A program made the position numbers and the translations under genes. A DNA stretch of 64,000 bases, from NCBI GenBank assembly GCA_030263595.1, contig SZPG01000012.1, positions 1 to 64,000 on the forward strand, written 5' to 3'. Source of the stretch: Chloroflexi bacterium CFX6. Its GTDB lineage: Bacteria > Chloroflexota > Anaerolineae > Anaerolineales > Villigracilaceae. Under the pieces are notes generated by a model. It was given only the letters and a program-made list of their open reading frames with translations. It had not been told where the DNA came from and ran no database searches. Positions within the stretch are counted from its first letter, which is position 1; every line of letters starts with the position of its first letter. Shown one piece after another: positions 1-64,000 of the stretch.

Positions 1-1528
1 GTTACGGTAACAGCCCCGGCGCCCTTGACCTCGACGTTCGCGCCGAACAGTTGGTTATTGTTCGCCTCGAGCGATATGAGCGTCACCGTGCCTGTGCTGA
101 CCACTTCCAAGCCCCTGCCGATGGGATTCTCGACGTTGCCGGAGCCGTTGTCATTGAAGGCGCTTTGGGCGACGTATACGTTTACGCCGGCAAGATATGC
201 GCCGAAGAAGTAGTTGCCGTTCGCCTCGATGCCTTCGTCCGGAACCGCGCCCTGATCCACGGTAATATCGCCCTGGCTGACGACGCTCAATCCATAACCG
301 TCGGTAATCGTTCCGTATTGGATCGAAAGGTTACTGTTGAAGAGGCTTGCGTCAATGTAAACGGGACCTTCTGCAGTCACATTCGCTCCGAAGATTTCGT
401 TGAAGGAGGCGCTCATGTTGGAAAGATTCACTTCGTCGCCGCTTTGAATACGGACGCCATAACCGTCGGTCCTCTTCGAGCCGTTGTTGTCGAAATTGCT
501 GTCCAGGATATTCACGTGACCGTTGGCGATGATATCCGCGCCGCCTTCCTTGTTGGCGCTGAAGTTCGAGTCCTCGATGGCGACAAAGCCGCCGGCATCC
601 AGGTACGCGCCGGATTGCGAATCGGTGACCGAGACATCGTTCAGTTCGATATTGCCCTGTGTATAAAGCGTCAGACCGGCCTGGCTGGAAACGCCGGAGA
701 TGCTGATGTCGTTGATCGTCAGCGAACCAGCCCACAGGTTGGTACTCGAGCCGATGATGATCGGGACGTTGAACTGCGTGCCGGTGGTAAAGGTCGGAGC
801 CCCATCCACATCCGGGTCGTAGGTGGTATCCCAGCCGCCCTGCAGGGTCAGGTCGTAGGTGTTGAACTGGGTGAAGGCGTAGTCGTTGAAGTCAATGCTC
901 GTCTCGCCGCCCATGTACGCGCCCTGCTGGATGTAGATCGTGCCGTTCTGCTGGTATGCCGCGTCGCCTTCATTGGCTTGCAGGAAGGTAAGTAATTCGT
1001 CGAAACTGCTGAAGGACTGCGTGCATCCGTTCTCACCCGGAGTGGGGACCTGACCGGCCGGGCACCAGATCGGGTCGTACGCCGACGCGATGGCGTCCGC
1101 CGATTCCTGAGAGACGAGCGGCAGCGCCTCGCCCTCGGCGTTCAGGACCGTCACTGTGGTATTTTCCGGCACCTGCTCCAGGATTGTCTGGAGAGTTTCC
1201 TCGGCGACGGGTTCCTCCACGGGCTGCTTTCCTCGGCGACGGGTTCCTCCACGGGCTGCGTTTCTTCGGCGACGGGAGTTTCTCCCTCGGATGCAGTTTC
1301 CTCTACGGGCTGCGTTTCCTCATCGGAGGGCTGCTCGCCTTCGGCGACGGGAGTTTCATCCCCAGCCTCTGTCTCCGCAGGTTGTCCTTCATCCGGGGCG
1401 GGGGTGGTCTCCGTCTCCGGCGTTCCCGAGCCGTCGTCGGCATATACTACGGTCGTGCCGACCGTGCTGAACAACAGGAACGCCAGAATCGTAAGAGAAA
1501 GGAAAAATGCGCGTATTGTCTTGGTCAT
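1..1528 (-). pseudogene. Secreted beta-helix-like surface protein, frame interrupted, 3' end outside window
   Basis: The start at 1528 gives a signal peptide (residues 1 to about 31, cut near VVYADD) followed by an acidic Glu/Pro/Thr linker with repeated ETPVAEE and QPVEEPVAEE units. This frame stops at 1151. From about 1195 down to position 1 a different minus-strand frame reads continuously as an Asn/Gly/Ser-rich protein with recurring turns such as EANNNQLFGANVEV and DSNFDNNGSKRTDGYG, typical of right-handed parallel beta-helix surface proteins. The switch coincides with a 32-bp tandem duplication at 1196-1259; reading with one copy joins the two frames exactly. The product is probably an exported adhesin or coat protein. 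Its function is inferred from repeat architecture only. It is either phase-variable, a recent pseudogene, or a sequence artefact. Confidence 0.75.
1196..1259. repeat. Perfect 32-bp direct tandem duplication (2 copies)
   Basis: Positions 1196-1227 and 1228-1259 are identical 32-bp units beginning tttcctcggc and ending acgggctgc. As 32 is not a multiple of three, the second copy shifts the reading frame of the surrounding minus-strand gene. With one copy the codons read ...EETQPVEEPVAEETLQ... and continue into the downstream beta-helix region. Confidence 0.95.
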
Positions 1529-1679
1529 GTTATCTCCTCTTCTTTCAATTGTGATCTTGCAAAAACAAACAAATAGAGATGCCTGACGCCAGAATCAAGC
1601 ATCTCTATTGTACAAATGTTAAAGGGTCGGTGTCAACATTTTAGATTAGAAAAGGTTACAAACGATCCCGTTCGTACAG

Positions 1680-3179
1680 TTATTTTGTGAATTCGATGGT
1701 CGGGTCGCTAGGCGGGCTGAAAATATAGTCGGAACTAAAATAAATGTCACCCTCGGCGCCGCCGTTGATCTTGAATGTTTCAGCGATGACCTGTCCGTGC
1801 AGTTCGAAGCCAGCGCCGCCGTTGTATCTGACTTCCGCCCCCGGCATCAGAACGGTGCCTCTCCAAATGTCGTCCGAACCGCCGTTGAGCGTGAAATTGT
1901 TCGGGTTATCCCAGGGCATGTACATCAACAAGCCGCCAAATTTATCTCCCGGCGGGGGGGCCGTAATGTCCACGTGCGCTTGCGCCCGAATATCAATTTC
2001 TCCGGACTCGGTATAGATGTACGCGTTGCCGGATATGAACTCTCCGCTTTGTACGCCAAACGTACTGTTCCCGTTCCCAAAGAAGCGGAAACGGTCGGCG
2101 TGGAGCGTTCCAAATATTTGGAAAGACGAGTTGTCAGTATAGACTTCGAGATTCTTGAAATTGTTCGCAGAACCTTTGAGATCAGTATCGCTTGAAAGGA
2201 CCAGCTTAACGGGATCGGTGCTGCTGGTTCCAGTAATGCTGGCGCCCGCCTGGAATTTCAATTCGGAGCCGCTAGGAAAACAGTATACGCCGGGGCTAAG
2301 GGTTGTATCGCTGCTGATATTTCTTGTAGGATGATAGCCGGGCGTCAAGATGTTGTTTATTGTGTCATGGTTGCCAGGCGTTGAACAGGTTGGTGTGGGT
2401 TCGGTGGTCGGCACATCCTTGAACGTTTCCTTCTTTACTTCCTGTTCGTCAACGCCGCAATCAATTTGTCCGGTACCCTGGATGGGAGGAGGAACATCGT
2501 CCTTATCTCTTGAGCAGCCAACCACTCGCGCGTTGGCATCCATGGTAAGCCCATAACTACCGCCCAGGGCGAGCGCATCACTGCCGCTGCAGTTGACGAA
2601 TATACCCGTGTTGTGAAACACCAGATCGGCATTGCCAAGCAGCTCGAAACAGTCGTTGAAATTACCGCTTTTGATGGAATACATACCCGCGCCGGCATCG
2701 AATATGCCGGTCGTTTTTGTGCCTTGCACGCGCGTGATCGCCTCCACCTTGTTTGTGACAAATTCCCTCCCGAGCACCCGCCCAAACGTCATGGGAACGT
2801 TGGAGACGATCGTTACCCGTAAATATTCCGTTTCATCGGAGCCTGAAGGCAGGTCACAGGGATCGCTGCTGGCGGTAACTTCGTCACAAAAAACGACGGT
2901 TACCATGCTATCTGTGTCGGTGGTGTAATTGTTGCTTGCCGCGCGAGCTTCCGCCTCCGTTTTTGCCAGGTCTTTGGCTGAACCCGGGTTGTTTTCAATT
3001 TCACGGATGTATTTCAGCGCTGCGGCCAGCGCCGAGGTGTCCGCGGCGTTCTGGGCGTTGCGCCGGTCCGAGAAGACCCTGCCCCCATCCACTGCCAGGG
3101 CGGTGAAGCCGACCAGCGCCACGATCCCGAAGGCGATCAGGATGAGCGCCTGCCCTCTTTGAGATTTGTTCGTATTCAT
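1680..3179 (-). CDS. TadG-like pilus-assembly protein with a large exported domain
   Basis: The N-terminus RGQALILIAFGIVALVGF is the class-III signal and membrane anchor of the TadG/TadE group, followed by the RRNAQNAADTSALAAA segment characteristic of the TadG N-terminal domain. After about residue 160 the protein changes to a Gly/Asn/Ser-rich beta-rich region that probably lies outside the cell. Tad pseudopilins are processed by a prepilin peptidase; a candidate lies at 8480-9268. At 499 residues it fits TadG proteins with extra extracellular domains. Its neighbours are another surface protein on the left and glmS on the right. The exported part has no function I can name; the anchor assignment is firm. 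Confidence 0.8.
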   Translation of the reverse strand: MNTNKSQRGQALILIAFGIVALVGFTALAVDGGRVFSDRRNAQNAADTSALAAALKYIREIENNPGSAKDLAKTEAEARAASNNYTTDTDSMVTVVFCDEVTASSDPCDLPSGSDETEYLRVTIVSNVPMTFGRVLGREFVTNKVEAITRVQGTKTTGIFDAGAGMYSIKSGNFNDCFELLGNADLVFHNTGIFVNCSGSDALALGGSYGLTMDANARVVGCSRDKDDVPPPIQGTGQIDCGVDEQEVKKETFKDVPTTEPTPTCSTPGNHDTINNILTPGYHPTRNISSDTTLSPGVYCFPSGSELKFQAGASITGTSSTDPVKLVLSSDTDLKGSANNFKNLEVYTDNSSFQIFGTLHADRFRFFGNGNSTFGVQSGEFISGNAYIYTESGEIDIRAQAHVDITAPPPGDKFGGLLMYMPWDNPNNFTLNGGSDDIWRGTVLMPGAEVRYNGGAGFELHGQVIAETFKINGGAEGDIYFSSDYIFSPPSDPTIEFTK

Positions 3180-3339
3180 GTCTGAACTCCTTTGCCTTGT
3201 CTTGCGAGCCTGAAAAAAAAAGACATCTGGAACTCGATAATGAAAAATAACGTTTTCGGCTCTTTTTCGAGGTTCAGAGAATTAATCCCGTCAACCTTAT
3301 TTTAAGCCAATTTTGGATTTTTTCAATGACCTGTGTAAC

Positions 3340-5238
<1,899 letters not shown>

Positions 5239-5389
5239 GGGATTCCTCCGATGTTAAGAGATTGAAGAATTGGAGATTGGGGACTTTGCGAGTCTCCGAT
5301 CTCCTGTCTCCTGTTTGCCACTCCCTGCATTTCTGTCCGCGCGATCGCTCACGCGGCGTTGTTCCAGGGTTGTATGTTCGGAGGGAAAG

Positions 5390-5627
5390 AATAACGGGTG
5401 ATGGCGCACCCGAAGGGCTTCCGCTGATCTTTCGATTTTCTCCCGCCGTTGGTTGAGTAGGGCGCAGCCCGTATCGAAACCAACGGCGGGATTAACTCCA
5501 CCTCGCGGTGGAGAACCCTTATCCTCGTCAACTCCAGTCCTGCGGTCTTAATGGTTTCGTAGTCCCTTCGCCGCGTAAACACACTACCAATGCGACCATT
5601 CGACTATAAGACTAAAGTCCATGCGCT
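5390..5627 (-). ncRNA. glmS: Candidate glmS ribozyme/riboswitch in the glmS leader
   Basis: Read on the minus strand, the leader has AGCGCAUGGACUU (from 5627), then GAGUUGACGAGG (ending 5523), then GGGAGAAAAUCG and AAAGAUCAGCGGAAGCCC (5444-5415), a GGGUG/CACCC hairpin and GUUA. The known Thermoanaerobacter glmS ribozyme has AGCGCCUGGACUU, AAGUUGACGAGG, AUCGAGACAUCGGCGGGUGCCC and a P3 hairpin followed by GUUA, in the same order. The P1-type pairing GACUU with GAGUU is preserved. Unusual here are two extra hairpins between GACGAGG and the core, one of them a repeat-like palindrome. The element sits upstream of glmS, as in Firmicutes. Self-cleavage is inferred from sequence resemblance only. Confidence 0.55.
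5441..5491. repeat. REP-like palindrome with 14-bp perfect arms inside the glmS leader
   Basis: Arms 5441-5454 (tcccgccgttggtt) and 5478-5491 are perfect reverse complements. The 23-base loop holds a nested gggc/gccc hairpin. A second small hairpin, tccacc/ggtgga, follows at about 5497-5512. The loop resembles dispersed intergenic palindromes of GC-rich bacteria, so this may be a mobile palindrome within the leader RNA. Confidence 0.8.
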
Positions 5628-5682
5628 GTCTTTCCCGGAAGAATTTGCCGGTTCACCTCCTGTAGAAATAATTATGGGCGGA

Positions 5683-5688
5683 ATTATA
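5683..5688 (-). promoter_or_regulatory. Candidate -10 box of the glmS leader transcript
   Basis: TATAAT on the minus strand about 56 bases before the AGCGC motif of the ribozyme-like leader. No convincing -35 box is visible at 16-18 bases. The distance would place the predicted cleavage site close to the 5' end of the transcript, as in known glmS ribozymes. An AGGAGGTGAAC stretch at 5651-5661 is not followed by a start codon. Confidence 0.4.
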
Positions 5689-5706
5689 CCCGATTGGGAG
5701 AATCAA

Positions 5707-5747
5707 ATTCCGGTTGGGAATGAGGCGGACCCATTCCCAACCGGAAT
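5707..5747 (-). terminator. 16-bp perfect hairpin after the TadE-like gene
   Basis: Arms 5707-5722 and 5732-5747 (attccggttgggaatg and its complement) with a 9-base loop lie just downstream of the stop codon at 5767. On the minus strand a short T-rich stretch follows. It probably ends the TadE transcript ahead of the glmS promoter. Confidence 0.7.
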
Positions 5748-5766
5748 GATGATCTTCCCGGAAAAA

Positions 5767-6243
5767 TTATTGGCACTCGGGCTTCGACATGTCCGTGTCC
5801 AGAACCGTATCTATCACAAAGGCACGGATCTGAATGGTTTTACTGCCGATGAATTCCGGTACGAACGGCATGAAGATGCGGTGGTCGTAGGAAGCCTCCA
5901 CGTATATGCCATCGCCTGAGACGACCGAGCTCAATGACTTTGAAGCCGTGGGGTCGTTTCCAACCCTCCCCTCAACATTGATGTCCACCGCATCGGGTCC
6001 TGAGGCGATGGTAAGGTCCAGGGGAGAATACGAGGCGTTTCGCACGCGATTTTCTATCTTCGTATCATCCCTCGGGCAGATCGAGCCGTACAATGCGCCT
6101 TCCTGCGCCGCGTCGCGCAGTTGAATGAATTGAAAGAGGGCGATGCCGAATTCGACCGCCCCCGCCAGGAGGAAGAGGATGATCGTCAGGCTGATGGCAA
6201 ATTCGACCAGGCTTTGCCCGCGTTCGGTTTTGTTTGGTTTCAT
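5767..6243 (-). CDS. TadE-like pseudopilin/assembly protein
   Basis: A 158-residue protein beginning MKPNKTERGQSLVEFAISL followed by a hydrophobic segment (LTIILFLLAGAVEFGIALF), which is the TadE family signature of a type-III prepilin signal ending in a Glu-containing membrane helix. The conserved QLRDAAQEGALYG segment follows the helix. The rest is a small extracytoplasmic domain with two Cys. The gene lies 16 bases downstream of a second TadE-like gene and is probably co-transcribed with it. TadE proteins are minor pilins of Flp/Tad pili. The core Tad ATPase and secretin-like genes are not in this window. Confidence 0.85.
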   Translation of the reverse strand: MKPNKTERGQSLVEFAISLTIILFLLAGAVEFGIALFQFIQLRDAAQEGALYGSICPRDDTKIENRVRNASYSPLDLTIASGPDAVDINVEGRVGNDPTASKSLSSVVSGDGIYVEASYDHRIFMPFVPEFIGSKTIQIRAFVIDTVLDTDMSKPECQ

Positions 6244-6259
6244 CTGACACTCTCGCCGA

Positions 6260-8365
6260 TTAGTCGTGCTGGTTCTGGAACAGGATGACGCCTTCGCAGC
6301 CCGGCGTGGACAGGTTGATCGTGATGGATTCCGTGTTGTCCCATCTGTCGAACACTTGATGGAAGTTGAAGATAAGCGTGGATACGCCGCTTGGTATGTA
6401 CGTCGGGGCGGCGGGCGTGATCGTATAGGTGGGTCCGATCTGGTTCCCCGTCCAGAACACGCTGCCCAGGCGCGCGCTCTGCAAGATGAGCGTCTTGTCG
6501 GCGCCGGTCTGGTGTCCCTTGTCGTGGTTCCATTGAACGGTCACGTTACTGATCTGCAGCGCTGTCGAAAGGGAGTTGCTGATGGTCATTGTCATTGCGC
6601 CGCCCGTTTGCTCCATTAATCCGACCGTGATGTTCGTGGTGTTGCATCCTTCGACCCGAGGTTGCTCAATGGTCTTTGTGCCGGCGCTGGAATCGTGTAT
6701 GCCGTCGTTTGGAGTGTACGTGGCGGTCAATGTTTTCGAGGTGCCAATGGTGCCGGTGCAACTGCCTGTACCGCCTGAGAGGGCGATCGTGCAGATCGTA
6801 GCGACATCTCCGCTGCTAACAACCACCGTGCCTGTGGGAATCGTTGAAGCGCTGATCAGGTCCACCACTGTTACGGAGACGGTGATCGCCGTGCCTGGAG
6901 GCGGCGAGTCTGGAGCGACCGTGTTGATCGTGGTACTGGTGGGCCTCAATTCAACCGGATGGCTGACCGTGCCCTGACTCCCGTTGAATGTGGGAGTGTC
7001 GGGCGTGTATGTTGCGGTAAGTGTTTTACCGCCGGTTGAGTTAAAGATAACCTGGCAACTGCCCGTGCCGCCGGAGAGAGTGACGGGAGTGGCGCAGCCC
7101 TGGTCCTGTCCTGTAATGGTCACTGTGCCGGTGGGAGTTGACGATCCGGTTACGGCAAAAGTAACCGTTACGGTTTCTCCTATCCTTGAGGGATTTGGCA
7201 AATGTGACGTGATTCTTGTAATGGTATCCTCGGGCTGGATCACATTGTGAGTAGCAGTGTCGCTGCTGGCGCTGTGTGTGGAGTCTCCGATATAGGAGGC
7301 GGTGAGCGTCTTTACGCCGGTTGCGGTAAAGTTCAGATTACAGGTGCCTGTACCGCCCGAAAGGGTGATGGTGCAGCCTGTCGTATCCGGTCCCGTGATT
7401 TCCACCGGGCCGCCGGGGATCACGCCCCACGGATTTGCATTTTCAACATTCACCTCGACAATGACCGTTTGACCCACGAGCGATGGATCAGGTGTGTGCG
7501 CGGTGATCGTTGTTGTTGTGGACGTCCTTTTCACCGAATGGGTTTCCGTGTCGTCACTGGGGTTATGCTTGTCATCGCCGAGGTAGGTTGCGAGGAGGGT
7601 TCTTGTGTCAAAACCATCCCCGTCCAGGTCGGAGAATGTGTTGAAATTGACAACGCAACTGCCTTTTCCATCTGCATCGAGGTTGGAGATGGTGCAATTC
7701 AGGTCGGCGCCGGTGATTTCCACTGCGCCGGTGGGTATCGTAGTTCCTGATACTGGAGTAACTTCAACGCTGACCGTCACAGACTGTCCCACTTCGGATG
7801 GATCGGGCGCGTCCGCTATGATGAAGGTTCTTGTATCCACCTTTGGCGGTTGGATCGAGATGGTCAACAACAGGGTGCGGGAACTCTCGGCATTGATGGT
7901 GAATGGGTCAAATGGGACGAGTGGAAGGATGGGGGTGAAATCCGCATTCACTCTTACTGTAATTCGATCCCCGGTTTCGGCATCAATGCCAGCAACGTCA
8001 ATGGCAGAGGTACAGGTGAAATATGCGCCTGGATCTGGGTCAACGCTTGTAGGCCGGTCGTATTCAATGACGAACTGTGCATCGTCGTTTGCGTCGAAGG
8101 CGTTCAGGAAATCAATTCTCTCTGCTTCCTTCCGAATCTCTTTGCAATCCAGGTAACGCGAAACACCCGGGGTTGGTCCCTCGCCAGTGGTCGAGCCCCA
8201 GCGCGCGGCTTGACGCGCCACGTTGGTTACTGAAGAATAAATGAATAACAGCCTGCCCGCTTCGATCAATCCGTAGACCACCAAAAGCAGGACGGGCAAT
8301 ACGAGCGCAAACTCGACGATTGCCTGCGCTTTACTCTTTTTGGGGTCGAACTTCAGAATTTTCAT
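6260..8365 (-). CDS. TadE-like membrane anchor fused to four Ig-like repeats
   Basis: Residues 12-45 (KAQAIVEFALVLPVLLLVVYG and onwards) are a TadE-type signal and anchor, with NVARQAARWGS after the helix. Residues 177-570 hold four repeats of about 95 residues, each containing a GxxxVEITG- or GTVTITG-like strand, a TLSGGTGTC-like strand and a TLTATY(T)P-like strand, with paired Cys in each. These fit bacterial Ig-like adhesin domains. Residues 571-701 form a separate beta-rich end domain. The anchor would hold the repeats outside the membrane or within a Tad pilus. The 701-residue length is far above the usual TadE size of about 150. Adhesion is inferred. Confidence 0.85.
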   Translation of the reverse strand: MKILKFDPKKSKAQAIVEFALVLPVLLLVVYGLIEAGRLLFIYSSVTNVARQAARWGSTTGEGPTPGVSRYLDCKEIRKEAERIDFLNAFDANDDAQFVIEYDRPTSVDPDPGAYFTCTSAIDVAGIDAETGDRITVRVNADFTPILPLVPFDPFTINAESSRTLLLTISIQPPKVDTRTFIIADAPDPSEVGQSVTVSVEVTPVSGTTIPTGAVEITGADLNCTISNLDADGKGSCVVNFNTFSDLDGDGFDTRTLLATYLGDDKHNPSDDTETHSVKRTSTTTTITAHTPDPSLVGQTVIVEVNVENANPWGVIPGGPVEITGPDTTGCTITLSGGTGTCNLNFTATGVKTLTASYIGDSTHSASSDTATHNVIQPEDTITRITSHLPNPSRIGETVTVTFAVTGSSTPTGTVTITGQDQGCATPVTLSGGTGSCQVIFNSTGGKTLTATYTPDTPTFNGSQGTVSHPVELRPTSTTINTVAPDSPPPGTAITVSVTVVDLISASTIPTGTVVVSSGDVATICTIALSGGTGSCTGTIGTSKTLTATYTPNDGIHDSSAGTKTIEQPRVEGCNTTNITVGLMEQTGGAMTMTISNSLSTALQISNVTVQWNHDKGHQTGADKTLILQSARLGSVFWTGNQIGPTYTITPAAPTYIPSGVSTLIFNFHQVFDRWDNTESITINLSTPGCEGVILFQNQHD

Positions 8366-8479
8366 GGTCGTTCCTATTCTCTATATCTATGATGCCTGAT
8401 TCTAGTTTAATGTATCGGTTGTCCAGTCCAATAAGACATTCGTACTAAACACGACAAATCCCGATTTACACTTTTGTAA

Positions 8480-9268
8480 TCAAAAGAAATACAAGATGTA
8501 GAACGCTCCCAGCACGAGAGAGGGACCGTACGGGATGAAGGTCATCAGGCTGTTTTTGGCGTAACGTCTTTTGACGAGGTGACCGATGAGCGCCAGCAGG
8601 CCGAAGATGCCTCCGACCAGCGCGCCGGCGGTAATGCCCAAAATGATGTTGGGCCATCCAAGCATCAGCCCAAGGATGCCGGTCAGAAGCACGTCCGCGC
8701 TGCCGAGCGCCTCTTCGTCGTCCTCCGCCTGACCCGCCGCGCGCATCCTCCTTGCGCGAAGGCGGGCGACCAACGCTCCGAGTTGATACAGGAGGTACAT
8801 GATGACGAATCCGGCGATCCCGCCCAAAAGCGAAGTAAGCGCGCCGGAGAGGATGCCGTTGTTCCTGCTGTAAATGTAGGTCCCGACGACCAGTCCCAGG
8901 ACCGCACCGAACAGGCTGGTGGGATGCAGGATCAGGCGATGCTCGAGATCAATGACGATGACCACGCCGAAGTAGGTCAGGACGATCAGGCTGAGGGGCA
9001 AGCCAAGCCCGGGCGGGGGGAACAGCCAAAAGTACAGAAAAGAAGCGATGAATGCGATCTGCACGATCCACGTCCGCGGGCTTCGGCGCGTTCCGCAATT
9101 TCGGCAGGCGCGCAAAGTCAAATAATCCATCCACGAAAATTTGGTCCGGCAGTTGGGACAGGCAGGCTGGCTGAGGCGTCGCGTGACCGGCAGGACGTCC
9201 GAAACGTAGTTCACGAGTAAGCCCGCAATCCAGCCCGGCAGCGCGGGGACGAGCAGGCTGATGTCCAT
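8480..9268 (-). CDS. Prepilin peptidase (A24 family)
   Basis: Processes Tad or type-IV prepilins in the membrane. The 262-residue protein has about seven hydrophobic segments. Near the N-terminus are the paired zinc-type motifs ACPNC and ACRNC, found in bifunctional PilD-like peptidases, then the first catalytic Asp in VIVIDLEHRLI and the second in GSADVLL, a divergent form of the GxGD motif. I chose the ATG at 9268 because upstream in-frame codons run antisense through murA. A TATAAT box ends six bases before this ATG and no Shine-Dalgarno sequence is present, so the message may be leaderless. It is the likely processing enzyme for the TadE/TadG proteins on its left. Confidence 0.85.
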   Translation of the reverse strand: MDISLLVPALPGWIAGLLVNYVSDVLPVTRRLSQPACPNCRTKFSWMDYLTLRACRNCGTRRSPRTWIVQIAFIASFLYFWLFPPPGLGLPLSLIVLTYFGVVIVIDLEHRLILHPTSLFGAVLGLVVGTYIYSRNNGILSGALTSLLGGIAGFVIMYLLYQLGALVARLRARRMRAAGQAEDDEEALGSADVLLTGILGLMLGWPNIILGITAGALVGGIFGLLALIGHLVKRRYAKNSLMTFIPYGPSLVLGAFYILYFF

Positions 9269-9274
9269 GACTTT

Positions 9275-9280
9275 ATTATA
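9275..9280 (-). promoter_or_regulatory. -10 box placing the start of transcription at the prepilin peptidase ATG
   Basis: TATAAT on the minus strand, then six bases (AAAGTC), then ATG at 9268. Transcription would start at or beside the start codon. The same spacing recurs before the response regulator at 16605 and uridine kinase at 60419. Confidence 0.5.
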
Positions 9281-9386
9281 GCCCAAAGCGGAGGCGTTTT
9301 TTGGAATGTCCCTGCGCGGCGAACCGTAACGCTTGCGCGAGTTTGTGAACTGCCTTACAATCTCAAAAATTCCCCAGGAGACGAAC

Positions 9387-10667
9387 ATGGAAAAATTCAT
9401 CATCGAAGGCGGGACTCCGCTGAACGGAGAAGTGACGCCCGCCGGAAACAAGAACGCCGCTTTGCCCCTGGTCGCCGCCTGTTTGCTGACCGATGAACCT
9501 GTGATCCTGCGAAACGTGCCGCGCATCAAGGACGTGATCGTAATGAGGCGACTCGTCGAAAGTCTCGGCGCGCAAGTGGAGGATTTGGATTCCGATTCGT
9601 GGCGCATCACCGCGCGGGACCTGAGTCCTGCGGACCTCGACCCGAGCCTTTGCCGCCGCATTCGCGCCTCCATACTCGTGGCGGGACCGCTCTCCGCGCG
9701 CATCGGCGAGTTCAAACTGCCTCCGCCCGGCGGGGACGTGATCGGACGCCGGCGACTCGATACGCACATCCTTGCGCTGCGCGCCCTCGGCTCGGACGTG
9801 AAATACGACCGCGGGTTTACCTTCCGCTCGAACGGTTTACGCGGCGCGGATTTCCTCATGGACGAAGCCAGCGTCACCGCCACGGAAAACGCGATCATGG
9901 CGGCGGTCACCGCGCAGGGGGATACGGTGATCCGCAACGCGGCGTCCGAACCGCACGTGCAGGAGTTGTGTCACTTCCTGAATGGACTCGGCGCGCAGAT
10001 CGAGGAGATCGGTTCGAATACGCTTCACATTCACGGCGTATCCAGGCTGCATGGCGGCGAACACGCGATCGGTCCCGATTACCTGGAGGTGATCAGTTTC
10101 GTCGGCGCGGCGGCGGTGACGCATGGAACGGTGCGCGTGAAGAGCGCGGGCGTGGAAAATCTCGGCATGATCGCTCACATCTTCGAGCGCATGGGCGTGC
10201 GCTGGAACGTGGAAGGCGACGATCTGATCGTCCCGGCAAACCAGGAGTTGAACATCGTCCCCGACCTGGACGGCGCGATCCCGGAAGTGAAAACCAACGT
10301 GTGGCCCGCCTTCCCGACGGACCTGATCAGCATCGCCATCACGGTCGCCACGCAAGCCGGCGGTTCGATCATGTTCCACGACTGGATGTTCTCCGGGCGC
10401 ATGTACTTTACGGATAAACTGGTGGGCATGGGAGCGAAGATCATTTTGTGCGATCCGTATCGCTGTCTGGTGCAGGGACCGAATCAACTCTACGGCGAAA
10501 ACCTGGAAAGCCCCGACATCCGCGCCGGCATGTCCCTGCTGCTGGCGGCGCTCGCCGCGAAAGGGACCTCCACCGTCCGCAACATCGGTCAGATCGAACG
10601 CGGGTACCAGGACGTGGATAAAAAACTGCTTGCCCTCGGAGCGAAACTCGAAAGAGTGAAGGAATAA
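9387..10667 (+). CDS. murA: UDP-N-acetylglucosamine 1-carboxyvinyltransferase, Asp-type active site
   Basis: Transfers enolpyruvate from phosphoenolpyruvate to UDP-GlcNAc, the first committed step of peptidoglycan synthesis, in the cytoplasm. The start at 9387 follows AGGAG with six bases of spacing. K22 and N23 in AGNKNAALPL match the substrate-binding pair, and the aspartate of AFPTDL matches the catalytic Asp305 of E. coli. The active-site loop reads LPPPGGDVIG, with Asp117 where most MurA proteins have Cys115, the residue alkylated by fosfomycin. Asp at this place is known in Mycobacterium and Chlamydia and gives natural fosfomycin resistance. The 426-residue length is normal. A paralogous MurA elsewhere cannot be excluded. 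Confidence 0.93.
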   Translation: MEKFIIEGGTPLNGEVTPAGNKNAALPLVAACLLTDEPVILRNVPRIKDVIVMRRLVESLGAQVEDLDSDSWRITARDLSPADLDPSLCRRIRASILVAGPLSARIGEFKLPPPGGDVIGRRRLDTHILALRALGSDVKYDRGFTFRSNGLRGADFLMDEASVTATENAIMAAVTAQGDTVIRNAASEPHVQELCHFLNGLGAQIEEIGSNTLHIHGVSRLHGGEHAIGPDYLEVISFVGAAAVTHGTVRVKSAGVENLGMIAHIFERMGVRWNVEGDDLIVPANQELNIVPDLDGAIPEVKTNVWPAFPTDLISIAITVATQAGGSIMFHDWMFSGRMYFTDKLVGMGAKIILCDPYRCLVQGPNQLYGENLESPDIRAGMSLLLAALAAKGTSTVRNIGQIERGYQDVDKKLLALGAKLERVKE

Positions 10668-10834
10668 TTCGCCGGTGGATAAATCGCCCCGAAGGGTTTG
10701 TGGATCGAGCCGAAGTTGCGGGACCGACCCTTCGCGACGGTGACAATTAGCAAAACTAATATGCTTCCCTGTACTGTCGAGCGTCACTTTTCAGTAAAAT
10801 TTGCATCAAATAGGTAGTCTTGAGTTATGAATTC

Positions 10835-10916
10835 ACGTTACGCAGAGGTCAGTCCCGAAGGGATGACATGATTCCGACGATCCACGACACTCCTTCGGAG
10901 TTCACCTGCATAACGT
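10835..10916. repeat. Imperfect intergenic palindrome between murA and trxB
   Basis: The ends acgttacgcagaggt (10835-10849) and acctgcataacgt (10904-10916) are near-complementary, and the interior holds agtcccgaaggga and actccttcggagt hairpins. It looks like a folded REP-type element. The remaining 10668-10834 shows no gene. Confidence 0.5.
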
Positions 10917-10955
10917 CAGTGATGAAATGAAATCACAAGCGAGGAATGACAAAGT

Positions 10956-11897
10956 ATGTCCAACAATGGAAATGCAAAACACGTAAAAGTATTGGTTTTG
11001 GGGTCGGGTCCCACCGGCTACTCCGCCGCGCTGTATGCGGCGCGCGCGGAACTCCAGCCGGTGGTGTTGACCGGCATGCAACTGGGAGGGCAAGCCGCGT
11101 TGACGTATACCATCGAGAACTATCCCGGTTTTCCCGAAGGGGTGGGCGGGGCGCAATTGGGCGAGTTGTTCCAAAAGCAGGCGGAACACTTCGGCGCGGT
11201 GACCGAGTTCGACATGGCGAATTCGGTGGACCTGTCGAAGCGTCCCTTCAAGGTGACGACGGACAGCGGAGAATACCTTGCCGATACGCTCATCATTGGC
11301 ACGGGCGCCAGCCCGAATCACCTGAACATCCCCGGCGAGACCGAATTGACGGGTCGCGGCGTCTCGTATTGCGCCACCTGCGACGGCTGGTTCTTCAAGG
11401 ACAAGAAGGTCGTCGTGGTGGGCGGAGGGGATAGCGCGCTCGAGGAAGGTTTGTTCATCACGCGTTACGCCTCCTCGGTGACCATCATCCATCGCCGCGA
11501 TGAGTTTCGCGCCAGTCCGATTTTGCAGAAGCGCGCGAAGGAACATCCGAAGGTAAACTTCATTTTGGATACGGTCGTCGCCGAACTCATCGGGGACGAT
11601 AAACTCGAAGCGGTGAAATTGAAGAACGTCAAGACCGGCGAGGAGACGATCCTCGAAACCGACGGCTTGTTCATCTTCATCGGTCACACGCCGAACACGC
11701 AGATGTTCAAGGGTCAACTGGAGATGAGCGACCTCGGCTACATCAAGGTCAACGACAGGATGGAAACGAGCGTGCCGGGCGTCTTTGCGGCGGGCGAGGC
11801 GGCGGACCCTCACTTCCGCCAGGTGGTCACTTCGGCAGGGATGGGGGCGGCGGCAGCCATTCAGGCGACGAGGTTCCTCGAAGCGGAATCAGAATAG
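10956..11897 (+). CDS. trxB: Thioredoxin reductase
   Basis: FAD-dependent enzyme that passes electrons from NADPH to thioredoxin. The FAD fold begins at GSGPTG (residues 16-21). The redox-active pair is Cys139 and Cys142 in YCATCDGWF, the standard arrangement of low-molecular-weight bacterial enzymes. The NADPH site is at VVGGGDSALEE, and the C-terminal FAD motif reads AAGEAADPHFRQ, where most members have AAGD. The 313-residue length is typical. GAGG lies 11 bases before the ATG, and a strong terminator follows the stop, so it is probably a single-gene transcript. Confidence 0.95.
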   Translation: MSNNGNAKHVKVLVLGSGPTGYSAALYAARAELQPVVLTGMQLGGQAALTYTIENYPGFPEGVGGAQLGELFQKQAEHFGAVTEFDMANSVDLSKRPFKVTTDSGEYLADTLIIGTGASPNHLNIPGETELTGRGVSYCATCDGWFFKDKKVVVVGGGDSALEEGLFITRYASSVTIIHRRDEFRASPILQKRAKEHPKVNFILDTVVAELIGDDKLEAVKLKNVKTGEETILETDGLFIFIGHTPNTQMFKGQLEMSDLGYIKVNDRMETSVPGVFAAGEAADPHFRQVVTSAGMGAAAAIQATRFLEAESE

Positions 11898-11913
11898 AGT
11901 TAAGAATGAAGCG

Positions 11914-11945
11914 AACAGTGGCGTCGTAAACGCCACTGTTTTCTT
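11914..11945 (+). terminator. Rho-independent terminator after trxB
   Basis: An 11-bp perfect stem (aacagtggcgt at 11914-11924 and acgccactgtt at 11930-11940) with a 5-base loop is followed by ttctt. It lies 16 bases after the trxB stop. Confidence 0.85.
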
Positions 11946-12041
11946 GTCTGTCGTCAGTCACGCCAATTGAATGACAAATTGTACTTATTTGTCGGTGGTT
12001 TTCGGATAAAATCTACTCACTACGTAAACTCTGGAGGATCC

Positions 12042-12977
12042 ATGAAGAAGATTTCCATTATTGGGGCTGGGATGACCGGCGCCACGACCGCCCATTGGCT
12101 TGCAGAACGCGAACTCGCCGACCTTGTCCTGGTGGACGTGGTGGAGGGGATGCCGCAGGGCAAGGCGCTCGACATGCAGGAGGCGATGCCGATCATCGGC
12201 AGGGACGTCGAGATCGTGGGCGCGAACGATTATTCCGCAACCAAAGATTCGGACATCGTCATCATCACGGCGGGCTTGCCGCGCAAGCCGGGAATGAGCC
12301 GTGATGATTTGTTGTCTGCCAACGCCGAGATCGTGGGCAAAGCCGCGACTGAAACGTTGAAGTATTCGCCGAACGCGTTCTACATCGTTTTGACCAACCC
12401 GCTCGATACGATGGCATATCTCACATTGAAGAGGACCGGCCTGCCGCGCAGCCGCGTGGTGGGTCAGGCTGGGATTTTGGACTCCGCCCGCATGCGCGCT
12501 TTCGTCGCCATGGAGACCGGCGTGAGCGTGGAGAATATTGACTGCTACGTGCTGGGCGGTCACGGCGACGAGATGGTCCCGCTGACGCGTCATTCGAACG
12601 TGGCCGGCATCCCGTTGAAGGAATATCTCCCCGCCGACAAACTGGACGCGATCGTGGCGCGCACGCGCAAGGGCGGCGGCGAGATCGTGAACCTGCTGAA
12701 GACCGGCTCCGCGTTCTACGCGCCTTCCGCCGCCTGCGCGCAAATGGCGGAGGCGATCCTCAAGGACAAGCATTTGATCGTCCCCTGCGCGGCGTACATG
12801 GACGGCGAATACGGCCTGGAGGATATGTTCTTCGGCGTGCCGGTCATGCTGGGCGCCAATGGCATGGAGAGGATCGTCGAGTATAAACTCGACGACGATG
12901 AAAAAGCCATGTTCGACAAATCCGCTGCGGCGGTGAAGGAAACGCACGAAGCGTTGAAGAAGTTGGTATCTTTATAG
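12042..12977 (+). CDS. mdh: Malate dehydrogenase
   Basis: Interconverts malate and oxaloacetate with NAD in the TCA cycle. The dinucleotide fold starts [16 protein letters not shown]; the substrate loop contains [11 protein letters not shown]; the catalytic His is in [10 protein letters not shown]; and [12 protein letters not shown] is the conserved segment between them. These fit the lactate-dehydrogenase-like MDH group found in Chloroflexus and other bacteria. The start at 12042 is preceded by GGAGG with four bases of spacing; a longer upstream frame (from 11967) adds residues unlike the family. The 311-residue length is normal. It lies just upstream of citrate synthase, which uses its product. 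Confidence 0.95.
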
Positions 12978-12982
12978 GAAGA

Positions 12983-13132
12983 TACGTAAACACGTAGATC
13001 GTAAACACGTAGACACGTAGACACGTAAACACGTAGGCAAGTTGTACCTGTATACCTGTATACCTGTGTACCTGTATACCTGTGTACCTGTATACCCTGT
13101 ATACCTGTGTACTTGTCTACCTGCATCCCTGT
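12983..13132. repeat. Two arrays of related 8-bp repeats in opposite orientation
   Basis: The left block (12983-13037) repeats ACACGTAG or ACACGTAA about five to six times. The right block (13044-13131) repeats TACCTGTA or TACCTGTG about ten times; its complement is YACAGGTA, differing from the left unit by one central base. The two blocks can therefore pair with each other. They fill the 181-bp gap between mdh and gltA. Confidence 0.85.
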
Positions 13133-13158
13133 TCAAGACAACACTCAAGGAGTAACCC

Positions 13159-14478
13159 ATGATCCTGCACGAAAAGATTGCCGCGCAATTACCCGAATGG
13201 CGCGAAAGGTTCAAGACGCTCGCAAAGGAGCACGCCGACGTAAAGGTTGACGAAGTTACTGTTGGACAGGTCGTCGGCGGGATGCGCGATATCAAGTCGT
13301 TGTTGACGGATATCTCGTTCGTTGACCCCGCGGAGGGCATTCGTTTTCGCGGCATGTCCATCCCCGAGGTATTGAAGTCCCTGCCCAAAGCGCGCGGCGG
13401 AAAGATGCCTCTCGTCGGCGGTTTGTACTACCTGCTCATGATCGGCGAAGTGCCGACGAAGGAACAGGCAATGGAAGTGGAAGCCGAATGGGCAAAGCGC
13501 GCCGACCTTCCCGATTACGTCTACAAGATGCTCAGGACGATGCCCAAGGATACGCACCCGATGATCCTGATCACGCAAGCGGTCATGGCGCTGGCGAGGG
13601 ATTCGGCTTTCGCGAGGAAATATCAGGAAGGCATGAAGAAGGATGCGTACTGGGAACCCGCCCTCGACGACAGCATGGACCTGACCGCGAAACTTCCCAT
13701 CATTGCGGCGTTCATCTATCGTTACAAATACTTCGGCGAGAGAAAGAAACTCACATATAACCCCAAACAGGATTACGGCGCAAACTTTGCGCGCATGATG
13801 AAGGTCTCCGACAAAAAGGGATATGCGGACCTCGCCCGCTTATACTTCATCCTGCATTCTGACCACGAGTCGGGGAACGTCTCGGCTCACGCGACGCATC
13901 TGGTTGGATCCTCGCTCTCGGACATTTACTTCGCCTACGCCGCCGGGCTGAGCGGTCTGGCGGGTCCCCTGCACGGACTGGCGAATCAGGAATGTCTTGC
14001 GTGGCTGTTGGACGTGCACCAGAAATTCGGCGGCGTGCCTTCGCGCGACGACCTGTATAAGTTCGCGTGGGACACGTTGAACAGCGGCAAGGTCATTCCC
14101 GGTTACGGTCACGCCGTTCTGCGCGTTCCCGATCCGCGTTTTACCGCGCAGATGGAATTTGCCAAAGCGCGCTTCCCCGAGGACGATCTCGTCCGTCTCG
14201 CGGATCTGGTCTTCGACGTGGTGCCGACCGTCCTGCGTGAACAGGGCAAAGCCAAGAATCCCGCCCCCAACGTGGACGCCATCAGCGGTACGTTGCAGCA
14301 TTACTACGGCGTACGCGAATTCGATTTCTATACCGTGTTGTTTGGCGTGGGACGCGCCCTCGGCGTGACCGCCAATTACGTCTGGGCGCGCGCGCTGGGT
14401 CAGCCTATCGAGCGTCCGAAGTCGGTGACGATGAAGATGCTCGAAGACGCGGTGGAAAAAGCGAAACAGCCCGCGTAA
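13159..14478 (+). CDS. gltA: Citrate synthase, eukaryote-type
   Basis: Condenses oxaloacetate and acetyl-CoA to citrate. The 439-residue sequence matches the mitochondrial-type citrate synthases. The motif HSDHESGNVSAHATHLVGSS is followed by GLAGPLHGLANQE with the first catalytic His, by GYGHAVLRVPDPR with the second, and by REFDFYTVLFGVGRALG containing the catalytic Asp region. AAGGAG stands about nine bases before the ATG. It follows mdh in the same direction, but the octamer array between them and the lack of overlap leave co-transcription open. A clear terminator follows. Confidence 0.95.
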   Translation: MILHEKIAAQLPEWRERFKTLAKEHADVKVDEVTVGQVVGGMRDIKSLLTDISFVDPAEGIRFRGMSIPEVLKSLPKARGGKMPLVGGLYYLLMIGEVPTKEQAMEVEAEWAKRADLPDYVYKMLRTMPKDTHPMILITQAVMALARDSAFARKYQEGMKKDAYWEPALDDSMDLTAKLPIIAAFIYRYKYFGERKKLTYNPKQDYGANFARMMKVSDKKGYADLARLYFILHSDHESGNVSAHATHLVGSSLSDIYFAYAAGLSGLAGPLHGLANQECLAWLLDVHQKFGGVPSRDDLYKFAWDTLNSGKVIPGYGHAVLRVPDPRFTAQMEFAKARFPEDDLVRLADLVFDVVPTVLREQGKAKNPAPNVDAISGTLQHYYGVREFDFYTVLFGVGRALGVTANYVWARALGQPIERPKSVTMKMLEDAVEKAKQPA

Positions 14479-14483
14479 GTAAT

Positions 14484-14515
14484 AATCCCGAAGTCGAAAG
14501 GCTTCGGGATTTTTT
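14484..14515 (+). terminator. Rho-independent terminator after gltA
   Basis: A 10-bp perfect stem, aatcccgaag at 14484-14493 and cttcgggatt at 14502-14511, with an 8-base loop and a run of T to 14515, placed six bases after the stop codon. Confidence 0.92.
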
Positions 14516-14573
14516 GTACCGCGATATTTTATACTTTTCGACGCGGCTTCGCCAGTCAGGGCATCGCTTCCCG

Positions 14574-14612
14574 ATGAAGCAATCTCCCGTTGTCCACAGA
14601 TTTTCCTGCAAA
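14574..14612. repeat. Diverged fragment of the palindromic repeat seen at 20069 and 24882
   Basis: The stretch gaagcaatctcccgttg through ttttcctgcaaa matches the central part of the 99-bp repeat with a few mismatches. Only this part is recognisable. It sits at the converging 3' ends of gltA and the sensor kinase gene. Confidence 0.6.
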
Positions 14613-14646
14613 TTAAATTGTTGATCCGCAACATGTCGCGGTACGT

Positions 14647-15708
14647 TTACAGTTCGATGATGAAGGTCGTGCCTTTTCCCGTTTCGCTTTTCACATCAAT
14701 CGTCCCGCCGTGCGCGTGGATGAGTTGTTTGGCGATGGCGAGTCCGAGTCCGCTGTGGGTTCGCTCGCTGCGCGATCTGTCGCCGCGCCAGAAACGGTCG
14801 AAGATGAAGGGCAGGTCTTCCGCAGGGATGCCTGAGCCGGTATCGGTGATGGTAATTCGTAATTGGTGATTGGCGCTGTTGTGGATGGGTTCTGTTTGAA
14901 TGGAAACCACTCCGCCTGAGGGCGTGTGCCTCAACGCGTTTGAAATGAGATTGGATAACACTTGATTGAGCCTGTCATAGTCTGCGGTGAGTTGCTGATT
15001 TGGGTCTGCGAGGCTGGTTTTCAGGTCAATGCCCAGGGAGGCGGCTTGGGCTGAGAAACTCGAAGTGAGATCATTTATCAGGTCGGCGAGCAGGAAGCGG
15101 GTGGGATGAAGCGGGAGTTGTCCCGTCTCGGCAAGGGAGAGCGTTTGTAAATCGTTCACGAGGCGGGTGAGGAGTCGCGTCTCATCCAATGTGTTGTTGA
15201 TGTGTTCGGGCGTCGGCTGATAAACGCCGTCGAGGACGCCTTCGAGGTTGCCCTGGATGATATGCAGCGGCGTGCGGAGTTCGTGGGCGATGTCGGCGGT
15301 GAGGTTGCGGCGCTGCTTTTCGGCGCGTTCGAGTTCGACGACCATTTTGTTGAAACGCTTGAACAACTCGCTGAACATATCGGATTTGTTCTCGGGCACG
15401 CGCGCCGAGAGGTTGCCCTCTGCAACCGAGTCGATGGCATTGAACATGCTCTGCAGGGGTTTGCCGAAGCGCATGTATAAGTTGATTATGATGATGAAGA
15501 GGACGATGACCACCCCGACCGGCGCGCCGCAAAGCAGCAGCCAGCTTTGCCGGGCGGCGGAATTTTGCGTGAAGAGCTCGAATAAACTTGCCGATGCGCC
15601 TCCTACGAAACATAAAAACACTGCGAAAAAGAAGAGAGCAAAGAGACCGAAGCGGCGGCCGCTTCGGTGCCTGGGCAGTGAGTGAGTGCGGGGCGCGTTA
15701 TTTTTCAT
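14647..15708 (-). CDS. Membrane sensor histidine kinase
   Basis: A 353-residue two-component kinase. Two membrane segments (about 22-42 and 56-77) enclose only a very short outer loop, followed by a HAMP domain (about 78-130), the phosphoacceptor His in DIAHELRTPLHIIQG, and an ATP-binding domain with N box NLISNALRHTPSGG, DTGSGIPAEDLPFIFDRFWR and GLGLAIAKQLI. The tiny periplasmic loop suggests that it senses within the membrane or through a partner. The partner could be the small His-rich membrane protein at 16802-17236. It is separated from its response regulator by 204 bases that hold a palindromic repeat. Confidence 0.93.
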   Translation of the reverse strand: MKNNAPRTHSLPRHRSGRRFGLFALFFFAVFLCFVGGASASLFELFTQNSAARQSWLLLCGAPVGVVIVLFIIIINLYMRFGKPLQSMFNAIDSVAEGNLSARVPENKSDMFSELFKRFNKMVVELERAEKQRRNLTADIAHELRTPLHIIQGNLEGVLDGVYQPTPEHINNTLDETRLLTRLVNDLQTLSLAETGQLPLHPTRFLLADLINDLTSSFSAQAASLGIDLKTSLADPNQQLTADYDRLNQVLSNLISNALRHTPSGGVVSIQTEPIHNSANHQLRITITDTGSGIPAEDLPFIFDRFWRGDRSRSERTHSGLGLAIAKQLIHAHGGTIDVKSETGKGTTFIIEL

Positions 15709-15778
15709 AGGGGCGGGAGATACGAGTTGCGGGTAAAAAGAAATGCTTTATTCAGGTTAACTTGGAATGCCTTACAGA

Positions 15779-15850
15779 TTGTCACCCTGAGCGTAGCGAA
15801 GGGTCTCGGTTTTCAAGGATAGAGATGCTTCGCTTCGCTCAGCATGACAT
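15779..15850. repeat. Dispersed palindromic repeat (CCTGAGCG...CGCTCAG type)
   Basis: The ends tgtcaccctgagcgtagcgaag and cttcgcttcgctcagcatgaca are near reverse complements. A second copy lies at 24771-24840, and partial arms occur near 16642, 16684 and 20358. It fills the gap between the response regulator and kinase genes. Confidence 0.8.
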
Positions 15851-15912
15851 GACCAGGAGTAAACCAATTAAGGTTAAGCAGAATATAACCCTCGTTACCT
15901 GTTTCTCGTAAT

Positions 15913-16605
15913 TCATGTCTCATTCCCTGACTTGTTCACAAACCGATAGCCGATCCCGTACACCGTCTCGATCATGGATTCGCCTGACGCGGTTTCGATC
16001 TTCTTTCTTAGGTTCTTGATATGCGAGTCCACGCTGCGATCCATGCTGGAGGCGGCGCCGTGCAGGTCGTCCAGCAATTGTTCGCGGGTGAGGGTTTGAC
16101 CGGGGCGGCTGGCGAGCAGATGAAGCAGTTTGAATTCGTTGGGCGTGAGTTTGATGGGCGCGCCGTCGAAACTGACGTTGTATTTTTCAGCGTCAATTTC
16201 AAGTCCGCCGACGCGGACGATGCCCGGCGCTTTGACTTGACCGCGCGTTCTGCGGAGCAATGCCCTCACACGCGCCACCAGCGCGCGAGGAGAGAAGGGC
16301 TTGGTGATGTAATCGTCCGCGCCGATCTCGAGACCCGTGACCTGGTCAATCTCCTCGGCGAGCGCGGTGAGCATGATGATCGGCACGTCGCTTTCGCGGC
16401 GCAGGATGCGGCAGACTTCGCGCCCGTCCATGTTGGGGAGGAGGAGGTCGAGGATGACGAGGTCGGGTTTTTCGCGGCGGGCAGTCGTCAGGGCGGATTG
16501 ACCGTCGGCGGCGATGAGGACGCGGAATCCGTTTTTCTCCAGGTAGTCGCGCGCGATGCGGGCGATCTTGGGTTCGTCTTCGACGACGAGGATGAGTTGG
16601 GGCAT
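15913..16605 (-). CDS. OmpR-family response regulator
   Basis: A 230-residue DNA-binding regulator. The receiver domain has the acidic pair in VVEDEPK, the phosphoacceptor Asp in LVILDLLLPNMDG, and the Lys in YITKPFSPRAL. The C-terminal winged helix carries LTPNEFKLLHLLASRPGQTLTR split over its helices and ends IETVYGIGYRFVNK. It is the evident partner of the kinase at 14647-15708. The ATG at 16605 has TATACT ending six bases upstream and no Shine-Dalgarno sequence, so the mRNA may be leaderless. Confidence 0.93.
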   Translation of the reverse strand: MPQLILVVEDEPKIARIARDYLEKNGFRVLIAADGQSALTTARREKPDLVILDLLLPNMDGREVCRILRRESDVPIIMLTALAEEIDQVTGLEIGADDYITKPFSPRALVARVRALLRRTRGQVKAPGIVRVGGLEIDAEKYNVSFDGAPIKLTPNEFKLLHLLASRPGQTLTREQLLDDLHGAASSMDRSVDSHIKNLRKKIETASGESMIETVYGIGYRFVNKSGNET

Positions 16606-16611
16606 GGGGGG

Positions 16612-16617
16612 AGTATA
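16612..16617 (-). promoter_or_regulatory. -10 box directly before the response regulator ATG
   Basis: TATACT on the minus strand, six C residues, then ATG at 16605. The geometry matches the boxes at 9275 and 60426. Confidence 0.45.
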
Positions 16618-16641
16618 AGGGATGAATTATGAATTATGAAG

Positions 16642-16806
16642 GCTTGCATTGAGCAAAGTCGAAGGGTGGTGAGTGGAAAGCTTGCCCTGAGCGAAGTCGA
16701 AGGGTGGAAGGAAGGGGAGCAGGTGGGTTTCTTCCCTCTTCCCTTTCCCCTCTCCCTTTCTACTTTCCACTTTCTACTTTCCACTTTCCACTTTCCACTT
16801 TCTACT
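16642..16806. repeat. Two direct repeats and a CTTTCCA-type heptamer array
   Basis: gcttgc..tgagc.aagtcgaagggtgg occurs at 16642-16669 and again at 16680-16708. After it, from about 16744 to 16806, come repeated units of ctttcca or ctttcta. The same heptamer in the opposite orientation forms the long array at 25937-26110. It overlaps the last codons of the membrane protein gene. Confidence 0.8.
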
Positions 16807-17236
16807 TCTCCCCCTCCTCGCCAGCGCTTGTCGTTTGCCCGTGAGCCTTTTTGTGCCACTCGTCGAACATGGGCGGGACGCTGCCTTCCCATTTCCTGCC
16901 CCATGACCCGTGCATGTGACCGTGACGCCATGGGCGGAAGAAGATCATCTTCAACAATCCGAAGAACAGGAAGAGGAAAAAGATGGAGAGACAGATGCCG
17001 CCCAACGGGAAGAATCCGAAGCGATGAGGGTAGCCGAACCCGTACGGACGGTAGCCATAAATCGGCGGGAGCGGTTGTCCGCTTTCGGCGGCGTTCGAGA
17101 TGGCGGTTGCCACCTCAGGCGCCTGTGCGATTCCCTGTGTTACGCCCGCGCGATAGGTCATGTATCCGCCTGCGGCGACGAGACCGATCAGGAGCAGCAC
17201 GCCGATCAAACGAAAAGCAAAACCGTTTTGAGACAT
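16802..17236 (-). CDS. Small two-helix membrane protein with His-rich tail
   Basis: A 144-residue protein that I do not recognise. It has one hydrophobic segment near the N-terminus (FRLIGVLLLIGLVAAGGYM), a Pro/Tyr/Gly-rich stretch (YGYRPYGFGYPHRFGF), a second helix (ICLSIFFLFLFFGLLKMIFF), and a basic, His-rich end with RHGHMHGSWGRK. The ATG at 17236 follows GGAGG with five bases of spacing, better than an in-frame start 36 bases upstream. It lies just upstream of a response regulator and kinase in the same direction. I infer that it may act in the same signalling unit, perhaps in metal sensing because of the His residues. Confidence 0.75.
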   Translation of the reverse strand: MSQNGFAFRLIGVLLLIGLVAAGGYMTYRAGVTQGIAQAPEVATAISNAAESGQPLPPIYGYRPYGFGYPHRFGFFPLGGICLSIFFLFLFFGLLKMIFFRPWRHGHMHGSWGRKWEGSVPPMFDEWHKKAHGQTTSAGEEGEK

Positions 17237-17301
17237 TTTTACCTCCAGTGGTAAGTGATTTGGTTTACGCACACAATGTATCAGCCTGGTGTGTAGAAAT
17301 C

Positions 17302-17333
17302 ATGGATGAGCCTGTCAGGGATTGCGGAGGTTG
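17302..17333. repeat. 32-bp direct repeat, left copy flanking the 17.4-19.8 kb operon
   Basis: It shares atggatgag, gtcagggatt and ggaggttg, in register, with 19851-19882; 27 of 32 positions agree. This copy is downstream of the oxidoreductase gene. Confidence 0.6.
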
Positions 17334-17355
17334 TGTAAGCGAAGCGTTGGTGTTG

Positions 17356-18321
17356 TCATGCAATTTGAACGACGACTTTTCCCTGTGGATGAATACCTTC
17401 CACGTACCGGAAGGCTTCAACGATGTCGCTTAATGGATAACGCCGATCAATGACGGGATGGAGTGCGCATGCTCCCAGAAGTTCAGCCAGAAATACCAAA
17501 TCCTCCTGGTTCACTTTCGCGATCCCCATACTGCGCATTTGCCTGCCGCCCTGTGTTGACATCAACGGTCCGAAGACCATGGCTTGAATGAATTGAAGCA
17601 GTGCGCCACCCGCGCAGACGTAAATTCCCTGCGATCTCAAGGCGCGCTTGTAGGCAAAAAGCGAGCGGTATCCGTTTACGGCAAAGATCAAGTCGTATCG
17701 CTCCACTTTTCGGGCGAAATCCTCCCTGGTGTAATCAATGACGTGATCTGCGCCGATGGAACGCGCCATTTCGAGGCTTTTTGTGCTGCATACGGCGGCC
17801 ACTTCACCGCCATAATATTTGGCGATCTGAATGGCAAAAGACCCCACGCCTCCCGATGCTCCGTGAATCAAAACCTTTTGCCCGCGCTGGATTTTCCCCG
17901 CGTCGCGCAAGCCCTGGAGGGCGGTCAACGCCGCCACCGGCGTCGCGGCGGCTTCTTCAAAGGAACGGTTGGCGGGTTTCAAGGTCAGATTGGATTCGCG
18001 GGAAAGCGCATACTCCGCGAAGGAACCGTGCGCAAACCCGAATACTTCGTCTCCGGGTTTGAAGCGCGTGACGTGTTCGCCTATCGCTTCGACTCTTCCA
18101 GCGACGTCTGTGCCGATGAGGGCGTCTTTCGGCTTGATCCACCCACCGGTAAACAAACGCGTCATGATCGAAGGCATGGCGAAGCGCCGCCAATCCATGG
18201 CGTTGATGGAGGCGGCGTGAACCTTCACCAGCACTTGCCGATTCCCGGGTGCGGGGACGTCCGCTTCTTTGAGTTGAAGCGTTTCCGGCGGACCGTACGT
18301 CTCGTAGCGAATTGCCTTCAT
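17356..18321 (-). CDS. Zinc-independent MDR oxidoreductase (quinone oxidoreductase/NAD(P)-dependent type)
   Basis: A 321-residue medium-chain dehydrogenase. The N-terminal GroES-like domain starts MKAIRYETYGPPETLQL and includes NAMDWRRFAMP; the cofactor fold contains LIHGASGGVGSFAIQIAKYYGGEV; the end reads YVEGIHPQGKVVVQIA. The catalytic zinc ligands of alcohol dehydrogenases are absent, placing it with NADPH-quinone or enone reductases. I start it at 18321 because homologues begin here; an upstream in-frame extension is unlike the family. It is the last gene of an apparent three-gene operon, 26 bases after the sulfurtransferase gene. The substrate is unknown. Confidence 0.9.
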   Translation of the reverse strand: MKAIRYETYGPPETLQLKEADVPAPGNRQVLVKVHAASINAMDWRRFAMPSIMTRLFTGGWIKPKDALIGTDVAGRVEAIGEHVTRFKPGDEVFGFAHGSFAEYALSRESNLTLKPANRSFEEAAATPVAALTALQGLRDAGKIQRGQKVLIHGASGGVGSFAIQIAKYYGGEVAAVCSTKSLEMARSIGADHVIDYTREDFARKVERYDLIFAVNGYRSLFAYKRALRSQGIYVCAGGALLQFIQAMVFGPLMSTQGGRQMRSMGIAKVNQEDLVFLAELLGACALHPVIDRRYPLSDIVEAFRYVEGIHPQGKVVVQIA

Positions 18322-18347
18322 GAGAGCATCCTTACTGGGGTGGTTGA

Positions 18348-19169
18348 TTATTTCAACTTCCAGAATTCCCAGTTTCCGTTCCCATGGACGGGCATTCCCT
18401 CTCCGAGCCATTCGTACAGGGAGCCGTCGTACACCGCCACATTTTCATGCCCGGTCAGCAGGTGAGCCGCCGCGTTGACCGTCGCTGCGATTCCCCCGCC
18501 GCAATACGTGATGATGCGTTTGTGTCTTGCAACTTCCTTCAAGCGCGGCGCAAGTTCCTCGTTCGGCAGAAGGGACTCGAACCCCTGGCTGAAATCGCCC
18601 TCCATCAAATCCATGCAATTGACGTTGAGCGAGCCGGGGATGTGCGAACCTTCATAACTTACCGGCGGCAGGACGTCCACGATGGCGACATCCTTATCCT
18701 GCATGGCTGCGAGGACTTCATCCTTGTCCGCGAACATGCCCGGTCTGATATGCCCGACAAAAACAGCCGGTTCATACTGACCTGGTGTCTGCTCGGTTTT
18801 GCCCCCGGCATTGATCCACGCTGTAAGCCCGCCGTTGAGGATGCGTACGTTATCATGCCCTGCATATCGCAGCACCCACCAGGCGCGCATGGCATACGGG
18901 AGCATCCCGCAGGCGTAGACCACCACCTCCGAATCGTTCGAAATGCCGGCCTTGCCGATCTGTTCGACGAGCCTGTCCGCAGGCAGGATGGTGCAGGTGT
19001 AGGGGCTGTCGGGAACGGAAAACCTGTCGTGATCGAAATAAACCGCGCCGGGAATGTGCCGCTCCAGGTACACATCATCGGTGATGGTGGCGTCGTAGAT
19101 GCGGATATTCGGCTCTTCGATCTTTTTCAACAATTCATCTACTTCGATCAACATGCTTTCACGTTTCAT
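18348..19169 (-). CDS. Two-domain rhodanese-like sulfurtransferase
   Basis: A 273-residue thiosulfate or 3-mercaptopyruvate sulfurtransferase type protein. The N-terminal rhodanese domain contains HIPGAVYFD and WWVLRYAGHDNVRILNGGLTAW split across its segments. The C-terminal domain carries SHIPGSLNVNCMD and the persulfide-forming Cys in ITYCGGGIAATV. The loop CGGGIA differs from CGSGVTA of mercaptopyruvate enzymes and from CRKGVTA of thiosulfate enzymes, so the donor is unclear. The N-terminal domain also has a Cys (YACGMLPYA) where family members often have Asp. It is co-directional with its two neighbours. Confidence 0.9.
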   Translation of the reverse strand: MKRESMLIEVDELLKKIEEPNIRIYDATITDDVYLERHIPGAVYFDHDRFSVPDSPYTCTILPADRLVEQIGKAGISNDSEVVVYACGMLPYAMRAWWVLRYAGHDNVRILNGGLTAWINAGGKTEQTPGQYEPAVFVGHIRPGMFADKDEVLAAMQDKDVAIVDVLPPVSYEGSHIPGSLNVNCMDLMEGDFSQGFESLLPNEELAPRLKEVARHKRIITYCGGGIAATVNAAAHLLTGHENVAVYDGSLYEWLGEGMPVHGNGNWEFWKLK

Positions 19170-19250
19170 GGTTCATTCTCCTTGGTTTTATTTAGAATCG
19201 GTAGATCACGAAAACCTTGCGTAGGTTGCGCTCTCGTGAAGTACTGAGAA

Positions 19251-19793
19251 TCAACTATTCGACAATCTGTTTTGAAGGGCAGAGATGGCAACGCCCTTGA
19301 TCGTCAACCAGAATGCCAACGTCACCTCGAAGACCAGCATCGGCAGCCATACCAGCCACGTGACCGATGACGCCCAGGACGCGACTCCGCCCAACGAACC
19401 GGCCAGCTGCAGGGGAAGGACAACGACCAGCAAGATCGAAGCCGCCAAGCCGAGTTGCGCCAGCCAGGTTGGAATTGACCGTCCTTTCAGGAACAGCCAT
19501 GAAAAGATAAGACTGCTCACGGCGAAATAAATGGCGCTTTCGCCGAATTGAATTCCTTCCGCCACCCGGCACATCATGGCAAACATTGCGAGGATCGGTC
19601 CCTGCTCGCGCGTGAGGGCGTAGAGGGTCACGCCCAACACGAGGGCGGAGAAGGACATCAAAAGGTTCAGCAAATCCAGCGCCTGCGACTCGCCGCCGAG
19701 CGCCATGCTGCTGAGCCCCGCCGCAATGTAGACGAGAAATGTAAACCCGGCGACTCGCGCCGTTGTGCGGAGTGAAGCCCCGGTATTGTCCAT
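19251..19793 (-). CDS. DUF4386-like integral membrane protein
   Basis: A 180-residue protein with about five to six hydrophobic segments. The start ASLRTTARVAGFTFLVYIAAG, with a charged N-terminus running into the first helix, and the LTREQGPILAMFAMMCRVAEG segment resemble the DUF4386 family. The ATG at 19793 follows AGGAGG with a spacing of about eight bases. It is the first gene of the operon with the sulfurtransferase and oxidoreductase. Function is unknown; the family assignment is from memory of its sequence pattern. Confidence 0.7.
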   Translation of the reverse strand: MDNTGASLRTTARVAGFTFLVYIAAGLSSMALGGESQALDLLNLLMSFSALVLGVTLYALTREQGPILAMFAMMCRVAEGIQFGESAIYFAVSSLIFSWLFLKGRSIPTWLAQLGLAASILLVVVLPLQLAGSLGGVASWASSVTWLVWLPMLVFEVTLAFWLTIKGVAISALQNRLSNS

Positions 19794-19850
19794 GGACCAA
19801 ATCCTCCTGTGAAATTTTTTTGAAGAATAACAATCCATTGTGGAGGAATT

Positions 19851-19882
19851 ATGGATGAGAAAGTCAGGGATTATGGAGGTTG
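19851..19882. repeat. 32-bp direct repeat, right copy flanking the 17.4-19.8 kb operon
   Basis: Counterpart of 17302-17333 with five mismatches. It lies about 60 bases upstream of the DUF4386-like gene, within reach of its promoter. The 19883-20045 stretch shows no gene. Confidence 0.6.
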
Positions 19883-20045
19883 GTTGTCCCCTGATAAGAG
19901 ATGCGGCTCTGCAAGACTCTACACGCCTTGAAGTTGCTCTCGAATCAAGACGCTTAATTTCCTGATGACTTCGTTGAATTTTTCAGGCGGCGATTTGCAG
20001 CTAAGGGTTCGTAAAAAAATAAGCTCCCTCACCTTCCACGAAATG

Positions 20046-20190
20046 GATGTCATTGCGAGGGTGTTCGCCCCGAAGCAATCCCCACTTTGCAGGAAAATCT
20101 ATGGCAACAGGAGATTGCTTCTCGAAGACTCGCAACGACATGAGGGAAGTTAATAATTTACTGACCCGGAAGTTAATAATTTACTGACCC
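20046..20190. repeat. Palindromic repeat element followed by a 23-bp tandem duplication
   Basis: The element opens gatgtcattgcgag and closes ctcgcaacgacatg, near reverse complements, with cgaagcaatcccc and ggagattgcttc nested inside. Positions 20069-20167 are identical in inverted orientation to 24882-24980. Immediately after, ggaagttaataatttactgaccc occurs twice in tandem (ending 20167 and 20190). This copy has both palindrome ends, so it is the more complete one. The rest of the gap to 20378 holds only a partial CTGAGCGTAGCGAAG arm near 20356. Confidence 0.85.
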
Positions 20191-20378
20191 TAAGACGGAT
20201 CCCGTGTCAATTTCAATGTGAAGGTTATCTTTGGTTATGCTCGCGAGCAATTCTTCGAGCGTCAACAGCAAAGGCTTTTGGAATTCTCAACGCAAGGCTG
20301 TTGCCATACGCTTCGCGGACAACGGCTTTCATGGATTGACGTCTCCTTGTCCACGTCGCTCTGAGCGTAGCGAAGGAT

Positions 20379-20633
20379 TCATTTCCCCGAATGCGTCTTG
20401 TTCGCTGTTCCGAACGTCTCCAGTTTCACGATGCGCGCCTTGTCCCGTATCCTCCAGGGGACGATCTGCCTGGCGTGTTCGCGGTTGTCCGTCTCGATGA
20501 TCGCCCAGCCGCAGTGCGCGCCGTCGTGACAGCCCCACTCGAAATGATGCAAATATCCCGCCGCGTGGATCTCCTTGATGATGGCGTCGCAGTCACCGGC
20601 TTCGTGAGGGGATTCGACAAGATAACGATCCAT
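20379..20633 (-). CDS. Small Cys/His-rich protein of unknown function
   Basis: An 84-residue protein with a perfect AAGGAGG six bases before the ATG at 20633, which supports it as a real gene. It reads MDRYLVESPHEAGDC at the N-terminus and then YLHHFEWGCHDGAHCGWAI. The His pair, Cys35, His36, His40 and Cys41 are spaced like a metal site. The overall pattern of alternating short strands and a helix suggests a small ferredoxin-like alpha/beta fold. I do not recognise the family. The C-terminal dozen residues overlap a partial dispersed-repeat arm. It lies within the inverted-repeat-bounded block. Confidence 0.7.
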   Translation of the reverse strand: MDRYLVESPHEAGDCDAIIKEIHAAGYLHHFEWGCHDGAHCGWAIIETDNREHARQIVPWRIRDKARIVKLETFGTANKTHSGK

Positions 20634-20719
20634 GGTAAACCTCCTTGCAAATATTGATAAAGGCTGGCGGGATTATATACCCATCGGGCATGAGGCGACA
20701 ATCGGTTCCAGTTCGATCG

Positions 20720-22774
20720 TCACCTGCAAAGCCTGTCAATCAGGAAGGCGTATTCGAAGGCGACCTCCTTCAAAAATTCGTATCGTCCCGACGACCCCGC
20801 GTGGCCCGCGTGGAAGTTGGTCTTGAGCAGGAGCAGGTTGTCGTCCGTTTTGCGCTCGCGCAGTTTTGCCGCGAATTTGGCCGGCTCCCAATATCCCACG
20901 CGCGGATCGTTGAAGCCCGCCGTCAAAAGGAGGTTGGGATATTCCGTCTCTTTGACGTTGTCGTAGGGCGAATAGGACATCATGTACTCATAATGTTCCT
21001 TGATCGCGGGGTTGCCCCATTCATCGTACTCGTGCGTCGTGAGAGGGATGGTCGGGTCGCTCATCGAGTTGATCGCGTCCACGAACGGGACCTTGGCGAT
21101 GACCGCTTTGAACAGGTCAGGGCGCATGGTCATGGAGGCGGTGACGAGCAATCCGCCGGCGGATACGCCCATGATGGCGAGTTTGTCCTTCGACGTGTAT
21201 CCCTCCTTGACGAGATGTTCGGCGCAGGCGATGAAATCAGTGAAGGAGTTTCTCTTTTTGAGTGTCTTGCCGTCCTCGTACCATTCGCGTCCCAAAGTCG
21301 AGGAACCGCGAACGTGTCCGATGGCGTACACGAACCCGCGCTCCAGGAGGCTGACGCGGTTGGAGGCGAATTCCGCTTCGAGGGTCGCGCCGTAGGCGCC
21401 GTATCCATGCAGGAGAGTCGGGTTGTTCCCGTCCAATTGCAAGCCTTTTTTATACGCGATGGAAATCGGAATTTGTTTTCCGTCCGGCGCGGTTGCGTGG
21501 ATCATATCGCAGACGTATTGCGATTTGTCGTAGCCGATGACCTGCTCCTCCTTTTTCAATTCCCATTCGCCGCTGCCCAGATGGATGTCAATGATCGAAT
21601 GAGGCGTGACGAGGGACGAATATTTGATCCGCAGTTTGTCCGCGTCGAATTCGTAATTCGATTCCGGCTCGAAATGATACGCAGGTTCGGGGAATGTCAC
21701 GTACCTGGCGTTGCCCGCCGCGTCCGCGTCGCTGATGCGGATCTGCTGCAATCCGCCCCTGCGTTCGTATAACACGAGATGGTTCTCGAAGGCGTCCAGC
21801 CACGTGAGCATCACGTCCGGGCGATGGGGGAGAACCTCCTCCCAGTGTTCGCGGCTCGACCTTTCCACCGGCGCCTTGACCAGTTTGAAGTTCTTCGCGT
21901 TCTCGTTCGTAATGATGAAGAAATAACCCTTGTGATGGGCGGCGTAGTATTCGATCCCATGCGCGCGCGGCGACAAGACCTTCGGTTCTTCCTCGGGACG
22001 ATCGGCGGAAAGGTAACGCGTTTCGGTGGTCAGCGTGCTGTGGAGATCAATGAGGATATATCGGTCGTCGCGCGTCTTGTGGAACATCAAAAAGTAGGTC
22101 TCGTCCTCCTCGGAATGGACCAGAACGTCCTGCGCGGGATCCGTCCCGATCCTGTGACGATGCAACCTGAACGGGCGTTTTGCTTCGTCCAGCGTCGCGT
22201 AAAAGATCGTCTCGTTGTCGTTCGCCCATTCGACGCCCGTGTGAAAATACACGCTTCCATGGGCGTTGGGGATCGTTTCGGGAAACTCCTCGTCCGTCGC
22301 CAGGTCCTTGATGTGGATCGTGTACGTTTCGTCGCCGCCGTAATCCACCGAATAGGCGAGTTTGTTCCCGTCGGGACTGACCGCGAACGCGCTGACGCTG
22401 CAAAAGACCTTCCCCTCCGCCAATGCGTTCTGATCGAGCAATATTTCCTCGGGGCTTTCCGTCGAATCCTTTTTGCGGCAGAAGATGGGATACTGCCTGC
22501 CCGCCTCCGTCCTTTGATAATACCAATACCCGCCTCTCTTTGCAGGGACGGTTGAATCGGTTTCCTGAATCCTTTCCTTCATCTCGAAGAAGAGCGCGTC
22601 CTGCAGGGGTTTTGTGTGACCCATCGCTTCTTCGAGGTATTTCATTTCGGCAAGCAGGTAATTCATCACCTCCGGGTTCTCGCGTCGACGGAGCCAGAAA
22701 TAATCGTCCACGCGCGTTTCGCCGTGTTGCGTGATGTGGTGAGGTTTCTTCGGGGCAATGGGAAAGGGTGTCAT
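20720..22774 (-). CDS. ptrB: Oligopeptidase B (protease II), S9 family
   Basis: Cytoplasmic serine peptidase that cleaves short peptides after Arg or Lys. The N-terminal beta-propeller runs to about residue 400 and the alpha/beta-hydrolase domain follows. The nucleophile is in GVSAGGLL, and the region around the catalytic His reads FHAGHAGSSGRYEFLKE; the Asp is expected near GFNDPRVGYWEPAKF. The 684-residue length is normal. Homologues begin PIAPKKPHHITQHGETRVDDYFW, so I use the ATG at 22774 rather than the in-frame ATG 63 bases upstream. It faces away from the repeats and has no operon partner in clear contact. Confidence 0.93.
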   Translation of the reverse strand: MTPFPIAPKKPHHITQHGETRVDDYFWLRRRENPEVMNYLLAEMKYLEEAMGHTKPLQDALFFEMKERIQETDSTVPAKRGGYWYYQRTEAGRQYPIFCRKKDSTESPEEILLDQNALAEGKVFCSVSAFAVSPDGNKLAYSVDYGGDETYTIHIKDLATDEEFPETIPNAHGSVYFHTGVEWANDNETIFYATLDEAKRPFRLHRHRIGTDPAQDVLVHSEEDETYFLMFHKTRDDRYILIDLHSTLTTETRYLSADRPEEEPKVLSPRAHGIEYYAAHHKGYFFIITNENAKNFKLVKAPVERSSREHWEEVLPHRPDVMLTWLDAFENHLVLYERRGGLQQIRISDADAAGNARYVTFPEPAYHFEPESNYEFDADKLRIKYSSLVTPHSIIDIHLGSGEWELKKEEQVIGYDKSQYVCDMIHATAPDGKQIPISIAYKKGLQLDGNNPTLLHGYGAYGATLEAEFASNRVSLLERGFVYAIGHVRGSSTLGREWYEDGKTLKKRNSFTDFIACAEHLVKEGYTSKDKLAIMGVSAGGLLVTASMTMRPDLFKAVIAKVPFVDAINSMSDPTIPLTTHEYDEWGNPAIKEHYEYMMSYSPYDNVKETEYPNLLLTAGFNDPRVGYWEPAKFAAKLRERKTDDNLLLLKTNFHAGHAGSSGRYEFLKEVAFEYAFLIDRLCR

Positions 22775-22918
22775 AAAAGAATTCTCTCTATTCGATTGAT
22801 TTTTCGATGCTCGTTGCGAGCAGGGGGCAGGCGGCATTATACCCGCATTGTGGAGATTGCATTTGTCAGCGCTCGATCCCCTTGACGCCAGCGCGTAGCC
22901 GATCCGTGTCGCGCGGTG

Positions 22919-23428
22919 TTATTCGATCAATGTACGGGAAATGCTGGTCGCACAGTTGAAATCGGAATCAATGCAAACATCAATGCTGCCCCTGAAGTCG
23001 CCTGACAGAACCGCCTTCCCAATGAAGGTGATCGTAAGGACCTCGCCGGGTTCTACGTTCAAATAAAAAGAATAGGTCTGGAATGTTTCGCCGCCGCCCA
23101 GCGAGTCATACTGACTGACATCCGAATACGGAGGGTCAACTTGCGTGATGTTGAATCCATTCAGGTAGTTCAGGCTGATGTCAATGCTGGAAAGTTCCAT
23201 CGCTTCGGAGCCTGTGTTGGTGATGGAGATTCTGATCTTTACGTCATCCCCAACCGCTGCGTTTGTCGGGGCGGCGACTCTCACATTCACGTTTTCGGGG
23301 ATTTGCGAACCGAGCCAGTATAACCCGCCGAAACCGAACAGGACCACCGCCAGAATGCACACGATCACCGCGAGGCATCCAACCGCGATCCAGAGAAATG
23401 TTTTGTTGGCGCCGCTCGTGTTTTCCAT
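22919..23428 (-). CDS. Membrane-anchored beta-sandwich protein of unknown function
   Basis: A 169-residue protein with a single N-terminal membrane helix (TFLWIAVGCLAVIVCILAVVLFG) and an extracytoplasmic domain of about 130 residues. That domain reads like an Ig/CARDB-type sandwich: VRVAAPTNAAVGDDVKIRI, ITNTGSEAMELSSIDISL, and a final strand pair joined by two Cys (VCIDSDFNC). It starts nine bases downstream of the SH3-domain protein, so the two are probably co-expressed. Such modules usually bind ligands or partners in the envelope. No specific function can be given. Confidence 0.75.
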   Translation of the reverse strand: MENTSGANKTFLWIAVGCLAVIVCILAVVLFGFGGLYWLGSQIPENVNVRVAAPTNAAVGDDVKIRISITNTGSEAMELSSIDISLNYLNGFNITQVDPPYSDVSQYDSLGGGETFQTYSFYLNVEPGEVLTITFIGKAVLSGDFRGSIDVCIDSDFNCATSISRTLIE

Positions 23429-23437
23429 GATCCCTCC

Positions 23438-24757
23438 TCAAACCTGATATATCCGATAACTCGTCACGTACTTCTTGTGATAGACCGAGATCCACACCGC
23501 GTCGCTCTGGTTGCCGCCGAGACAAACGACGTAATTGCCGATCTCGCCCAACAGGAACGAAACGTGCGCCCAGCCGTCGTCCCACAGGAACGTGGTCACT
23601 GCGCCTCTCTTCGGCGGAAGGGGACTGGCTGCCCCCCAACTCCGCCAGGGATTGACGAGCGCGGAATTCATCGAGGGAAGCCGGACCTTTTCGATGCACC
23701 AGTTGACGAACGCCGCGCACCAGTCCGTTTCGTCGGGCAGGGAGGGATATTTCTGCGCCAGGTCCGTGCTCATCAGGTATTCCACGATGCGCGGGTTATG
23801 CTGTGCGCCCGGCACCTCGTGCGTGCCGAATTCGGCGAAGGCAATTGGAAGCCACGGAAATTCCTCTTCGCTCTTTTGGATGGCGACCTCTCCCAGCGGC
23901 GCGAGCCTCTCGATGGGATACCATCCCGATTCGCCCCAGGCGTTCTCGCAATGTTTCCATTTTCCGTCGGCTGAAATTTCATCCACGACGACGACGCTGT
24001 TGAACGCCAGTTCCGCCACCGCGGGATAATGATTATCCGCCCCCTCCCGCATGGACAGGTCGTCAGCCAGCGCGCGGTGGAAGCCGGTGGCTGGGTAATC
24101 TTCGGGCGAGGCGAGCAGGTCGTTCAGTTCCATCAGGTATTTCGCAGAACACCAGCCCGTCTTATCCACCGGAGTCTTCACGTTGACCCACTTCCAATCC
24201 GGCGTCGCGCTCAAAAACACCAGCCTGTTTCCTCGATTGACCTTTCCGACGATCGAATATCCCGTGCCGGGACCGGAGCGCACGTTCAGCGTATCCACCG
24301 TGACGAGCATGACCATGTCCGTCGAACTGGCGGGCGGCGGCGCGGGGATGAGGGTCATGTACTTGAGCGACGCCCAGCCGGTGACGCCTGTGGACTTCCG
24401 CACCTGCGCCCAGCCGCCATCGGGGGAGACGGCGAGTCCATCCACCATTTCGCTTTTCTTCAGCGAACCGATCGCCGCGTAATTCGTCCCGGGTCCCTGA
24501 CGTAAATTGAGGCTGGCCGCGTCCACCCGATACTTTTCCCCGCCCTCGGAGGGCGGCGGGGTTTCCTCCATCAATTCCAGGTAGGCTCGATGACTCCAAC
24601 CCGTCACGTTGTCCTGCGTCCTGACGCGGACCCACTCGTTCGCGATCTCTCCTCCCTCGACGATATTGTTTCGATACAACATGCCGATGGTGGAATGGTT
24701 CGTACCGGGACCGGAACGAATTCTCAATGCGCCTGCTGTTACGCGATAGTTGGGCAT
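23438..24757 (-). CDS. Four SH3-like domains with a C-terminal CHAP/NlpC-like peptidase domain
   Basis: A 439-residue protein. Four bacterial SH3 repeats are visible at about residues 3-62, 75-136, 147-209 and 225-287, each with the LxxRxGPGTxY pattern (weaker in the fourth). The C-terminal 140 residues contain FGTHEVPGAQHNPRIVEYL, DWCAAFVNWC and GWAHVSFLLG, the Cys and His of the amidase-like family described as TIGR02594. It would cleave or bind peptidoglycan peptides. No signal peptide is visible, which is odd for a wall hydrolase; export could be phage-like or non-classical. A dispersed palindrome lies 13 bases upstream of the start. Confidence 0.85.
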   Translation of the reverse strand: MPNYRVTAGALRIRSGPGTNHSTIGMLYRNNIVEGGEIANEWVRVRTQDNVTGWSHRAYLELMEETPPPSEGGEKYRVDAASLNLRQGPGTNYAAIGSLKKSEMVDGLAVSPDGGWAQVRKSTGVTGWASLKYMTLIPAPPPASSTDMVMLVTVDTLNVRSGPGTGYSIVGKVNRGNRLVFLSATPDWKWVNVKTPVDKTGWCSAKYLMELNDLLASPEDYPATGFHRALADDLSMREGADNHYPAVAELAFNSVVVVDEISADGKWKHCENAWGESGWYPIERLAPLGEVAIQKSEEEFPWLPIAFAEFGTHEVPGAQHNPRIVEYLMSTDLAQKYPSLPDETDWCAAFVNWCIEKVRLPSMNSALVNPWRSWGAASPLPPKRGAVTTFLWDDGWAHVSFLLGEIGNYVVCLGGNQSDAVWISVYHKKYVTSYRIYQV

Positions 24758-24770
24758 GGGTTTTCCTCTC

Positions 24771-24840
24771 TGTCACCCTGAGCGGCAGCGAAGGGTCTTT
24801 GGGATGTCGTTAGCGTTTCTTCGCTCCGCTCAGAATGACG
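24771..24840. repeat. Dispersed palindromic repeat, second copy
   Basis: Same family as 15779-15850: tgtcaccctgagcggcagcgaag at one end and cttcgctccgctcagaatgac at the other. It forms much of the leader of the SH3-domain gene. A further half-arm, cttcgactacactcgcctgtcaa, follows to about 24873. Confidence 0.8.
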
Positions 24841-24881
24841 TGTAACGGCGCTTCGACTACACTCGCCTGTCAACTCGCTCA

Positions 24882-24980
24882 GGGTCAGTAAATTATTAAC
24901 TTCCCTCATGTCGTTGCGAGTCTTCGAGAAGCAATCTCCTGTTGCCATAGATTTTCCTGCAAAGTGGGGATTGCTTCGGG
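24882..24980. repeat. Inverted 99-bp copy of 20069-20167, fused to the ABC ATPase gene
   Basis: Reverse complement of 20069-20167 without a visible mismatch. This copy lacks the outer arm gatgtcattgcgag of the element; at 24980 it passes directly into the coding sequence of the ABC ATPase. The repeat supplies the last codons and stop of that gene. Confidence 0.9.
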
Positions 24981-25936
24981 ATCACCTCTTCGAGCGGCGG
25001 GTCGGAGATGGTGATGTCAACGACGCTTCCCGCGCCCGTCAGGTGGGATAGTATCTTTTCGACGGGTGTTGTACGCGTGTCGAAGCGCAGTTTTACGCCG
25101 TACGCGCCGACCTTCAACACCTCCGCGCCGTCCACCGCAAAGGATTTGGACACCTGGTCGGCGTAACGCACCTCCACGAGTTTGGAGGTGAGGTATTTGC
25201 GTTTGAGGTTCGAGACCCTGTCTTCGTAGACGATCTGCCCGTGGTTGATGATGATGACGCGCTTGCACAAGGCTTCGAGGTCGCCCGCATCGTGAGAGGT
25301 GAGCAGGACGCCCACGTTTTCGAGTCGCGCCATTTCACGGATGGCGTCTCGGATGCGTTGTTTGGCGACCACGTCCAGGCCGATGGAAGGCTCATCGAGC
25401 AGGATCAACTTCGGGCGGTGAAGAAGCGAGGCGGCGACTTCACAGCGCATCCGCTGCCCGAGCGAGAGTTTGCGGACGGGAGTCTCCAACAGGTCTTTGA
25501 TCTCGAAGGCTTCAGCGAGAAAGGCGATGCGCTTTTTTGTCTCGTTGTCTTCGATCTCGAAGATCTTTCCGAAGAGGCGGAACGTATCCATGGCGGGGAG
25601 GTGGTACCAGAGTTGCGGGCGTTGACCGAAGACCGTGCCGATGTGATAGGCGAGTTTCTGCCGTTCGCGCCACGGGACGAAGCCCAGCACTTTCGCCTCG
25701 CCGCCGCTGGGATGCAGGATGCCTGTGAGGATTTTGATGGTGGTGGATTTGCCCGCGCCGTTCGGACCGATGAAGCCGAGCAGTTCCCCTGCTTCCATCT
25801 GGAACGAAAGCCCGCGCACGGCTGCGATGGAACTGTATTGCGGTTTGACCAGCGACCTTACCGAGCCGCCCAGCCCTTCGGCTTTGCGTTTGATCTGGAA
25901 TGTTTTTTGGAGGTTGGCGACTTCGATGGAGGGCAT
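24896..25936 (-). CDS. Orphan ABC-2 type transporter ATPase with repeat-derived C-terminus
   Basis: Energises export by a membrane partner that is not encoded nearby. Walker A is GPNGAGKST, the Q loop is GQRPQLWYHL, the signature is LSLGQRMR, Walker B is LILLDEPSIGLD and the switch His is in LTSHDAGDLE. The beta-rich C-terminal domain ends PPLEEVI and then continues PKQSPLCRKIYGNRRLL, which is the translation of the 99-bp repeat. Family members normally end shortly after PPLEEVI, so little functional sequence is lost. The start lacks a Shine-Dalgarno sequence: the leader is the CTTTCCA heptamer array. Genes of this family are usually followed by permeases; none is present, so it may be a relic. 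Confidence 0.88.
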   Translation of the reverse strand: MPSIEVANLQKTFQIKRKAEGLGGSVRSLVKPQYSSIAAVRGLSFQMEAGELLGFIGPNGAGKSTTIKILTGILHPSGGEAKVLGFVPWRERQKLAYHIGTVFGQRPQLWYHLPAMDTFRLFGKIFEIEDNETKKRIAFLAEAFEIKDLLETPVRKLSLGQRMRCEVAASLLHRPKLILLDEPSIGLDVVAKQRIRDAIREMARLENVGVLLTSHDAGDLEALCKRVIIINHGQIVYEDRVSNLKRKYLTSKLVEVRYADQVSKSFAVDGAEVLKVGAYGVKLRFDTRTTPVEKILSHLTGAGSVVDITISDPPLEEVIPKQSPLCRKIYGNRRLLLEDSQRHEGS

Positions 25937-26110
25937 GGCGGGAAGTGGAAAGGAGAAAGTGGGAAGGAGAAAGTGGAAAGTGGGAAGTGGGAAGTGGAGA
26001 GTGGAAAGTGGAAAGTGAGAAGTGGAAAGTGGAGAGTGGAAAGTGGGAAGTAGAGAGTGGAAAGTAGAAAGTGGAAAGTGGAAAGTGGAAAGTGGGAGGT
26101 AAAAAGTGGG
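25937..26110. repeat. Long heptamer array of GTGGAAA/GTGGGAA/GTGGAGA units
   Basis: About 20 tandem units with period seven, purine-rich on the plus strand apart from one T per unit, start next to the ABC ATPase ATG. It is the inverse of the shorter CTTTCCA array at 16744-16806. The rest of the gap, 26111-26393, shows no gene, repeat or clear promoter. Confidence 0.9.
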
Positions 26111-26393
26111 AGAAGAGCGGAGGATCGAGAGAATTGTACCGCATGGGGGGGATGTCTTGTAAGTTCCTCCCTGTCTGGTTGGGAGGGGTGGCGGGCAATG
26201 GACGCGCTCGTAATTACAATCCCATTACTTGCAAAGGTGATAACTGAAATAAACGGGAGTCTTGATACACTCTCACCAATCCATTGGACCGGTATTCGCG
26301 GGATGGGGTCGGTTCTTGTCGGCGTCCCGTTCATTCCAATTCTGAAGGCGTCCGCAAGCCGTCGCGCGCTGGAGCAAGGACAAAAAGGGCAGT

Positions 26394-28454
26394 ATGTCAA
26401 AAGAGAGTATTTTCATCGCAGCAGACGACAACGCGGTGACGAAGCAGATCGCCGCCGCTCTGGAAAACATGGGTTACGTTGTCGCCGGGCAGGCGGATCG
26501 AGGCGAGATCGCCATCCAAAAAGTGGAGGAGATGCGCCCCGATCTGACGCTTATGGAAATTCGCCTCCAGGGCCGGATCAACGGGATCGAGGCGGCGAAG
26601 CGTATCCATGACAATTTCGGCATCCCGGTCGTGTTCGTCAGCGCCCACGCCGATACGCTCACCCTGAAGACCGCCATGCTGGCGCAGGCTTACGGACTTA
26701 TCATCCAGCCGTTCGAAGCGCGCGACCTGAAGTCCAATATCACCATGGCGCTTTACAAACACGGCATGGAGCGCAAACTGCGCGAGAGCGAGGAACGTTA
26801 CGCCCTGGCTGTCCGCGCCGCCAACGACGGTATATGGGACTGGAACCTGAAGGCGAACGAAATCTACTATTCAGCCCGCTGGAAGGAGATGCTTGGTTAC
26901 AGGGAGGACGAACTTGGCTCGGACCCCAATGAATGGTTCAAACTGATTCATCCAGAAGATCGGAAGCAACTCCAGGCGAATCTCGTTTCGCACCTCAAGG
27001 GGTTGACCCCTCACTTCGAGTGTGAATACCGGATTCGACATTCCAGCGGGGAATACCTGTGGGCGCTCAGTCGTGGGCTGGCAGTGCGCGACGCCAACGG
27101 CATTGCGTACCGCATGGCGGGATCGCAATCGGATATCACCGCCCGCAAATTGGCTGAAGAGCGCCTGGCTCACGACGCCGTCCACGACGCGCTGACCGGA
27201 CTGCCGAACCGCGTCCTCTTTCTGGACCGTTTGCAGAATCGCATCGAGCGCACGAAGCGGAATCCCAACGACCTGTTCGCGGTCATGTTCCTCGACCTCG
27301 ACCGTTTCAAACTGGTCAACGACAGCCTCGGTCACGTGGTCGGCGACCAATTGCTGATCACGGTCGCCAAGCGCCTGCAAAAATGCCTGCGTCCGGAGGA
27401 TACGGTCTCCCGTCTGAGCGGGGATGAATTCGCCATCCTGCTCGACGTCGTAAAGGACGTCAACGACGCGAGGCGGGTGGCGGAACGGATCAAGGGACAG
27501 TTGAAGACGACCACCACGCTCGGCGCGGTGGAGCGATCGCCGACCGCAAGCATCGGCATTGTCATGTTCAACAAGGACTACACCACCGCCGGGGAACTCC
27601 TGCGCGACGCCGATTCAGCCATGTATTACGCCAAAGCCCAGGGCGGAAACCAGCACCAGTTGTTCGACAACGCCATGCACATCAGCGCCATCGAACTGAT
27701 CCGTCTCGAAGGGGAGTTGAAGCGCGCCGTCGAACGAAAGGAATGGTTGATCCATTACCAGCCGATCGTCTCGCTTGCGAGCGGCAAGCTGATCGGGGCG
27801 GAGGCGTTGATCCGCTGGTCGCATCCCACCAGGGGAGTGCTCCCCCCGCAGGATTTCATCCAGGCGGCGGAGGATACGGGACTGATCCTGCCGATCGGGG
27901 AATATGTCATGCGCGCGGCGTGCGCGCAGGTCAAAGCCTGGAGGGAAGCGGGACATCCCGGTTTTTGGGTGTCTGTGAACATTTCCGCACGTCAGTTTCA
28001 GGATAAAAACCTGGTGGGTAAGGTTGCCCAGATCCTTTCGGAGACGGGCTTGCCGAGCGACGCCCTGCGCCTGGAGATCACGGAGGGCGTCGCGGTGCGC
28101 GACAGGGAATACACCATCAAGATCATGAACGAGTTGAACGCGCTGGGGGTGCATACTTCGCTCGACGATTTCGGGACCGGCTATTCCTCGCTCAGTTACC
28201 TGAAACAGTTCCCGCTCAAGGTCCTGAAGATTGACCAATCCTTCATCCAGGATATTCACCTCAATCGCAAGAACGAGACCCTCGTCACGGCGATCATTTC
28301 CATGGCTCGTTCCCTCGGGCTCGAAGTGGTCGCGGAAGGCGTGGAAAAAGACGAGCAACTCGCCTTCCTGCGTTCTCAATTCTGCGACAGCGTGCAGGGA
28401 TACCTGCTGAGTCACCCCCTCCCCGGGATGGAGTTTACCAGGCTGCTGGGGTAA
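26394..28454 (+). CDS. GGDEF-EAL protein with degenerate receiver and PAS domain
   Basis: Predicted to make or break cyclic-di-GMP. The order is a receiver-like domain (1-120), PAS/PAC (about 137-255), GGDEF (about 265-425) and EAL (about 440-686). The receiver keeps the acidic pair D11/D12 but has Glu55 in place of the phosphoacceptor Asp (LTLMEIRLQG) and Gln105 in place of the conserved Lys (IIQPFE), so it cannot be phosphorylated normally. The GGDEF motif is RLSGDEFA, an accepted active variant. The EAL domain has GAEALIRW, EITEG, DDFGTGYSSLSYL and KIDQSFI, all intact. Phosphodiesterase activity is therefore likely. The signal is probably the PAS ligand. Confidence 0.92.
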   Translation: MSKESIFIAADDNAVTKQIAAALENMGYVVAGQADRGEIAIQKVEEMRPDLTLMEIRLQGRINGIEAAKRIHDNFGIPVVFVSAHADTLTLKTAMLAQAYGLIIQPFEARDLKSNITMALYKHGMERKLRESEERYALAVRAANDGIWDWNLKANEIYYSARWKEMLGYREDELGSDPNEWFKLIHPEDRKQLQANLVSHLKGLTPHFECEYRIRHSSGEYLWALSRGLAVRDANGIAYRMAGSQSDITARKLAEERLAHDAVHDALTGLPNRVLFLDRLQNRIERTKRNPNDLFAVMFLDLDRFKLVNDSLGHVVGDQLLITVAKRLQKCLRPEDTVSRLSGDEFAILLDVVKDVNDARRVAERIKGQLKTTTTLGAVERSPTASIGIVMFNKDYTTAGELLRDADSAMYYAKAQGGNQHQLFDNAMHISAIELIRLEGELKRAVERKEWLIHYQPIVSLASGKLIGAEALIRWSHPTRGVLPPQDFIQAAEDTGLILPIGEYVMRAACAQVKAWREAGHPGFWVSVNISARQFQDKNLVGKVAQILSETGLPSDALRLEITEGVAVRDREYTIKIMNELNALGVHTSLDDFGTGYSSLSYLKQFPLKVLKIDQSFIQDIHLNRKNETLVTAIISMARSLGLEVVAEGVEKDEQLAFLRSQFCDSVQGYLLSHPLPGMEFTRLLG

Positions 28455-28485
28455 ACGCCCAATTCCCGTCTTTTAGAAAAGACTA

Positions 28486-28518
28486 CCTCCCCCATCCTGA
28501 TTCACAGGATGGGGGAGG
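28486..28518. terminator. 14-bp perfect hairpin between convergent genes
   Basis: cctcccccatcctg (28486-28499) pairs with 28505-28518 around a 5-base loop. It lies between the GGDEF-EAL gene and the secreted-protein gene, which converge, so it can serve both. T-runs are short on both sides. A smaller gtcttt/aaagac palindrome precedes it at about 28469-28484. Confidence 0.75.
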
Positions 28519-28571
28519 TTCGCTTTATGAACTTGTTTTCTTTCGAACTGCCTGGATGATGACCCCCAAGA

Positions 28572-30341
28572 TCACTTGCAACCCGGCAATTTGAAACTGG
28601 CGATGCGCGTCTGCCAGCCCGCGAGGCTGCTTGCCTGACCCGCAGCGGTGTAGTACTCGTTGACGTACCAGAACGTGCAATCGTCCACCGGGTCAACGTT
28701 CAGGGAGGTGTAATCGCCCCAGCGGGAATTGGTGGTGAGTTGCACGCCGGTCCCGTTGATGACGATCCCTTCGCTGAGGGTCATTGCGCCCAACGGATCG
28801 CCAGCCAGCCGCCCGGTATAACGGATGCCGGGATACACGTCCACGCCGTTGACCACGCTGTAACCGATGGCGATGTTGCCGTACTTGTCCATCGCGGCGC
28901 TTCCCATCCAGCGGTGAACGCCGTCGCCGGGCGCGTACGTTCCCTGCTGGTACACGGAGTATGCGCCTCCCGTCCGCCTGATCTCGTACCAGCGCACACC
29001 GGCGACGCCGAACATAGCCTCGACGGACTGGTTGGTCACCAGCGTCTCATAGCCGCCAAAGTTGCGATATGCGAGGCGATGGGTCGGTCTCTGGCGGTAG
29101 GAGAGGATGTCGAGATATTGAGCCGGGCTGACGATGCCGGGCTGCGGCAGACAGTCACGCGGCGTCGGCGCGCACGGGAAGACGGAGTCGAACGAAGCGA
29201 CCGGCAATTGCGCCGCAAAAGTGAGGGAGGCGGTCGGCTTGGAATTCCACAGCACGCTCAACTCGAAGATGTTCAACGCGTCGAAGGGCGCGCCGTACGG
29301 GTGATCGTCGTCCATGGTGCCGACGATCGGCGCGGCAATCTGCGCCTGGGGTCGGCGCGTGCCGTCAATGTCCGGCGGGAGCAAGCCGTCGCCGATCAGA
29401 TAGATCGGCACTTCGTTCGAGTCCAGGAAGAATTGGACCGCGCGCGCTTTGGGATTGCCGGAGATCATCTTGGATTTTTCCAGCGCATATACGCTGATGC
29501 CGTATTGATCAATCAAGCCGAAATCGCGGGTGGTGAGGATGTACGAATCGGTCCACACGCCATACTTGGGATAGTCGGGGAAGAAGTATCCGCCGTCCAC
29601 CGTATCCGGCTGAGTGATGAACGCGTAGCGATAATAAGCGCCGGTCGGGTCGCCCGTCTTGGAAACGGCGACGCAGTTGTAGAAGGGCAGGGACGGATCG
29701 TCGAGTCCGCGCGTGGTGAACTGGCTGAGTATCCAGCGTCCCACGAGTTGATCGTAGAGAACGATCGGGTCGCCCGAGGGATCGGTGCAATCCTCGATTG
29801 CAAAACCAGCCCACAGGTCCCCGATGGCGGCGGGACCCATCAGCAAATTGCCCTGCTTGTCGTAGACGGCAAATGCCAGGTTTACCATCTCGACGTAATG
29901 CCTTGGACCGACGTCGCCCACCGGGTCGGGCGGGTTGACGCGGAACCCGAACAGGTTGAAATTATCCGTGTTGCTGATCCCCTCGAAATTCGAGAGGGGG
30001 CTGGATGGCGCGCCAGGCGGGTTGGCAAAAGGCATTGCCGACTGCGCCGCGCTCACGGCATCATCCCCGGAGAACCCGCGATCCTGAACCTGCGGACCGC
30101 GCTCCGGACGAATTTCCAGCGGTTCCGACTCAGGGCTGCCTGCCGCCCGGACCCCGGCCGGTTTTGCCAGATCGCGAAAGGCGGACGATACGTCGAACGC
30201 AACGGCTTCGCTGAATTTCGCCTGTGGCGATTTGAACTGCTGGAGCGGAGCATGGTCGGCGGTCGCCGCGACAGGCGCCACGCCGATCAAGCTGGCGATC
30301 AACACGAAGGCTGCTATTACCGGAAAGACCTTGCTATTCAT
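28572..30341 (-). CDS. Large secreted protein of unknown function
   Basis: A 589-residue exported protein with a clean signal peptide (SKVFPVIAAFVLIASLIGVAPVAATA). GAGGAG lies seven bases before the ATG at 30341, favouring it over the ATG 15 bases upstream. The mature part has stretches such as PPDPVGDVGPRHYVEMVN, GDPIVLYDQLVGRWILSQF, VAVSKTGDPTGAYYRYAF and FPDYPKYGVWTDSYILT, a pattern I have seen in secreted proteins of Acidobacteria and Chloroflexota annotated as hypothetical. It is beta-rich with several Cys and is probably a propeller-like domain. I cannot assign an activity. The upstream region has a promoter-like TATACA and an isolated perfect ribosome-binding sequence. Confidence 0.8.
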   Translation of the reverse strand: MNSKVFPVIAAFVLIASLIGVAPVAATADHAPLQQFKSPQAKFSEAVAFDVSSAFRDLAKPAGVRAAGSPESEPLEIRPERGPQVQDRGFSGDDAVSAAQSAMPFANPPGAPSSPLSNFEGISNTDNFNLFGFRVNPPDPVGDVGPRHYVEMVNLAFAVYDKQGNLLMGPAAIGDLWAGFAIEDCTDPSGDPIVLYDQLVGRWILSQFTTRGLDDPSLPFYNCVAVSKTGDPTGAYYRYAFITQPDTVDGGYFFPDYPKYGVWTDSYILTTRDFGLIDQYGISVYALEKSKMISGNPKARAVQFFLDSNEVPIYLIGDGLLPPDIDGTRRPQAQIAAPIVGTMDDDHPYGAPFDALNIFELSVLWNSKPTASLTFAAQLPVASFDSVFPCAPTPRDCLPQPGIVSPAQYLDILSYRQRPTHRLAYRNFGGYETLVTNQSVEAMFGVAGVRWYEIRRTGGAYSVYQQGTYAPGDGVHRWMGSAAMDKYGNIAIGYSVVNGVDVYPGIRYTGRLAGDPLGAMTLSEGIVINGTGVQLTTNSRWGDYTSLNVDPVDDCTFWYVNEYYTAAGQASSLAGWQTRIASFKLPGCK

Positions 30342-30418
30342 AATATGTCTCCTCATTGTCGAGCGTAAAAGTTATAAACCTGGTTTCGACGACAAAACCG
30401 TTCCTGCGTACCCGATAC

Positions 30419-30432
30419 GATCACCTCCTTTC
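30419..30432 (-). promoter_or_regulatory. Isolated full-length anti-16S sequence in the leader of the secreted-protein gene
   Basis: The minus strand reads GAAAGGAGGTGATC, complementary over 14 bases to the usual 16S rRNA 3' end. No start codon follows at a usable distance; the true start, with its own GAGGAG, is 80 bases further on. It might be a ribosome standby site or a remnant leader cistron. Confidence 0.45.
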
Positions 30433-30465
30433 GCGGAAAGTCCGCATGTTCGATTGCGAATTCAT

Positions 30466-30471
30466 TGTATA
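30466..30471 (-). promoter_or_regulatory. Candidate promoter of the secreted-protein gene
   Basis: TATACA on the minus strand with TTGTAT 15 bases upstream (30487-30492). The predicted transcript would begin about 30 bases before the isolated anti-16S sequence. Confidence 0.4.
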
Positions 30472-30553
30472 GAAATCAGGGACGAAATACAAGCACCAAT
30501 TTTTTCATGGCGTGAAAACCGTAACGAGGCGCTCCTGAGTCTCCTGAAAAATC

Positions 30554-30671
30554 AAAGGTCTCACCGCGAAGGAGGAAATACAAATTTGGATCGAAAAAGA
30601 TTCGGCTCTTGAATCTGGTTCTTAAAAAAATCCTGGCGTCCTTCGCGCCTTCGCGGTGAAAAAAGACCTTT
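30554..30671. repeat. Inverted repeat between divergent genes
   Basis: aaaggtctcaccgcgaagg at 30554-30572 is matched by ccttcgcggtgaaaaaagaccttt at 30648-30671, near reverse complements around about 75 bases. Nothing else is visible in 30342-30708 apart from the promoter and anti-16S sites. Confidence 0.65.
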
Positions 30672-30708
30672 TTGCAGTGGACTCTGATGTAAAATTCGAA
30701 TACCTCTT

Positions 30709-31722
30709 ATGTCCCGGCGGCGCATCTTTTCGAGAAGAAACGTTTCGCGCGGCATCCGTTTGCCGCTGGGATTGATATTCGTCGTGATCGCTGTCGGGTT
30801 ATGTTTGATGATCCCCTCCGCAAATCTCAACCTGGGGGACTTCAGCGCCTCAGATCCCGACCTTCCGACTCCCCTGCCGACCTTTACCCCTCTCCCCAAG
30901 CCGACCAAGCCTCACATCGGGCGCATCATCTTCACCTGCACGCGCGGCGACTTCAACCAATTGTGCCTCGTCAACGCGGACGGGACGGGCTATCAGCAGA
31001 TCACGAACGTTCAGGCGCACAATTACTATCCCGTATACTCGCCGTCGGGCGCATCCATCGTCTACGCCTCGAATCAGAACGGCGGATATTTCGATCTCTT
31101 CATGTTTGTCTTCCAAGGCTCGCGGTTGATCCGTCTCACGGATAACATCGGCAACGTCGTCTCGCCGAGTTTTTCGCCGGACGGAGAAACGATCCTGTTC
31201 GCCAACCGCGCCGGAGAGGGACCCACCTCTCTGTGGACGGTTAAAAGCGCCGGCGATAACCCAAAACTGCTGTATGCCGCCCCTAACAACATCGTCGCCG
31301 CGGACTGGTCGCCGGACGGAAACACGATCGCCTTTGCCATGGCGGTGGATCGCCCCGACTCCTACGAGATCTTCCTCATGGACGCGGACGCCGCGAACGT
31401 GCGCCAGTTGACGCGGGGCTTGCAGGGGATCGGCGGCAGTCTCGATTGGTCGCCGGATGGGAGATACCTGCTCATCTACGCGGGACTGCCGGGCGATAAG
31501 GATATCTTCCGCGTAGACGTGGAGGCGGAGACCGCTTCGCAACTCACCGACGGCGGGAACAACGCCTCCGCCTCCTATTCGCCCGATGGGGAGTGGATCG
31601 CCTTCAACTCGTTACGCAACGACGACCAGGCGGACATCTTCGTCATGCGCGCCGACGGCTCGTCCATGCGCCAGGTCACCGACAACCCCGAACCCGACTG
31701 GCAGCCGCAATGGGAACCGTGA
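30709..31722 (+). CDS. Membrane-anchored TolB-like beta-propeller protein
   Basis: A 337-residue protein with a basic N-terminus and one membrane helix (LGLIFVVIAVGLCLMIP), a Pro/Thr linker (PTPLPTFTPLPKPTKP), and a six-bladed propeller. The propeller repeats contain the PD40 pattern: YSPSGASIVYAS, FSPDGETILFAN, WSPDGNTIAFAM, WSPDGRYLLIY and YSPDGEWIAFNS. Such domains bind partners or peptides outside the membrane. It precedes two lipoprotein genes with the same kind of Pro/Thr linker, but a 268-base gap argues against a tight operon. TolB itself is unlikely because no Tol/Pal genes accompany it. Confidence 0.85.
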   Translation: MSRRRIFSRRNVSRGIRLPLGLIFVVIAVGLCLMIPSANLNLGDFSASDPDLPTPLPTFTPLPKPTKPHIGRIIFTCTRGDFNQLCLVNADGTGYQQITNVQAHNYYPVYSPSGASIVYASNQNGGYFDLFMFVFQGSRLIRLTDNIGNVVSPSFSPDGETILFANRAGEGPTSLWTVKSAGDNPKLLYAAPNNIVAADWSPDGNTIAFAMAVDRPDSYEIFLMDADAANVRQLTRGLQGIGGSLDWSPDGRYLLIYAGLPGDKDIFRVDVEAETASQLTDGGNNASASYSPDGEWIAFNSLRNDDQADIFVMRADGSSMRQVTDNPEPDWQPQWEP

Positions 31723-31990
31723 GAATCAGCCGCATCGGCGGCAGAGAGTCGTTTTGCCGGATCAGTTTCCAGGTCGGGAAAGAAGCGCAAGTCAATCGAG
31801 CGAACAGGGTCGAAAGGCGGAACAATCCCCTCCAAACAGGATACAATTGATAAAATTCGGTTCGTCACGATTTTGGACTCGGGGAGCGTCGCGCGGCGCC
31901 ATGGCGACACTGGCTCCCGCCTTGCTCGACGGCAAGCCGCCGGATTCCAAATTCCTGCTGAAATCGTCCGCGTCATTTCTTCGAGGACCC

Positions 31991-32692
31991 ATGCGCAACA
32001 CTATAATGAAAAAGATCGTCATCCTCCTTCTCGCCGTCGCGATCGGCGGGTGCGACGCCATCCCGTTTCCAAACTTTCCGCCTCCGGTTTCGCCGTCGCC
32101 GCAGCCGACGAACACGCCCGCGCCGACCGTCACCCGCTTCCCCTCGCCGACCCCCACGCGCGACCCGTTTTCGCTCAACACCCAGGCGCCGACGGAGACG
32201 CCCGCCGCGACCGATCCCTCCATACGACCTTCCCGCACGCCGACCCTCACGAGAACCCCGCGCCCGACCATCACGCTCGAAACGCTCGACCCCAGCCTGT
32301 ACACACCCTCGCCCAACATCTTCCAATTCGTTCAACGATCCACAAACCAACTGGTGTGGGGATATACCTGCGACGGCGACCGTTCCATCATGTTCACCGC
32401 CACCGTGACCCCCGTGAGGCGATTGAAATACGTGCTTCTCTTCGTCCGCCTGCAGGATAAATACAGCGGACGCGGCACCGAATGGGGCGCGGGCGCCATT
32501 ATGAAGGACAACGACCAGGGCAAATATTTCTACCGGCTTCACCTCGACCAGATCGAAGGCTACGAGAATTTCGAGGACGCCTGGCTTCAATACCAGTTGG
32601 TCGCCTCGACCGTCGGGCTGACCGTCCTCGGTCGTTCCGTCGTGGATCGCACCAGCGTCTCGGTCACGCACTGTAACGCCTTGTATCCATGA
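31991..32692 (+). CDS. Lipoprotein A of a paralogous pair
   Basis: A 233-residue predicted lipoprotein. The signal ends in a lipobox AIGGC, followed by a long Pro/Thr/Ser-rich linker to about residue 115 and a folded domain of about 115 residues. That domain (SNQLVWGYTCDG and so on in outline, RLKYVLLFVRLQDKYSGRGTEW split over strands) aligns with the next gene in RYVYxFLRLxDK, GxGAxM and a final Cys. The start is either 31991 or 32006; GAGGA is three bases before the first, and TATAAT overlaps the second. Role unknown; the pair is probably surface-exposed. Confidence 0.75.
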   Translation: MRNTIMKKIVILLLAVAIGGCDAIPFPNFPPPVSPSPQPTNTPAPTVTRFPSPTPTRDPFSLNTQAPTETPAATDPSIRPSRTPTLTRTPRPTITLETLDPSLYTPSPNIFQFVQRSTNQLVWGYTCDGDRSIMFTATVTPVRRLKYVLLFVRLQDKYSGRGTEWGAGAIMKDNDQGKYFYRLHLDQIEGYENFEDAWLQYQLVASTVGLTVLGRSVVDRTSVSVTHCNALYP

Positions 32693-32727
32693 ACGAGACA
32701 TTGCCCCCCTCCACCATAGGATCCGCC

Positions 32728-33423
32728 ATGAAAAAGACCCTCACGCTCCTCCTGCTGACCACATTGCTTGCCGGTTGCGCCGGATTCGAACTGCCCGATC
32801 TCACCCAGCTTCTGACCACTCCCACCATACCTGTCCCTGCGGATACCGCCACGCCCCAACCGACCGTCACCCGCATCCCCACCCGCGACCTGTTCGCCGT
32901 TTCCACCAACACCCCCGTCACGTTTACGCCCACCCATACGCCCCTCGTGCCGGATACCCCTGCCTTCTCCACCCCGACGTTGATCCCGCTTCCCACGTTC
33001 TCGGAGCAATTCATCAACGATATGAGCAGCGTCACGTTCTTCAGCCAGAACGTGGGATTCAAGGGCATCCTGTATTCCGCCGCCACCTTGTACTGGGGCG
33101 AGGGGGCTTGCACCACGCGCAGTATCAAGATGACCGTCTTCGTTGACGACCCCGAACGCACCGACCGCGTCTACATGTTCCTGCGCCTGCGCGATAAACA
33201 GAACACGCTCAACGTCGGCGAATGGAGCGCGGGCGCGGAAATGATCAAGGTGGCGGACGGCTCCTTCAATTACAACATCGAGACGTACAACCTCCGGCGG
33301 TACTTCGCCTACAAGAACGCGTGGATCGAATACCAGTTCGTCTCGGTCAACGAGAAGAACGAGATCCTCGGGCGCACCCAACTCTACGACCGCAACCTGT
33401 CGCTGGCGAAGTGCGGACTTTGA
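32728..33423 (+). CDS. Lipoprotein B of a paralogous pair
   Basis: A 231-residue predicted lipoprotein with lipobox LLAGC, a Pro/Thr linker to about residue 85 and a C-terminal domain similar to that of lipoprotein A (RVYMFLRLRDK, EWSAGAEMIK, NAWIEYQFVSV, and a Cys in the last strand). The two genes are tandem duplicates that have diverged. I start it at 32728 for a clean signal peptide; an ATG at 32689 overlaps the preceding stop (ATGA) and could couple translation. Its 3' end overlaps the start of the sirtuin gene, suggesting one transcript. Confidence 0.78.
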   Translation: MKKTLTLLLLTTLLAGCAGFELPDLTQLLTTPTIPVPADTATPQPTVTRIPTRDLFAVSTNTPVTFTPTHTPLVPDTPAFSTPTLIPLPTFSEQFINDMSSVTFFSQNVGFKGILYSAATLYWGEGACTTRSIKMTVFVDDPERTDRVYMFLRLRDKQNTLNVGEWSAGAEMIKVADGSFNYNIETYNLRRYFAYKNAWIEYQFVSVNEKNEILGRTQLYDRNLSLAKCGL

Positions 33424-34178
33424 CCTTTCCCCCGCAACTCATCACGCTTCTTCTTCGGACCTCGAGCCTGGCTGCGCTTACAGGAGCCGGAGTCTCACAG
33501 GAGAGCGGACTCCGTACCTTTCGCGACGCGCAGGACGGATTGTGGAAGCAATATAAACCGGAAGACCTCGCCTCCCCCCAAGCCTTTGCCCGCGACCCCA
33601 AACTCGTCTGGGATTGGTACGCGTGGCGGCGCGAAGCCGTCAAAGCCGTGAGACCCAACCCCGGTCATTACGCGCTGGTGGAAATCGCGAAACGCATTCC
33701 CAACTTTACTCTCATTACCCAAAACGTGGACGGCTTGCATCAGCTTGCCGCACAGACCCTGAAGGTCTTCGAGACCTTCAGGGTCTTGGAACTGCACGGC
33801 AACATCCAACGCGTGCGCTGTTCGGAATGTTATACGTTCACGGAAACCTGGGGCGACGACGCCGAATCCGTGCCGCGCTGTGAAATCTGCGGCGGCTTGC
33901 TGAGACCGGACGTCGTCTGGTTCGGCGAGGCGCTGCCGCGCGACCAACTCGAAGCCGCGGTGGAGGCGGCGCGTTCGTGCGAGGTCTTCTTTTCGATCGG
34001 CACGTCGGGCGTGGTCCAGCCTGCCGCATCGCTGGCGTATGCCGCGCGCAACCGCGGCGCGGCGCTGGTCGAGATCAACGCCGAACCGACGCCGCTCACA
34101 CCCAAAGCGGATTACTTCTTTCAGGGCAAATCGGGGGAGATATTGCCGGAACTGGTCAAAGCGGTATGGAGTACTTGA
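33411..34178 (+). CDS. cobB: Sir2-family NAD-dependent protein deacylase with palindrome-encoded insert
   Basis: Removes acyl groups from lysines using NAD. Visible motifs are LTGAGVSQESGLRTFR, TQNVDGLHQ with the catalytic His following in LELHGN, the zinc Cys pairs CSEC and CEIC, RPDVVWFGEALP and GTSGVVQPAA. Between GLHQLAA and RVLELHG are about nine extra residues (QTLKVFETF) encoded by a perfect hairpin at 33754-33786; homologues have one or two residues there. No ATG is available: GTG at 33411 or TTG at 33420 (overlapping the upstream stop) must be used. The 255-residue length is otherwise normal. Confidence 0.88.
   Translation: MRTLTFPPQLITLLLRTSSLAALTGAGVSQESGLRTFRDAQDGLWKQYKPEDLASPQAFARDPKLVWDWYAWRREAVKAVRPNPGHYALVEIAKRIPNFTLITQNVDGLHQLAAQTLKVFETFRVLELHGNIQRVRCSECYTFTETWGDDAESVPRCEICGGLLRPDVVWFGEALPRDQLEAAVEAARSCEVFFSIGTSGVVQPAASLAYAARNRGAALVEINAEPTPLTPKADYFFQGKSGEILPELVKAVWST
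33754..33786. repeat. Perfect 15-bp palindrome inserted in the sirtuin coding sequence
   Basis: agaccctgaaggtct (33754-33768) and its exact complement (33772-33786) enclose tcg. The total of 33 bases is a multiple of three, so the frame is kept. It encodes the extra residues just before the catalytic LELHG motif. Confidence 0.9.
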
Positions 34179-34179
34179 T

Positions 34180-35670
34180 CTACTTCAACACCACCCCGCT
34201 CCTCGCGGGGATGGTGAACCTGAGCCGCTCGTCAACCTTGATGTCCGACGCTTTGCCAAAGACCGGGCTCGGCACCCTCTTCGCTTCATGCGTGACGTGA
34301 ACCTGCTGAGGCGAATCCGATACATTGACCGCCACGACGAACGTCCTCCCGTTGAGCGAGCGCGAGAACGCGTACGTGCCATTCGCAGACCACAATCGCT
34401 TGAAGTCGCCGCGCCGCAGGGCGGGATTCTTTTTGCGAAGCGCGATCAATTCCTTCACGTAGCCCAGCAGACCCTTGTCCCATTTGCTTTCCTCCCACGG
34501 GAAGGACTTGCGGCAATCGGGATCGTGCTGACCGTCCACGCCGATCTCATCGCCGTAATAGACGCACGGCGCGCCGGGGTAGGTGAACATGAAGAGCCAC
34601 GCCAGTTTGAGCGAATCCTTGTTCCTGCTGACGCACGAGAGGAAACGCGGCGTGTCATGACTGTCGAGCAGGTTCAATTGCGAGTAGGTGATGTCCTGTT
34701 TGTAAAGCCCCAGGTTGTGGTCAATGCGGTCGGCGAATTCGTGCGCGTCAATGGCGTGATGGATCCCGTGATAGTTCGATTGTTGATGGACAACCTTCAG
34801 GTCGAGGTGTTTCCCGCCAAAAAAGGCGATGACCGGTTTGGTCACGTCGTAGTTCATGATGGCGTCGAACTGATCGCCCTGCAGCCAGCGCCGCGACTCG
34901 TGCCAGATCTCCGCCACGATGTAGGCTTCCGGGTTGATCTTCCGCACGCGCTGGCGGAACTCCTGCCAGAAGGCATCGTCGTCAATTTCCGTTGCAACGT
35001 CCAACCGCCAGCCGTCCGCGCCGAATTTGATCCAGTGTTCCGCGACCCCCAACAGGAACTCGCGCGCTGCGGGCGAATTTGTGTTGAATTTGGGCAGGGC
35101 GGGGAGGTTCCACCAGCCGCGATACCCGATGGCGGTCAGGCTGTCCTCGCCGTGCTGCAATGCCTTGAGTTCGTGTGGACCGGGATACGCGCCCCAATGT
35201 TTTTTCCCTGCCAGGCGTTCGGGGTCGAAGTGGAACCAGTCCTTGTAGGGTGATCCGTCGCCGCATTCCAACACGTGATGGAACTGCCAGAAGCCGCGCG
35301 AGGCGTGGTTGAACACGCCGTCCAGAACCACGCGCATATTTTTCCTGTGTGCCTTGTCGAGCAGGAATCGAAGCGCATCGTTCCCGCCCAGCAGCGGATC
35401 AACCGCGTAATAATCGAAGGTGTGGTAGCGGTGATTCGAAGCGGAGGCAAATATCGGGTTGAGATAAAGAGCCGTGATTCCCAAATCCTTCAGGTAATCC
35501 AGTTTTTCCGCGATGCCGTACAAGTCGCCGCCCTTGAATCCGTGCACGGTGGGCGGCGAGTCCCAGGGTTCGAAGGGTAAATTACTTGCAGGGTTGCGCG
35601 GGCTTTTTGCAAAACGATCCGGGAAGATTTGATAGAAGACAGCGTCTTGTACCCAGTCTGGTGTGGTCAT
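34180..35670 (-). CDS. Cytoplasmic GH13 glucosidase (neopullulanase/cyclomaltodextrinase-like)
   Basis: Hydrolyses alpha-glucans or maltodextrins. A 496-residue protein without signal peptide. The four conserved regions are visible: GVFNHASRGF, DGWRLDVA with the nucleophile Asp, VAEIWH with the acid Glu, and LLDSHDTPR with the third Asp. The start WVQDAVFYQIFPDRFAKS and the HTFDYYAVDPLLGG segment are typical of the neopullulanase branch, though the extra N-terminal dimerisation domain is missing. It is 24 bases downstream of the secreted amylase gene and belongs to the maltodextrin locus, where it would process imported oligosaccharides. Confidence 0.92.
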   Translation of the reverse strand: MTTPDWVQDAVFYQIFPDRFAKSPRNPASNLPFEPWDSPPTVHGFKGGDLYGIAEKLDYLKDLGITALYLNPIFASASNHRYHTFDYYAVDPLLGGNDALRFLLDKAHRKNMRVVLDGVFNHASRGFWQFHHVLECGDGSPYKDWFHFDPERLAGKKHWGAYPGPHELKALQHGEDSLTAIGYRGWWNLPALPKFNTNSPAAREFLLGVAEHWIKFGADGWRLDVATEIDDDAFWQEFRQRVRKINPEAYIVAEIWHESRRWLQGDQFDAIMNYDVTKPVIAFFGGKHLDLKVVHQQSNYHGIHHAIDAHEFADRIDHNLGLYKQDITYSQLNLLDSHDTPRFLSCVSRNKDSLKLAWLFMFTYPGAPCVYYGDEIGVDGQHDPDCRKSFPWEESKWDKGLLGYVKELIALRKKNPALRRGDFKRLWSANGTYAFSRSLNGRTFVVAVNVSDSPQQVHVTHEAKRVPSPVFGKASDIKVDERLRFTIPARSGVVLK

Positions 35671-35694
35671 TGTCGTTTGCCTCTTTGAGTGGAG

Positions 35695-37320
35695 TTAGGG
35701 TTGGAATTTTACTATGAACGTGGAGTAGGGCGGGAGTTCGGTCATGGGTTCGTAATTCTCGAAGACGCCTCGCGTCGCCTGCGGACCTTGCGCCTGCGCG
35801 TCCCCAAATACTGTTTCCACGCTGTAGGTTTTATCCGCCAAAACCGCGTCCCGAAGCGTCAGCCCGTAATCGTCAACGGGTTGATCGCTGAGATTGACGA
35901 TCACGAGGAGGATCTCACCCTCGTCCACGCGGAGCGCGGCGAACACGTTCGGGCTGTCCGACTTGACCGTATGGTATGCCCCCGCGCGCAGGGCGGAATG
36001 TTTCCCCCGCAACTGGATCAGCGCGCGATAGTGCGAAAGCAGGGAGTTCGGATCGTTCGTTTGCGATGCGACGTTGATCTCTGTAAAGTTCCCGTCCGGG
36101 GCGCGCCAGGGACTGCCTGTGGTGAAGCCCGCGTTCGCTTCCGCGTTCCATTGCATCGGGCGGCGGATGTTCTCGTCGGGTTTGCGCCCCTCCATGCCGA
36201 TCTCCTCCCCGTAGTAGATGAACGGGGTGCCTGGCGAGGCGAGCAGGAGCGAGGCGGCAACTTTGGCTTTGTTCACGTCGCCTCTCAGTTCGGACATGAT
36301 TCGATCCTGGTCGTGGTTGGTCAGGAAGGGGGCGTATTGATCCGCATCCAGGATCTTTTCGCTCAGTTCCAGGGCGCGGTTGACGTAGGAGGCGCTTCCG
36401 GAATTTGCCGAACTGAGGAAGGCGTTTGCCAGTTGAAAATTGAACGCCATGTCGAATTGTTTGTCGTTGACATACCCGGCGATGGAATTCATGTCGTTGC
36501 CGAAGAGTTCGCCCACAGCCAGGGCTTCAGGATCGAGGGATTTGTAGGCGGGGTAGAAATTCTCCCGCAGCCACTTGTGGGTGGATTGGGTATTTTCCTG
36601 CAGGCTCTGTTCTTCGATCAGGTGCTTGATGGCGTCCATGCGGAATCCATCCACGCCGATTTCGGAGAGCCAGAACGCCATGACCTTCTCGATTTCCTTC
36701 GTCACCTCGCGGTTGTTGAAATTCAGGTCGGGCATGTTTTGAGTGAAGATGCCGTAATAGAAGCCCGTTGTGGAGGAATGCCAGACGCGTTCGTTCCACG
36801 GTCCCTTGTAGCCCGGGTCGGTTTCGCTCCAGACGTACCAATCGCGGTATTTGGAGTTGACGTCCCTTTTTGCGTTCCTGAACCACGGATGCTGGTCGGA
36901 GGTGTGGTTGATGACCAGATCAATGATGACGCGGACGCCGCGCTTGTGCGCTTCATCGAGCAGCCGCTCGAAGTCGTCCATCGTCCCGTATTGCGGGTTG
37001 ACGCCGTAATAGTCGGTCACGTCGTAGCCGTGATAGGAGGGGGAGGGGAAGATGGGCATGAGCCAGATGCCGGTCACGCCCAGGTCGGTGGTTGTGTTTG
37101 GATCGCCGTCGTTGAGGTAATCGAGTTTTTGGGTGACGCCATTGAAGTCGCCGATGCCGTCGCCGTCGCTGTCGTAGAACGAACGGACGAAGATCTCGTA
37201 GAAGACCGCGTCGCTCCACCAGGGGGAATCGGCCGGGGCGGTGGAAATTTCCGTCGAGGCGGCAGGCAGGCACGAGGTCAGGAGGGAGGCGAGGAGTAGG
37301 AGGAGGATCAGTTTACGCAT
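35695..37320 (-). CDS. GH13 alpha-amylase-type lipoprotein
   Basis: Extracellular glucan hydrolase. The signal ends in lipobox LLTSC, so the enzyme is lipid-anchored. Catalytic regions are DLVINHTSD, GFRMDAIKH with the nucleophile, VGELFG with the acid, and FLTNHDQDRI. The central part (WWSDAVFYEIFVRSFYDSDGDG in outline) resembles GH13 subfamily 36-type amylases. The start is 37320 (weak GGAT before it) or 37329; neither has a good ribosome site. The gene begins directly after a terminator hairpin, so it is set apart from the transporter genes although facing the same way. Length 541 residues. Confidence 0.92.
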   Translation of the reverse strand: MRKLILLLLLASLLTSCLPAASTEISTAPADSPWWSDAVFYEIFVRSFYDSDGDGIGDFNGVTQKLDYLNDGDPNTTTDLGVTGIWLMPIFPSPSYHGYDVTDYYGVNPQYGTMDDFERLLDEAHKRGVRVIIDLVINHTSDQHPWFRNAKRDVNSKYRDWYVWSETDPGYKGPWNERVWHSSTTGFYYGIFTQNMPDLNFNNREVTKEIEKVMAFWLSEIGVDGFRMDAIKHLIEEQSLQENTQSTHKWLRENFYPAYKSLDPEALAVGELFGNDMNSIAGYVNDKQFDMAFNFQLANAFLSSANSGSASYVNRALELSEKILDADQYAPFLTNHDQDRIMSELRGDVNKAKVAASLLLASPGTPFIYYGEEIGMEGRKPDENIRRPMQWNAEANAGFTTGSPWRAPDGNFTEINVASQTNDPNSLLSHYRALIQLRGKHSALRAGAYHTVKSDSPNVFAALRVDEGEILLVIVNLSDQPVDDYGLTLRDAVLADKTYSVETVFGDAQAQGPQATRGVFENYEPMTELPPYSTFIVKFQP

Positions 37321-37333
37321 GCGTTTCATCCGT

Positions 37334-37361
37334 AAAAAAAGGGCGGTCATGCGGACCGCCC
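37334..37361 (-). terminator. Rho-independent terminator after the maltodextrin transporter genes
   Basis: An 8-bp GC-rich stem, gggcggtc (37341-37348) with gaccgccc (37354-37361), followed on the minus strand by seven T. It lies 19 bases after the permease stop and ends only a few bases before the amylase start. Confidence 0.9.
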
Positions 37362-37379
37362 TGGTCGGTTTTGGCGTCC

Positions 37380-38300
37380 CTACCCCTTGACGCTTCCGAG
37401 CGTCAAGCCCGAGATCAGCCATTTCGACGAGTACAGGAACAGGATCATCACAGGGATGGCGATCAGCACCGAGGCGGCGGAGAATTGTCCCCAGGCAACG
37501 GTGAACTGCTGGGCGTAGGTGAAAATGCCCAGGGGCCAGGTGTAGATATCGTTCTTTTGGAGGACGACGCGCGCCACGAGGTATTCGCTCCAGCCGCCCA
37601 TGAAACTAAAGAGGAAGGCGATGGCAAGCGCGGGCGTGGAGAGCGGCAGGATGATGCGGGTGAAGACGGTGAAACGGTTGGCGCCGTCAATGAGCGCGGC
37701 TTCTTCGAGGTCTACAGGGATGGTGTCGTAGTAGCCTTTGAGCGTCCAGATGGTGAGCGGAACGGTGCTGACCGAGTAGGCGATGATCAAGCCGAGGGCG
37801 GTGTTGATCATTTGGAGCTGCGCCAGCATGATGAAGAGCGGGAGGAGCAACATGCCGGCGGGGATCATCTGCGTCGTGAGCAGGAAGACCAGCCCGACGG
37901 CGCGCCCTGGAAATTTGAAGCGCGAGAAGGCGTAGGCGCTGATCGCCGCCAGGATCATGCTGATGATGGATGTGACCGAAACGATGGAGAACGAGTTCCA
38001 GATCCACAGGAAGAAATCGGATTTGCGGTTCTTCTCGGGCGCGCCGAATAGCACTTCCTTGTAATTATCGAGGGTGGCGTTTTCGGGGATGATGCGCAGG
38101 CTGGTGGTAAGCAGGGTGTCGTTGGGACGCAGCGAGATGGTCACGACGCGCAGAACGGGGTAAACGGCAATGATCGAAGCGACGATCAGCGTGGCGTGGA
38201 TCAGGATGGTTTTGAAGGGACTGTCGCCGCGGCTGCGCACGAAGAACCAGCGCAGGGCTTTGGTCACGGGCGATACGGGTTTGGATGTTGTCGAGTTCAT
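37380..38300 (-). CDS. malG: Maltodextrin ABC transporter permease, MalG type
   Basis: One of two membrane subunits of a sugar importer. A 306-residue protein with six membrane segments and the ATPase-contact (EAA) loop EEAALIDGANRFTVFTRIILP. The C-terminus GLTLGSVKG is the usual MalG ending. It starts 12 bases after malF and is the last gene of the transporter operon, closed by a terminator. Specificity for maltodextrin is inferred from the adjacent amylases and the MalE-like binding protein. Confidence 0.93.
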   Translation of the reverse strand: MNSTTSKPVSPVTKALRWFFVRSRGDSPFKTILIHATLIVASIIAVYPVLRVVTISLRPNDTLLTTSLRIIPENATLDNYKEVLFGAPEKNRKSDFFLWIWNSFSIVSVTSIISMILAAISAYAFSRFKFPGRAVGLVFLLTTQMIPAGMLLLPLFIMLAQLQMINTALGLIIAYSVSTVPLTIWTLKGYYDTIPVDLEEAALIDGANRFTVFTRIILPLSTPALAIAFLFSFMGGWSEYLVARVVLQKNDIYTWPLGIFTYAQQFTVAWGQFSAASVLIAIPVMILFLYSSKWLISGLTLGSVKG

Positions 38301-38312
38301 ATCGGCTCCTCA

Positions 38313-39812
38313 TTACTCGGTGGCGGATTTCAGACCGCCGGACGCTCTCAGGTAGATCAGGGTGAAGATCAACAGGATGACGAAGATGACCAGCGCGAAC
38401 ATGGCGGTAAACCCATAACGGTAGAACTGGAAGGCGGCTTTGTACATGGACGAAACCAGGATGTCGGTCTTTTCCTGCGGTCCGCCTTGTGTGATGAGGT
38501 AGATCACGTCGAATTTGTTGAAGGTCCACACCACGCCGAGGATGATGGCGGGGGTCAGCACCGGGCGCAGGAGCGGCAGGGTGATGTTGCGGAACATCTG
38601 GAATTTGCTGGCGCCGTCAATTTCGGCGGCTTCGTAATATTCCTGCGAAATGCTTTGCAAGCCGCCGAGGATGATGACGGACATGAAGGGAATACCGAGC
38701 CAGATGTTGGAGATCAGGATGGAAACGAATGCCCAGAACGGATCCTGCTTCCAACTGACGGGCCCGATGTTGGAAGCCAGCCAGTTGAAGGCATCGCCCA
38801 ATAGTGGGACGTTGACCGTCCCCTGGCTGACGCCGACCAACCAGGAGTTTAGGTCGGTGAGCAGGATGTTGAAGAGACCGTAGCGGCTGTCGAATTCGTT
38901 CCGCAGCGCCATTGCCGCGATGGTGGTGGGGATCGCCCACGGGAAGACGAGCAGGGTGCGATAGAAGCCCTGGAGTTTCATCGGGCGGTGCAGGAGCAAA
39001 GCCAGCCCCATGCCGCCGCCAACGTGAAAGGTGACGTTGATGACGGTCCACAGGACCGTGCGGAGGAAGACATCGAAGAATTTGGCGTCCTTGGCGACCG
39101 TGCCTGTGAACAAGGTGACGAGGTTTTGCCAGCCATAGATCAAACCATACTCGGCGTTCTTGGTGGCTTGAGTGCCAAGCGAGGCGTTGGAGAACGCCAG
39201 TTTGATCTCGAACATGAAGGGATAGATGATGAGGAAAAGCACGCCGACGAAGGCTGGAAGGATCAACAGGTAGGGCAGTCCAAGTTTGCTGACGCGCGGA
39301 ACGCTCATTTTATGGATGGCGTAGAAGATACCCGCGAGCACAAGCGTAAAAACAATTCCGCTGATCGCGCCCGCGGCGCCTTTGGCAAGTCCGATGCCGG
39401 TGAGCGCAGATCGTACGCCGCCGAAAGCGTTCAAAGGCAGGTGGACAATGCCCGCGATCACGTTATCCCCCAGGCGGAACAGGTCGGTCTTTTCGAAGAA
39501 GGAAAATATTGCCAGAACGGTCATTCCCCCCACCAGGTATTGCAATCCGCGAATGGTGGTCCTGCTCCTGGGGCTGCTCGGCTGGCGGAAGAAAATCTGG
39601 TAGAAGTAGATCTCGACCAATGCGAGACCCGTCAGGATGGCGAACAGAAAGCCGCCGATTTCCCCCAATCGTTTGAGGACCATGCCGAGGTTGAGCGTGA
39701 TTCCCGAAGCGAATGGCGAGATTAGGGCATTGAGCAGGAAATATCCGGAAAGCAAGCCTACGATCCAATACAAGTAGGGCAAGAGGCGGCGCAATTTGGA
39801 TTTGTCTTCCAT
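38313..39812 (-). CDS. malF: Maltodextrin ABC transporter permease, MalF type with long N-terminal part
   Basis: A 499-residue membrane subunit. The C-terminal 290 residues are the usual permease core with the EAA loop EYYEAAEIDGASKFQMFRNITLP. The N-terminal 200 residues add about four more hydrophobic segments, as in enteric MalF, which also has extra helices. A loop between helices (NASLGTQATKNAEYGLIYG and onwards) may face the binding protein. A stem-loop lies between malE and this gene, which may lower its expression relative to malE. Confidence 0.93.
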   Translation of the reverse strand: MEDKSKLRRLLPYLYWIVGLLSGYFLLNALISPFASGITLNLGMVLKRLGEIGGFLFAILTGLALVEIYFYQIFFRQPSSPRSRTTIRGLQYLVGGMTVLAIFSFFEKTDLFRLGDNVIAGIVHLPLNAFGGVRSALTGIGLAKGAAGAISGIVFTLVLAGIFYAIHKMSVPRVSKLGLPYLLILPAFVGVLFLIIYPFMFEIKLAFSNASLGTQATKNAEYGLIYGWQNLVTLFTGTVAKDAKFFDVFLRTVLWTVINVTFHVGGGMGLALLLHRPMKLQGFYRTLLVFPWAIPTTIAAMALRNEFDSRYGLFNILLTDLNSWLVGVSQGTVNVPLLGDAFNWLASNIGPVSWKQDPFWAFVSILISNIWLGIPFMSVIILGGLQSISQEYYEAAEIDGASKFQMFRNITLPLLRPVLTPAIILGVVWTFNKFDVIYLITQGGPQEKTDILVSSMYKAAFQFYRYGFTAMFALVIFVILLIFTLIYLRASGGLKSATE

Positions 39813-39837
39813 GTTAACCTCACCAGTGGAAAAGTCG

Positions 39838-39860
39838 AGGGGGAGCCGAAGGCTCCCCCT
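39838..39860 (-). promoter_or_regulatory. Stem-loop between malE and malF
   Basis: A perfect 10-bp stem (agggggagcc at 39838-39847, ggctccccct at 39851-39860) with a GAA loop and no T-run. It could protect the 3' end of malE mRNA or dampen readthrough, as the malE-malF palindromes of E. coli do. Confidence 0.75.
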
Positions 39861-39881
39861 CTGATTAAGAAACGCGCAGGG

Positions 39882-41105
39882 TTATTGGAGTGTCGCTACA
39901 CATTCATCGGCGGATGTCTGTGAGGCTGCGGCGGCGGCGGCCGGGTCGAGCGTGCCAGCCATCACGCCTTCCAGGTTCGGGCGCCAGGCATCCCAGGCGC
40001 AGCGCATCTCAGCGGCGGCGGGCATGCCGCGCCCAACCGACAGGGCAGCCATGGAACCAGCCAGGACCGGGTCGCTGGAGATGGAGGGATCGTTGGCGAC
40101 TTCCTTGTTGGAGGGGAGGCGCTTGAACTCATCCAACCACTTCTTCTGAACGTCGGCAGAGGTCATGAAGGTGATGAACTTGACGACGGCATCCTTCTTG
40201 GCTTCGTCGTCGAGAACAGCCTTGGAGACCATGAAGTACTTGCCTGCGGTCATCTCGGTGTAGGGATTGCCATTGATCGTGGGAACGGGGGCGACGCCCA
40301 TCTTGTCGCCGAGGGCGGCGGTGTAATCGCCGAGGGACCAGTCTCCGTTGATGATCATGGCGGCTTTGCCTTCCTTCATCAGGGTATCGGCGCAGTTGTA
40401 ATCGCATTCAGCGGGGACGACGCCGTCATCCTTGAGTTTCTTGACGAAGGTCAGGTAGTTGACGAAGGCTTCGTTGTTGAATTGCGGTTTGTCGTTTTCG
40501 TCCAGGGGCCATCCGCCAAAGGCGCCATAGAAACCTGCGCCCCAGAACGGTTCGTTCAGGTTGTAAGCGAAGCCCTGAACGTCGCCGGTGGTGAGTTCCT
40601 GCGCCTTGGCGATCAGTTCGTCAAAAGTGGCGGGGGGTTCGGCGATCAGGTCCTTGTTGTAGATCAACATGAGGTGGTTGCCGTAGTTGTCGGGGACGCC
40701 CCACTGCGTGCCGCCTACAACGGCCGGTCCCAGCGCGCCTTCAAAGAACTGGTTGAGGAACGCGTCGTCGAACAACTGATCGACCGGGGCGACGATGTCG
40801 AGTTTGCTGAAGGGGCCGGCGAAGTCATTCGGGACGCGCACGACATCGGGAGCCGCATTTGCCAGCGAGGCAGTCTGGAACTGATCGCGCAAAGCCTCGT
40901 TCTCGTAGTGCGTGCGTTCCACCGTGATGGTGGGATTGGCGGCTTGGAATTCGGCGATCAGGCTGTCAATGAACACGTCCACGTCGTCGCCTTCCTGCTC
41001 CCAGAATGCGATGGTTACCGGTTCGGGCGTCGCGGCTCCACAAGCGGTAAGCACGATCGAGGCGATCATGAGGACGCTCAATGCGATGAGCAAATTCTTT
41101 TTCAT
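39882..41105 (-). CDS. malE: Maltodextrin-binding lipoprotein
   Basis: Solute-binding protein of the importer, 407 residues. The lipobox is VLTACGAA. The sequence follows the family-1 sugar-binding pattern: VTIAFWEQEGDD, PDVVRVPNDFAGPF, WGVPDNYGNHLMLIYNKDL and KAAMIINGDWSLGDY. GGAG is eight bases before the ATG. An isolated anti-16S sequence lies about 78 bases further upstream, in the gap to the ATPase gene. It would bind malto-oligosaccharides released by the amylase at 35695. Confidence 0.93.
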   Translation of the reverse strand: MKKNLLIALSVLMIASIVLTACGAATPEPVTIAFWEQEGDDVDVFIDSLIAEFQAANPTITVERTHYENEALRDQFQTASLANAAPDVVRVPNDFAGPFSKLDIVAPVDQLFDDAFLNQFFEGALGPAVVGGTQWGVPDNYGNHLMLIYNKDLIAEPPATFDELIAKAQELTTGDVQGFAYNLNEPFWGAGFYGAFGGWPLDENDKPQFNNEAFVNYLTFVKKLKDDGVVPAECDYNCADTLMKEGKAAMIINGDWSLGDYTAALGDKMGVAPVPTINGNPYTEMTAGKYFMVSKAVLDDEAKKDAVVKFITFMTSADVQKKWLDEFKRLPSNKEVANDPSISSDPVLAGSMAALSVGRGMPAAAEMRCAWDAWRPNLEGVMAGTLDPAAAAAASQTSADECVATLQ

Positions 41106-41181
41106 TCTCTTTCTCTCCTTGAAAGTATTGATGGTTTGATCTATGGAAGTGGGGTATGTCCGATCAACAGGCTGGCGGTTA

Positions 41182-41199
41182 CCACCTCCTTTCTTTTTG
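41182..41199 (-). promoter_or_regulatory. Isolated full-length anti-16S sequence upstream of malE
   Basis: The minus strand reads AAAAAGAAAGGAGGTGG, of which AGAAAGGAGGTG is a 12-base complement to the 16S 3' end. No start codon follows within range; malE begins about 78 bases on with its own site. The layout matches 30419-30432. Confidence 0.45.
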
Positions 41200-41204
41200 T
41201 GTGT

Positions 41205-42305
41205 TTATCGAATTGCTTCTTCAGTGGCGGCGTCGAAGATGTGGAAGGTGTCCATGTCGAACGCGACCTGGGCATCCTGACCGACGCGCAATTTCGAGCG
41301 CGGGTCGACGCGGGAGACGAAAGTATTCTTCCCGCTGATGAGGTAGAGGAATATCTCGTTGCCCATCAATTCCGTCACATCCACTTTTACCTTGACCTTC
41401 TCGGCGTCAATGTTTGGCGGGATGAAGTCCGCATCGTGGATATTCTCGGGACGAATTCCAAAAATCACATCCCTGCCCGCATGAGATTCGTAGGATTTTG
41501 CATGTTTGGGCGGAATGGTAACCGAAAAATCTCCTGTATCCACCAGCAATTTGCCGTCCTGTTTGCGCAGTTTGCCGGGGAAGAAGTTCATGGCTGGCGA
41601 ACCAATGAATCCGGCGACGAAAAGGTTGTTGGGACGGTCGTACAGATTTTGCGGCGTGTCGAGTTGCTGCAAAATGCCCTTGTTGATGACGGCAATACGG
41701 GTCGCCATGGTCATTGCCTCGATCTGGTCGTGCGTCACGTAGATGAACGTGGTTTGCAGGCGTTGATGCAGTTTGCTGATCTCGGCGCGCATCGCCACGC
41801 GCAGTTTTGCGTCCAGGTTCGAGAGAGGCTCATCGAACAGGAAGACCTTCGGCTCGCGCACGATGGCGCGTCCCACCGCCACGCGCTGGCGCTGACCGCC
41901 CGATAACTGGCGCGGCTTGCGGTCGAGCAGGTCTCGAATGCCGAGGATATCCGCGGCTTCGTTCACGCGGCGTTTGATCTCCTCCTTGGGCAGTTTGCGG
42001 AGTTTCAAGCCGAATGCCATGTTGTCATATACAGAAAGGTGGGGGTAGAGGGCGTACGATTGAAAGACCATGGCGATGTCCCGGTCTTTCGGGGCGACGT
42101 CGTTCACGACGCGGTCGCCGATCAGTATCTCGCCTTCGCTGATGTCCTCCAATCCGGCCAGACAGCGCAGGGCGGTCGTCTTGCCGCATCCCGATGGACC
42201 GACAAGCACCAGGAACTCCTTGTCGTCAACGTGGATATCCAGGTTGTTGACGGCAATCACGTCCCCGAATCTTTTGTAGACGTTCTTATAGGTAACGCTA
42301 GCCAT
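41205..42305 (-). CDS. msmX: Sugar ABC transporter ATPase (MalK/MsmX/UgpC type)
   Basis: Energises the MalFG permease. Walker A is GPSGCGKTT, the Q loop is MVFQSYALYPH, the signature is LSGGQRQR, Walker B is VFLFDEPLSNLD and the switch His is YVTHDQIEAMT. The C-terminal 130 residues form the regulatory domain (VIFGIRPENIHDADF). The 366-residue length is normal. It is the first gene of the operon; ATPases of this type often serve several importers. A strong GGAGG precedes the start and a promoter-like region lies 40 bases upstream. Confidence 0.94.
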   Translation of the reverse strand: MASVTYKNVYKRFGDVIAVNNLDIHVDDKEFLVLVGPSGCGKTTALRCLAGLEDISEGEILIGDRVVNDVAPKDRDIAMVFQSYALYPHLSVYDNMAFGLKLRKLPKEEIKRRVNEAADILGIRDLLDRKPRQLSGGQRQRVAVGRAIVREPKVFLFDEPLSNLDAKLRVAMRAEISKLHQRLQTTFIYVTHDQIEAMTMATRIAVINKGILQQLDTPQNLYDRPNNLFVAGFIGSPAMNFFPGKLRKQDGKLLVDTGDFSVTIPPKHAKSYESHAGRDVIFGIRPENIHDADFIPPNIDAEKVKVKVDVTELMGNEIFLYLISGKNTFVSRVDPRSKLRVGQDAQVAFDMDTFHIFDAATEEAIR

Positions 42306-42324
42306 GGGTTTTTTCCTCCGTTTC

Positions 42325-42356
42325 GTGGGAATTTGGTAATGAAATTATACTCCCAC
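42325..42356 (-). promoter_or_regulatory. Promoter and inverted repeat of the maltodextrin operon
   Basis: TATAAT on the minus strand (42344-42349) lies 38 bases before the ATPase start. It is flanked by gtggga (42325-42330) and tcccac (42351-42356), which form an inverted repeat across the -10 region. A repressor operator is a reasonable guess. No regulator gene is adjacent. The rest of 42357-42484 shows nothing. Confidence 0.45.
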
Positions 42357-42484
42357 TTTTTGGGAAACCCCCAGTGCATTATGTCACGAATTTCGAGGGT
42401 GGACTCGATGGGAACACATAAACGATCAATCGCCAATGATTGCATTTGCCCGGGATGTCACGAAACGTGGTAGATGTTCCTCTT

Positions 42485-42865
42485 CTACTCCATATCCTCG
42501 CGCAGTTCGCCGCTGTCAACGGTGTGCAACCGTTCGGGCTCCTCCTGGAGTACGTCAATCAGGCTGTGCGGCAGGTCGCTCATCAGCGGAGCGAGGGGAA
42601 CGGAGGAGGGCGTGGTGATCCTGCCCGGCTTGGGAGGCGGTTGCAGGCGCGGTTTGAGTTCGTCCTCCGCGCGTCTGCGGACGATGCGGGGATCGTTCGT
42701 CAAAGCGCCCACGAAGATCCCCATCACCGAGTAAACCTCCCGTTTGGGAGTCACCCAACCGATCCATTCCCCGTTTTTGTTGAAGAGATGAGGGAAGACG
42801 AGGAAGGCTTCGGCTTCCCCGTTCGATGCGTAGATGGGAATGATGCGTTGCCGGTTTTGCGACAT
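42485..42865 (-). CDS. Conserved hypothetical protein, small beta domain with Pro-rich tail
   Basis: A 126-residue protein. The first 65 residues (IIPIYASNGEAEAFLVFPHLFN and GEWIGWVTPKREVYSVMG in outline) look like a small all-beta domain, perhaps the four-fold beta-flower type; that family name is a guess. The rest is Pro-rich (LKPRLQPPPKPGRI) and charged. It has no membrane segment. It lies 18 bases after gtrA and probably belongs to the same transcript. Function unknown. Confidence 0.7.
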   Translation of the reverse strand: MSQNRQRIIPIYASNGEAEAFLVFPHLFNKNGEWIGWVTPKREVYSVMGIFVGALTNDPRIVRRRAEDELKPRLQPPPKPGRITTPSSVPLAPLMSDLPHSLIDVLQEEPERLHTVDSGELREDME

Positions 42866-42883
42866 GGGGAACCCCTTTCGAGA

Positions 42884-43332
42884 TCAATCAATATCGTTGT
42901 ACGTCCAGTAGCGGTTCACGAAAAAGTTCCAAAGCATGACAACCCCGATGGCGAAGATCAGGGTCGCGTTTTTCGCCAATGCGTCCGCCGCCTCGTACGA
43001 GAGGTGCGCCATGCTCTCGAAGAACCCCGCCAGCGGGGGTTCGAGGTATTTCAGGATCGGTATCCGTATGGCGATGCCAATGGCGTTCACGAGAACGAAC
43101 ATTCCCAACTGACGGTGGACGGGCTTCGAGCGCGAGTCGGGATATGTCCAGTAACGGTTGCCGAAGAAATTATTGGTCACGGCGCAGATGAACGAAACGC
43201 TTCCCCCCAGGACGAGAGGGGTATGGAAAACCTGGGTCATAAGGTTCATCACGCCGATGTCAATCAGCGAACCGATCGCGCCGACGACCGCAAATTTCAC
43301 GAAGCGGATGTGTTCGCGGTTGTCTGTCACGA

Positions 43333-43336
<4 letters not shown>
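42884..43336 (-). CDS. GtrA-like flippase-type membrane protein
   Basis: A 150-residue protein with four membrane helices. It begins [23 protein letters not shown] in outline, the GtrA signature, and contains [19 protein letters not shown] and the final NRYWTYND. GtrA proteins help move polyprenyl-linked sugars across the membrane for glycan decoration. Its start overlaps the stop of the upstream sugar-nucleotide gene by four bases, so the two are translationally coupled. The partner glycosyltransferase is not in the window. Confidence 0.9.
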
Positions 43337-44292
<956 letters not shown>

Positions 44293-44386
44293 GTGAGTTC
44301 CTTGTTCGATGATATTGCGCTTCGGTCTTAGGCTTCCGCTTTGCTTTCACTCAGCCTCCGCCCGGACCGCTACAGCGCTGAAGTGA

Positions 44387-45967
44387 TTACTTCCAATCAA
44401 TCCTTGTGACCAGACCGTCGCCGGTCACCTGATATGCCTGCCCGCTGCCGCTGTCCACCAGCCAGAGGTTTCCCTGATAGACGAGCGCGATGAAGTCGCC
44501 CGACTGCCCTTCGATGGCGCCCGGCGCCCAGGCCGGCGCCTGCGGTTGGAGACCGGGCGCGTCGTCCGCGGGGAAGATCGTCCGCCGGTTCGACCCATCC
44601 CGATCCATAACGACGACCCTGTAGCGGCTCGTCTCGCTTTGTTCGGGAAAGATGGCTTGCAGGTACGCGACCTGGTATTGCCTCTCCGACGAACTGGATT
44701 GCAAATACGACGAGGACGGATAGGCAAACATGCCGGTCTGCCGCGCGATCTCCACGTTGGCGTCATTCGAAAAGGAAACCGCGCTCAGGCTGAAGAACGG
44801 CGAATCCTCCTCGCTGACCAGGCTGGGCGGCGGCGCATGAGACGTGAAGAACAGGGTGTTCCCGTCCGCGCCCCACGCCAGAGAGGGGATCCACGCCCAG
44901 TCGCTGTGCGTATTGTACGGAACGATGTCGAGCATCGGTTTGAGATATTTCCCGTCAATATCCACAAGCCCGATGCCGTCCGGGCGCGCATAAGCGAGAC
45001 GACCATCCGTGGAAAAGGAATACATCATTCCCCACCAGCCATAGACTCCGCCGCTGTTCGCTTCGATCACCTTTGCCTTTGCGCCGGTGGTGATGCTGTA
45101 ACGATGCAGGTCGTTGTTCGCCTGCCAGCCCGGGGCGGCGGCGCGCGGCTCGACGGTGGAATACGCGATGGAGTTCGTGCCGGGAATCCATTCCGCGTAG
45201 TGGACGACGTTCGCGATGCCGGTGCTGAACGGTTTGCCGCCGTTCGTGCGAACCGCCCAGATCGTGTTGATCTCCTGGTCGGCGGGTTTGGTGGATTTGC
45301 GCGTGAAGACGAGATAATTGCCGTTCGGCGAGAGGAAGAAAATGCGCCCGTCCAGGTCGCCGGTGGTGACGATGGGCGTGCGGTTGGCGGTGGAGCCTTC
45401 GATGAGCCAGGCGTTGCCGCCAGCCAGATACGCGATCCTGCCGGGGATGGGCAACGGCGCAAAGGAGGATTGCACGCCGACCATGACGATCTCCGGCGCG
45501 CCTTCGCGGAGGATCACCGTTTTGACGATGGAGCGGCTGATCTCCTCGCCGTCTTCGAGGACGATGCGATAGGTGAGTTCCTGCAATCCGTTCTCTCCAG
45601 CCTGGACGAGTCTCGTCTCGCCTTCGGGCAGGGACTCGTTGCGGACGACCTGCCTCTCGAAGGGAACGATCTGTTCTTCGGTCTCGAACTTTTCCTCCAC
45701 GCGCGTCAACTTCACTGTGTCTCCGTTCTTCAGGACGGTGTAAAGAGGAGGTTCCGTTTTGTCGAGGCTTTCCACCGCGATGTCCGCGCTTTGAAGCGCC
45801 TGTGAGACCGTGCTTCCCGCCGGCAGGGTGACGTTCCGCGTCTCGCCGTCGGCTGTGACGCGGATGGCGATGTCTTCGCCTGTCACCTGGGGGGAGCGGC
45901 AGGCTGTCAGCGTGGAGACTGCCAATGGAAGGAGGAGCAGGAGCGGGGTGAGGGAGAGGCGGTGCAT
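44387..45967 (-). CDS. Lipoprotein with ubiquitin-like (DUF348), G5 and beta-propeller domains
   Basis: A 526-residue predicted lipoprotein (lipobox STLTAC). Residues about 30-100 (IAIRVTADGETRNVTLPAGSTVSQAL in outline) fit the DUF348 ubiquitin-like fold, and residues about 105-170 (EEQIVPFERQVVRNESLP, YRIVLEDGEEISRS, GAPEIVMVG) fit the G5 domain. These two often precede peptidoglycan-active domains, as in Rpf proteins. Here they are followed by a propeller (SPNGNYLVFTRK, WGADGNTLFFTS) that reads like TolB or PD40 blades. The combination suggests a wall-associated sensor or scaffold. The activity is not known. Confidence 0.82.
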   Translation of the reverse strand: MHRLSLTPLLLLLPLAVSTLTACRSPQVTGEDIAIRVTADGETRNVTLPAGSTVSQALQSADIAVESLDKTEPPLYTVLKNGDTVKLTRVEEKFETEEQIVPFERQVVRNESLPEGETRLVQAGENGLQELTYRIVLEDGEEISRSIVKTVILREGAPEIVMVGVQSSFAPLPIPGRIAYLAGGNAWLIEGSTANRTPIVTTGDLDGRIFFLSPNGNYLVFTRKSTKPADQEINTIWAVRTNGGKPFSTGIANVVHYAEWIPGTNSIAYSTVEPRAAAPGWQANNDLHRYSITTGAKAKVIEANSGGVYGWWGMMYSFSTDGRLAYARPDGIGLVDIDGKYLKPMLDIVPYNTHSDWAWIPSLAWGADGNTLFFTSHAPPPSLVSEEDSPFFSLSAVSFSNDANVEIARQTGMFAYPSSSYLQSSSSERQYQVAYLQAIFPEQSETSRYRVVVMDRDGSNRRTIFPADDAPGLQPQAPAWAPGAIEGQSGDFIALVYQGNLWLVDSGSGQAYQVTGDGLVTRIDWK

Positions 45968-46038
45968 GTCGTTGATGGCGCTTCGTCTTCGGTCTGCGAC
46001 CTCCGCTCAGCGCGATAATCCGTTGTATAATCCGTGCG

Positions 46039-46626
46039 CTATCTGATGCGTCCGGTGATGGTCATCACGCCATCGGCAATCGAAATCGTTTGAATCCGCA
46101 AGCCGGTGGCGACCGGTCCGACCGAGCCGGTGTAGGCTTCCTCGATCATGGCAGAGATGGCGGCGTTGAGTCCTTCGGGCGCGGGCAGTGGACCGAAATC
46201 TGCGGAAACGATCTTGATCTTCGGGTTGCCGTTTGCATCCACACCCACCGATACGATGATGCCGATGTTGGCGTTGAACATGCCCTGCTGGGTCTTTCCG
46301 AAGATCTGCATCTGTTCGTCGCGCAGGTACACCTGCGGATCGGTGATGAGCGGCTTTTGGTCTTGTTGCAGGTTTTGATCGGTGATCAGGCGTTGCGCCA
46401 GCACGGAGGTGATCTGCGTTTCGGTGACGTGGATGGTCACTTCGCCGGTCGCTGCGCCCGCTTCGAAGGCGCGTTTGATCTCCTCCTTCAGGCTTTCCGC
46501 GGCTTCGTTCGAAACAGGGATGGGGGCGCGGTCCGAATAATCGGGTCCGCCGACGAAGACGTTGCACGCAATGACTGTCAGGACAAGTGTGGCAAGGAAT
46601 AAAAACAACGATGAGGATTTATTCAT
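46039..46626 (-). CDS. Predicted lipoprotein of unknown function
   Basis: A 195-residue protein with lipobox TVIAC. The mature part has EIKRAFEAGAATGEVTIHVTE, SVLAQRLITDQNL, IFGKTQQGMFNANIGIIV and a final strand SIADGVMTITGRI, giving an alternating helix-strand pattern like lipid-binding tubular domains, but this is only a guess. An upstream in-frame extension would add non-signal residues, so I start it at 46626. It is divergent from scpB, with only 40 bases between the two starts. Confidence 0.75.
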   Translation of the reverse strand: MNKSSSLFLFLATLVLTVIACNVFVGGPDYSDRAPIPVSNEAAESLKEEIKRAFEAGAATGEVTIHVTETQITSVLAQRLITDQNLQQDQKPLITDPQVYLRDEQMQIFGKTQQGMFNANIGIIVSVGVDANGNPKIKIVSADFGPLPAPEGLNAAISAMIEEAYTGSVGPVATGLRIQTISIADGVMTITGRIR

Positions 46627-46666
46627 TTTCGATCCGATCCGATATTTTAAGCGGAGCAATTATAGC

Positions 46667-47245
46667 ATGAGCGACTTTGTGTCATCTCCCGACCCAGGCA
46701 CCGAAACCGAATTGTCACTTTCCGTAAAATTGGAGGCGCTTTTGTTCGTGGCGGCGGAGCCTGTGACGACCGCGCAACTGGCGACCGCGCTGGACGTGGC
46801 GCCCTCCGTGATCGAACGCGGACTCAACGAACTGGACGCTTCGCTCGCGACCCGCGGCTTGCGTCTGCAGCGACATGCCGGGCGCGTGCAATTGACCACC
46901 GCGCCGCAACTCGCCGAATTGGTCGAGCGGTTCCTGGGTCTCGAAGCGACGACCCACCTGAGCCGCGCCGCGCTGGAGACCCTGGCGATCATCGCCTATC
47001 AACAGCCGGTTACGCGTCCACAGATTGACGCCATTCGCGGCGTGAACAGCGATAGCATGTTGAAGAGTCTTTTGAATAAAGGATTGATCCTGGAGTCCGG
47101 TCGCGCCGACGGACCGGGGCGACCGATCCTGTACTCCACCGCGCCGGAGTTCCTCGGGCACTTCGGTTTGAACTCCATCCTCGAAATGCCGCCGCTTGCC
47201 AAGCCCGAAGAGGAACAGGAGGCGGAGGAGTTATTGAAGGGATGA
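46667..47245 (+). CDS. scpB: Segregation and condensation protein B
   Basis: Part of the SMC-ScpAB complex that organises chromosomes. A 192-residue protein with two winged-helix domains: SVKLEALLFVAAEPVTTAQLA at the start, and LSRAALETLAIIAYQQPVTRPQI followed by IRGVNSDSMLKSLLNKGLI, which is the family signature. The start at 46667 has GGAG about 11 bases upstream. scpA is not beside it in this window. The pseudouridine synthase follows three bases after the stop, a common pairing in many phyla. Confidence 0.93.
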   Translation: MSDFVSSPDPGTETELSLSVKLEALLFVAAEPVTTAQLATALDVAPSVIERGLNELDASLATRGLRLQRHAGRVQLTTAPQLAELVERFLGLEATTHLSRAALETLAIIAYQQPVTRPQIDAIRGVNSDSMLKSLLNKGLILESGRADGPGRPILYSTAPEFLGHFGLNSILEMPPLAKPEEEQEAEELLKG

Positions 47246-47248
47246 TGA

Positions 47249-47995
47249 ATGACCGCTGAACGACTACAGAAAATCCTGGCGCAGGCTGGTTACGGTTCCC
47301 GCCGCGCCTGCGAAGACTTTATCACGGCAGGACGCGTGCGCGTCAACGGGAGGATCGCCGAACTCGGTCAAAAAGCCGACCCCGCGACGGACGCGATCAC
47401 TGTGGACGGCAAACCGATCCCAGCCGCAGAGACGCTGATCTACGTTGCGCTGCACAAACCGCGCAACATACTTTCCGCTGTCGCGAAGGAACGCGGCGAC
47501 AACCGCCCGACCGTGCGCGATCTGGTGGACGCGCCGGGGCATTTGTATCCTGTGGGGAGGCTGGATTTCGAGAGCGAAGGTTTGGTCCTGATGACCAATG
47601 ACGGCGACCTGGCAAACCGGCTGGCGCATCCGCGTTATGGACACGAGAAGGAATATCGCGTCCTGTTGGCGAAGCGACCGGACCAGGAGCAACTCGAAGC
47701 GTGGAGAAGAGGCGTCGTCCTCGATGACGGACATAGGACTGCGCCGGTGGATGTCCGTTATGAATCCTCCCAGGGAAAGGGCGCGTGGGTGAGGGTCGTG
47801 ATGCGGGAGGGGCGCAAGAGGCAGATCCGCGAGACCTGCCAGCAGTTGGCATTGCCCGTTGTGCGCATCCTCCGCACCCGCATCGGGACGTTGCGCCTGG
47901 GCAACCTCAAGCCGCGTCAATGGCGATATTTGACGACGATGGAGGTCAATGAATTGAAGAACGGAGAGACGCCGAAAAAGAAGAACCGCCGATGA
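47249..47995 (+). CDS. rluB: rRNA pseudouridine synthase, RluB/RsuA family
   Basis: Converts a uridine of 23S or 16S rRNA to pseudouridine. A 248-residue protein with an N-terminal S4 RNA-binding domain (ERLQKILAQAGYGSRRACE in outline) and the catalytic Asp in VGRLDFESEGLVLMTNDG. EGRKRQIRETCQ is the conserved family motif near the end. The charged C-terminal tail ends KKKNRR. It is probably co-transcribed with scpB; the terminator hairpin overlaps the last codons. Confidence 0.93.
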   Translation: MTAERLQKILAQAGYGSRRACEDFITAGRVRVNGRIAELGQKADPATDAITVDGKPIPAAETLIYVALHKPRNILSAVAKERGDNRPTVRDLVDAPGHLYPVGRLDFESEGLVLMTNDGDLANRLAHPRYGHEKEYRVLLAKRPDQEQLEAWRRGVVLDDGHRTAPVDVRYESSQGKGAWVRVVMREGRKRQIRETCQQLALPVVRILRTRIGTLRLGNLKPRQWRYLTTMEVNELKNGETPKKKNRR

Positions 47996-48010
47996 GGCGG
48001 TTCCTTTTTT
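47983..48010 (+). terminator. Rho-independent terminator overlapping the rluB stop
   Basis: gaaccgcc (47983-47990) pairs with ggcggttc (47996-48003) around gatga, followed by six T at 48005-48010. The stop codon lies inside the loop and stem. Confidence 0.9.
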
Positions 48011-48076
48011 GAAACGACCCTTCATTCCGTCAATCCCGCGTATCCCAAAGTGTTGGAATGGGTGGGCGGGCGATCT

Positions 48077-48718
48077 CTAACTTTGGCGGATGTCCCAGAA
48101 CTTTTTTACGACGTTGCCAAGCACCTTGCGGATATTTTCCTTTTTGACGCCTTCCACTTTGAATGTGAGGACCTTGGTGCCGGCATCCTCCCCGGCGAAG
48201 AAACCGAACGAGACGAAGTTTCCGCCGGCGTCCGCGATGGCTTTGGTGACCCGCGCGAGTTCGCCCGGTTTGTCCTCGATGGTCGCGGTGACGCGGATAC
48301 CTTTATCCCGCGCGCCCATCAGTTCGAGGAAGACCTTGAACAGGTCGGTCTCGGTGATCATGCCAACCACCCGATCCCCGTCCACAACGGGCAAGCCGCC
48401 GATCTTTTTGTCCGCCATGATGCGGGCGGCTTCTTCGATGGGGGTGTCGCGGCTTACCGTAACGATCTTTTTGCTCATTACGTTCTTTATCTTGACCTTG
48501 CTGATCAGGTAGTGCATCTCCCAGATGCTGAGCGTGGTCGCATCCGAAGGAGACGCGTTCAGCAAATCCTTCTCCGAAACGATGCCGACTAGTTTCCCGT
48601 TCTTGACGACCGGGGCGCGACGGATGTGTTCCTTTTTGAACATTGCCAGCACGTCGTTGATGGGCGCATCCGGCGAGACCGAGATCACGGGGCGGGACAT
48701 TCTTTCACCGACAAACAT
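48077..48718 (-). CDS. CBS-pair and ACT domain protein (AcuB-like)
   Basis: A 213-residue protein. Two CBS domains: VGERMSRPVISVSPDAPINDV with RRAPVVKNGKLVGIVSEKDLL, and VMSKKIVTVSRDTPIEEA with GGLPVVDGDRVVGMITETDLF. The C-terminal 75 residues form an ACT domain (IRVTATIEDKPGELARVTKAI in outline). CBS pairs bind adenosyl ligands and ACT domains bind amino acids, so the protein is a likely metabolic sensor. AGGAGG precedes the ATG with five to six bases of spacing. It is alone, between convergent rluB and the Liv operon. Confidence 0.9.
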   Translation of the reverse strand: MFVGERMSRPVISVSPDAPINDVLAMFKKEHIRRAPVVKNGKLVGIVSEKDLLNASPSDATTLSIWEMHYLISKVKIKNVMSKKIVTVSRDTPIEEAARIMADKKIGGLPVVDGDRVVGMITETDLFKVFLELMGARDKGIRVTATIEDKPGELARVTKAIADAGGNFVSFGFFAGEDAGTKVLTFKVEGVKKENIRKVLGNVVKKFWDIRQS

Positions 48719-48840
48719 GGTTACCTCCTGTGGTAATGCGGACGGTTTCGTCCGCTGGTGTGACAGTATCAGCAGGAATTATACAACCGGTCGCGAAAGG
48801 CTGCGTCACGAAATCGGAATGATGGAGGTCATATTCACGG

Positions 48841-49551
48841 CTACAAACCCAGGTACGCCGCGCGGATGTGCTTGTCCTTGATGAGTTTGCGCGCCGGTCC
48901 TTCGAGTTCCACCTTTCCCTCGGCAAGCACAAAGCCGTAGTCGCTGATGGCGAGGGCGAGTTGAATGTTCTGTTCGACCAGCAGGAGCGTGATGCCCTCA
49001 TCGCGAAGCAGTTTGAGGCTGTCGAACAACTGCAGCACCAGTACGGGCGCGAGTCCGAGCGACAATTCGTCAATGATGAGGACGATCGGGTCCGCCATGA
49101 TGCCGCGCGCCACCGCGAGCATTTGCTGTTCACCGCCGCTGAGCGTACCGGCTTTCTGCACGCTCCGTTCCTTGAGGCGCGGGAACATTTCGTAGACGCG
49201 TTCGAGATTCCTGGCGAAGTGCGGACGCGCCCGCTGGTTGGTCGCTCCCATTTCCAGGTTTTCGAGCACGGTCATGTCCGTGAACAATTGGCGTCCTTCC
49301 GGCACAAGCACCAGTCCCATTTCGGCTTTTGTGTAGGCGGGCAGCCTGCTTACGTCCCTCCCGTCGAACGTGATCGTCCCGCTCCAGGGACGGAGCAATC
49401 CCATGATCGTGCGGAGCAATGTGGTCTTGCCGACTCCATTTCCGCCCACCAGGGAGGTGAGTTTGCCCTTTTCCAGCGAGAGGCTCGAGCCCCACAGGAT
49501 TTGCACGTCTCCATAACCGGAGGTGACATCCTTGATCTCAAGAAGCGCCAT
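48841..49551 (-). CDS. livF: Branched-chain amino-acid type ABC transporter ATPase LivF
   Basis: A 236-residue ATPase of the HAAT family. Walker A is GGNGVGKTT, the signature is LSGGEQQM, Walker B is VLIIDELSLGLAP, and the C-terminus RAAYLGL is typical for LivF. It is the last gene of the operon, two bases after livG. The Walker-B DEL instead of DEP is a known LivF variant. Confidence 0.93.
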   Translation of the reverse strand: MALLEIKDVTSGYGDVQILWGSSLSLEKGKLTSLVGGNGVGKTTLLRTIMGLLRPWSGTITFDGRDVSRLPAYTKAEMGLVLVPEGRQLFTDMTVLENLEMGATNQRARPHFARNLERVYEMFPRLKERSVQKAGTLSGGEQQMLAVARGIMADPIVLIIDELSLGLAPVLVLQLFDSLKLLRDEGITLLLVEQNIQLALAISDYGFVLAEGKVELEGPARKLIKDKHIRAAYLGL

Positions 49552-49553
49552 GG

Positions 49554-50306
49554 TTATTCCTCCTCCAGCAATTGCTCGGCGAGTTTCGGGTCGCCCAGGT
49601 AGGCTTCGATCACCTTCTCGTCTTTTGCGATCTCTTCCGGGGAGCCTTCGGCGATCTGTTGTCCGTAATCCAAAACGATGATGCGATCCGAGACGTTCAT
49701 CACTGCTTTCATCACGTGTTCGATCATGATGATGGTGACGCCCTGCTCGCGGATCTTCAACACGGTCTGCACCATGCCGTCAATTTCAGAGGGATTGAGA
49801 CCCGCCAGCACTTCATCCAAAAGCAGAAGATACGGACGCGCCGCCAGCGCCCGCGCCATTTCCAACCGCTTCTTTTGCGCGACGTTCAAACTGCCCGCCA
49901 GTTGATCGGCTCTCGGCGCCAGCCCGACGAAATCCAGCACCTCGTCCGCGATCCTTGCCGCGTGACTGAGGGGTTGGTTCTCGTGACCGAAGCACGCGCC
50001 AACCATCACGTTTTCCCGGACCGTGAGTTCGTTCAACGGCTGGACGATCTGATGCGTGCGCGCCATTCCCATGCGGGCGTGGTCGTAGGGTTTGAATCTG
50101 GTCACTTCCTTGTCGCGGAAGATCACGCGTCCCTCCTCGGGCGGGTAAACGCCGTTGATCGCGTTGAAGAGGGTCGTCTTGCCCGCGCCGTTGGGACCGA
50201 TCAATCCAAGGATCTGTCCCTCGGGCAGATCGAAGGTGACGTTGGACAACGCCTGCAAACCGCCGAAGCGTTTCGAGACGCCCTGTAAGGAAAGCAGGAT
50301 GGTCAT
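49554..50306 (-). CDS. livG: Branched-chain amino-acid type ABC transporter ATPase LivG
   Basis: A 250-residue ATPase. Walker A is GPNGAGKTT; the LivG-specific segment RTHQIVQPLNELTVRENVMVG is present; the signature is LNVAQKKRLEMAR, in which the usual LSxGQ is replaced, as is common in LivG; Walker B is YLLLLDEVLAGLNP. The start at 50306 overlaps the livM stop by four bases and follows GGAGGG; an ATG 42 bases upstream would extend into livM. Confidence 0.92.
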   Translation of the reverse strand: MTILLSLQGVSKRFGGLQALSNVTFDLPEGQILGLIGPNGAGKTTLFNAINGVYPPEEGRVIFRDKEVTRFKPYDHARMGMARTHQIVQPLNELTVRENVMVGACFGHENQPLSHAARIADEVLDFVGLAPRADQLAGSLNVAQKKRLEMARALAARPYLLLLDEVLAGLNPSEIDGMVQTVLKIREQGVTIIMIEHVMKAVMNVSDRIIVLDYGQQIAEGSPEEIAKDEKVIEAYLGDPKLAEQLLEEE

Positions 50307-51274
50307 GCGAGCGCCCTCCTTATGGTTGGAATGCGGTGACGAAGCCATCCGATCGCGCCCGCCGGAATGAACAACACGATCATCAGCAAGATCACGCCGG
50401 ACACCGAAAGCTGGATGTCCTTGAAGAACGCGCTCGTCACCAGATAGCCGCGCATCCCCTGATAGGCGAAGGCGCCGAGAATGGGACCTAGCACGGTTCC
50501 CTGCCCGCCCAGCATAACCATCACCAGCAATTCGATGGAGGCGTGAAGCGGGAAGGCGTCGTGCGGTTCGACGTTGCCGTTCTTGAAGAAGAACAGGACG
50601 CCCACCATCCCTGGGATGATGGCGGAAAGCACGTATGCCCAGGTCTTCGCGTTCGGGGCGACGACCCCCATCACCTCCGCGGCGTCCTCGTTCTCGCGGA
50701 TCGCCAGCAGTCCAAGCCCGAACTTCGAGGCGCGGACAGCGTAACTCAGGAGAACGGCGAATAACGCCAGACCCGCGCCGACGTAAAAGGACATCTGAAG
50801 AGCCTGCGCCGCGCCCCCGTAGGCTTTATACACGCTGAAGTTGAGCGTGATGCCCGTAGGTCCGCCGAACAGGTCGAAGTTGCTGATGAACGCCTTCATG
50901 GCTTCGTTGACGCCGATGGTGGCAAGCGCAAAATACGCGCCGCGCAATCTCAAAATGGCTTTGCCGAGCAGGAACGCCAGAATGCCCGAAGCCAGTCCGC
51001 CTCCCAGCATTGCCGCCCAGAAGGACCATCCCTGCGCGGTGAGCAGGTAGATGCCGACGTATCCGCCGAAACCATAGAATACGATGTGACCGAAACTGAC
51101 GTAGCCGGTGTATCCCAGCAGGATGTTCAGGCTCGAGGCGAGCGCGACCGCCTTCAGGATGGTGAACGCGCTTTCGCGGTTGGCGGGCTTGCCGGTGACG
51201 AAGGGCCAGGCGACGAGCGCGCCGACCACCAGCACGGGGAGAATGAGACCGATGTATTTATGCCAGAGTTTCAT
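50303..51274 (-). CDS. livM: Branched-chain amino-acid type ABC permease LivM
   Basis: A 323-residue membrane subunit with about nine helices. Typical segments are LLGYTGYVSFGHIVFYGFGGYVG in outline, RLRGAYFALATIGVNEAMKAF, and MVMLGGQGTVLGPILGAF. It overlaps both neighbours by four bases (livH upstream, livG downstream), indicating translational coupling through the operon. Confidence 0.93.
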   Translation of the reverse strand: MKLWHKYIGLILPVLVVGALVAWPFVTGKPANRESAFTILKAVALASSLNILLGYTGYVSFGHIVFYGFGGYVGIYLLTAQGWSFWAAMLGGGLASGILAFLLGKAILRLRGAYFALATIGVNEAMKAFISNFDLFGGPTGITLNFSVYKAYGGAAQALQMSFYVGAGLALFAVLLSYAVRASKFGLGLLAIRENEDAAEVMGVVAPNAKTWAYVLSAIIPGMVGVLFFFKNGNVEPHDAFPLHASIELLVMVMLGGQGTVLGPILGAFAYQGMRGYLVTSAFFKDIQLSVSGVILLMIVLFIPAGAIGWLRHRIPTIRRALA

Positions 51275-52137
51275 TTCTTCGCTCCAAACAAACCGCTCGG
51301 TCGCACCAACAGGATGAGGACGAACAGGGCGAATTCGATCACCGGCACCCAGGACGTTTCGAGAAAAGCGGGGATGATGCCTTCGATCACACCCAGGATC
51401 AACCCGCCGAACAGCGCGCCGATCGGATTCCCCAAGCCTCCCAATACGCCGATCACAAAACTCTTCAGTTCGTAGCCCCCGCCCGAAAGGATGTTGAACG
51501 GGAAGAAAGTCGCGATCAACGCGCCCGAAACCATCGCTAGCATCGTACCCAGTCCGAAGCTGAGCGCCAGGATGCGCGTGGACGGCACGCCCATCAATTC
51601 CGCCGCGGCGCGATTGTTCGCCACCGCGCGGATGAACTTTCCGGGGCGCGTGCGATACAGGAAGAGATATAAGCCGCCCGTGAACAGCATCGTCACCAGC
51701 GCCGCGATCAACCGCGTGCCGAGCAGCGTAACGGGCCCGACCTTGAAACTTCCCGCGCTGAAATCCACGTTATAGGGCGAGGTCGTGAGGGCGGCGGTTC
51801 CCAACCCGATGATGATCATGTTCACGGAGAACGTTGCAAGCAACGAGGATAAATGCGGCGCGTTGATCACGCGATGCACGGCGATGACGTAGATCAGAAC
51901 GCCGAGCAGCAATCCGACGACCGCGATCGGGATCAATCCCGCGTATGGGTTGACCCCCGCGCGCATGAACAGGAAGAACGTCGCGAACATTCCCAGCGCG
52001 ATGATGGGCCCGTGCGACAAGTTGATGACGTTCATCACGCCCCAGATCAGGGTCAGTCCCATCGCCGCCAGCCCGTACACAAAGCCCAAAAGGATGCCGT
52101 CTGGAAGGGATGTCAATAGCAGGCTGAATTGTTGCAT
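51271..52137 (-). CDS. livH: Branched-chain amino-acid type ABC permease LivH
   Basis: A 288-residue membrane subunit. It starts LPDGILLGFVYGLAAMGLTLIWG in outline and contains VMNVINLSHGPIIALGMF and GGLGNPIGALFGGLILGVIE, the LivH pattern. It follows the binding-protein gene by 85 bases and overlaps livM by four bases. Confidence 0.93.
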   Translation of the reverse strand: MQQFSLLLTSLPDGILLGFVYGLAAMGLTLIWGVMNVINLSHGPIIALGMFATFFLFMRAGVNPYAGLIPIAVVGLLLGVLIYVIAVHRVINAPHLSSLLATFSVNMIIIGLGTAALTTSPYNVDFSAGSFKVGPVTLLGTRLIAALVTMLFTGGLYLFLYRTRPGKFIRAVANNRAAAELMGVPSTRILALSFGLGTMLAMVSGALIATFFPFNILSGGGYELKSFVIGVLGGLGNPIGALFGGLILGVIEGIIPAFLETSWVPVIEFALFVLILLVRPSGLFGAKK

Positions 52138-52222
52138 TGCTCAACTCCCGATATGAGTTTTGCAGGGGTGGGTCCCTTCGCCCCGGGGGATGTTCCCGCC
52201 CCTGCAAACGAATGTGTAACGG

Positions 52223-53575
52223 TTACGGCGCTGGAATTGGATAGAGCGGGTCGGCGTTGGAGACGTCTGCGGGCCAGATCACCTTGCGGATGAGTTCGCC
52301 AGCCTCGTTCTTCTGCCATTGCGCCACGACCATCGCGTGACCGACCTGTAAGCCGTGCGCCTCGGGCGACGTGTCGAACTTGATGCCGCCGTAGAAGGTG
52401 AAGATGTCCATGGCTTCGAGCGCGGCTTTCACCTTTTCGGGATCAGTCGAGTCCGCGTCCTGGATCGCCTTTTGCAGGACGAGACCTGCGGCGTATCCGC
52501 CCGCGACGTGGTACGTGGGTTTGTCGCCGGTTGCAGCCTCGTAGGCTGCGGCAAATTCATCGCCGGTGGGACCGAACCATTCCTTGCCAAGCGCCGCGGC
52601 TTCCTCCGGTGTGTGGGTTGCCGCGAGTTCCCATTGGCTGGAAGTCGCCACGCCGAGCGCGGCATCGCCCAGTTCGGGGAACTTGGAGTCGGCCGGGGCT
52701 ACGAGCAGGGAGATGAATTTCAACCCTACCTTGCGTTCGTAGAGTTGCCGCGCGAACGTGCTCCCATCGGGATAGTGTCCGCCGCCGAGCAGGACCGTGG
52801 CTCCAGACGCGACGATCTTATTGATCACGGGACCAAAATCGGTCGTTTCCGAAGCGTATCCCTCCTCCAGGACGATCTCGAAGCCCTGGGATTCCAGATA
52901 GGGCTTGAGTCCCTCCACGACCGCCGTCGAGAATTTATCGTTCTCATGCACCACCGCCACCTTTGCCTCGGGGTCGAGGGTTTTGAGCATGTCCACCGTG
53001 CTGATGAGGTACAGACTGCCAGGCGTGTAGAGTTGGAACAGGCTGGTGTTGCCGGTCTTGTAGGCATCGTCCTCCGCCGCGCCGGCGGTGATCATCACCT
53101 TGCCGTTCTGTTCGGCGACGATGGACGCCGCCGCCGTGAGTCCGGACGAATACGGGCTGATGAGGAAATCGGCGTTGTCCTCGGTGATGAGACGCGTGTA
53201 GAGTTCCTGCACGCGCTCCTTGTTGGATTCGTCGTCGTAGGTGTGCGCGTCGAATTTGACGGTCGTGCCGTCGCTCAACTGAATCCCTCCCGCTTCATTG
53301 ACCTGGTTCATCCACAAATTGAAGCCTGCCACCTGCCGCTTCGACGAGACCTCCTGAGAGCCGGTGAGCGACGACGTGAAGCCGACGATGACGGTCTTTT
53401 CGACCGGCGCGGGCGGCTCGGTGGGCTGGGCGGGTTGTTCGGCGGGCGCCTGGGTTGGCTCGGGCGCAACCGGCGCGGCTGGCTCCTGTGTGGGCGTGGC
53501 GCTGGGTCCGCAGGCTGAGAGGATCAAGCCCGCCAGAACCAGGACCGTAAAGATGCTGAACAGCGAACGTTTCAT
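52223..53575 (-). CDS. livK: ABC transporter substrate-binding lipoprotein, LivK type
   Basis: A 450-residue family-5-type periplasmic binding protein. The lipobox is LILSACG, followed by a Pro/Ala/Glu linker. The binding core opens VIVGFTSSLTGSQEVSSKR, then has GGIQLSDGTTVKF and VNKIVASGATVLLGGGHYPDG in outline. AAGGAGG lies before the ATG at 53575; an upstream in-frame ATG adds residues unlike a signal peptide. The ligand may be an amino acid, amide or urea. Family LivK proteins are around 380 residues, so this one is long. Confidence 0.92.
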   Translation of the reverse strand: MKRSLFSIFTVLVLAGLILSACGPSATPTQEPAAPVAPEPTQAPAEQPAQPTEPPAPVEKTVIVGFTSSLTGSQEVSSKRQVAGFNLWMNQVNEAGGIQLSDGTTVKFDAHTYDDESNKERVQELYTRLITEDNADFLISPYSSGLTAAASIVAEQNGKVMITAGAAEDDAYKTGNTSLFQLYTPGSLYLISTVDMLKTLDPEAKVAVVHENDKFSTAVVEGLKPYLESQGFEIVLEEGYASETTDFGPVINKIVASGATVLLGGGHYPDGSTFARQLYERKVGLKFISLLVAPADSKFPELGDAALGVATSSQWELAATHTPEEAAALGKEWFGPTGDEFAAAYEAATGDKPTYHVAGGYAAGLVLQKAIQDADSTDPEKVKAALEAMDIFTFYGGIKFDTSPEAHGLQVGHAMVVAQWQKNEAGELIRKVIWPADVSNADPLYPIPAP

Positions 53576-53700
53576 TCTTGCCTCCTTCGAAAGGAAATGA
53601 AAATTTGGAATGGAACCATTCCATCCAACTTTCATTTTAGGAGGCTGGTGAAAAATTTAACTAAAAATGGGAGGAGGACTTATAAAAATGATATAAAAGT

Positions 53701-54387
53701 CTACCCCTCGAAGCGGTATCCGATGCCGTGTTCGGTGTGAAGATATTGCGGGTCGAGCGGATTCCTTTCGATCTTCTGCCGCAGTTTCCCCACGTACACG
53801 CGCAGGTACTCCGCCTCGTCGCCGTATTCCGCCCCCCACACGTTTTGAAGGATGACGCGGTGATGCAGGGTCTTTCCCGCGTTCTTCATGAAATACAGGA
53901 GCAGGTTGAACTCGGTGGGAGTCAACTCGACGACCTCGCCCCGCACTTTGACCTGATGACGCTCCACATCCACTTCGATCTCCCCGCGCACGAGTCTTTC
54001 CTCGCTCGAAACTGATTCGGACCAATCGGCTCTTCTCAACACCGCCTTGACTCTCCCCAGCAACTCCCCGACGCCGAACGGTTTCGTCAGATAATCGTCC
54101 GCGCCCAGGTCGAAGGCGCGCACCTTGTCCGCCTCCTCGCCCATCGCCGTCAGGATGATGATCGGGACGCGCGATGCCTGGCGGATGCGGCGCGTCGCTT
54201 CGAGACCGTCCATGTGCGGCATCATGATGTCCATGATCACCAGTTGGATGTTTTCATTGTCGAAGAGCGCCAGCGCCTCCAGCCCGTTCGAGGCGGTCAA
54301 CACTCTATAGCCGCGCACTTCGAGGTTGCGCCGGACGAATTCGCGCAAGGGTTTCTCGTCGTCAACGACCAATACGTGAACGTTCAC
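53701..54387 (-). CDS. OmpR-family response regulator
   Basis: A 228-residue regulator. The receiver has DDEKPLR, the phosphoacceptor Asp in LVIMDIMMPHMDGLEATRR, and the Lys in YLTKPFG. The winged helix has VELTPTEFNLLLYFMKNAG and ends YLHTEHGIGYRFEG. Its start overlaps the sensor kinase stop by four bases, so the two form one unit. It lies directly upstream of the Liv operon promoter region, which may be a target; this is inference. Confidence 0.93.
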   Translation of the reverse strand: MNVHVLVVDDEKPLREFVRRNLEVRGYRVLTASNGLEALALFDNENIQLVIMDIMMPHMDGLEATRRIRQASRVPIIILTAMGEEADKVRAFDLGADDYLTKPFGVGELLGRVKAVLRRADWSESVSSEERLVRGEIEVDVERHQVKVRGEVVELTPTEFNLLLYFMKNAGKTLHHRVILQNVWGAEYGDEAEYLRVYVGKLRQKIERNPLDPQYLHTEHGIGYRFEG

Positions 54388-57101
54388 TGGCGGACCTTCG
54401 CCTTCCGCTTTGCGCGATCGTTGGAGGAGGGTTTGTTCATGGGAATGGTGAACGCAACACAGGCGCCCTTTTCCTGCGGCTCGACCCAGATCCTGCCGCC
54501 GTGCGCGCGCACCAATCCCTGGCAGATCGCAAGTCCCAGACCCGCGCCGCTTCTGAGGCGCGCCAGGCTGTCGTCCACGCGGTAGAAACTTTCGAAGACT
54601 CTCTGGCTTTCCTTTTCGGGGATTCCGGGTCCGCTGTCAATCACGCGGAAGACGAAGTTCTTTCCGTTCTTTCCAACCAGCGCCTTGATCTCCGCCTCCT
54701 CGCCTCCGTACTTGACCGAGTTCTCGATCAGGTTTCGTAAAATCGTCTCCAGCCGCGGAGGGTCGGCGTACAGGCTGGGCAGTTTCGCTTCGATCCTGTA
54801 TTCGAACTTGTTTCCCGGAGCAAGCCGCGCCTGCTTCGCCGCCCGAAGAATGGTCTCCTCGATGTCGCATTTTTCACGCGCGATCTTCAACGATCCGGCT
54901 TCGATGCGGGAAAGGTCCAACAGGTTGTTGACCAGGTTCGTCAGGCGGTCCGATTCGTCCGAAATGATGGTGAGGAATTCACGTTGCGAGGCGCGGTCCC
55001 ATTCCACGTCGTCCGCCAGCATCGTGGACGCGTATCCCTTGATCGCTGCGAGAGGCGTCCGCAATTCGTGTGAAACGGTCGAAACGAGACTCGACCTCAT
55101 GCGGTCCAGTTCGCGGTCTGCGGTGATGTCGTGAAAGAAGATGCCGCGCCCGATCGGGGCGCCCTCCTCGTCGTTGACGTTGAACACCTCCAGCCGCAGG
55201 TGGATCGTCCGATCCAGGCGACTCTGCGAGACCTCGACGATTCGCTCGCCCTTCTTCTCGAGGATCTTTTGCAGGTTCTTTTTCCTTTTCACTTCCGACG
55301 ACTTCTCGATGATGCGCGCCAGGATGTGGTCCGTGTCCATTCCCGCCAGGCTTTTCGCGGATAGAGCCGCCAGTTCGCCGACCCGTTTGTTCGCGTAAAT
55401 GACCTTGCCTTGCAGGTCGCTCAGGATCAACCCATCGCGCAGGGACTGGACGAGCGCCTCGAGGCGATGGGTCTGCTCGCGCAATCGCATGTCGCTGCGC
55501 TCGTAGAGCATGGCATTCTCGATCGCCATCGCCGCGTGATTGGCGAAACTGGTGAGCAGTTGAATTTCGTTGTGTGTGAAGACGTGCGGGGTGGGGTGGA
55601 ACACGAGCAGCGCGGTGGGCGGCGCGTGCTGCGTGTTGAGCGGCACGGCAAGGATGGCGCGAAACCCCTCCACGCGGGCGCGTTGCTTTCGCATCGTGTA
55701 GGAGGGATCGGTCTCCGTATCGCTGACCTGGATCGGCTCTTTTGTGTGAAGCGCGCGCATGGTCACGGAATCCGGTTCGTATGGCTGGATGGACAGTTGT
55801 TCCGCAAACTGCCTGGATAACCCCCGGCTGGCGCGGATGCGGAAGCTTCCGTTCGATTCGTCGAGCGCGATGATGGCGTACATCTTGATCTGGAGCAGGC
55901 GTCCCATTTGTTCGAGGATCTGGTCGAGGACGGTTTCAGGATCCAGGGAGGAGACGACCGCGGTGCTGGTCTCCAAAAGCGTTGCCTGCTCCTTCATCCG
56001 CTCCTCGATGGAGTCTTTCATTCGGAGGATGCTCTGGTTCAAATGCCCGATCTGGTCGCTGCGCTTCGATTCGGAAATCAGATGCCTTTGATCTTCGTTG
56101 CTGATGGGCTGGTTCAGCCCGATCGCTTCGCTGATGGGCGCCAGCCTCTCGATGGGGCGGATGACGCGCACCGTGAGCGCCCCCCAGAAGAACAAACCGA
56201 TGAGGACGAACGTCCCCGCCGCGACGAGGACGATGCGCCGCAGCATGATCTGCGTGGCGAACGCGTTCGACGTGGGGCGGCTGACGATGACCTGCCAGTT
56301 GATGTTCGATACCGTGGAATGTGTGTAAAGCCGTTCCTGACCGGTCAGGTCTTCGACGATCCGCGAGTGCGCGTTCGAGTGAAAGGTTTCGAGAATGCCC
56401 TGCGGGATGACGTCGGTCGCGGGTCGCAGGAGGAGCTCCTGCTCGGGATGCGCGATGATCTGGTCTGCGGAATCGAGAATGATCACCTGCAACCCCTCTT
56501 CGGCTTGATGCTCCGATAGAATGGCGGTCAGCGCGGCGCTGAGGCTTTCGAGCCGGATGTTCGCGCCGATCAATCCCCGGAATTCCCCGTCCTCCGACCA
56601 GAGCGGCATCACGGCGGTTGCCACTGCCTGATTGGTGGTGGGTGAAATGCGCCCGATCGAAACCAGGGGCTCCTTCGTTTGCAGCGCGCGCTGGTAATAA
56701 TCCCGGAAGGAAAAATCCACGCCTACGGTGGAGGTGGGTCCCTCCGGGTAGTGATACACCATGATCCCGTCTGCATCGAGCCGGTAGATCAGGTTCACGT
56801 CGGGCGTCGTGTCGTAGATGACGCGGAACACCTCGCCCATTTCCGCGTTGTCCGAAGCGATCACTCCGGGATACGCCGACAAACCCTCCACCGCGCCGAG
56901 CGCCTTGGCGATCGCGAGGTCAACCTCCTGCGAAATGGACTGCGCCAGGGCGAGGTCGCTGGCTTGCACGTCCGCGCGGATGCGTTCGCCGATCAGCCCG
57001 TCGAATACCCACAGGGTGATCAGGAACGGGATGATGAGGAGAAGATACAGAGCGAAGAGTTGCAGACCCAGATCGCGGTGAAGGACAAACCAGCGGCGCA
57101 T
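54384..57101 (-). CDS. Multi-domain sensor kinase: Cache, HAMP, GAF, PAS, HisKA, HATPase
   Basis: A 905-residue membrane kinase. Helices at about 15-35 and 283-303 bracket a double-Cache-type sensor (VDFSFRDYYQRALQTKEPLVS is a Cache signature). A HAMP domain follows, then GAF (about 385-545), a PAS-like domain (about 555-660) and the kinase core with His in STVSHELRTPLAAIKGY, NLIENSVKYGGEE, DSGPGIPEKESQRVFESFYR and GAGLGLAICQGL. Cache domains bind small extracellular ligands such as amino acids. Together with the nearby Liv importer and M20 peptidase, this suggests a peptide or amino-acid signal. Confidence 0.93.
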   Translation of the reverse strand: MRRWFVLHRDLGLQLFALYLLLIIPFLITLWVFDGLIGERIRADVQASDLALAQSISQEVDLAIAKALGAVEGLSAYPGVIASDNAEMGEVFRVIYDTTPDVNLIYRLDADGIMVYHYPEGPTSTVGVDFSFRDYYQRALQTKEPLVSIGRISPTTNQAVATAVMPLWSEDGEFRGLIGANIRLESLSAALTAILSEHQAEEGLQVIILDSADQIIAHPEQELLLRPATDVIPQGILETFHSNAHSRIVEDLTGQERLYTHSTVSNINWQVIVSRPTSNAFATQIMLRRIVLVAAGTFVLIGLFFWGALTVRVIRPIERLAPISEAIGLNQPISNEDQRHLISESKRSDQIGHLNQSILRMKDSIEERMKEQATLLETSTAVVSSLDPETVLDQILEQMGRLLQIKMYAIIALDESNGSFRIRASRGLSRQFAEQLSIQPYEPDSVTMRALHTKEPIQVSDTETDPSYTMRKQRARVEGFRAILAVPLNTQHAPPTALLVFHPTPHVFTHNEIQLLTSFANHAAMAIENAMLYERSDMRLREQTHRLEALVQSLRDGLILSDLQGKVIYANKRVGELAALSAKSLAGMDTDHILARIIEKSSEVKRKKNLQKILEKKGERIVEVSQSRLDRTIHLRLEVFNVNDEEGAPIGRGIFFHDITADRELDRMRSSLVSTVSHELRTPLAAIKGYASTMLADDVEWDRASQREFLTIISDESDRLTNLVNNLLDLSRIEAGSLKIAREKCDIEETILRAAKQARLAPGNKFEYRIEAKLPSLYADPPRLETILRNLIENSVKYGGEEAEIKALVGKNGKNFVFRVIDSGPGIPEKESQRVFESFYRVDDSLARLRSGAGLGLAICQGLVRAHGGRIWVEPQEKGACVAFTIPMNKPSSNDRAKRKAKVRQ

Positions 57102-57107
57102 TGTCTC

Positions 57108-58466
57108 TTACTTTGCAAACTCCTTGATCACGCGCGCCATGTGACGCGCGTGCTTGAGATACAGGTCAATGCGAATGTTCTCGTTCGGGGCGTGGGCGCG
57201 CGTATCGGGATAGCCCAAGCCTGCGGTCGCGACCGGCAGACCGAGATCATGCACGAACGGATAATTGGGACCCGAGCCGCCGGTTATCGGGACGAGTTGC
57301 ATCGCCTCCTCGTAAACCTCCTCCGCGGCTTTGACGACGATTCCGACGAACGGGTCGTCTGGTTCCGTCCGAGCGGCCGGTTCGCCCCCGAGGAATTCGA
57401 TCCGCACGTCCTCGAAGCCTTCCGCGTCCAGGTGTTTGCGAAGTTTCATGAGGACGTCCTCAGGCTTCTGGTCGGGAACGAGGCGGAAGTCCACTTTAGC
57501 GGAGGCTTTTGCGGGTAACACCGTCTTCGAGCCGGAACCCTGATAACCGCTGGTCAGTCCGCAAATGGTACAGGTGGGGACGAACACTTCCTCCATCCGC
57601 AGGTCAACGCCGCCGGTGAGACCTTTGATGAATTGCCTGACGCCGTAACGCTGTTTGTATTCGTCAGCCACTTCGGGGAGCGCCTCCATCAACTCGCGGT
57701 CGCGCGCGGTGGGCGGTTTGACATTGTCGTAAAAGCCGGGGATGCGGATGCGCTCATCCGGTCCTTTCAGCGTGGACAAAGCCCACACCAGGCGCCACGC
57801 AGCATTCGGGAAGATCGAACCGCCGAGTCCCGAATGAACGTCCGTGTCCAGCGATTCAACAGAGAGTTCAACGTAGCAGATGCCGCGCAATCCCAGGTAT
57901 TGCATGGGGACCTCGCGATGATCCACGCCGCCGAATTCCCATACGCAGGCATCGGCTTCGAGTTTCTCCGTGTTGGCTCTGATGAAATCGTGCAGGTGGA
58001 CGCTGGAGGTTTCCTCTTCGCCTTCGACGATGAACTTGACGTTGCAAGGCAGGTCGCCGTCGGTCGCAAGGATGGCGTCAATGGCGTGCAGGCGCGAGAC
58101 GATGTGTCCCTTGTCGTCGCTGATGCCGCGTCCGTACATCCTGCCGTCGCGTATGACCGGCTGGAAGGGGGGCGAATCCCACAGTTCGAGCGGTTCGGGC
58201 GGCTGCACGTCGTAATGGTTGTAGAAGAGAAGCGTCTTGTCGTTTTTGCCTTTTCGCTCGGCGAACACCACCGGCGCGCCCTTGGTCTCCATGATCTCGG
58301 CGGTGAAGCCGCGCGAGCGAAGCATGTTGGCGACCAGGCTGGCGCATTCCTTCAAGCCGACGCCCTGCGCGCTGACGCTCGGCTGCGCGACGAGTTTCGC
58401 GAGTTCCCCGAGACTCCTGTCGAGGTTCTGTTCGAGATATGCGTCTATTTTTTCGTATTCGGACAT
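57108..58466 (-). CDS. M20-family metallopeptidase (dipeptidase)
   Basis: A 452-residue zinc peptidase. Metal ligands and catalytic residues are visible in LLFYNHYDVQPPEP, GRGISDDKGHIVSR, VEGEEETSS, and the closing GSGPNYPFVHDLGLP with HAPNENIR. The insert of about 120 residues after residue 185 is the dimerisation domain. This fits the group containing carnosinase-like dipeptidases. It lies ten bases after the VTT-domain gene and six before the sensor kinase, so it is within the six-gene unit. Confidence 0.9.
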   Translation of the reverse strand: MSEYEKIDAYLEQNLDRSLGELAKLVAQPSVSAQGVGLKECASLVANMLRSRGFTAEIMETKGAPVVFAERKGKNDKTLLFYNHYDVQPPEPLELWDSPPFQPVIRDGRMYGRGISDDKGHIVSRLHAIDAILATDGDLPCNVKFIVEGEEETSSVHLHDFIRANTEKLEADACVWEFGGVDHREVPMQYLGLRGICYVELSVESLDTDVHSGLGGSIFPNAAWRLVWALSTLKGPDERIRIPGFYDNVKPPTARDRELMEALPEVADEYKQRYGVRQFIKGLTGGVDLRMEEVFVPTCTICGLTSGYQGSGSKTVLPAKASAKVDFRLVPDQKPEDVLMKLRKHLDAEGFEDVRIEFLGGEPAARTEPDDPFVGIVVKAAEEVYEEAMQLVPITGGSGPNYPFVHDLGLPVATAGLGYPDTRAHAPNENIRIDLYLKHARHMARVIKEFAK

Positions 58467-58476
58467 GGCTGACTCC

Positions 58477-59283
58477 TTATCGTATGAAATTGCTCAACCA
58501 TTCGAGGGAATAATATCCCGCGATGGCAAAGGCGGTCATTTTGATGAACTGCCCAGCCCACGTGAAGACCAGGAAGGTCTGCACCGGCATTTTGACGATG
58601 CCTGCCGCGATACCGGCAATGTCGAAGAACGGGTTGGGGATCACGGAAAGGATAAAGATCGCCCAGCCTCCATATTTATCCACCCAGGGATGGAGGCGGT
58701 TGAAAATGTCGGTCTTTTCCACAACGGCTTGTCCGCTGAAACCGGCAAGATAGCCGGAGAGTTCGCCGAGCGCGCCGCCGGTCCCCGCCGCGAGACCCAC
58801 CCACAACGGGTTGAACACTGCGCCCATCGCGTAAATAACGGCGACGCCCGGCGCGGGGAGCAGCACGGTCGCGTTCGCCATGAGCGCGATGAGAAAGATG
58901 CCCGCGTAGCCGTAGCGTTCGAATTCCTCCACGCGGCCGCGGATGCTGTAAACGTAGACCGTGATGCCGATCACAGCCAGCAACGCCAGCGCTCGCAAAA
59001 GGTTGGTTGGCGGGGATGTCTTCCCCGGCGCTTCGCTCCGGGATTGTTCCCGGACGCCGCTGACGTTTTCGGCGGGAGGGTTCGCGCGGATGAATTTGGA
59101 TTCCGTTTTTCGGATGGAGCGCTTCACGCGTGACGTTTGGTCTGCTCCGGTTTTCCCGGTCTTTTTCTCCGCCCTCGCGGCGGCGCGTGAAGAGCGCGCA
59201 GAGGGTTGTTTCGTCGCTGTCTGCGCGCCCTTTGGCTTTGCCGCCGTTACTTCCTTGTCATTCGCTTTCTTCGATGGCGACAC
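58477..59283 (-). CDS. VTT-domain membrane protein with long basic N-terminal tail
   Basis: A 268-residue protein. Residues 1-95 are rich in Lys, Ala, Ser and Pro ([19 protein letters not shown] and onwards) and appear disordered. The rest has about five to six helices with the VTT/SNARE-associated pattern: [34 protein letters not shown] and [16 protein letters not shown]. Such proteins act in lipid scrambling or membrane homeostasis. The ATG at 59283 lies 26 bases inside the upstream cyclophilin gene; the disordered tail could partly arise from an over-early start. Confidence 0.82.
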
Positions 59284-59770
59284 GGATGATCTTCACTGCC
59301 GGGGCGTTGCGGTTGTTCGGGTCGCGCGGTGGGATGGACATCAGCACGTCGAGTCCCTCCACGACCTGACCGAAGACGCTGTGGCGGTTGTCGAGGTGCG
59401 GGGTGGGGAGGTGGGTGATGAAGAACTGCGAGCCGTTGGTGTTCGGGCCGGCGTTCGCCATGGACAGAACGCCCTGCTTGTCGTGGCGCAGGTTGGGATG
59501 GAACTCGTCGGCGAATTTGTATCCGGGTCCGCCCATGCCGGTGCCGGTCGGGTCGCCGCCCTGCGCCATGAAATTGGCGATGACGCGGTGAAAGATGACG
59601 CCATCGTAATAGCCCTCCCGCGAGAGGAACACGAAGTTGTTCACGGTTTTTGGGGTCTTATCGGCGAACAGTTCGATGACCATCGTGCCTTTGTCGGTCT
59701 CCATGCGCGCCTTGTATTTCTTCTTCGGGTCAATCTGCATTGCGGGAGGGGCGCTCCATTGTTTGGGCAT
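59258..59770 (-). CDS. Cyclophilin-type peptidyl-prolyl isomerase
   Basis: A 170-residue cytoplasmic isomerase. The active-site pattern is complete: [40 protein letters not shown] (split by the chain), [21 protein letters not shown] and [12 protein letters not shown]. There is no signal peptide. It is 25 bases after the uridine kinase gene and overlaps the VTT gene by 26 bases. Confidence 0.94.
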
Positions 59771-59795
59771 TTGGGATCTCCTTGTTGGTTTTTGG

Positions 59796-60419
59796 TTATT
59801 TCAATAACGCTTCGATGCGCGCCACAACCATGTCCAATGCGGCGGTGTTATGTCCGCCTTCCGGGATGATTACATCAGCATAACGCTTCGAGGGTTCGAC
59901 GAATTCCAGGTGCATCGGGCGGACGGTGGCTTGATATTGTTTGATGACGGATTCGGTCGTGCGTCCGCGTTCGGCGAGGTCGCGTTCGAGGCGGCGGATG
60001 AAGCGGATGTCCGAGTCCGTATCCACGAAGATCTTGATATCGAACATATCGCGCAGGGCGGCTTCGGTGAAGATCAGGATGCCCTCGACGAGGATGACCC
60101 CGCGCGGCTGGACGGTGAAGGTCTGGCTGGTGCGGCTGTGGGTGGAGAAATCGTAGATCGGGACCTCGACAGGCTTCCCGTCGCGGAGCGAGGCGATGTG
60201 CTGGATCAGGAGGCCGGTTTCGAGGGAGTTGGGATGGTCGAAGTTAACCTCCGCTTTTTGCGCGGGAGGCAATCCGCTGAGGTCCTTGTAATACGAGTCG
60301 TGCTGGAGGAAGGCGATTCGTTCGGGACCGACGCGCTGCAGGATCTCCTGCGCGACCGTCGTCTTGCCCGAGCCTGACCCGCCTGCAATGCCGATGACCA
60401 GCGAATCAACGTGTGACAT
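59796..60419 (-). CDS. udk: Uridine kinase
   Basis: Phosphorylates uridine and cytidine in pyrimidine salvage. A 207-residue protein with Walker [16 protein letters not shown], the uridine-binding region [22 protein letters not shown] in outline, [12 protein letters not shown] and [17 protein letters not shown]. The start is 60419, matching homologues; TATAAT ends six bases before it and no Shine-Dalgarno sequence is present, so the mRNA may be leaderless. It is the first gene of the six-gene unit, separated from degV by a terminator. Confidence 0.94.
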
Positions 60420-60425
60420 GCTTGA

Positions 60426-60431
60426 ATTATA
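60426..60431 (-). promoter_or_regulatory. -10 box directly before the uridine kinase ATG
   Basis: GGGTATAAT on the minus strand, then TCAAGC, then ATG at 60419. It lies immediately after the degV terminator, so it should drive the downstream unit. Same spacing as at 9275 and 16612. Confidence 0.55.
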
Positions 60432-60440
60432 CCCGTAACG

Positions 60441-60466
60441 AAAACCCCTCTCCGTTGGGAGAGGGG
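60441..60466 (-). terminator. Rho-independent terminator after degV
   Basis: A 9-bp perfect stem, cccctctcc (60445-60453) with ggagagggg (60458-60466), with loop gttg and four T on the minus strand. It lies 16 bases after the degV stop. Confidence 0.88.
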
Positions 60467-60481
60467 TGAGGGAAGGGTCGT

Positions 60482-61336
60482 TCACATGCCTGCCATATAG
60501 GCGAGACCGATGGTGCCGGGACCGGCGTGGTTTGCGACCACCGGGCTGACCTCGGAAAAGACGCTTTCAATGGGGTTCAGTTCCTTTTCGGCTTTTACGA
60601 GCAGGGCTTTTGCGTCGTCCGCGGCGTTGGCATGCAGGGTGGCGAGGCGGATCGGGGATTTGCCTTTGGTGTTTTCGACGACCAGTTCGAGGACGCGTTC
60701 GTGCGCCTTGGTCTTGGTGCGGATGCGTTCCAAACCTTCGACCTTGCCGTCCTGCACAGCCAGGATGGGCTTCATGTTCAGCAGGGTCCCCAGGAATCTT
60801 TGCGCGCCTCCGATGCGCCCGCCGCGATGCAGGAATTCGAGCGTATCCACCGCAAAAAATACGCCGGTGTGTTCGCGCGCTTTTTCAGCCAGTGCGATGC
60901 AGTCCTTCAGGTTCGCGCCCTCCTGAGCCGCGCGGGCTACGGACAGGACCTGGAAGCCCATTGCCATGGCGGTGGAGTTGCTGTCCACGATGACGACTTT
61001 CCCGCCGGCAGTTCCCATCAACTCCTTTGCCTGGGTTGCGGATTGAATGGTGCCGGAGAGTTTGGCTGAGATGAAGATGCCCACCACCTCGAAGTCCCGT
61101 TCCACCAAGCCCTGGAAGATGGTTTGCATGTCCGCCACCGAAACCTGCGAGGCGGTCGCCATGGTTTTGGCGGTCTTGAGGCGGGCGAAGAACTCCTCGG
61201 ATCGAATGTCCACCCCATCGCGATAGGTTTTATCGTCCCAGATCAGGACTTGCGGGGCGACCGTGATATCGTACTTTTTCACCAGGTCGGCTGGAATGTA
61301 GGATGTGCTGTCTGTGACGAGTGCGATTTTTGACAT
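60482..61336 (-). CDS. degV: DegV-family fatty-acid-binding protein
   Basis: A 284-residue protein with the DegV pattern: KIALVTDSTSYIPADLVKKY at the start, ATASQVSVADMQTIFQ, ISAKLSGTIQSA with the fatty-acid-binding Ser, and FAVDTLEFLHRGGRIGGAQ in the middle; it ends HAGPGTIGLAYMAG. DegV (FakB-like) proteins present fatty acids to a FakA kinase for phospholipid synthesis; no fakA gene is in the window. AAGGAG lies before the ATG. It diverges from mreB. Confidence 0.93.
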   Translation of the reverse strand: MSKIALVTDSTSYIPADLVKKYDITVAPQVLIWDDKTYRDGVDIRSEEFFARLKTAKTMATASQVSVADMQTIFQGLVERDFEVVGIFISAKLSGTIQSATQAKELMGTAGGKVVIVDSNSTAMAMGFQVLSVARAAQEGANLKDCIALAEKAREHTGVFFAVDTLEFLHRGGRIGGAQRFLGTLLNMKPILAVQDGKVEGLERIRTKTKAHERVLELVVENTKGKSPIRLATLHANAADDAKALLVKAEKELNPIESVFSEVSPVVANHAGPGTIGLAYMAGM

Positions 61337-61422
61337 GTTTTCTCCTTAATGTGAGATGAAAATTCGTTCTATACTCGTTTGTCTTAAACCCATTGCACGG
61401 TACGAGGATACGAATTGTTAGG

Positions 61423-61428
61423 TATAAT
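61423..61428 (+). promoter_or_regulatory. Candidate -10 box of the mre operon
   Basis: TATAAT 47 bases before the mreB start, in the 139-base gap between divergent degV and mreB. No good -35 hexamer is visible at the usual spacing. Confidence 0.45.
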
Positions 61429-61475
61429 ACTTCCACAGTGTAATTTGCTTTGATACCTTCGTCGAGGAGCCGACT

Positions 61476-62546
61476 TTGGCGTTCAACCCGCTTAACTGGC
61501 TGTTGGGCCTTTTTTCATTGGATATAGCGATAGACTTGGGGACCGCGAACACGTTGGTCAATGTGCGCGGCAAGGGAATTGTCATCAACGAACCCTCCTG
61601 GGTGACGATAGATAAACGCCTGCGCCAGCCGTTAGCCATTGGATTGGAAGCCAAGGAGATGATGGGGCGCACGCCGGGAAACGTCGCTGTCGTCCGTCCG
61701 TTGCGCGACGGTGTGATCTCCGAGTTCGACATTACGCAGGTGATGCTCGAGTATTTCATCGGTCGCGTTCACGAACAGAGCGTTGTGCCGCTGCCGCGTC
61801 CGCGCGTGGTGGTGGGCATTCCGACCGGCGTGACGGAGGTGGAGAAACGGGCTGTCTATGACGCGGTCATGGCTTCGGGAGCGCGCTCGGCTTACATGAT
61901 CGAGGAGCCGATCGCGGCGGCGCTGGGCGCCGGTCTTCCCGTCTCGGATATTCGCGGGAGCATGGTCGTGGATATCGGCGGCGGGACGACGGAGGTGGCG
62001 GTGCTTTCCATGAGCGGCGTGGTCGCGTCGAGGTCGCTGCGCGTGGCTGGCGATGAAATGGACCAGGATATTGTGCAATATTTACGGAACAAATACAACC
62101 TGCTCGTGGGCGAGGGAATCGCCGAGCAGATCAAATGGAAGATCGGGTCGGCTTACCCGCTCCATCCCGAAAAGACGATGGAAGTGCGCGGGCGCAATCT
62201 CGTGACGGGTCTGCCCGAAAGCATCGAGGTCTCATCCATCGAGATACGCGAGGCGCTGGCTGGCTCCGTGCAGGTGATCGTGGAGACCATCCGCGACGCG
62301 CTGGAGGAGGTGCCGCCGGAAATCGTGGCGGACCTGATGGACGTCGGCATTTGTCTTGCGGGCGGCGGCAGTTTGTTGCAGGGACTGGCGGACCGTTTGA
62401 CGGATGAGTTGAAACTGCGCGTGTGGGTCGCGGAAGACCCGCTTACTTGTGTCGCCCGCGGCGCGGGCATGGTGTTCGAGGATTTCGACGGTTTGAGCCG
62501 GTATCTGGTCGGTCTGGAACGAGGAAGCACGCGGCACAGCGCCTGA
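61476..62546 (+). CDS. mreB: Rod-shape-determining actin homologue MreB
   Basis: Polymerises under the membrane and guides cell-wall elongation. A 356-residue actin-fold protein: SLDIAIDLGTANTLVNVRGKG is phosphate loop 1, MVVDIGGGTTEVAVLS phosphate loop 2, IEEPIAAALGAGLPV the connecting motif and GICLAGGGSLLQGL the adenosine loop. The start is TTG at 61476 with GAGGAG six bases before; there is no ATG at a sensible place. The N-terminal AFNPLNWLLGLFS could be a membrane-contact helix. It leads mreC, mreD and a PBP2 candidate. Confidence 0.95.
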   Translation: MAFNPLNWLLGLFSLDIAIDLGTANTLVNVRGKGIVINEPSWVTIDKRLRQPLAIGLEAKEMMGRTPGNVAVVRPLRDGVISEFDITQVMLEYFIGRVHEQSVVPLPRPRVVVGIPTGVTEVEKRAVYDAVMASGARSAYMIEEPIAAALGAGLPVSDIRGSMVVDIGGGTTEVAVLSMSGVVASRSLRVAGDEMDQDIVQYLRNKYNLLVGEGIAEQIKWKIGSAYPLHPEKTMEVRGRNLVTGLPESIEVSSIEIREALAGSVQVIVETIRDALEEVPPEIVADLMDVGICLAGGGSLLQGLADRLTDELKLRVWVAEDPLTCVARGAGMVFEDFDGLSRYLVGLERGSTRHSA

Positions 62547-62592
62547 GGGGCGCGCCTATCCCGGCTCGAATGGTTGTGTTGTACTTTTTAAC

Positions 62593-63432
62593 ATGAGGAA
62601 TCGATTTTCGCGTTCGCTTCAAACAACGATCATTTTCCTGGTCGTGGGGGGAGTGATGGCGCTTGCGTTGGGCGGTTATTTCAGCGGCGCGTCGAATGCG
62701 CTTACGGACACGTTGATCAACGTTCAATTCTGGTTCTCTTCGCGGTTCATCGCCCTGCAGGATTTTTTCACCGCGCCGCGCGACATCGCCACGCTGCGCC
62801 AGCGGAACGTGGAATTGGAATCGGAGGTGGCTGAATTGCAGGCGCAGGTGATCCAGTTGCAGCAGCAGGTCGGGCAAACGGCGATCTTAGCCGCGCTTTT
62901 GGATTTCGCGCAGGCAAACCCTGCCAACAGGTTTCGCGCCGCCGCTGTGATTGGACGCGACCCCAGTCCGTTCCTGCACTACGTCATCATCAACCGCGGC
63001 TCGAACGATGGAATCCTGCGCGGGATGCCGGTTGTGACAGACCAGGGTCTGGTGGGACGCGTGGACGCGGTCATCGCGGACGCGGCTCGCGTGCAGTTGA
63101 TCACCGATCCGGGGTCGAGCGTCAATGTCCGCCTTCAGAACGCGAACGAGGAAGCCTCGCTCATCGGCTCGTTGACCGGCGACGTGATCCTTGACTTGAT
63201 CCCGCAGGATACGGATGTGAAAACCGGCGATCTGGTCCTGACCTCCGGGCTGGGAGGCGGTTATCCTCCCGACCTGATCGTCGGGCAGGTCGTCAACGTC
63301 CGTTCGCGCGATTACGATCTTTTCCAGCAGGCGACCGTCCAGCCTGTGGTGGATTTCACCCGCATGCAGATCGTCCTTGTGATCGTCAATTTTAGACCCG
63401 TGGATATTTCCCCGCTGATTCCCTCTCCATGA
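62593..63432 (+). CDS. mreC: Rod-shape-determining protein MreC
   Basis: Membrane scaffold between MreB and the elongation penicillin-binding protein. A 279-residue bitopic protein: a helix at about 12-32 (TIIFLVVGGVMALALGGYF), a coiled coil at about 70-97 (LRQRNVELESEVAELQAQV in outline) and two beta-barrels (AAVIGRDPSPFLHYVIINRG, MPVVTDQGLVGRV, GSLTGDVILDLIPQD and GDLVLTSGLGGGYPPDLIVG). It begins 46 bases after mreB and overlaps mreD by four bases. Confidence 0.95.
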   Translation: MRNRFSRSLQTTIIFLVVGGVMALALGGYFSGASNALTDTLINVQFWFSSRFIALQDFFTAPRDIATLRQRNVELESEVAELQAQVIQLQQQVGQTAILAALLDFAQANPANRFRAAAVIGRDPSPFLHYVIINRGSNDGILRGMPVVTDQGLVGRVDAVIADAARVQLITDPGSSVNVRLQNANEEASLIGSLTGDVILDLIPQDTDVKTGDLVLTSGLGGGYPPDLIVGQVVNVRSRDYDLFQQATVQPVVDFTRMQIVLVIVNFRPVDISPLIPSP

Positions 63433-63932
63433 TTCGTACCTTGTTGGCGTTTCCCGTGATCGTTATGGCTGTGATCCTGCAATCCGCCGTGATCAGCAGG
63501 TTGAGCCTGCTTTCCGGCTACGGCGATCTGCCGCTCGTCGTGCTGGCGGCGTGGGCGTTGCAGGACGAGGTTGAATCGGCGTGGCATTGGGCTATCGCCG
63601 CCGGGCTTTTGACGGGTTTTGTTTCCGGCATCCCCTGGATCGTGTTCGTGGCTGGGTACGTTGCCGTGGTCGCGCTGGCGAAAGTCATGCGGATGCGCGT
63701 GTGGCGGGCTTCCCTGCTTGCCATGTTCAGCGTCACCTTTCTTGGGACGCTCCTCCTGAATCTGTTTTCCCTCATAACCCTGCGCTTGTTCGGCGTTTCC
63801 ATCCCGCTCACGGATACGCTCGGTCTGCTGACTCTTCCCAGCGTCCTGCTGAACTTGTTGCTCGCCATCCCGGTATATGCGGTGATGCGCGACCTGGCGC
63901 ATTGGATGTATCCGTCAATGGAGGCTGGATGA
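63429..63932 (+). CDS. mreD: Rod-shape-determining protein MreD
   Basis: A 167-residue integral membrane protein of the elongasome with about five helices, starting IRTLLAFPVIVMAVILQSAVI and containing LSGYGDLPLVVLAAWAL. Sequence conservation in MreD is low, so position and topology carry the call. It overlaps both mreC and the next gene by four bases (ATGA). Confidence 0.9.
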   Translation: MIRTLLAFPVIVMAVILQSAVISRLSLLSGYGDLPLVVLAAWALQDEVESAWHWAIAAGLLTGFVSGIPWIVFVAGYVAVVALAKVMRMRVWRASLLAMFSVTFLGTLLLNLFSLITLRLFGVSIPLTDTLGLLTLPSVLLNLLLAIPVYAVMRDLAHWMYPSMEAG

Positions 63933-64000
63933 ATTCTGGAAATGTGAATCGCTATCAGGTCCCAGCCTGGCGCGTTTTCGTTGTCTACGTTGTGATGTTC
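63929..64000 (+). CDS. mrdA: Start of a probable penicillin-binding protein 2 gene (partial)
   Basis: The first 24 codons of a gene beginning at the ATGA overlap with mreD. They encode MNSGNVNRYQVPAWRVF and then a hydrophobic run (VVYVVMF), a cytoplasmic tail entering a first membrane helix, as in PBP2. mrdA commonly follows mreD. The sequence ends at the window edge, so this rests mainly on position. Confidence 0.6.
   Translation, partial: MNSGNVNRYQVPAWRVFVVYVVMF

Follow-up and report, generated by a model that had tools for sequence, protein, structure and literature searches.

The 33-bp palindrome lodged in a sirtuin gene of the window (i.e., the whole stretch of 64,000 nucleotides analysed here, from Chloroflexi bacterium CFX6) is most probably, at roughly 0.8, a REPIN-like, non-autonomous mobile element found in a lineage of the Chloroflexota (Anaerolineales) and mobilised by a RAYT-type HUH transposase. 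The following observations were made: (i) the hairpin belongs to a dispersed family; (ii) its copies are present in some genomes and absent from others at orthologous loops; (iii) they are read in frame; (iv) their arms pair; and (v) they are associated with RAYT-like genes. In mechanistic terms, a single-strand HUH transposase of the RAYT kind probably recognises the hairpin and would copy or paste it to new sites, presumably by single-stranded insertion.

The sirtuin gene and its lengthened loop

The features of the window on which the analysis is centred are the following:

33420 to 34178, plus strand: Sir2-family gene (sirtuin); Pfam SIR2 (PF02146), 1.6e-49
33754 to 33786, no strand assigned: 33-bp palindromic element, 11 codons (QTLKVFETFRV); recognised as a hairpin, by its fold and by a score of 54 bits with covariance model R1, a model partly built from this sirtuin copy
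33754 to 33768, plus strand: left arm AGACCCTGAAGGTCT, a quasi-palindrome (AGACC..GGTCT), from the inverted-repeat reading
33772 to 33786, plus strand: right arm AGACCTTCAGGGTCT, from the inverted-repeat reading

The sirtuin gene probably starts at a TTG codon that would overlap the stop codon of the upstream gene, and its own stop codon lies at 34176-34178. Its product covers positions 1-180 of the 180 of the PF02146 profile, that is, a full Sir2 domain, and the GAG, NVD and HG motifs are present and correspond to invariant columns in a 38-sequence alignment. The palindrome, AGACCCTGAAGGTCT-TCG-AGACCTTCAGGGTCT, consists of two 15-nt arms, 100% complementary, around a 3-nt loop. An earlier note on this DNA had described a perfect 15-bp hairpin of 33 bases in total which keeps the reading frame, and both statements are borne out, as the arms are perfect and the Sir2 ORF runs stop-free through them.

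The peptide encoded by the hairpin is located between GLHQLAA and LELHG. The "about nine residues" first estimated came close: the 11 codons replace the 4 loop residues of relatives, which makes the loop 7 residues (21 bp) longer and the spacing from LH to LHG 17 residues. The element ends 4 residues ahead of the LHG histidine, which we take to be catalytic; of the initial idea of a lengthened loop beside the active site, the lengthening stands, and the closeness to the active site stands as a distance of 4 residues along the sequence. In an AlphaFold2 model of the sirtuin (mean pLDDT 91.9), the insert corresponds to residues 111-121 and is predicted to run from the end of a helix (105-112), through a loop, into a strand (120-123). 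The closest solved sirtuins by sequence are the Sir2Af1 structures (PDB 1ici, 4twi, 1m2n; 239-241 bits, residues 6-248 of 251), with which the window sirtuin aligns nearly end to end, but a 7-residue gap opens in these alignments exactly at the element.

The sirtuin loop among relatives

The loop was surveyed in 85 sirtuins, which comprised the best 80 loci of a genome-collection scan (the named relatives among them are Chloroflexi/Anaerolineales MAGs) and 5 loci from viral contigs. The LH-LHG spacing is exactly 10 residues in 84 of these 85 sirtuins, including the five viral ones, and the lone exception is a Gemmatimonadetes MAG (L145) with an 18-residue loop. Judged by its loop length, the latter is a single, partial case of the insert in distant relatives which the earlier note had named as contrary to its reading. 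The R1 model, searched against 25 of those 80 loci, gave one copy (L114), located 3.5 kb from its sirtuin.

Among 61 genomes (the window's own genome, hereinafter G000, and 60 relatives), the sirtuin protein search yielded matches in 51, and the 30 best loci were read. The alignment with relatives agrees with an insertion: (i) 26 of the 30 orthologous loci have no insert and a 10-residue loop; (ii) in G001, whose sirtuin is 95% identical, the same 33 bp are found, unchanged, at the same loop; and (iii) in G004 and G031 (the latter from another genus of the same family), hairpins with different arms occupy the same loop, which reaches 21 residues. Between G000 and G001, the 240 sirtuin codons outside the insert show a dS of 0.178, a dN of 0.026 and a dN/dS of 0.147 (a rough estimate, from this single genome pair), and the gene outside the insert is under purifying selection. 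None of the 11 insert codons has changed between both genomes, while the flanking coding DNA is 94% identical. In the sirtuin, the element would have landed in the loop that connects the helix with NVDGLH to the strand with VLELHG; the landing would predate the split between G000 and G001 and may well have been functionally near neutral. As a separate observation, in the sirtuin of G009 (L031) the stretch RTLRRGSVQAGK, close to the N-terminus, includes 8 additional residues, perhaps a second-site repeat element in the sirtuin gene.

A dispersed family of hairpins

The covariance model R1, made from nine copies in both orientations, finds 36 related places in the own genome (E<0.02), and the sirtuin palindrome is one member of a dispersed family, albeit one of modest size for a REP family. 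The arm consensus, AGACCCTAAAGGTYT, is a 15-nt quasi-palindromic repeat which occurs in two inverted copies spaced by ~3, ~33 or ~65 nt, giving units of 33, 63 and 95-97 bp. The 33-bp form is the commonest (21 of the 36 own places), a predominance which is biased because R1 was built from 33-bp copies. Likewise, R1 copy numbers are lower bounds because not all first-look candidates were scored with the model (150 of 1148 in the own genome; 116 per genome in the 61-genome search and 23 per genome in the phylum-wide one). Matches at E<=0.01 were obtained in 47 of the 61 genomes and, phylum-wide, matches at E<=1e-4 in at least 24 of 301 genomes, 16 of those 24 in the window's own family.

Regarding the pairing of the arms, 97.2% of the arm cells pair in 45 copies, a figure inflated by preselection, since these copies were drawn from 77 gathered with a rule that demanded at least 12 of 15 paired positions. 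Two-sided changes occur at 11 of the 15 pairs; none of 500 shuffles reached an arm covariation as high, and slid controls were far lower. The orthologous copies in an ABC transporter provide an example of a compensated pair: AGACCC..GGGTCT in G000 versus AGTCCC..GGGACT in G001.

The flanks of the 77 copies showed no target-site consensus and no GTAG/CGTC tag at the foot of the hairpin (among the 154 flanks, the commonest tetranucleotide, AAAA, appears in 6). At the loops, target-site duplications are not discernible, and the host loop residues differ between genomes. In a scan of the own genome for arms, nearly all of them pair within ~100 bp, the few exceptions being single arms in C133 and C81. 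Single sites of the uptake type were discarded: the half-site GACCTTCAGGGTC has 3 exact matches in the own genome, all of them inside palindromes of the family.

Copies inside other proteins

From the 32 own-genome ORFs of at least 120 aa that lie over copies, 20 were run against Pfam, plus the sirtuin. Six of the 36 places are clearly within Pfam-domain proteins: the sirtuin, HsdR (twice), the FAD subunit of a molybdopterin dehydrogenase of the xanthine dehydrogenase (XDH) type, where the copy sits between its two domains, the ATPase of an ABC transporter, and LeuRS, whose 34-bp copy is read in another frame just ahead of the anticodon domain. The other own copies are upstream of likely starts, in domainless frames or unscanned, and were not counted as intragenic. 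Other genomes also have intragenic copies: in PrmA, an M20 peptidase, aconitase, HsdR and HsdM in G014; and in a VTT-domain protein and an ABC transporter in G001.

The usual encoded peptide is (E/Q/K)TLKVS(E/Q/K)TFRV; peptides of the TLKV..TFRV type are found in the sirtuin, XDH FAD subunit, ABC, HsdR, PrmA, M20 and VTT proteins, and an altered one (TLNASETFRV) in aconitase. The consensus DNA has stops in two of its three frames and one open frame (two in the window variant, with G for A in the arm), and, with that one stop-free frame, some landings in tolerant loops would keep the gene alive.

Seven further loop sites were compared in 11 genomes, dropping matches with less than 55% identity before the loops were counted. 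Filled and unfilled states coexist among relatives in these proteins, with the exception of the ABC transporter, in which both compared genomes are filled. In particular: (i) the XDH loop is filled in G000, G001 and G005, with differing arms; (ii) the LeuRS loop in G000 and G004; (iii) the PrmA loop in G001 and G014; and (iv) the M20 loop in G014 (33 bp) and G016 (63 bp). Sirtuin included, significant hairpins (<=3 of 300 mononucleotide shuffles equal) are present in 26 of 79 loops, or in 18 of 71 after excluding the discovery genome of each site, versus control windows with 0 of 86 beside the loops and 1 of 210 elsewhere in the sirtuin loci. Of the 26 hairpins, 17 belong to the AGACCC family and 9 have other sequences; 2 of these 9 are weak (aconitase in G007, sirtuin in G019) and may be due to chance. 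The net change in length differs by site, host residues vary or are missing around the element, and some unfilled loops (M20, aconitase and others) vary in length anyway.

Two histories can account for this distribution. A single ancestral insertion per loop, which most lineages would since have lost through decay or deletion, is an unlikely though serious candidate: at the XDH, LeuRS, PrmA, M20 and HsdR sites, two or more genomes have a copy, and the variable loops of unfilled genomes could be decayed copies. Nevertheless, element-free sirtuin loops keep the 10-residue length found across phyla (84 of the 85 surveyed), so that losses would need to restore that length repeatedly; the arms differ among filled copies and so, in cases such as the 63-bp M20 copy of G016, does the length; and some loops hold palindromes of other sequence. 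Of the two, repeated landing in the same loops is preferred to a single old event with later losses, albeit not proven.

Some loci merit separate mention. The aconitase loop that carries an AGACCC element in G014 is occupied in the own genome (L288, C129:72449-73793) by a palindrome with a different sequence, and this hairpin resembles the one beside an own Y1_Tnp gene (L053). The hsd restriction-modification cluster of G014 (L199, G014:C17:125500-136000) gathers 10 copies in ~6 kb, four of them with near-identical flanks and 127-129 bp apart (i.e., tandem repeats), together with a RAYT gene and the copies within HsdM and HsdR. In the own genome, the HsdR frame (L004/L010/L219, C36:20800-23200) contains two elements and a GIY-YIG domain.

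The RAYT-like gene as candidate mobiliser

The candidate mobiliser of the own genome, P0002, is a 224-aa RAYT-like gene on contig C36, which neighbours the hsd cluster and HsdR. It has 95-bp elements on both sides and one more inside the gene, in frame. The Pfam search for Y1_Tnp missed it, as P0002 does not match this Pfam model, and it was found on reading the hsd cluster of C36; its best NCBIfam match is REP_Tyr_transpos (REP-associated tyrosine transposase), with 43 bits for a cut-off of 80. The motifs NHFH and YIHQNP are common to the 7 close P0002 homologues aligned, and would correspond to the HUH motif and the catalytic tyrosine of RAYT proteins. The Y1_Tnp genes that Pfam did find (5 own loci) were rejected as mobilisers, with no element within 1.5 kb.

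Matches to P0002 at E<=1e-10 occur in 25 of the 61 genomes. The nine closest homologues found are those of G000, G014, G020, G010, G025, G008, G018, G041 and G004, with identities of 67-100% in eight of them; the gene of G004 is broken, its pieces being 65-72% identical. All nine have same-armed hairpins (0-2 mismatches) adjoining the gene. Full hairpins are found on both sides in seven; G020 has one side plus a single arm, and G008 one side plus one inside the gene; the other flank of the latter runs into the start of the contig and has no hairpin (L232).

Hairpins also accompany 16 of the 18 more distant RAYT loci, mostly with other sequences (for instance, AGACCTGACAGGT, AGACATGACATGTCT, AGACTTCCGAAGTCT and AAGTGACAGTCACTT), while two loci (L243 and L246) have no hairpin at all. 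The arm scan of these 18 loci gave one weak arm (G009), and weak R1 matches (L237, 23.9 bits; L244, 19.0; L240, 18.3; L247, 15.0) make the division between "same" and "other" arms not sharp. An intact ORF with both motifs is present in 24 of the 27 RAYT loci, 17 of which have hairpins on both sides; and hairpin density is 2.14 per kb within RAYT ORFs and up to 200 bp from them versus 0.21 per kb elsewhere in the same loci. Of six further loci, five have an intact RAYT-like frame and at least one hairpin nearby. An unsought cross-check came from G013, where the hairpin in the M20-peptidase loop has 16-nt arms identical to those of a hairpin beside a RAYT homologue of that genome (L248).

Six genomes (G001, G005, G006, G024, G031 and G039) have many copies (25-81 matches each, with most places counted once per strand) and give no match to the RAYT at E<=1e-10; among the 61 genomes, own genome included, copy number does not follow whether a close RAYT is present. 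For copies without a close RAYT, it must be assumed that the RAYT was lost, that assemblies are incomplete, or that another mobiliser exists. Such genomes give some room to an improbable alternative, namely, a MITE that would depend on an ordinary DDE transposase, with the 15-bp arms as terminal inverted repeats and the RAYT locus as a merely frequent landing site; the inverted arms that bound units of 33, 63 and 95-97 bp do resemble MITE ends. Nevertheless, a landing bias of a DDE transposase does not predict the same arms at 9/9 closest RAYTs together with hairpins at 16/18 distant ones, and the pairing of nearly all own-genome arms within ~100 bp (the single arms in C133 and C81 being unexplained) also speaks against it. 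Mobilisation by a RAYT-type transposase is retained as the preferred reading.

Improbable regulatory or fortuitous origin of the hairpin

The sirtuin hairpin is very stable: the RNA fold of 33745-33795 has -28.8 kcal/mol (z -4.84; 0 of 200 shuffles equal). This stability and its lack of change between G000 and G001 in the midst of diverging coding DNA are what could be expected of a regulatory RNA hairpin (attenuator, terminator, RNase site) selected in the sirtuin mRNA. Such a role is very improbable, as the hairpin is missing in 26 of the 30 orthologues read and the same element is present in unrelated genes. More specifically, an intrinsic terminator or a known RNA was rejected: there is no U-run 3' of the stem, where the sequence is TCTTGGAAC, and Rfam gave no match to the element in the two own-genome loci searched. 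Ordinary loop-length variation plus a chance palindrome, to which the loop position in the AlphaFold2 model and the variable length (L145) lend a minimum of plausibility, was discarded in view of the separate loop-hairpin test (0 of 300 shuffles as good), the 36 dispersed places and the same arms beside RAYT genes.

Comparison with known systems

According to the sources consulted, a REPIN consists of two REPs in inverted orientation and is duplicated by a RAYT (PMC8049555); intragenic REPs, including some in repair genes, are known in several species, GTAG repeats have been reported from Chloroflexi, and RPE-4 and RPE-6 have been equated with CGTC REPs (PMC3733652). The TnpA-REP subclass 2.6 has a YIH[QN]NP motif and its genes are bordered by atypical structures; in other subclasses, there are members with REP insertions within the gene (PMC6006769). 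In turn, Rickettsia palindromic elements (RPE) enter genes in frame (PMC10969869, PMC3767692), and Wolbachia and Methanocaldococcus are mentioned in relation to palindromic elements (PMC2996958).

As far as these texts describe them, the family resembles REPs and REPINs in several respects: (i) it consists of dispersed, non-autonomous hairpins of two inverted quasi-palindromes (PMC3733652, PMC8049555, PMC6006769); (ii) the RAYT gene is flanked by, and sometimes contains, its own hairpins; (iii) each RAYT tends to pair with its own hairpin, and some copies are intragenic; and (iv) the YIHQNP motif of the P0002 group resembles the YIH[QN]NP of TnpA-REP subclass 2.6 (PMC6006769). Unlike the REPs and REPINs there described, the AGACCC family has no GTAG/CGTC tag, has a 15-16-bp stem with a 1-3-nt loop (33 bp in most of the copies found), and occupies in frame the same housekeeping-protein loops in several genomes, in an Anaerolineales host. 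The REP-type element colonising coding sequence that the earlier note had proposed is upheld by the 36 places, the in-frame copies and the same-armed hairpins at RAYT-like genes; its REP identity holds in the sense of REP/REPIN-like, and not of a canonical REP, for want of the tag.

The likeness to the palindromic elements of Rickettsia and Wolbachia (RPE/WPE) lies in the insertion of palindromes in frame into unrelated functional genes, with a recurrent peptide and in tolerant regions, as the portions consulted describe it (PMC10969869, PMC3767692, PMC2996958). In contrast, those sources, in the same portions, give 100-150 bp for RPEs and name no mobiliser for them, whereas the units are here mostly of 33 bp (also 63 and 95-97 bp), RAYT-like genes accompany the same arms, and the host is presumably not an intracellular member of the Rickettsiales. 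Our best reading would be that of a compact, GTAG-less, RAYT-associated palindrome which, in coding sequence, appears to behave like the Rickettsia elements. A description of the AGACCC family was not found in the literature searched, largely without subscription journals and the original RPE papers.

Significance

Palindromes that encode protein segments are known above all from Rickettsia and Wolbachia, and REPs within genes are listed for several other species (PMC3733652). Here, coding palindromes occur in a lineage of the Chloroflexota together with a candidate transposase, RAYT/hairpin pairs differ between genomes, and the same loops are filled in some of them and clean in others. The idea that proteins acquire new peptide loops through the action of a RAYT becomes testable, and natural pairs of one enzyme with and without the insertion allow the effect of 11 codons on activity and folding to be measured.

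Much more tentatively, several RAYT/hairpin pairs might work side by side in Anaerolineales and provide a lasting supply of in-frame insertions; the same loops (sirtuin, aconitase, PrmA, LeuRS, M20 peptidase, XDH) would be refilled by different families and frame-compatible lengths of 33 bp favoured, and the whole would act as a mutational engine for protein loops.

Other palindromes and genes of the window

Apart from the sirtuin hairpin, the window contains (i) a perfect 16-bp hairpin with a 9-nt loop (5707-5747) in a 118-aa ORF, possibly a further palindrome family; (ii) a perfect 15-bp hairpin with a 5-nt loop (28485-28519); and (iii) an imperfect palindrome (15780-15849) which starts with TGTCACCCTGAGCGTAGCGAAG and, in our view, resembles a further repeat family. 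Next to the sirtuin gene, on the minus strand (34180-37422), there are two large adjacent ORFs that look by eye like members of the alpha-amylase family.
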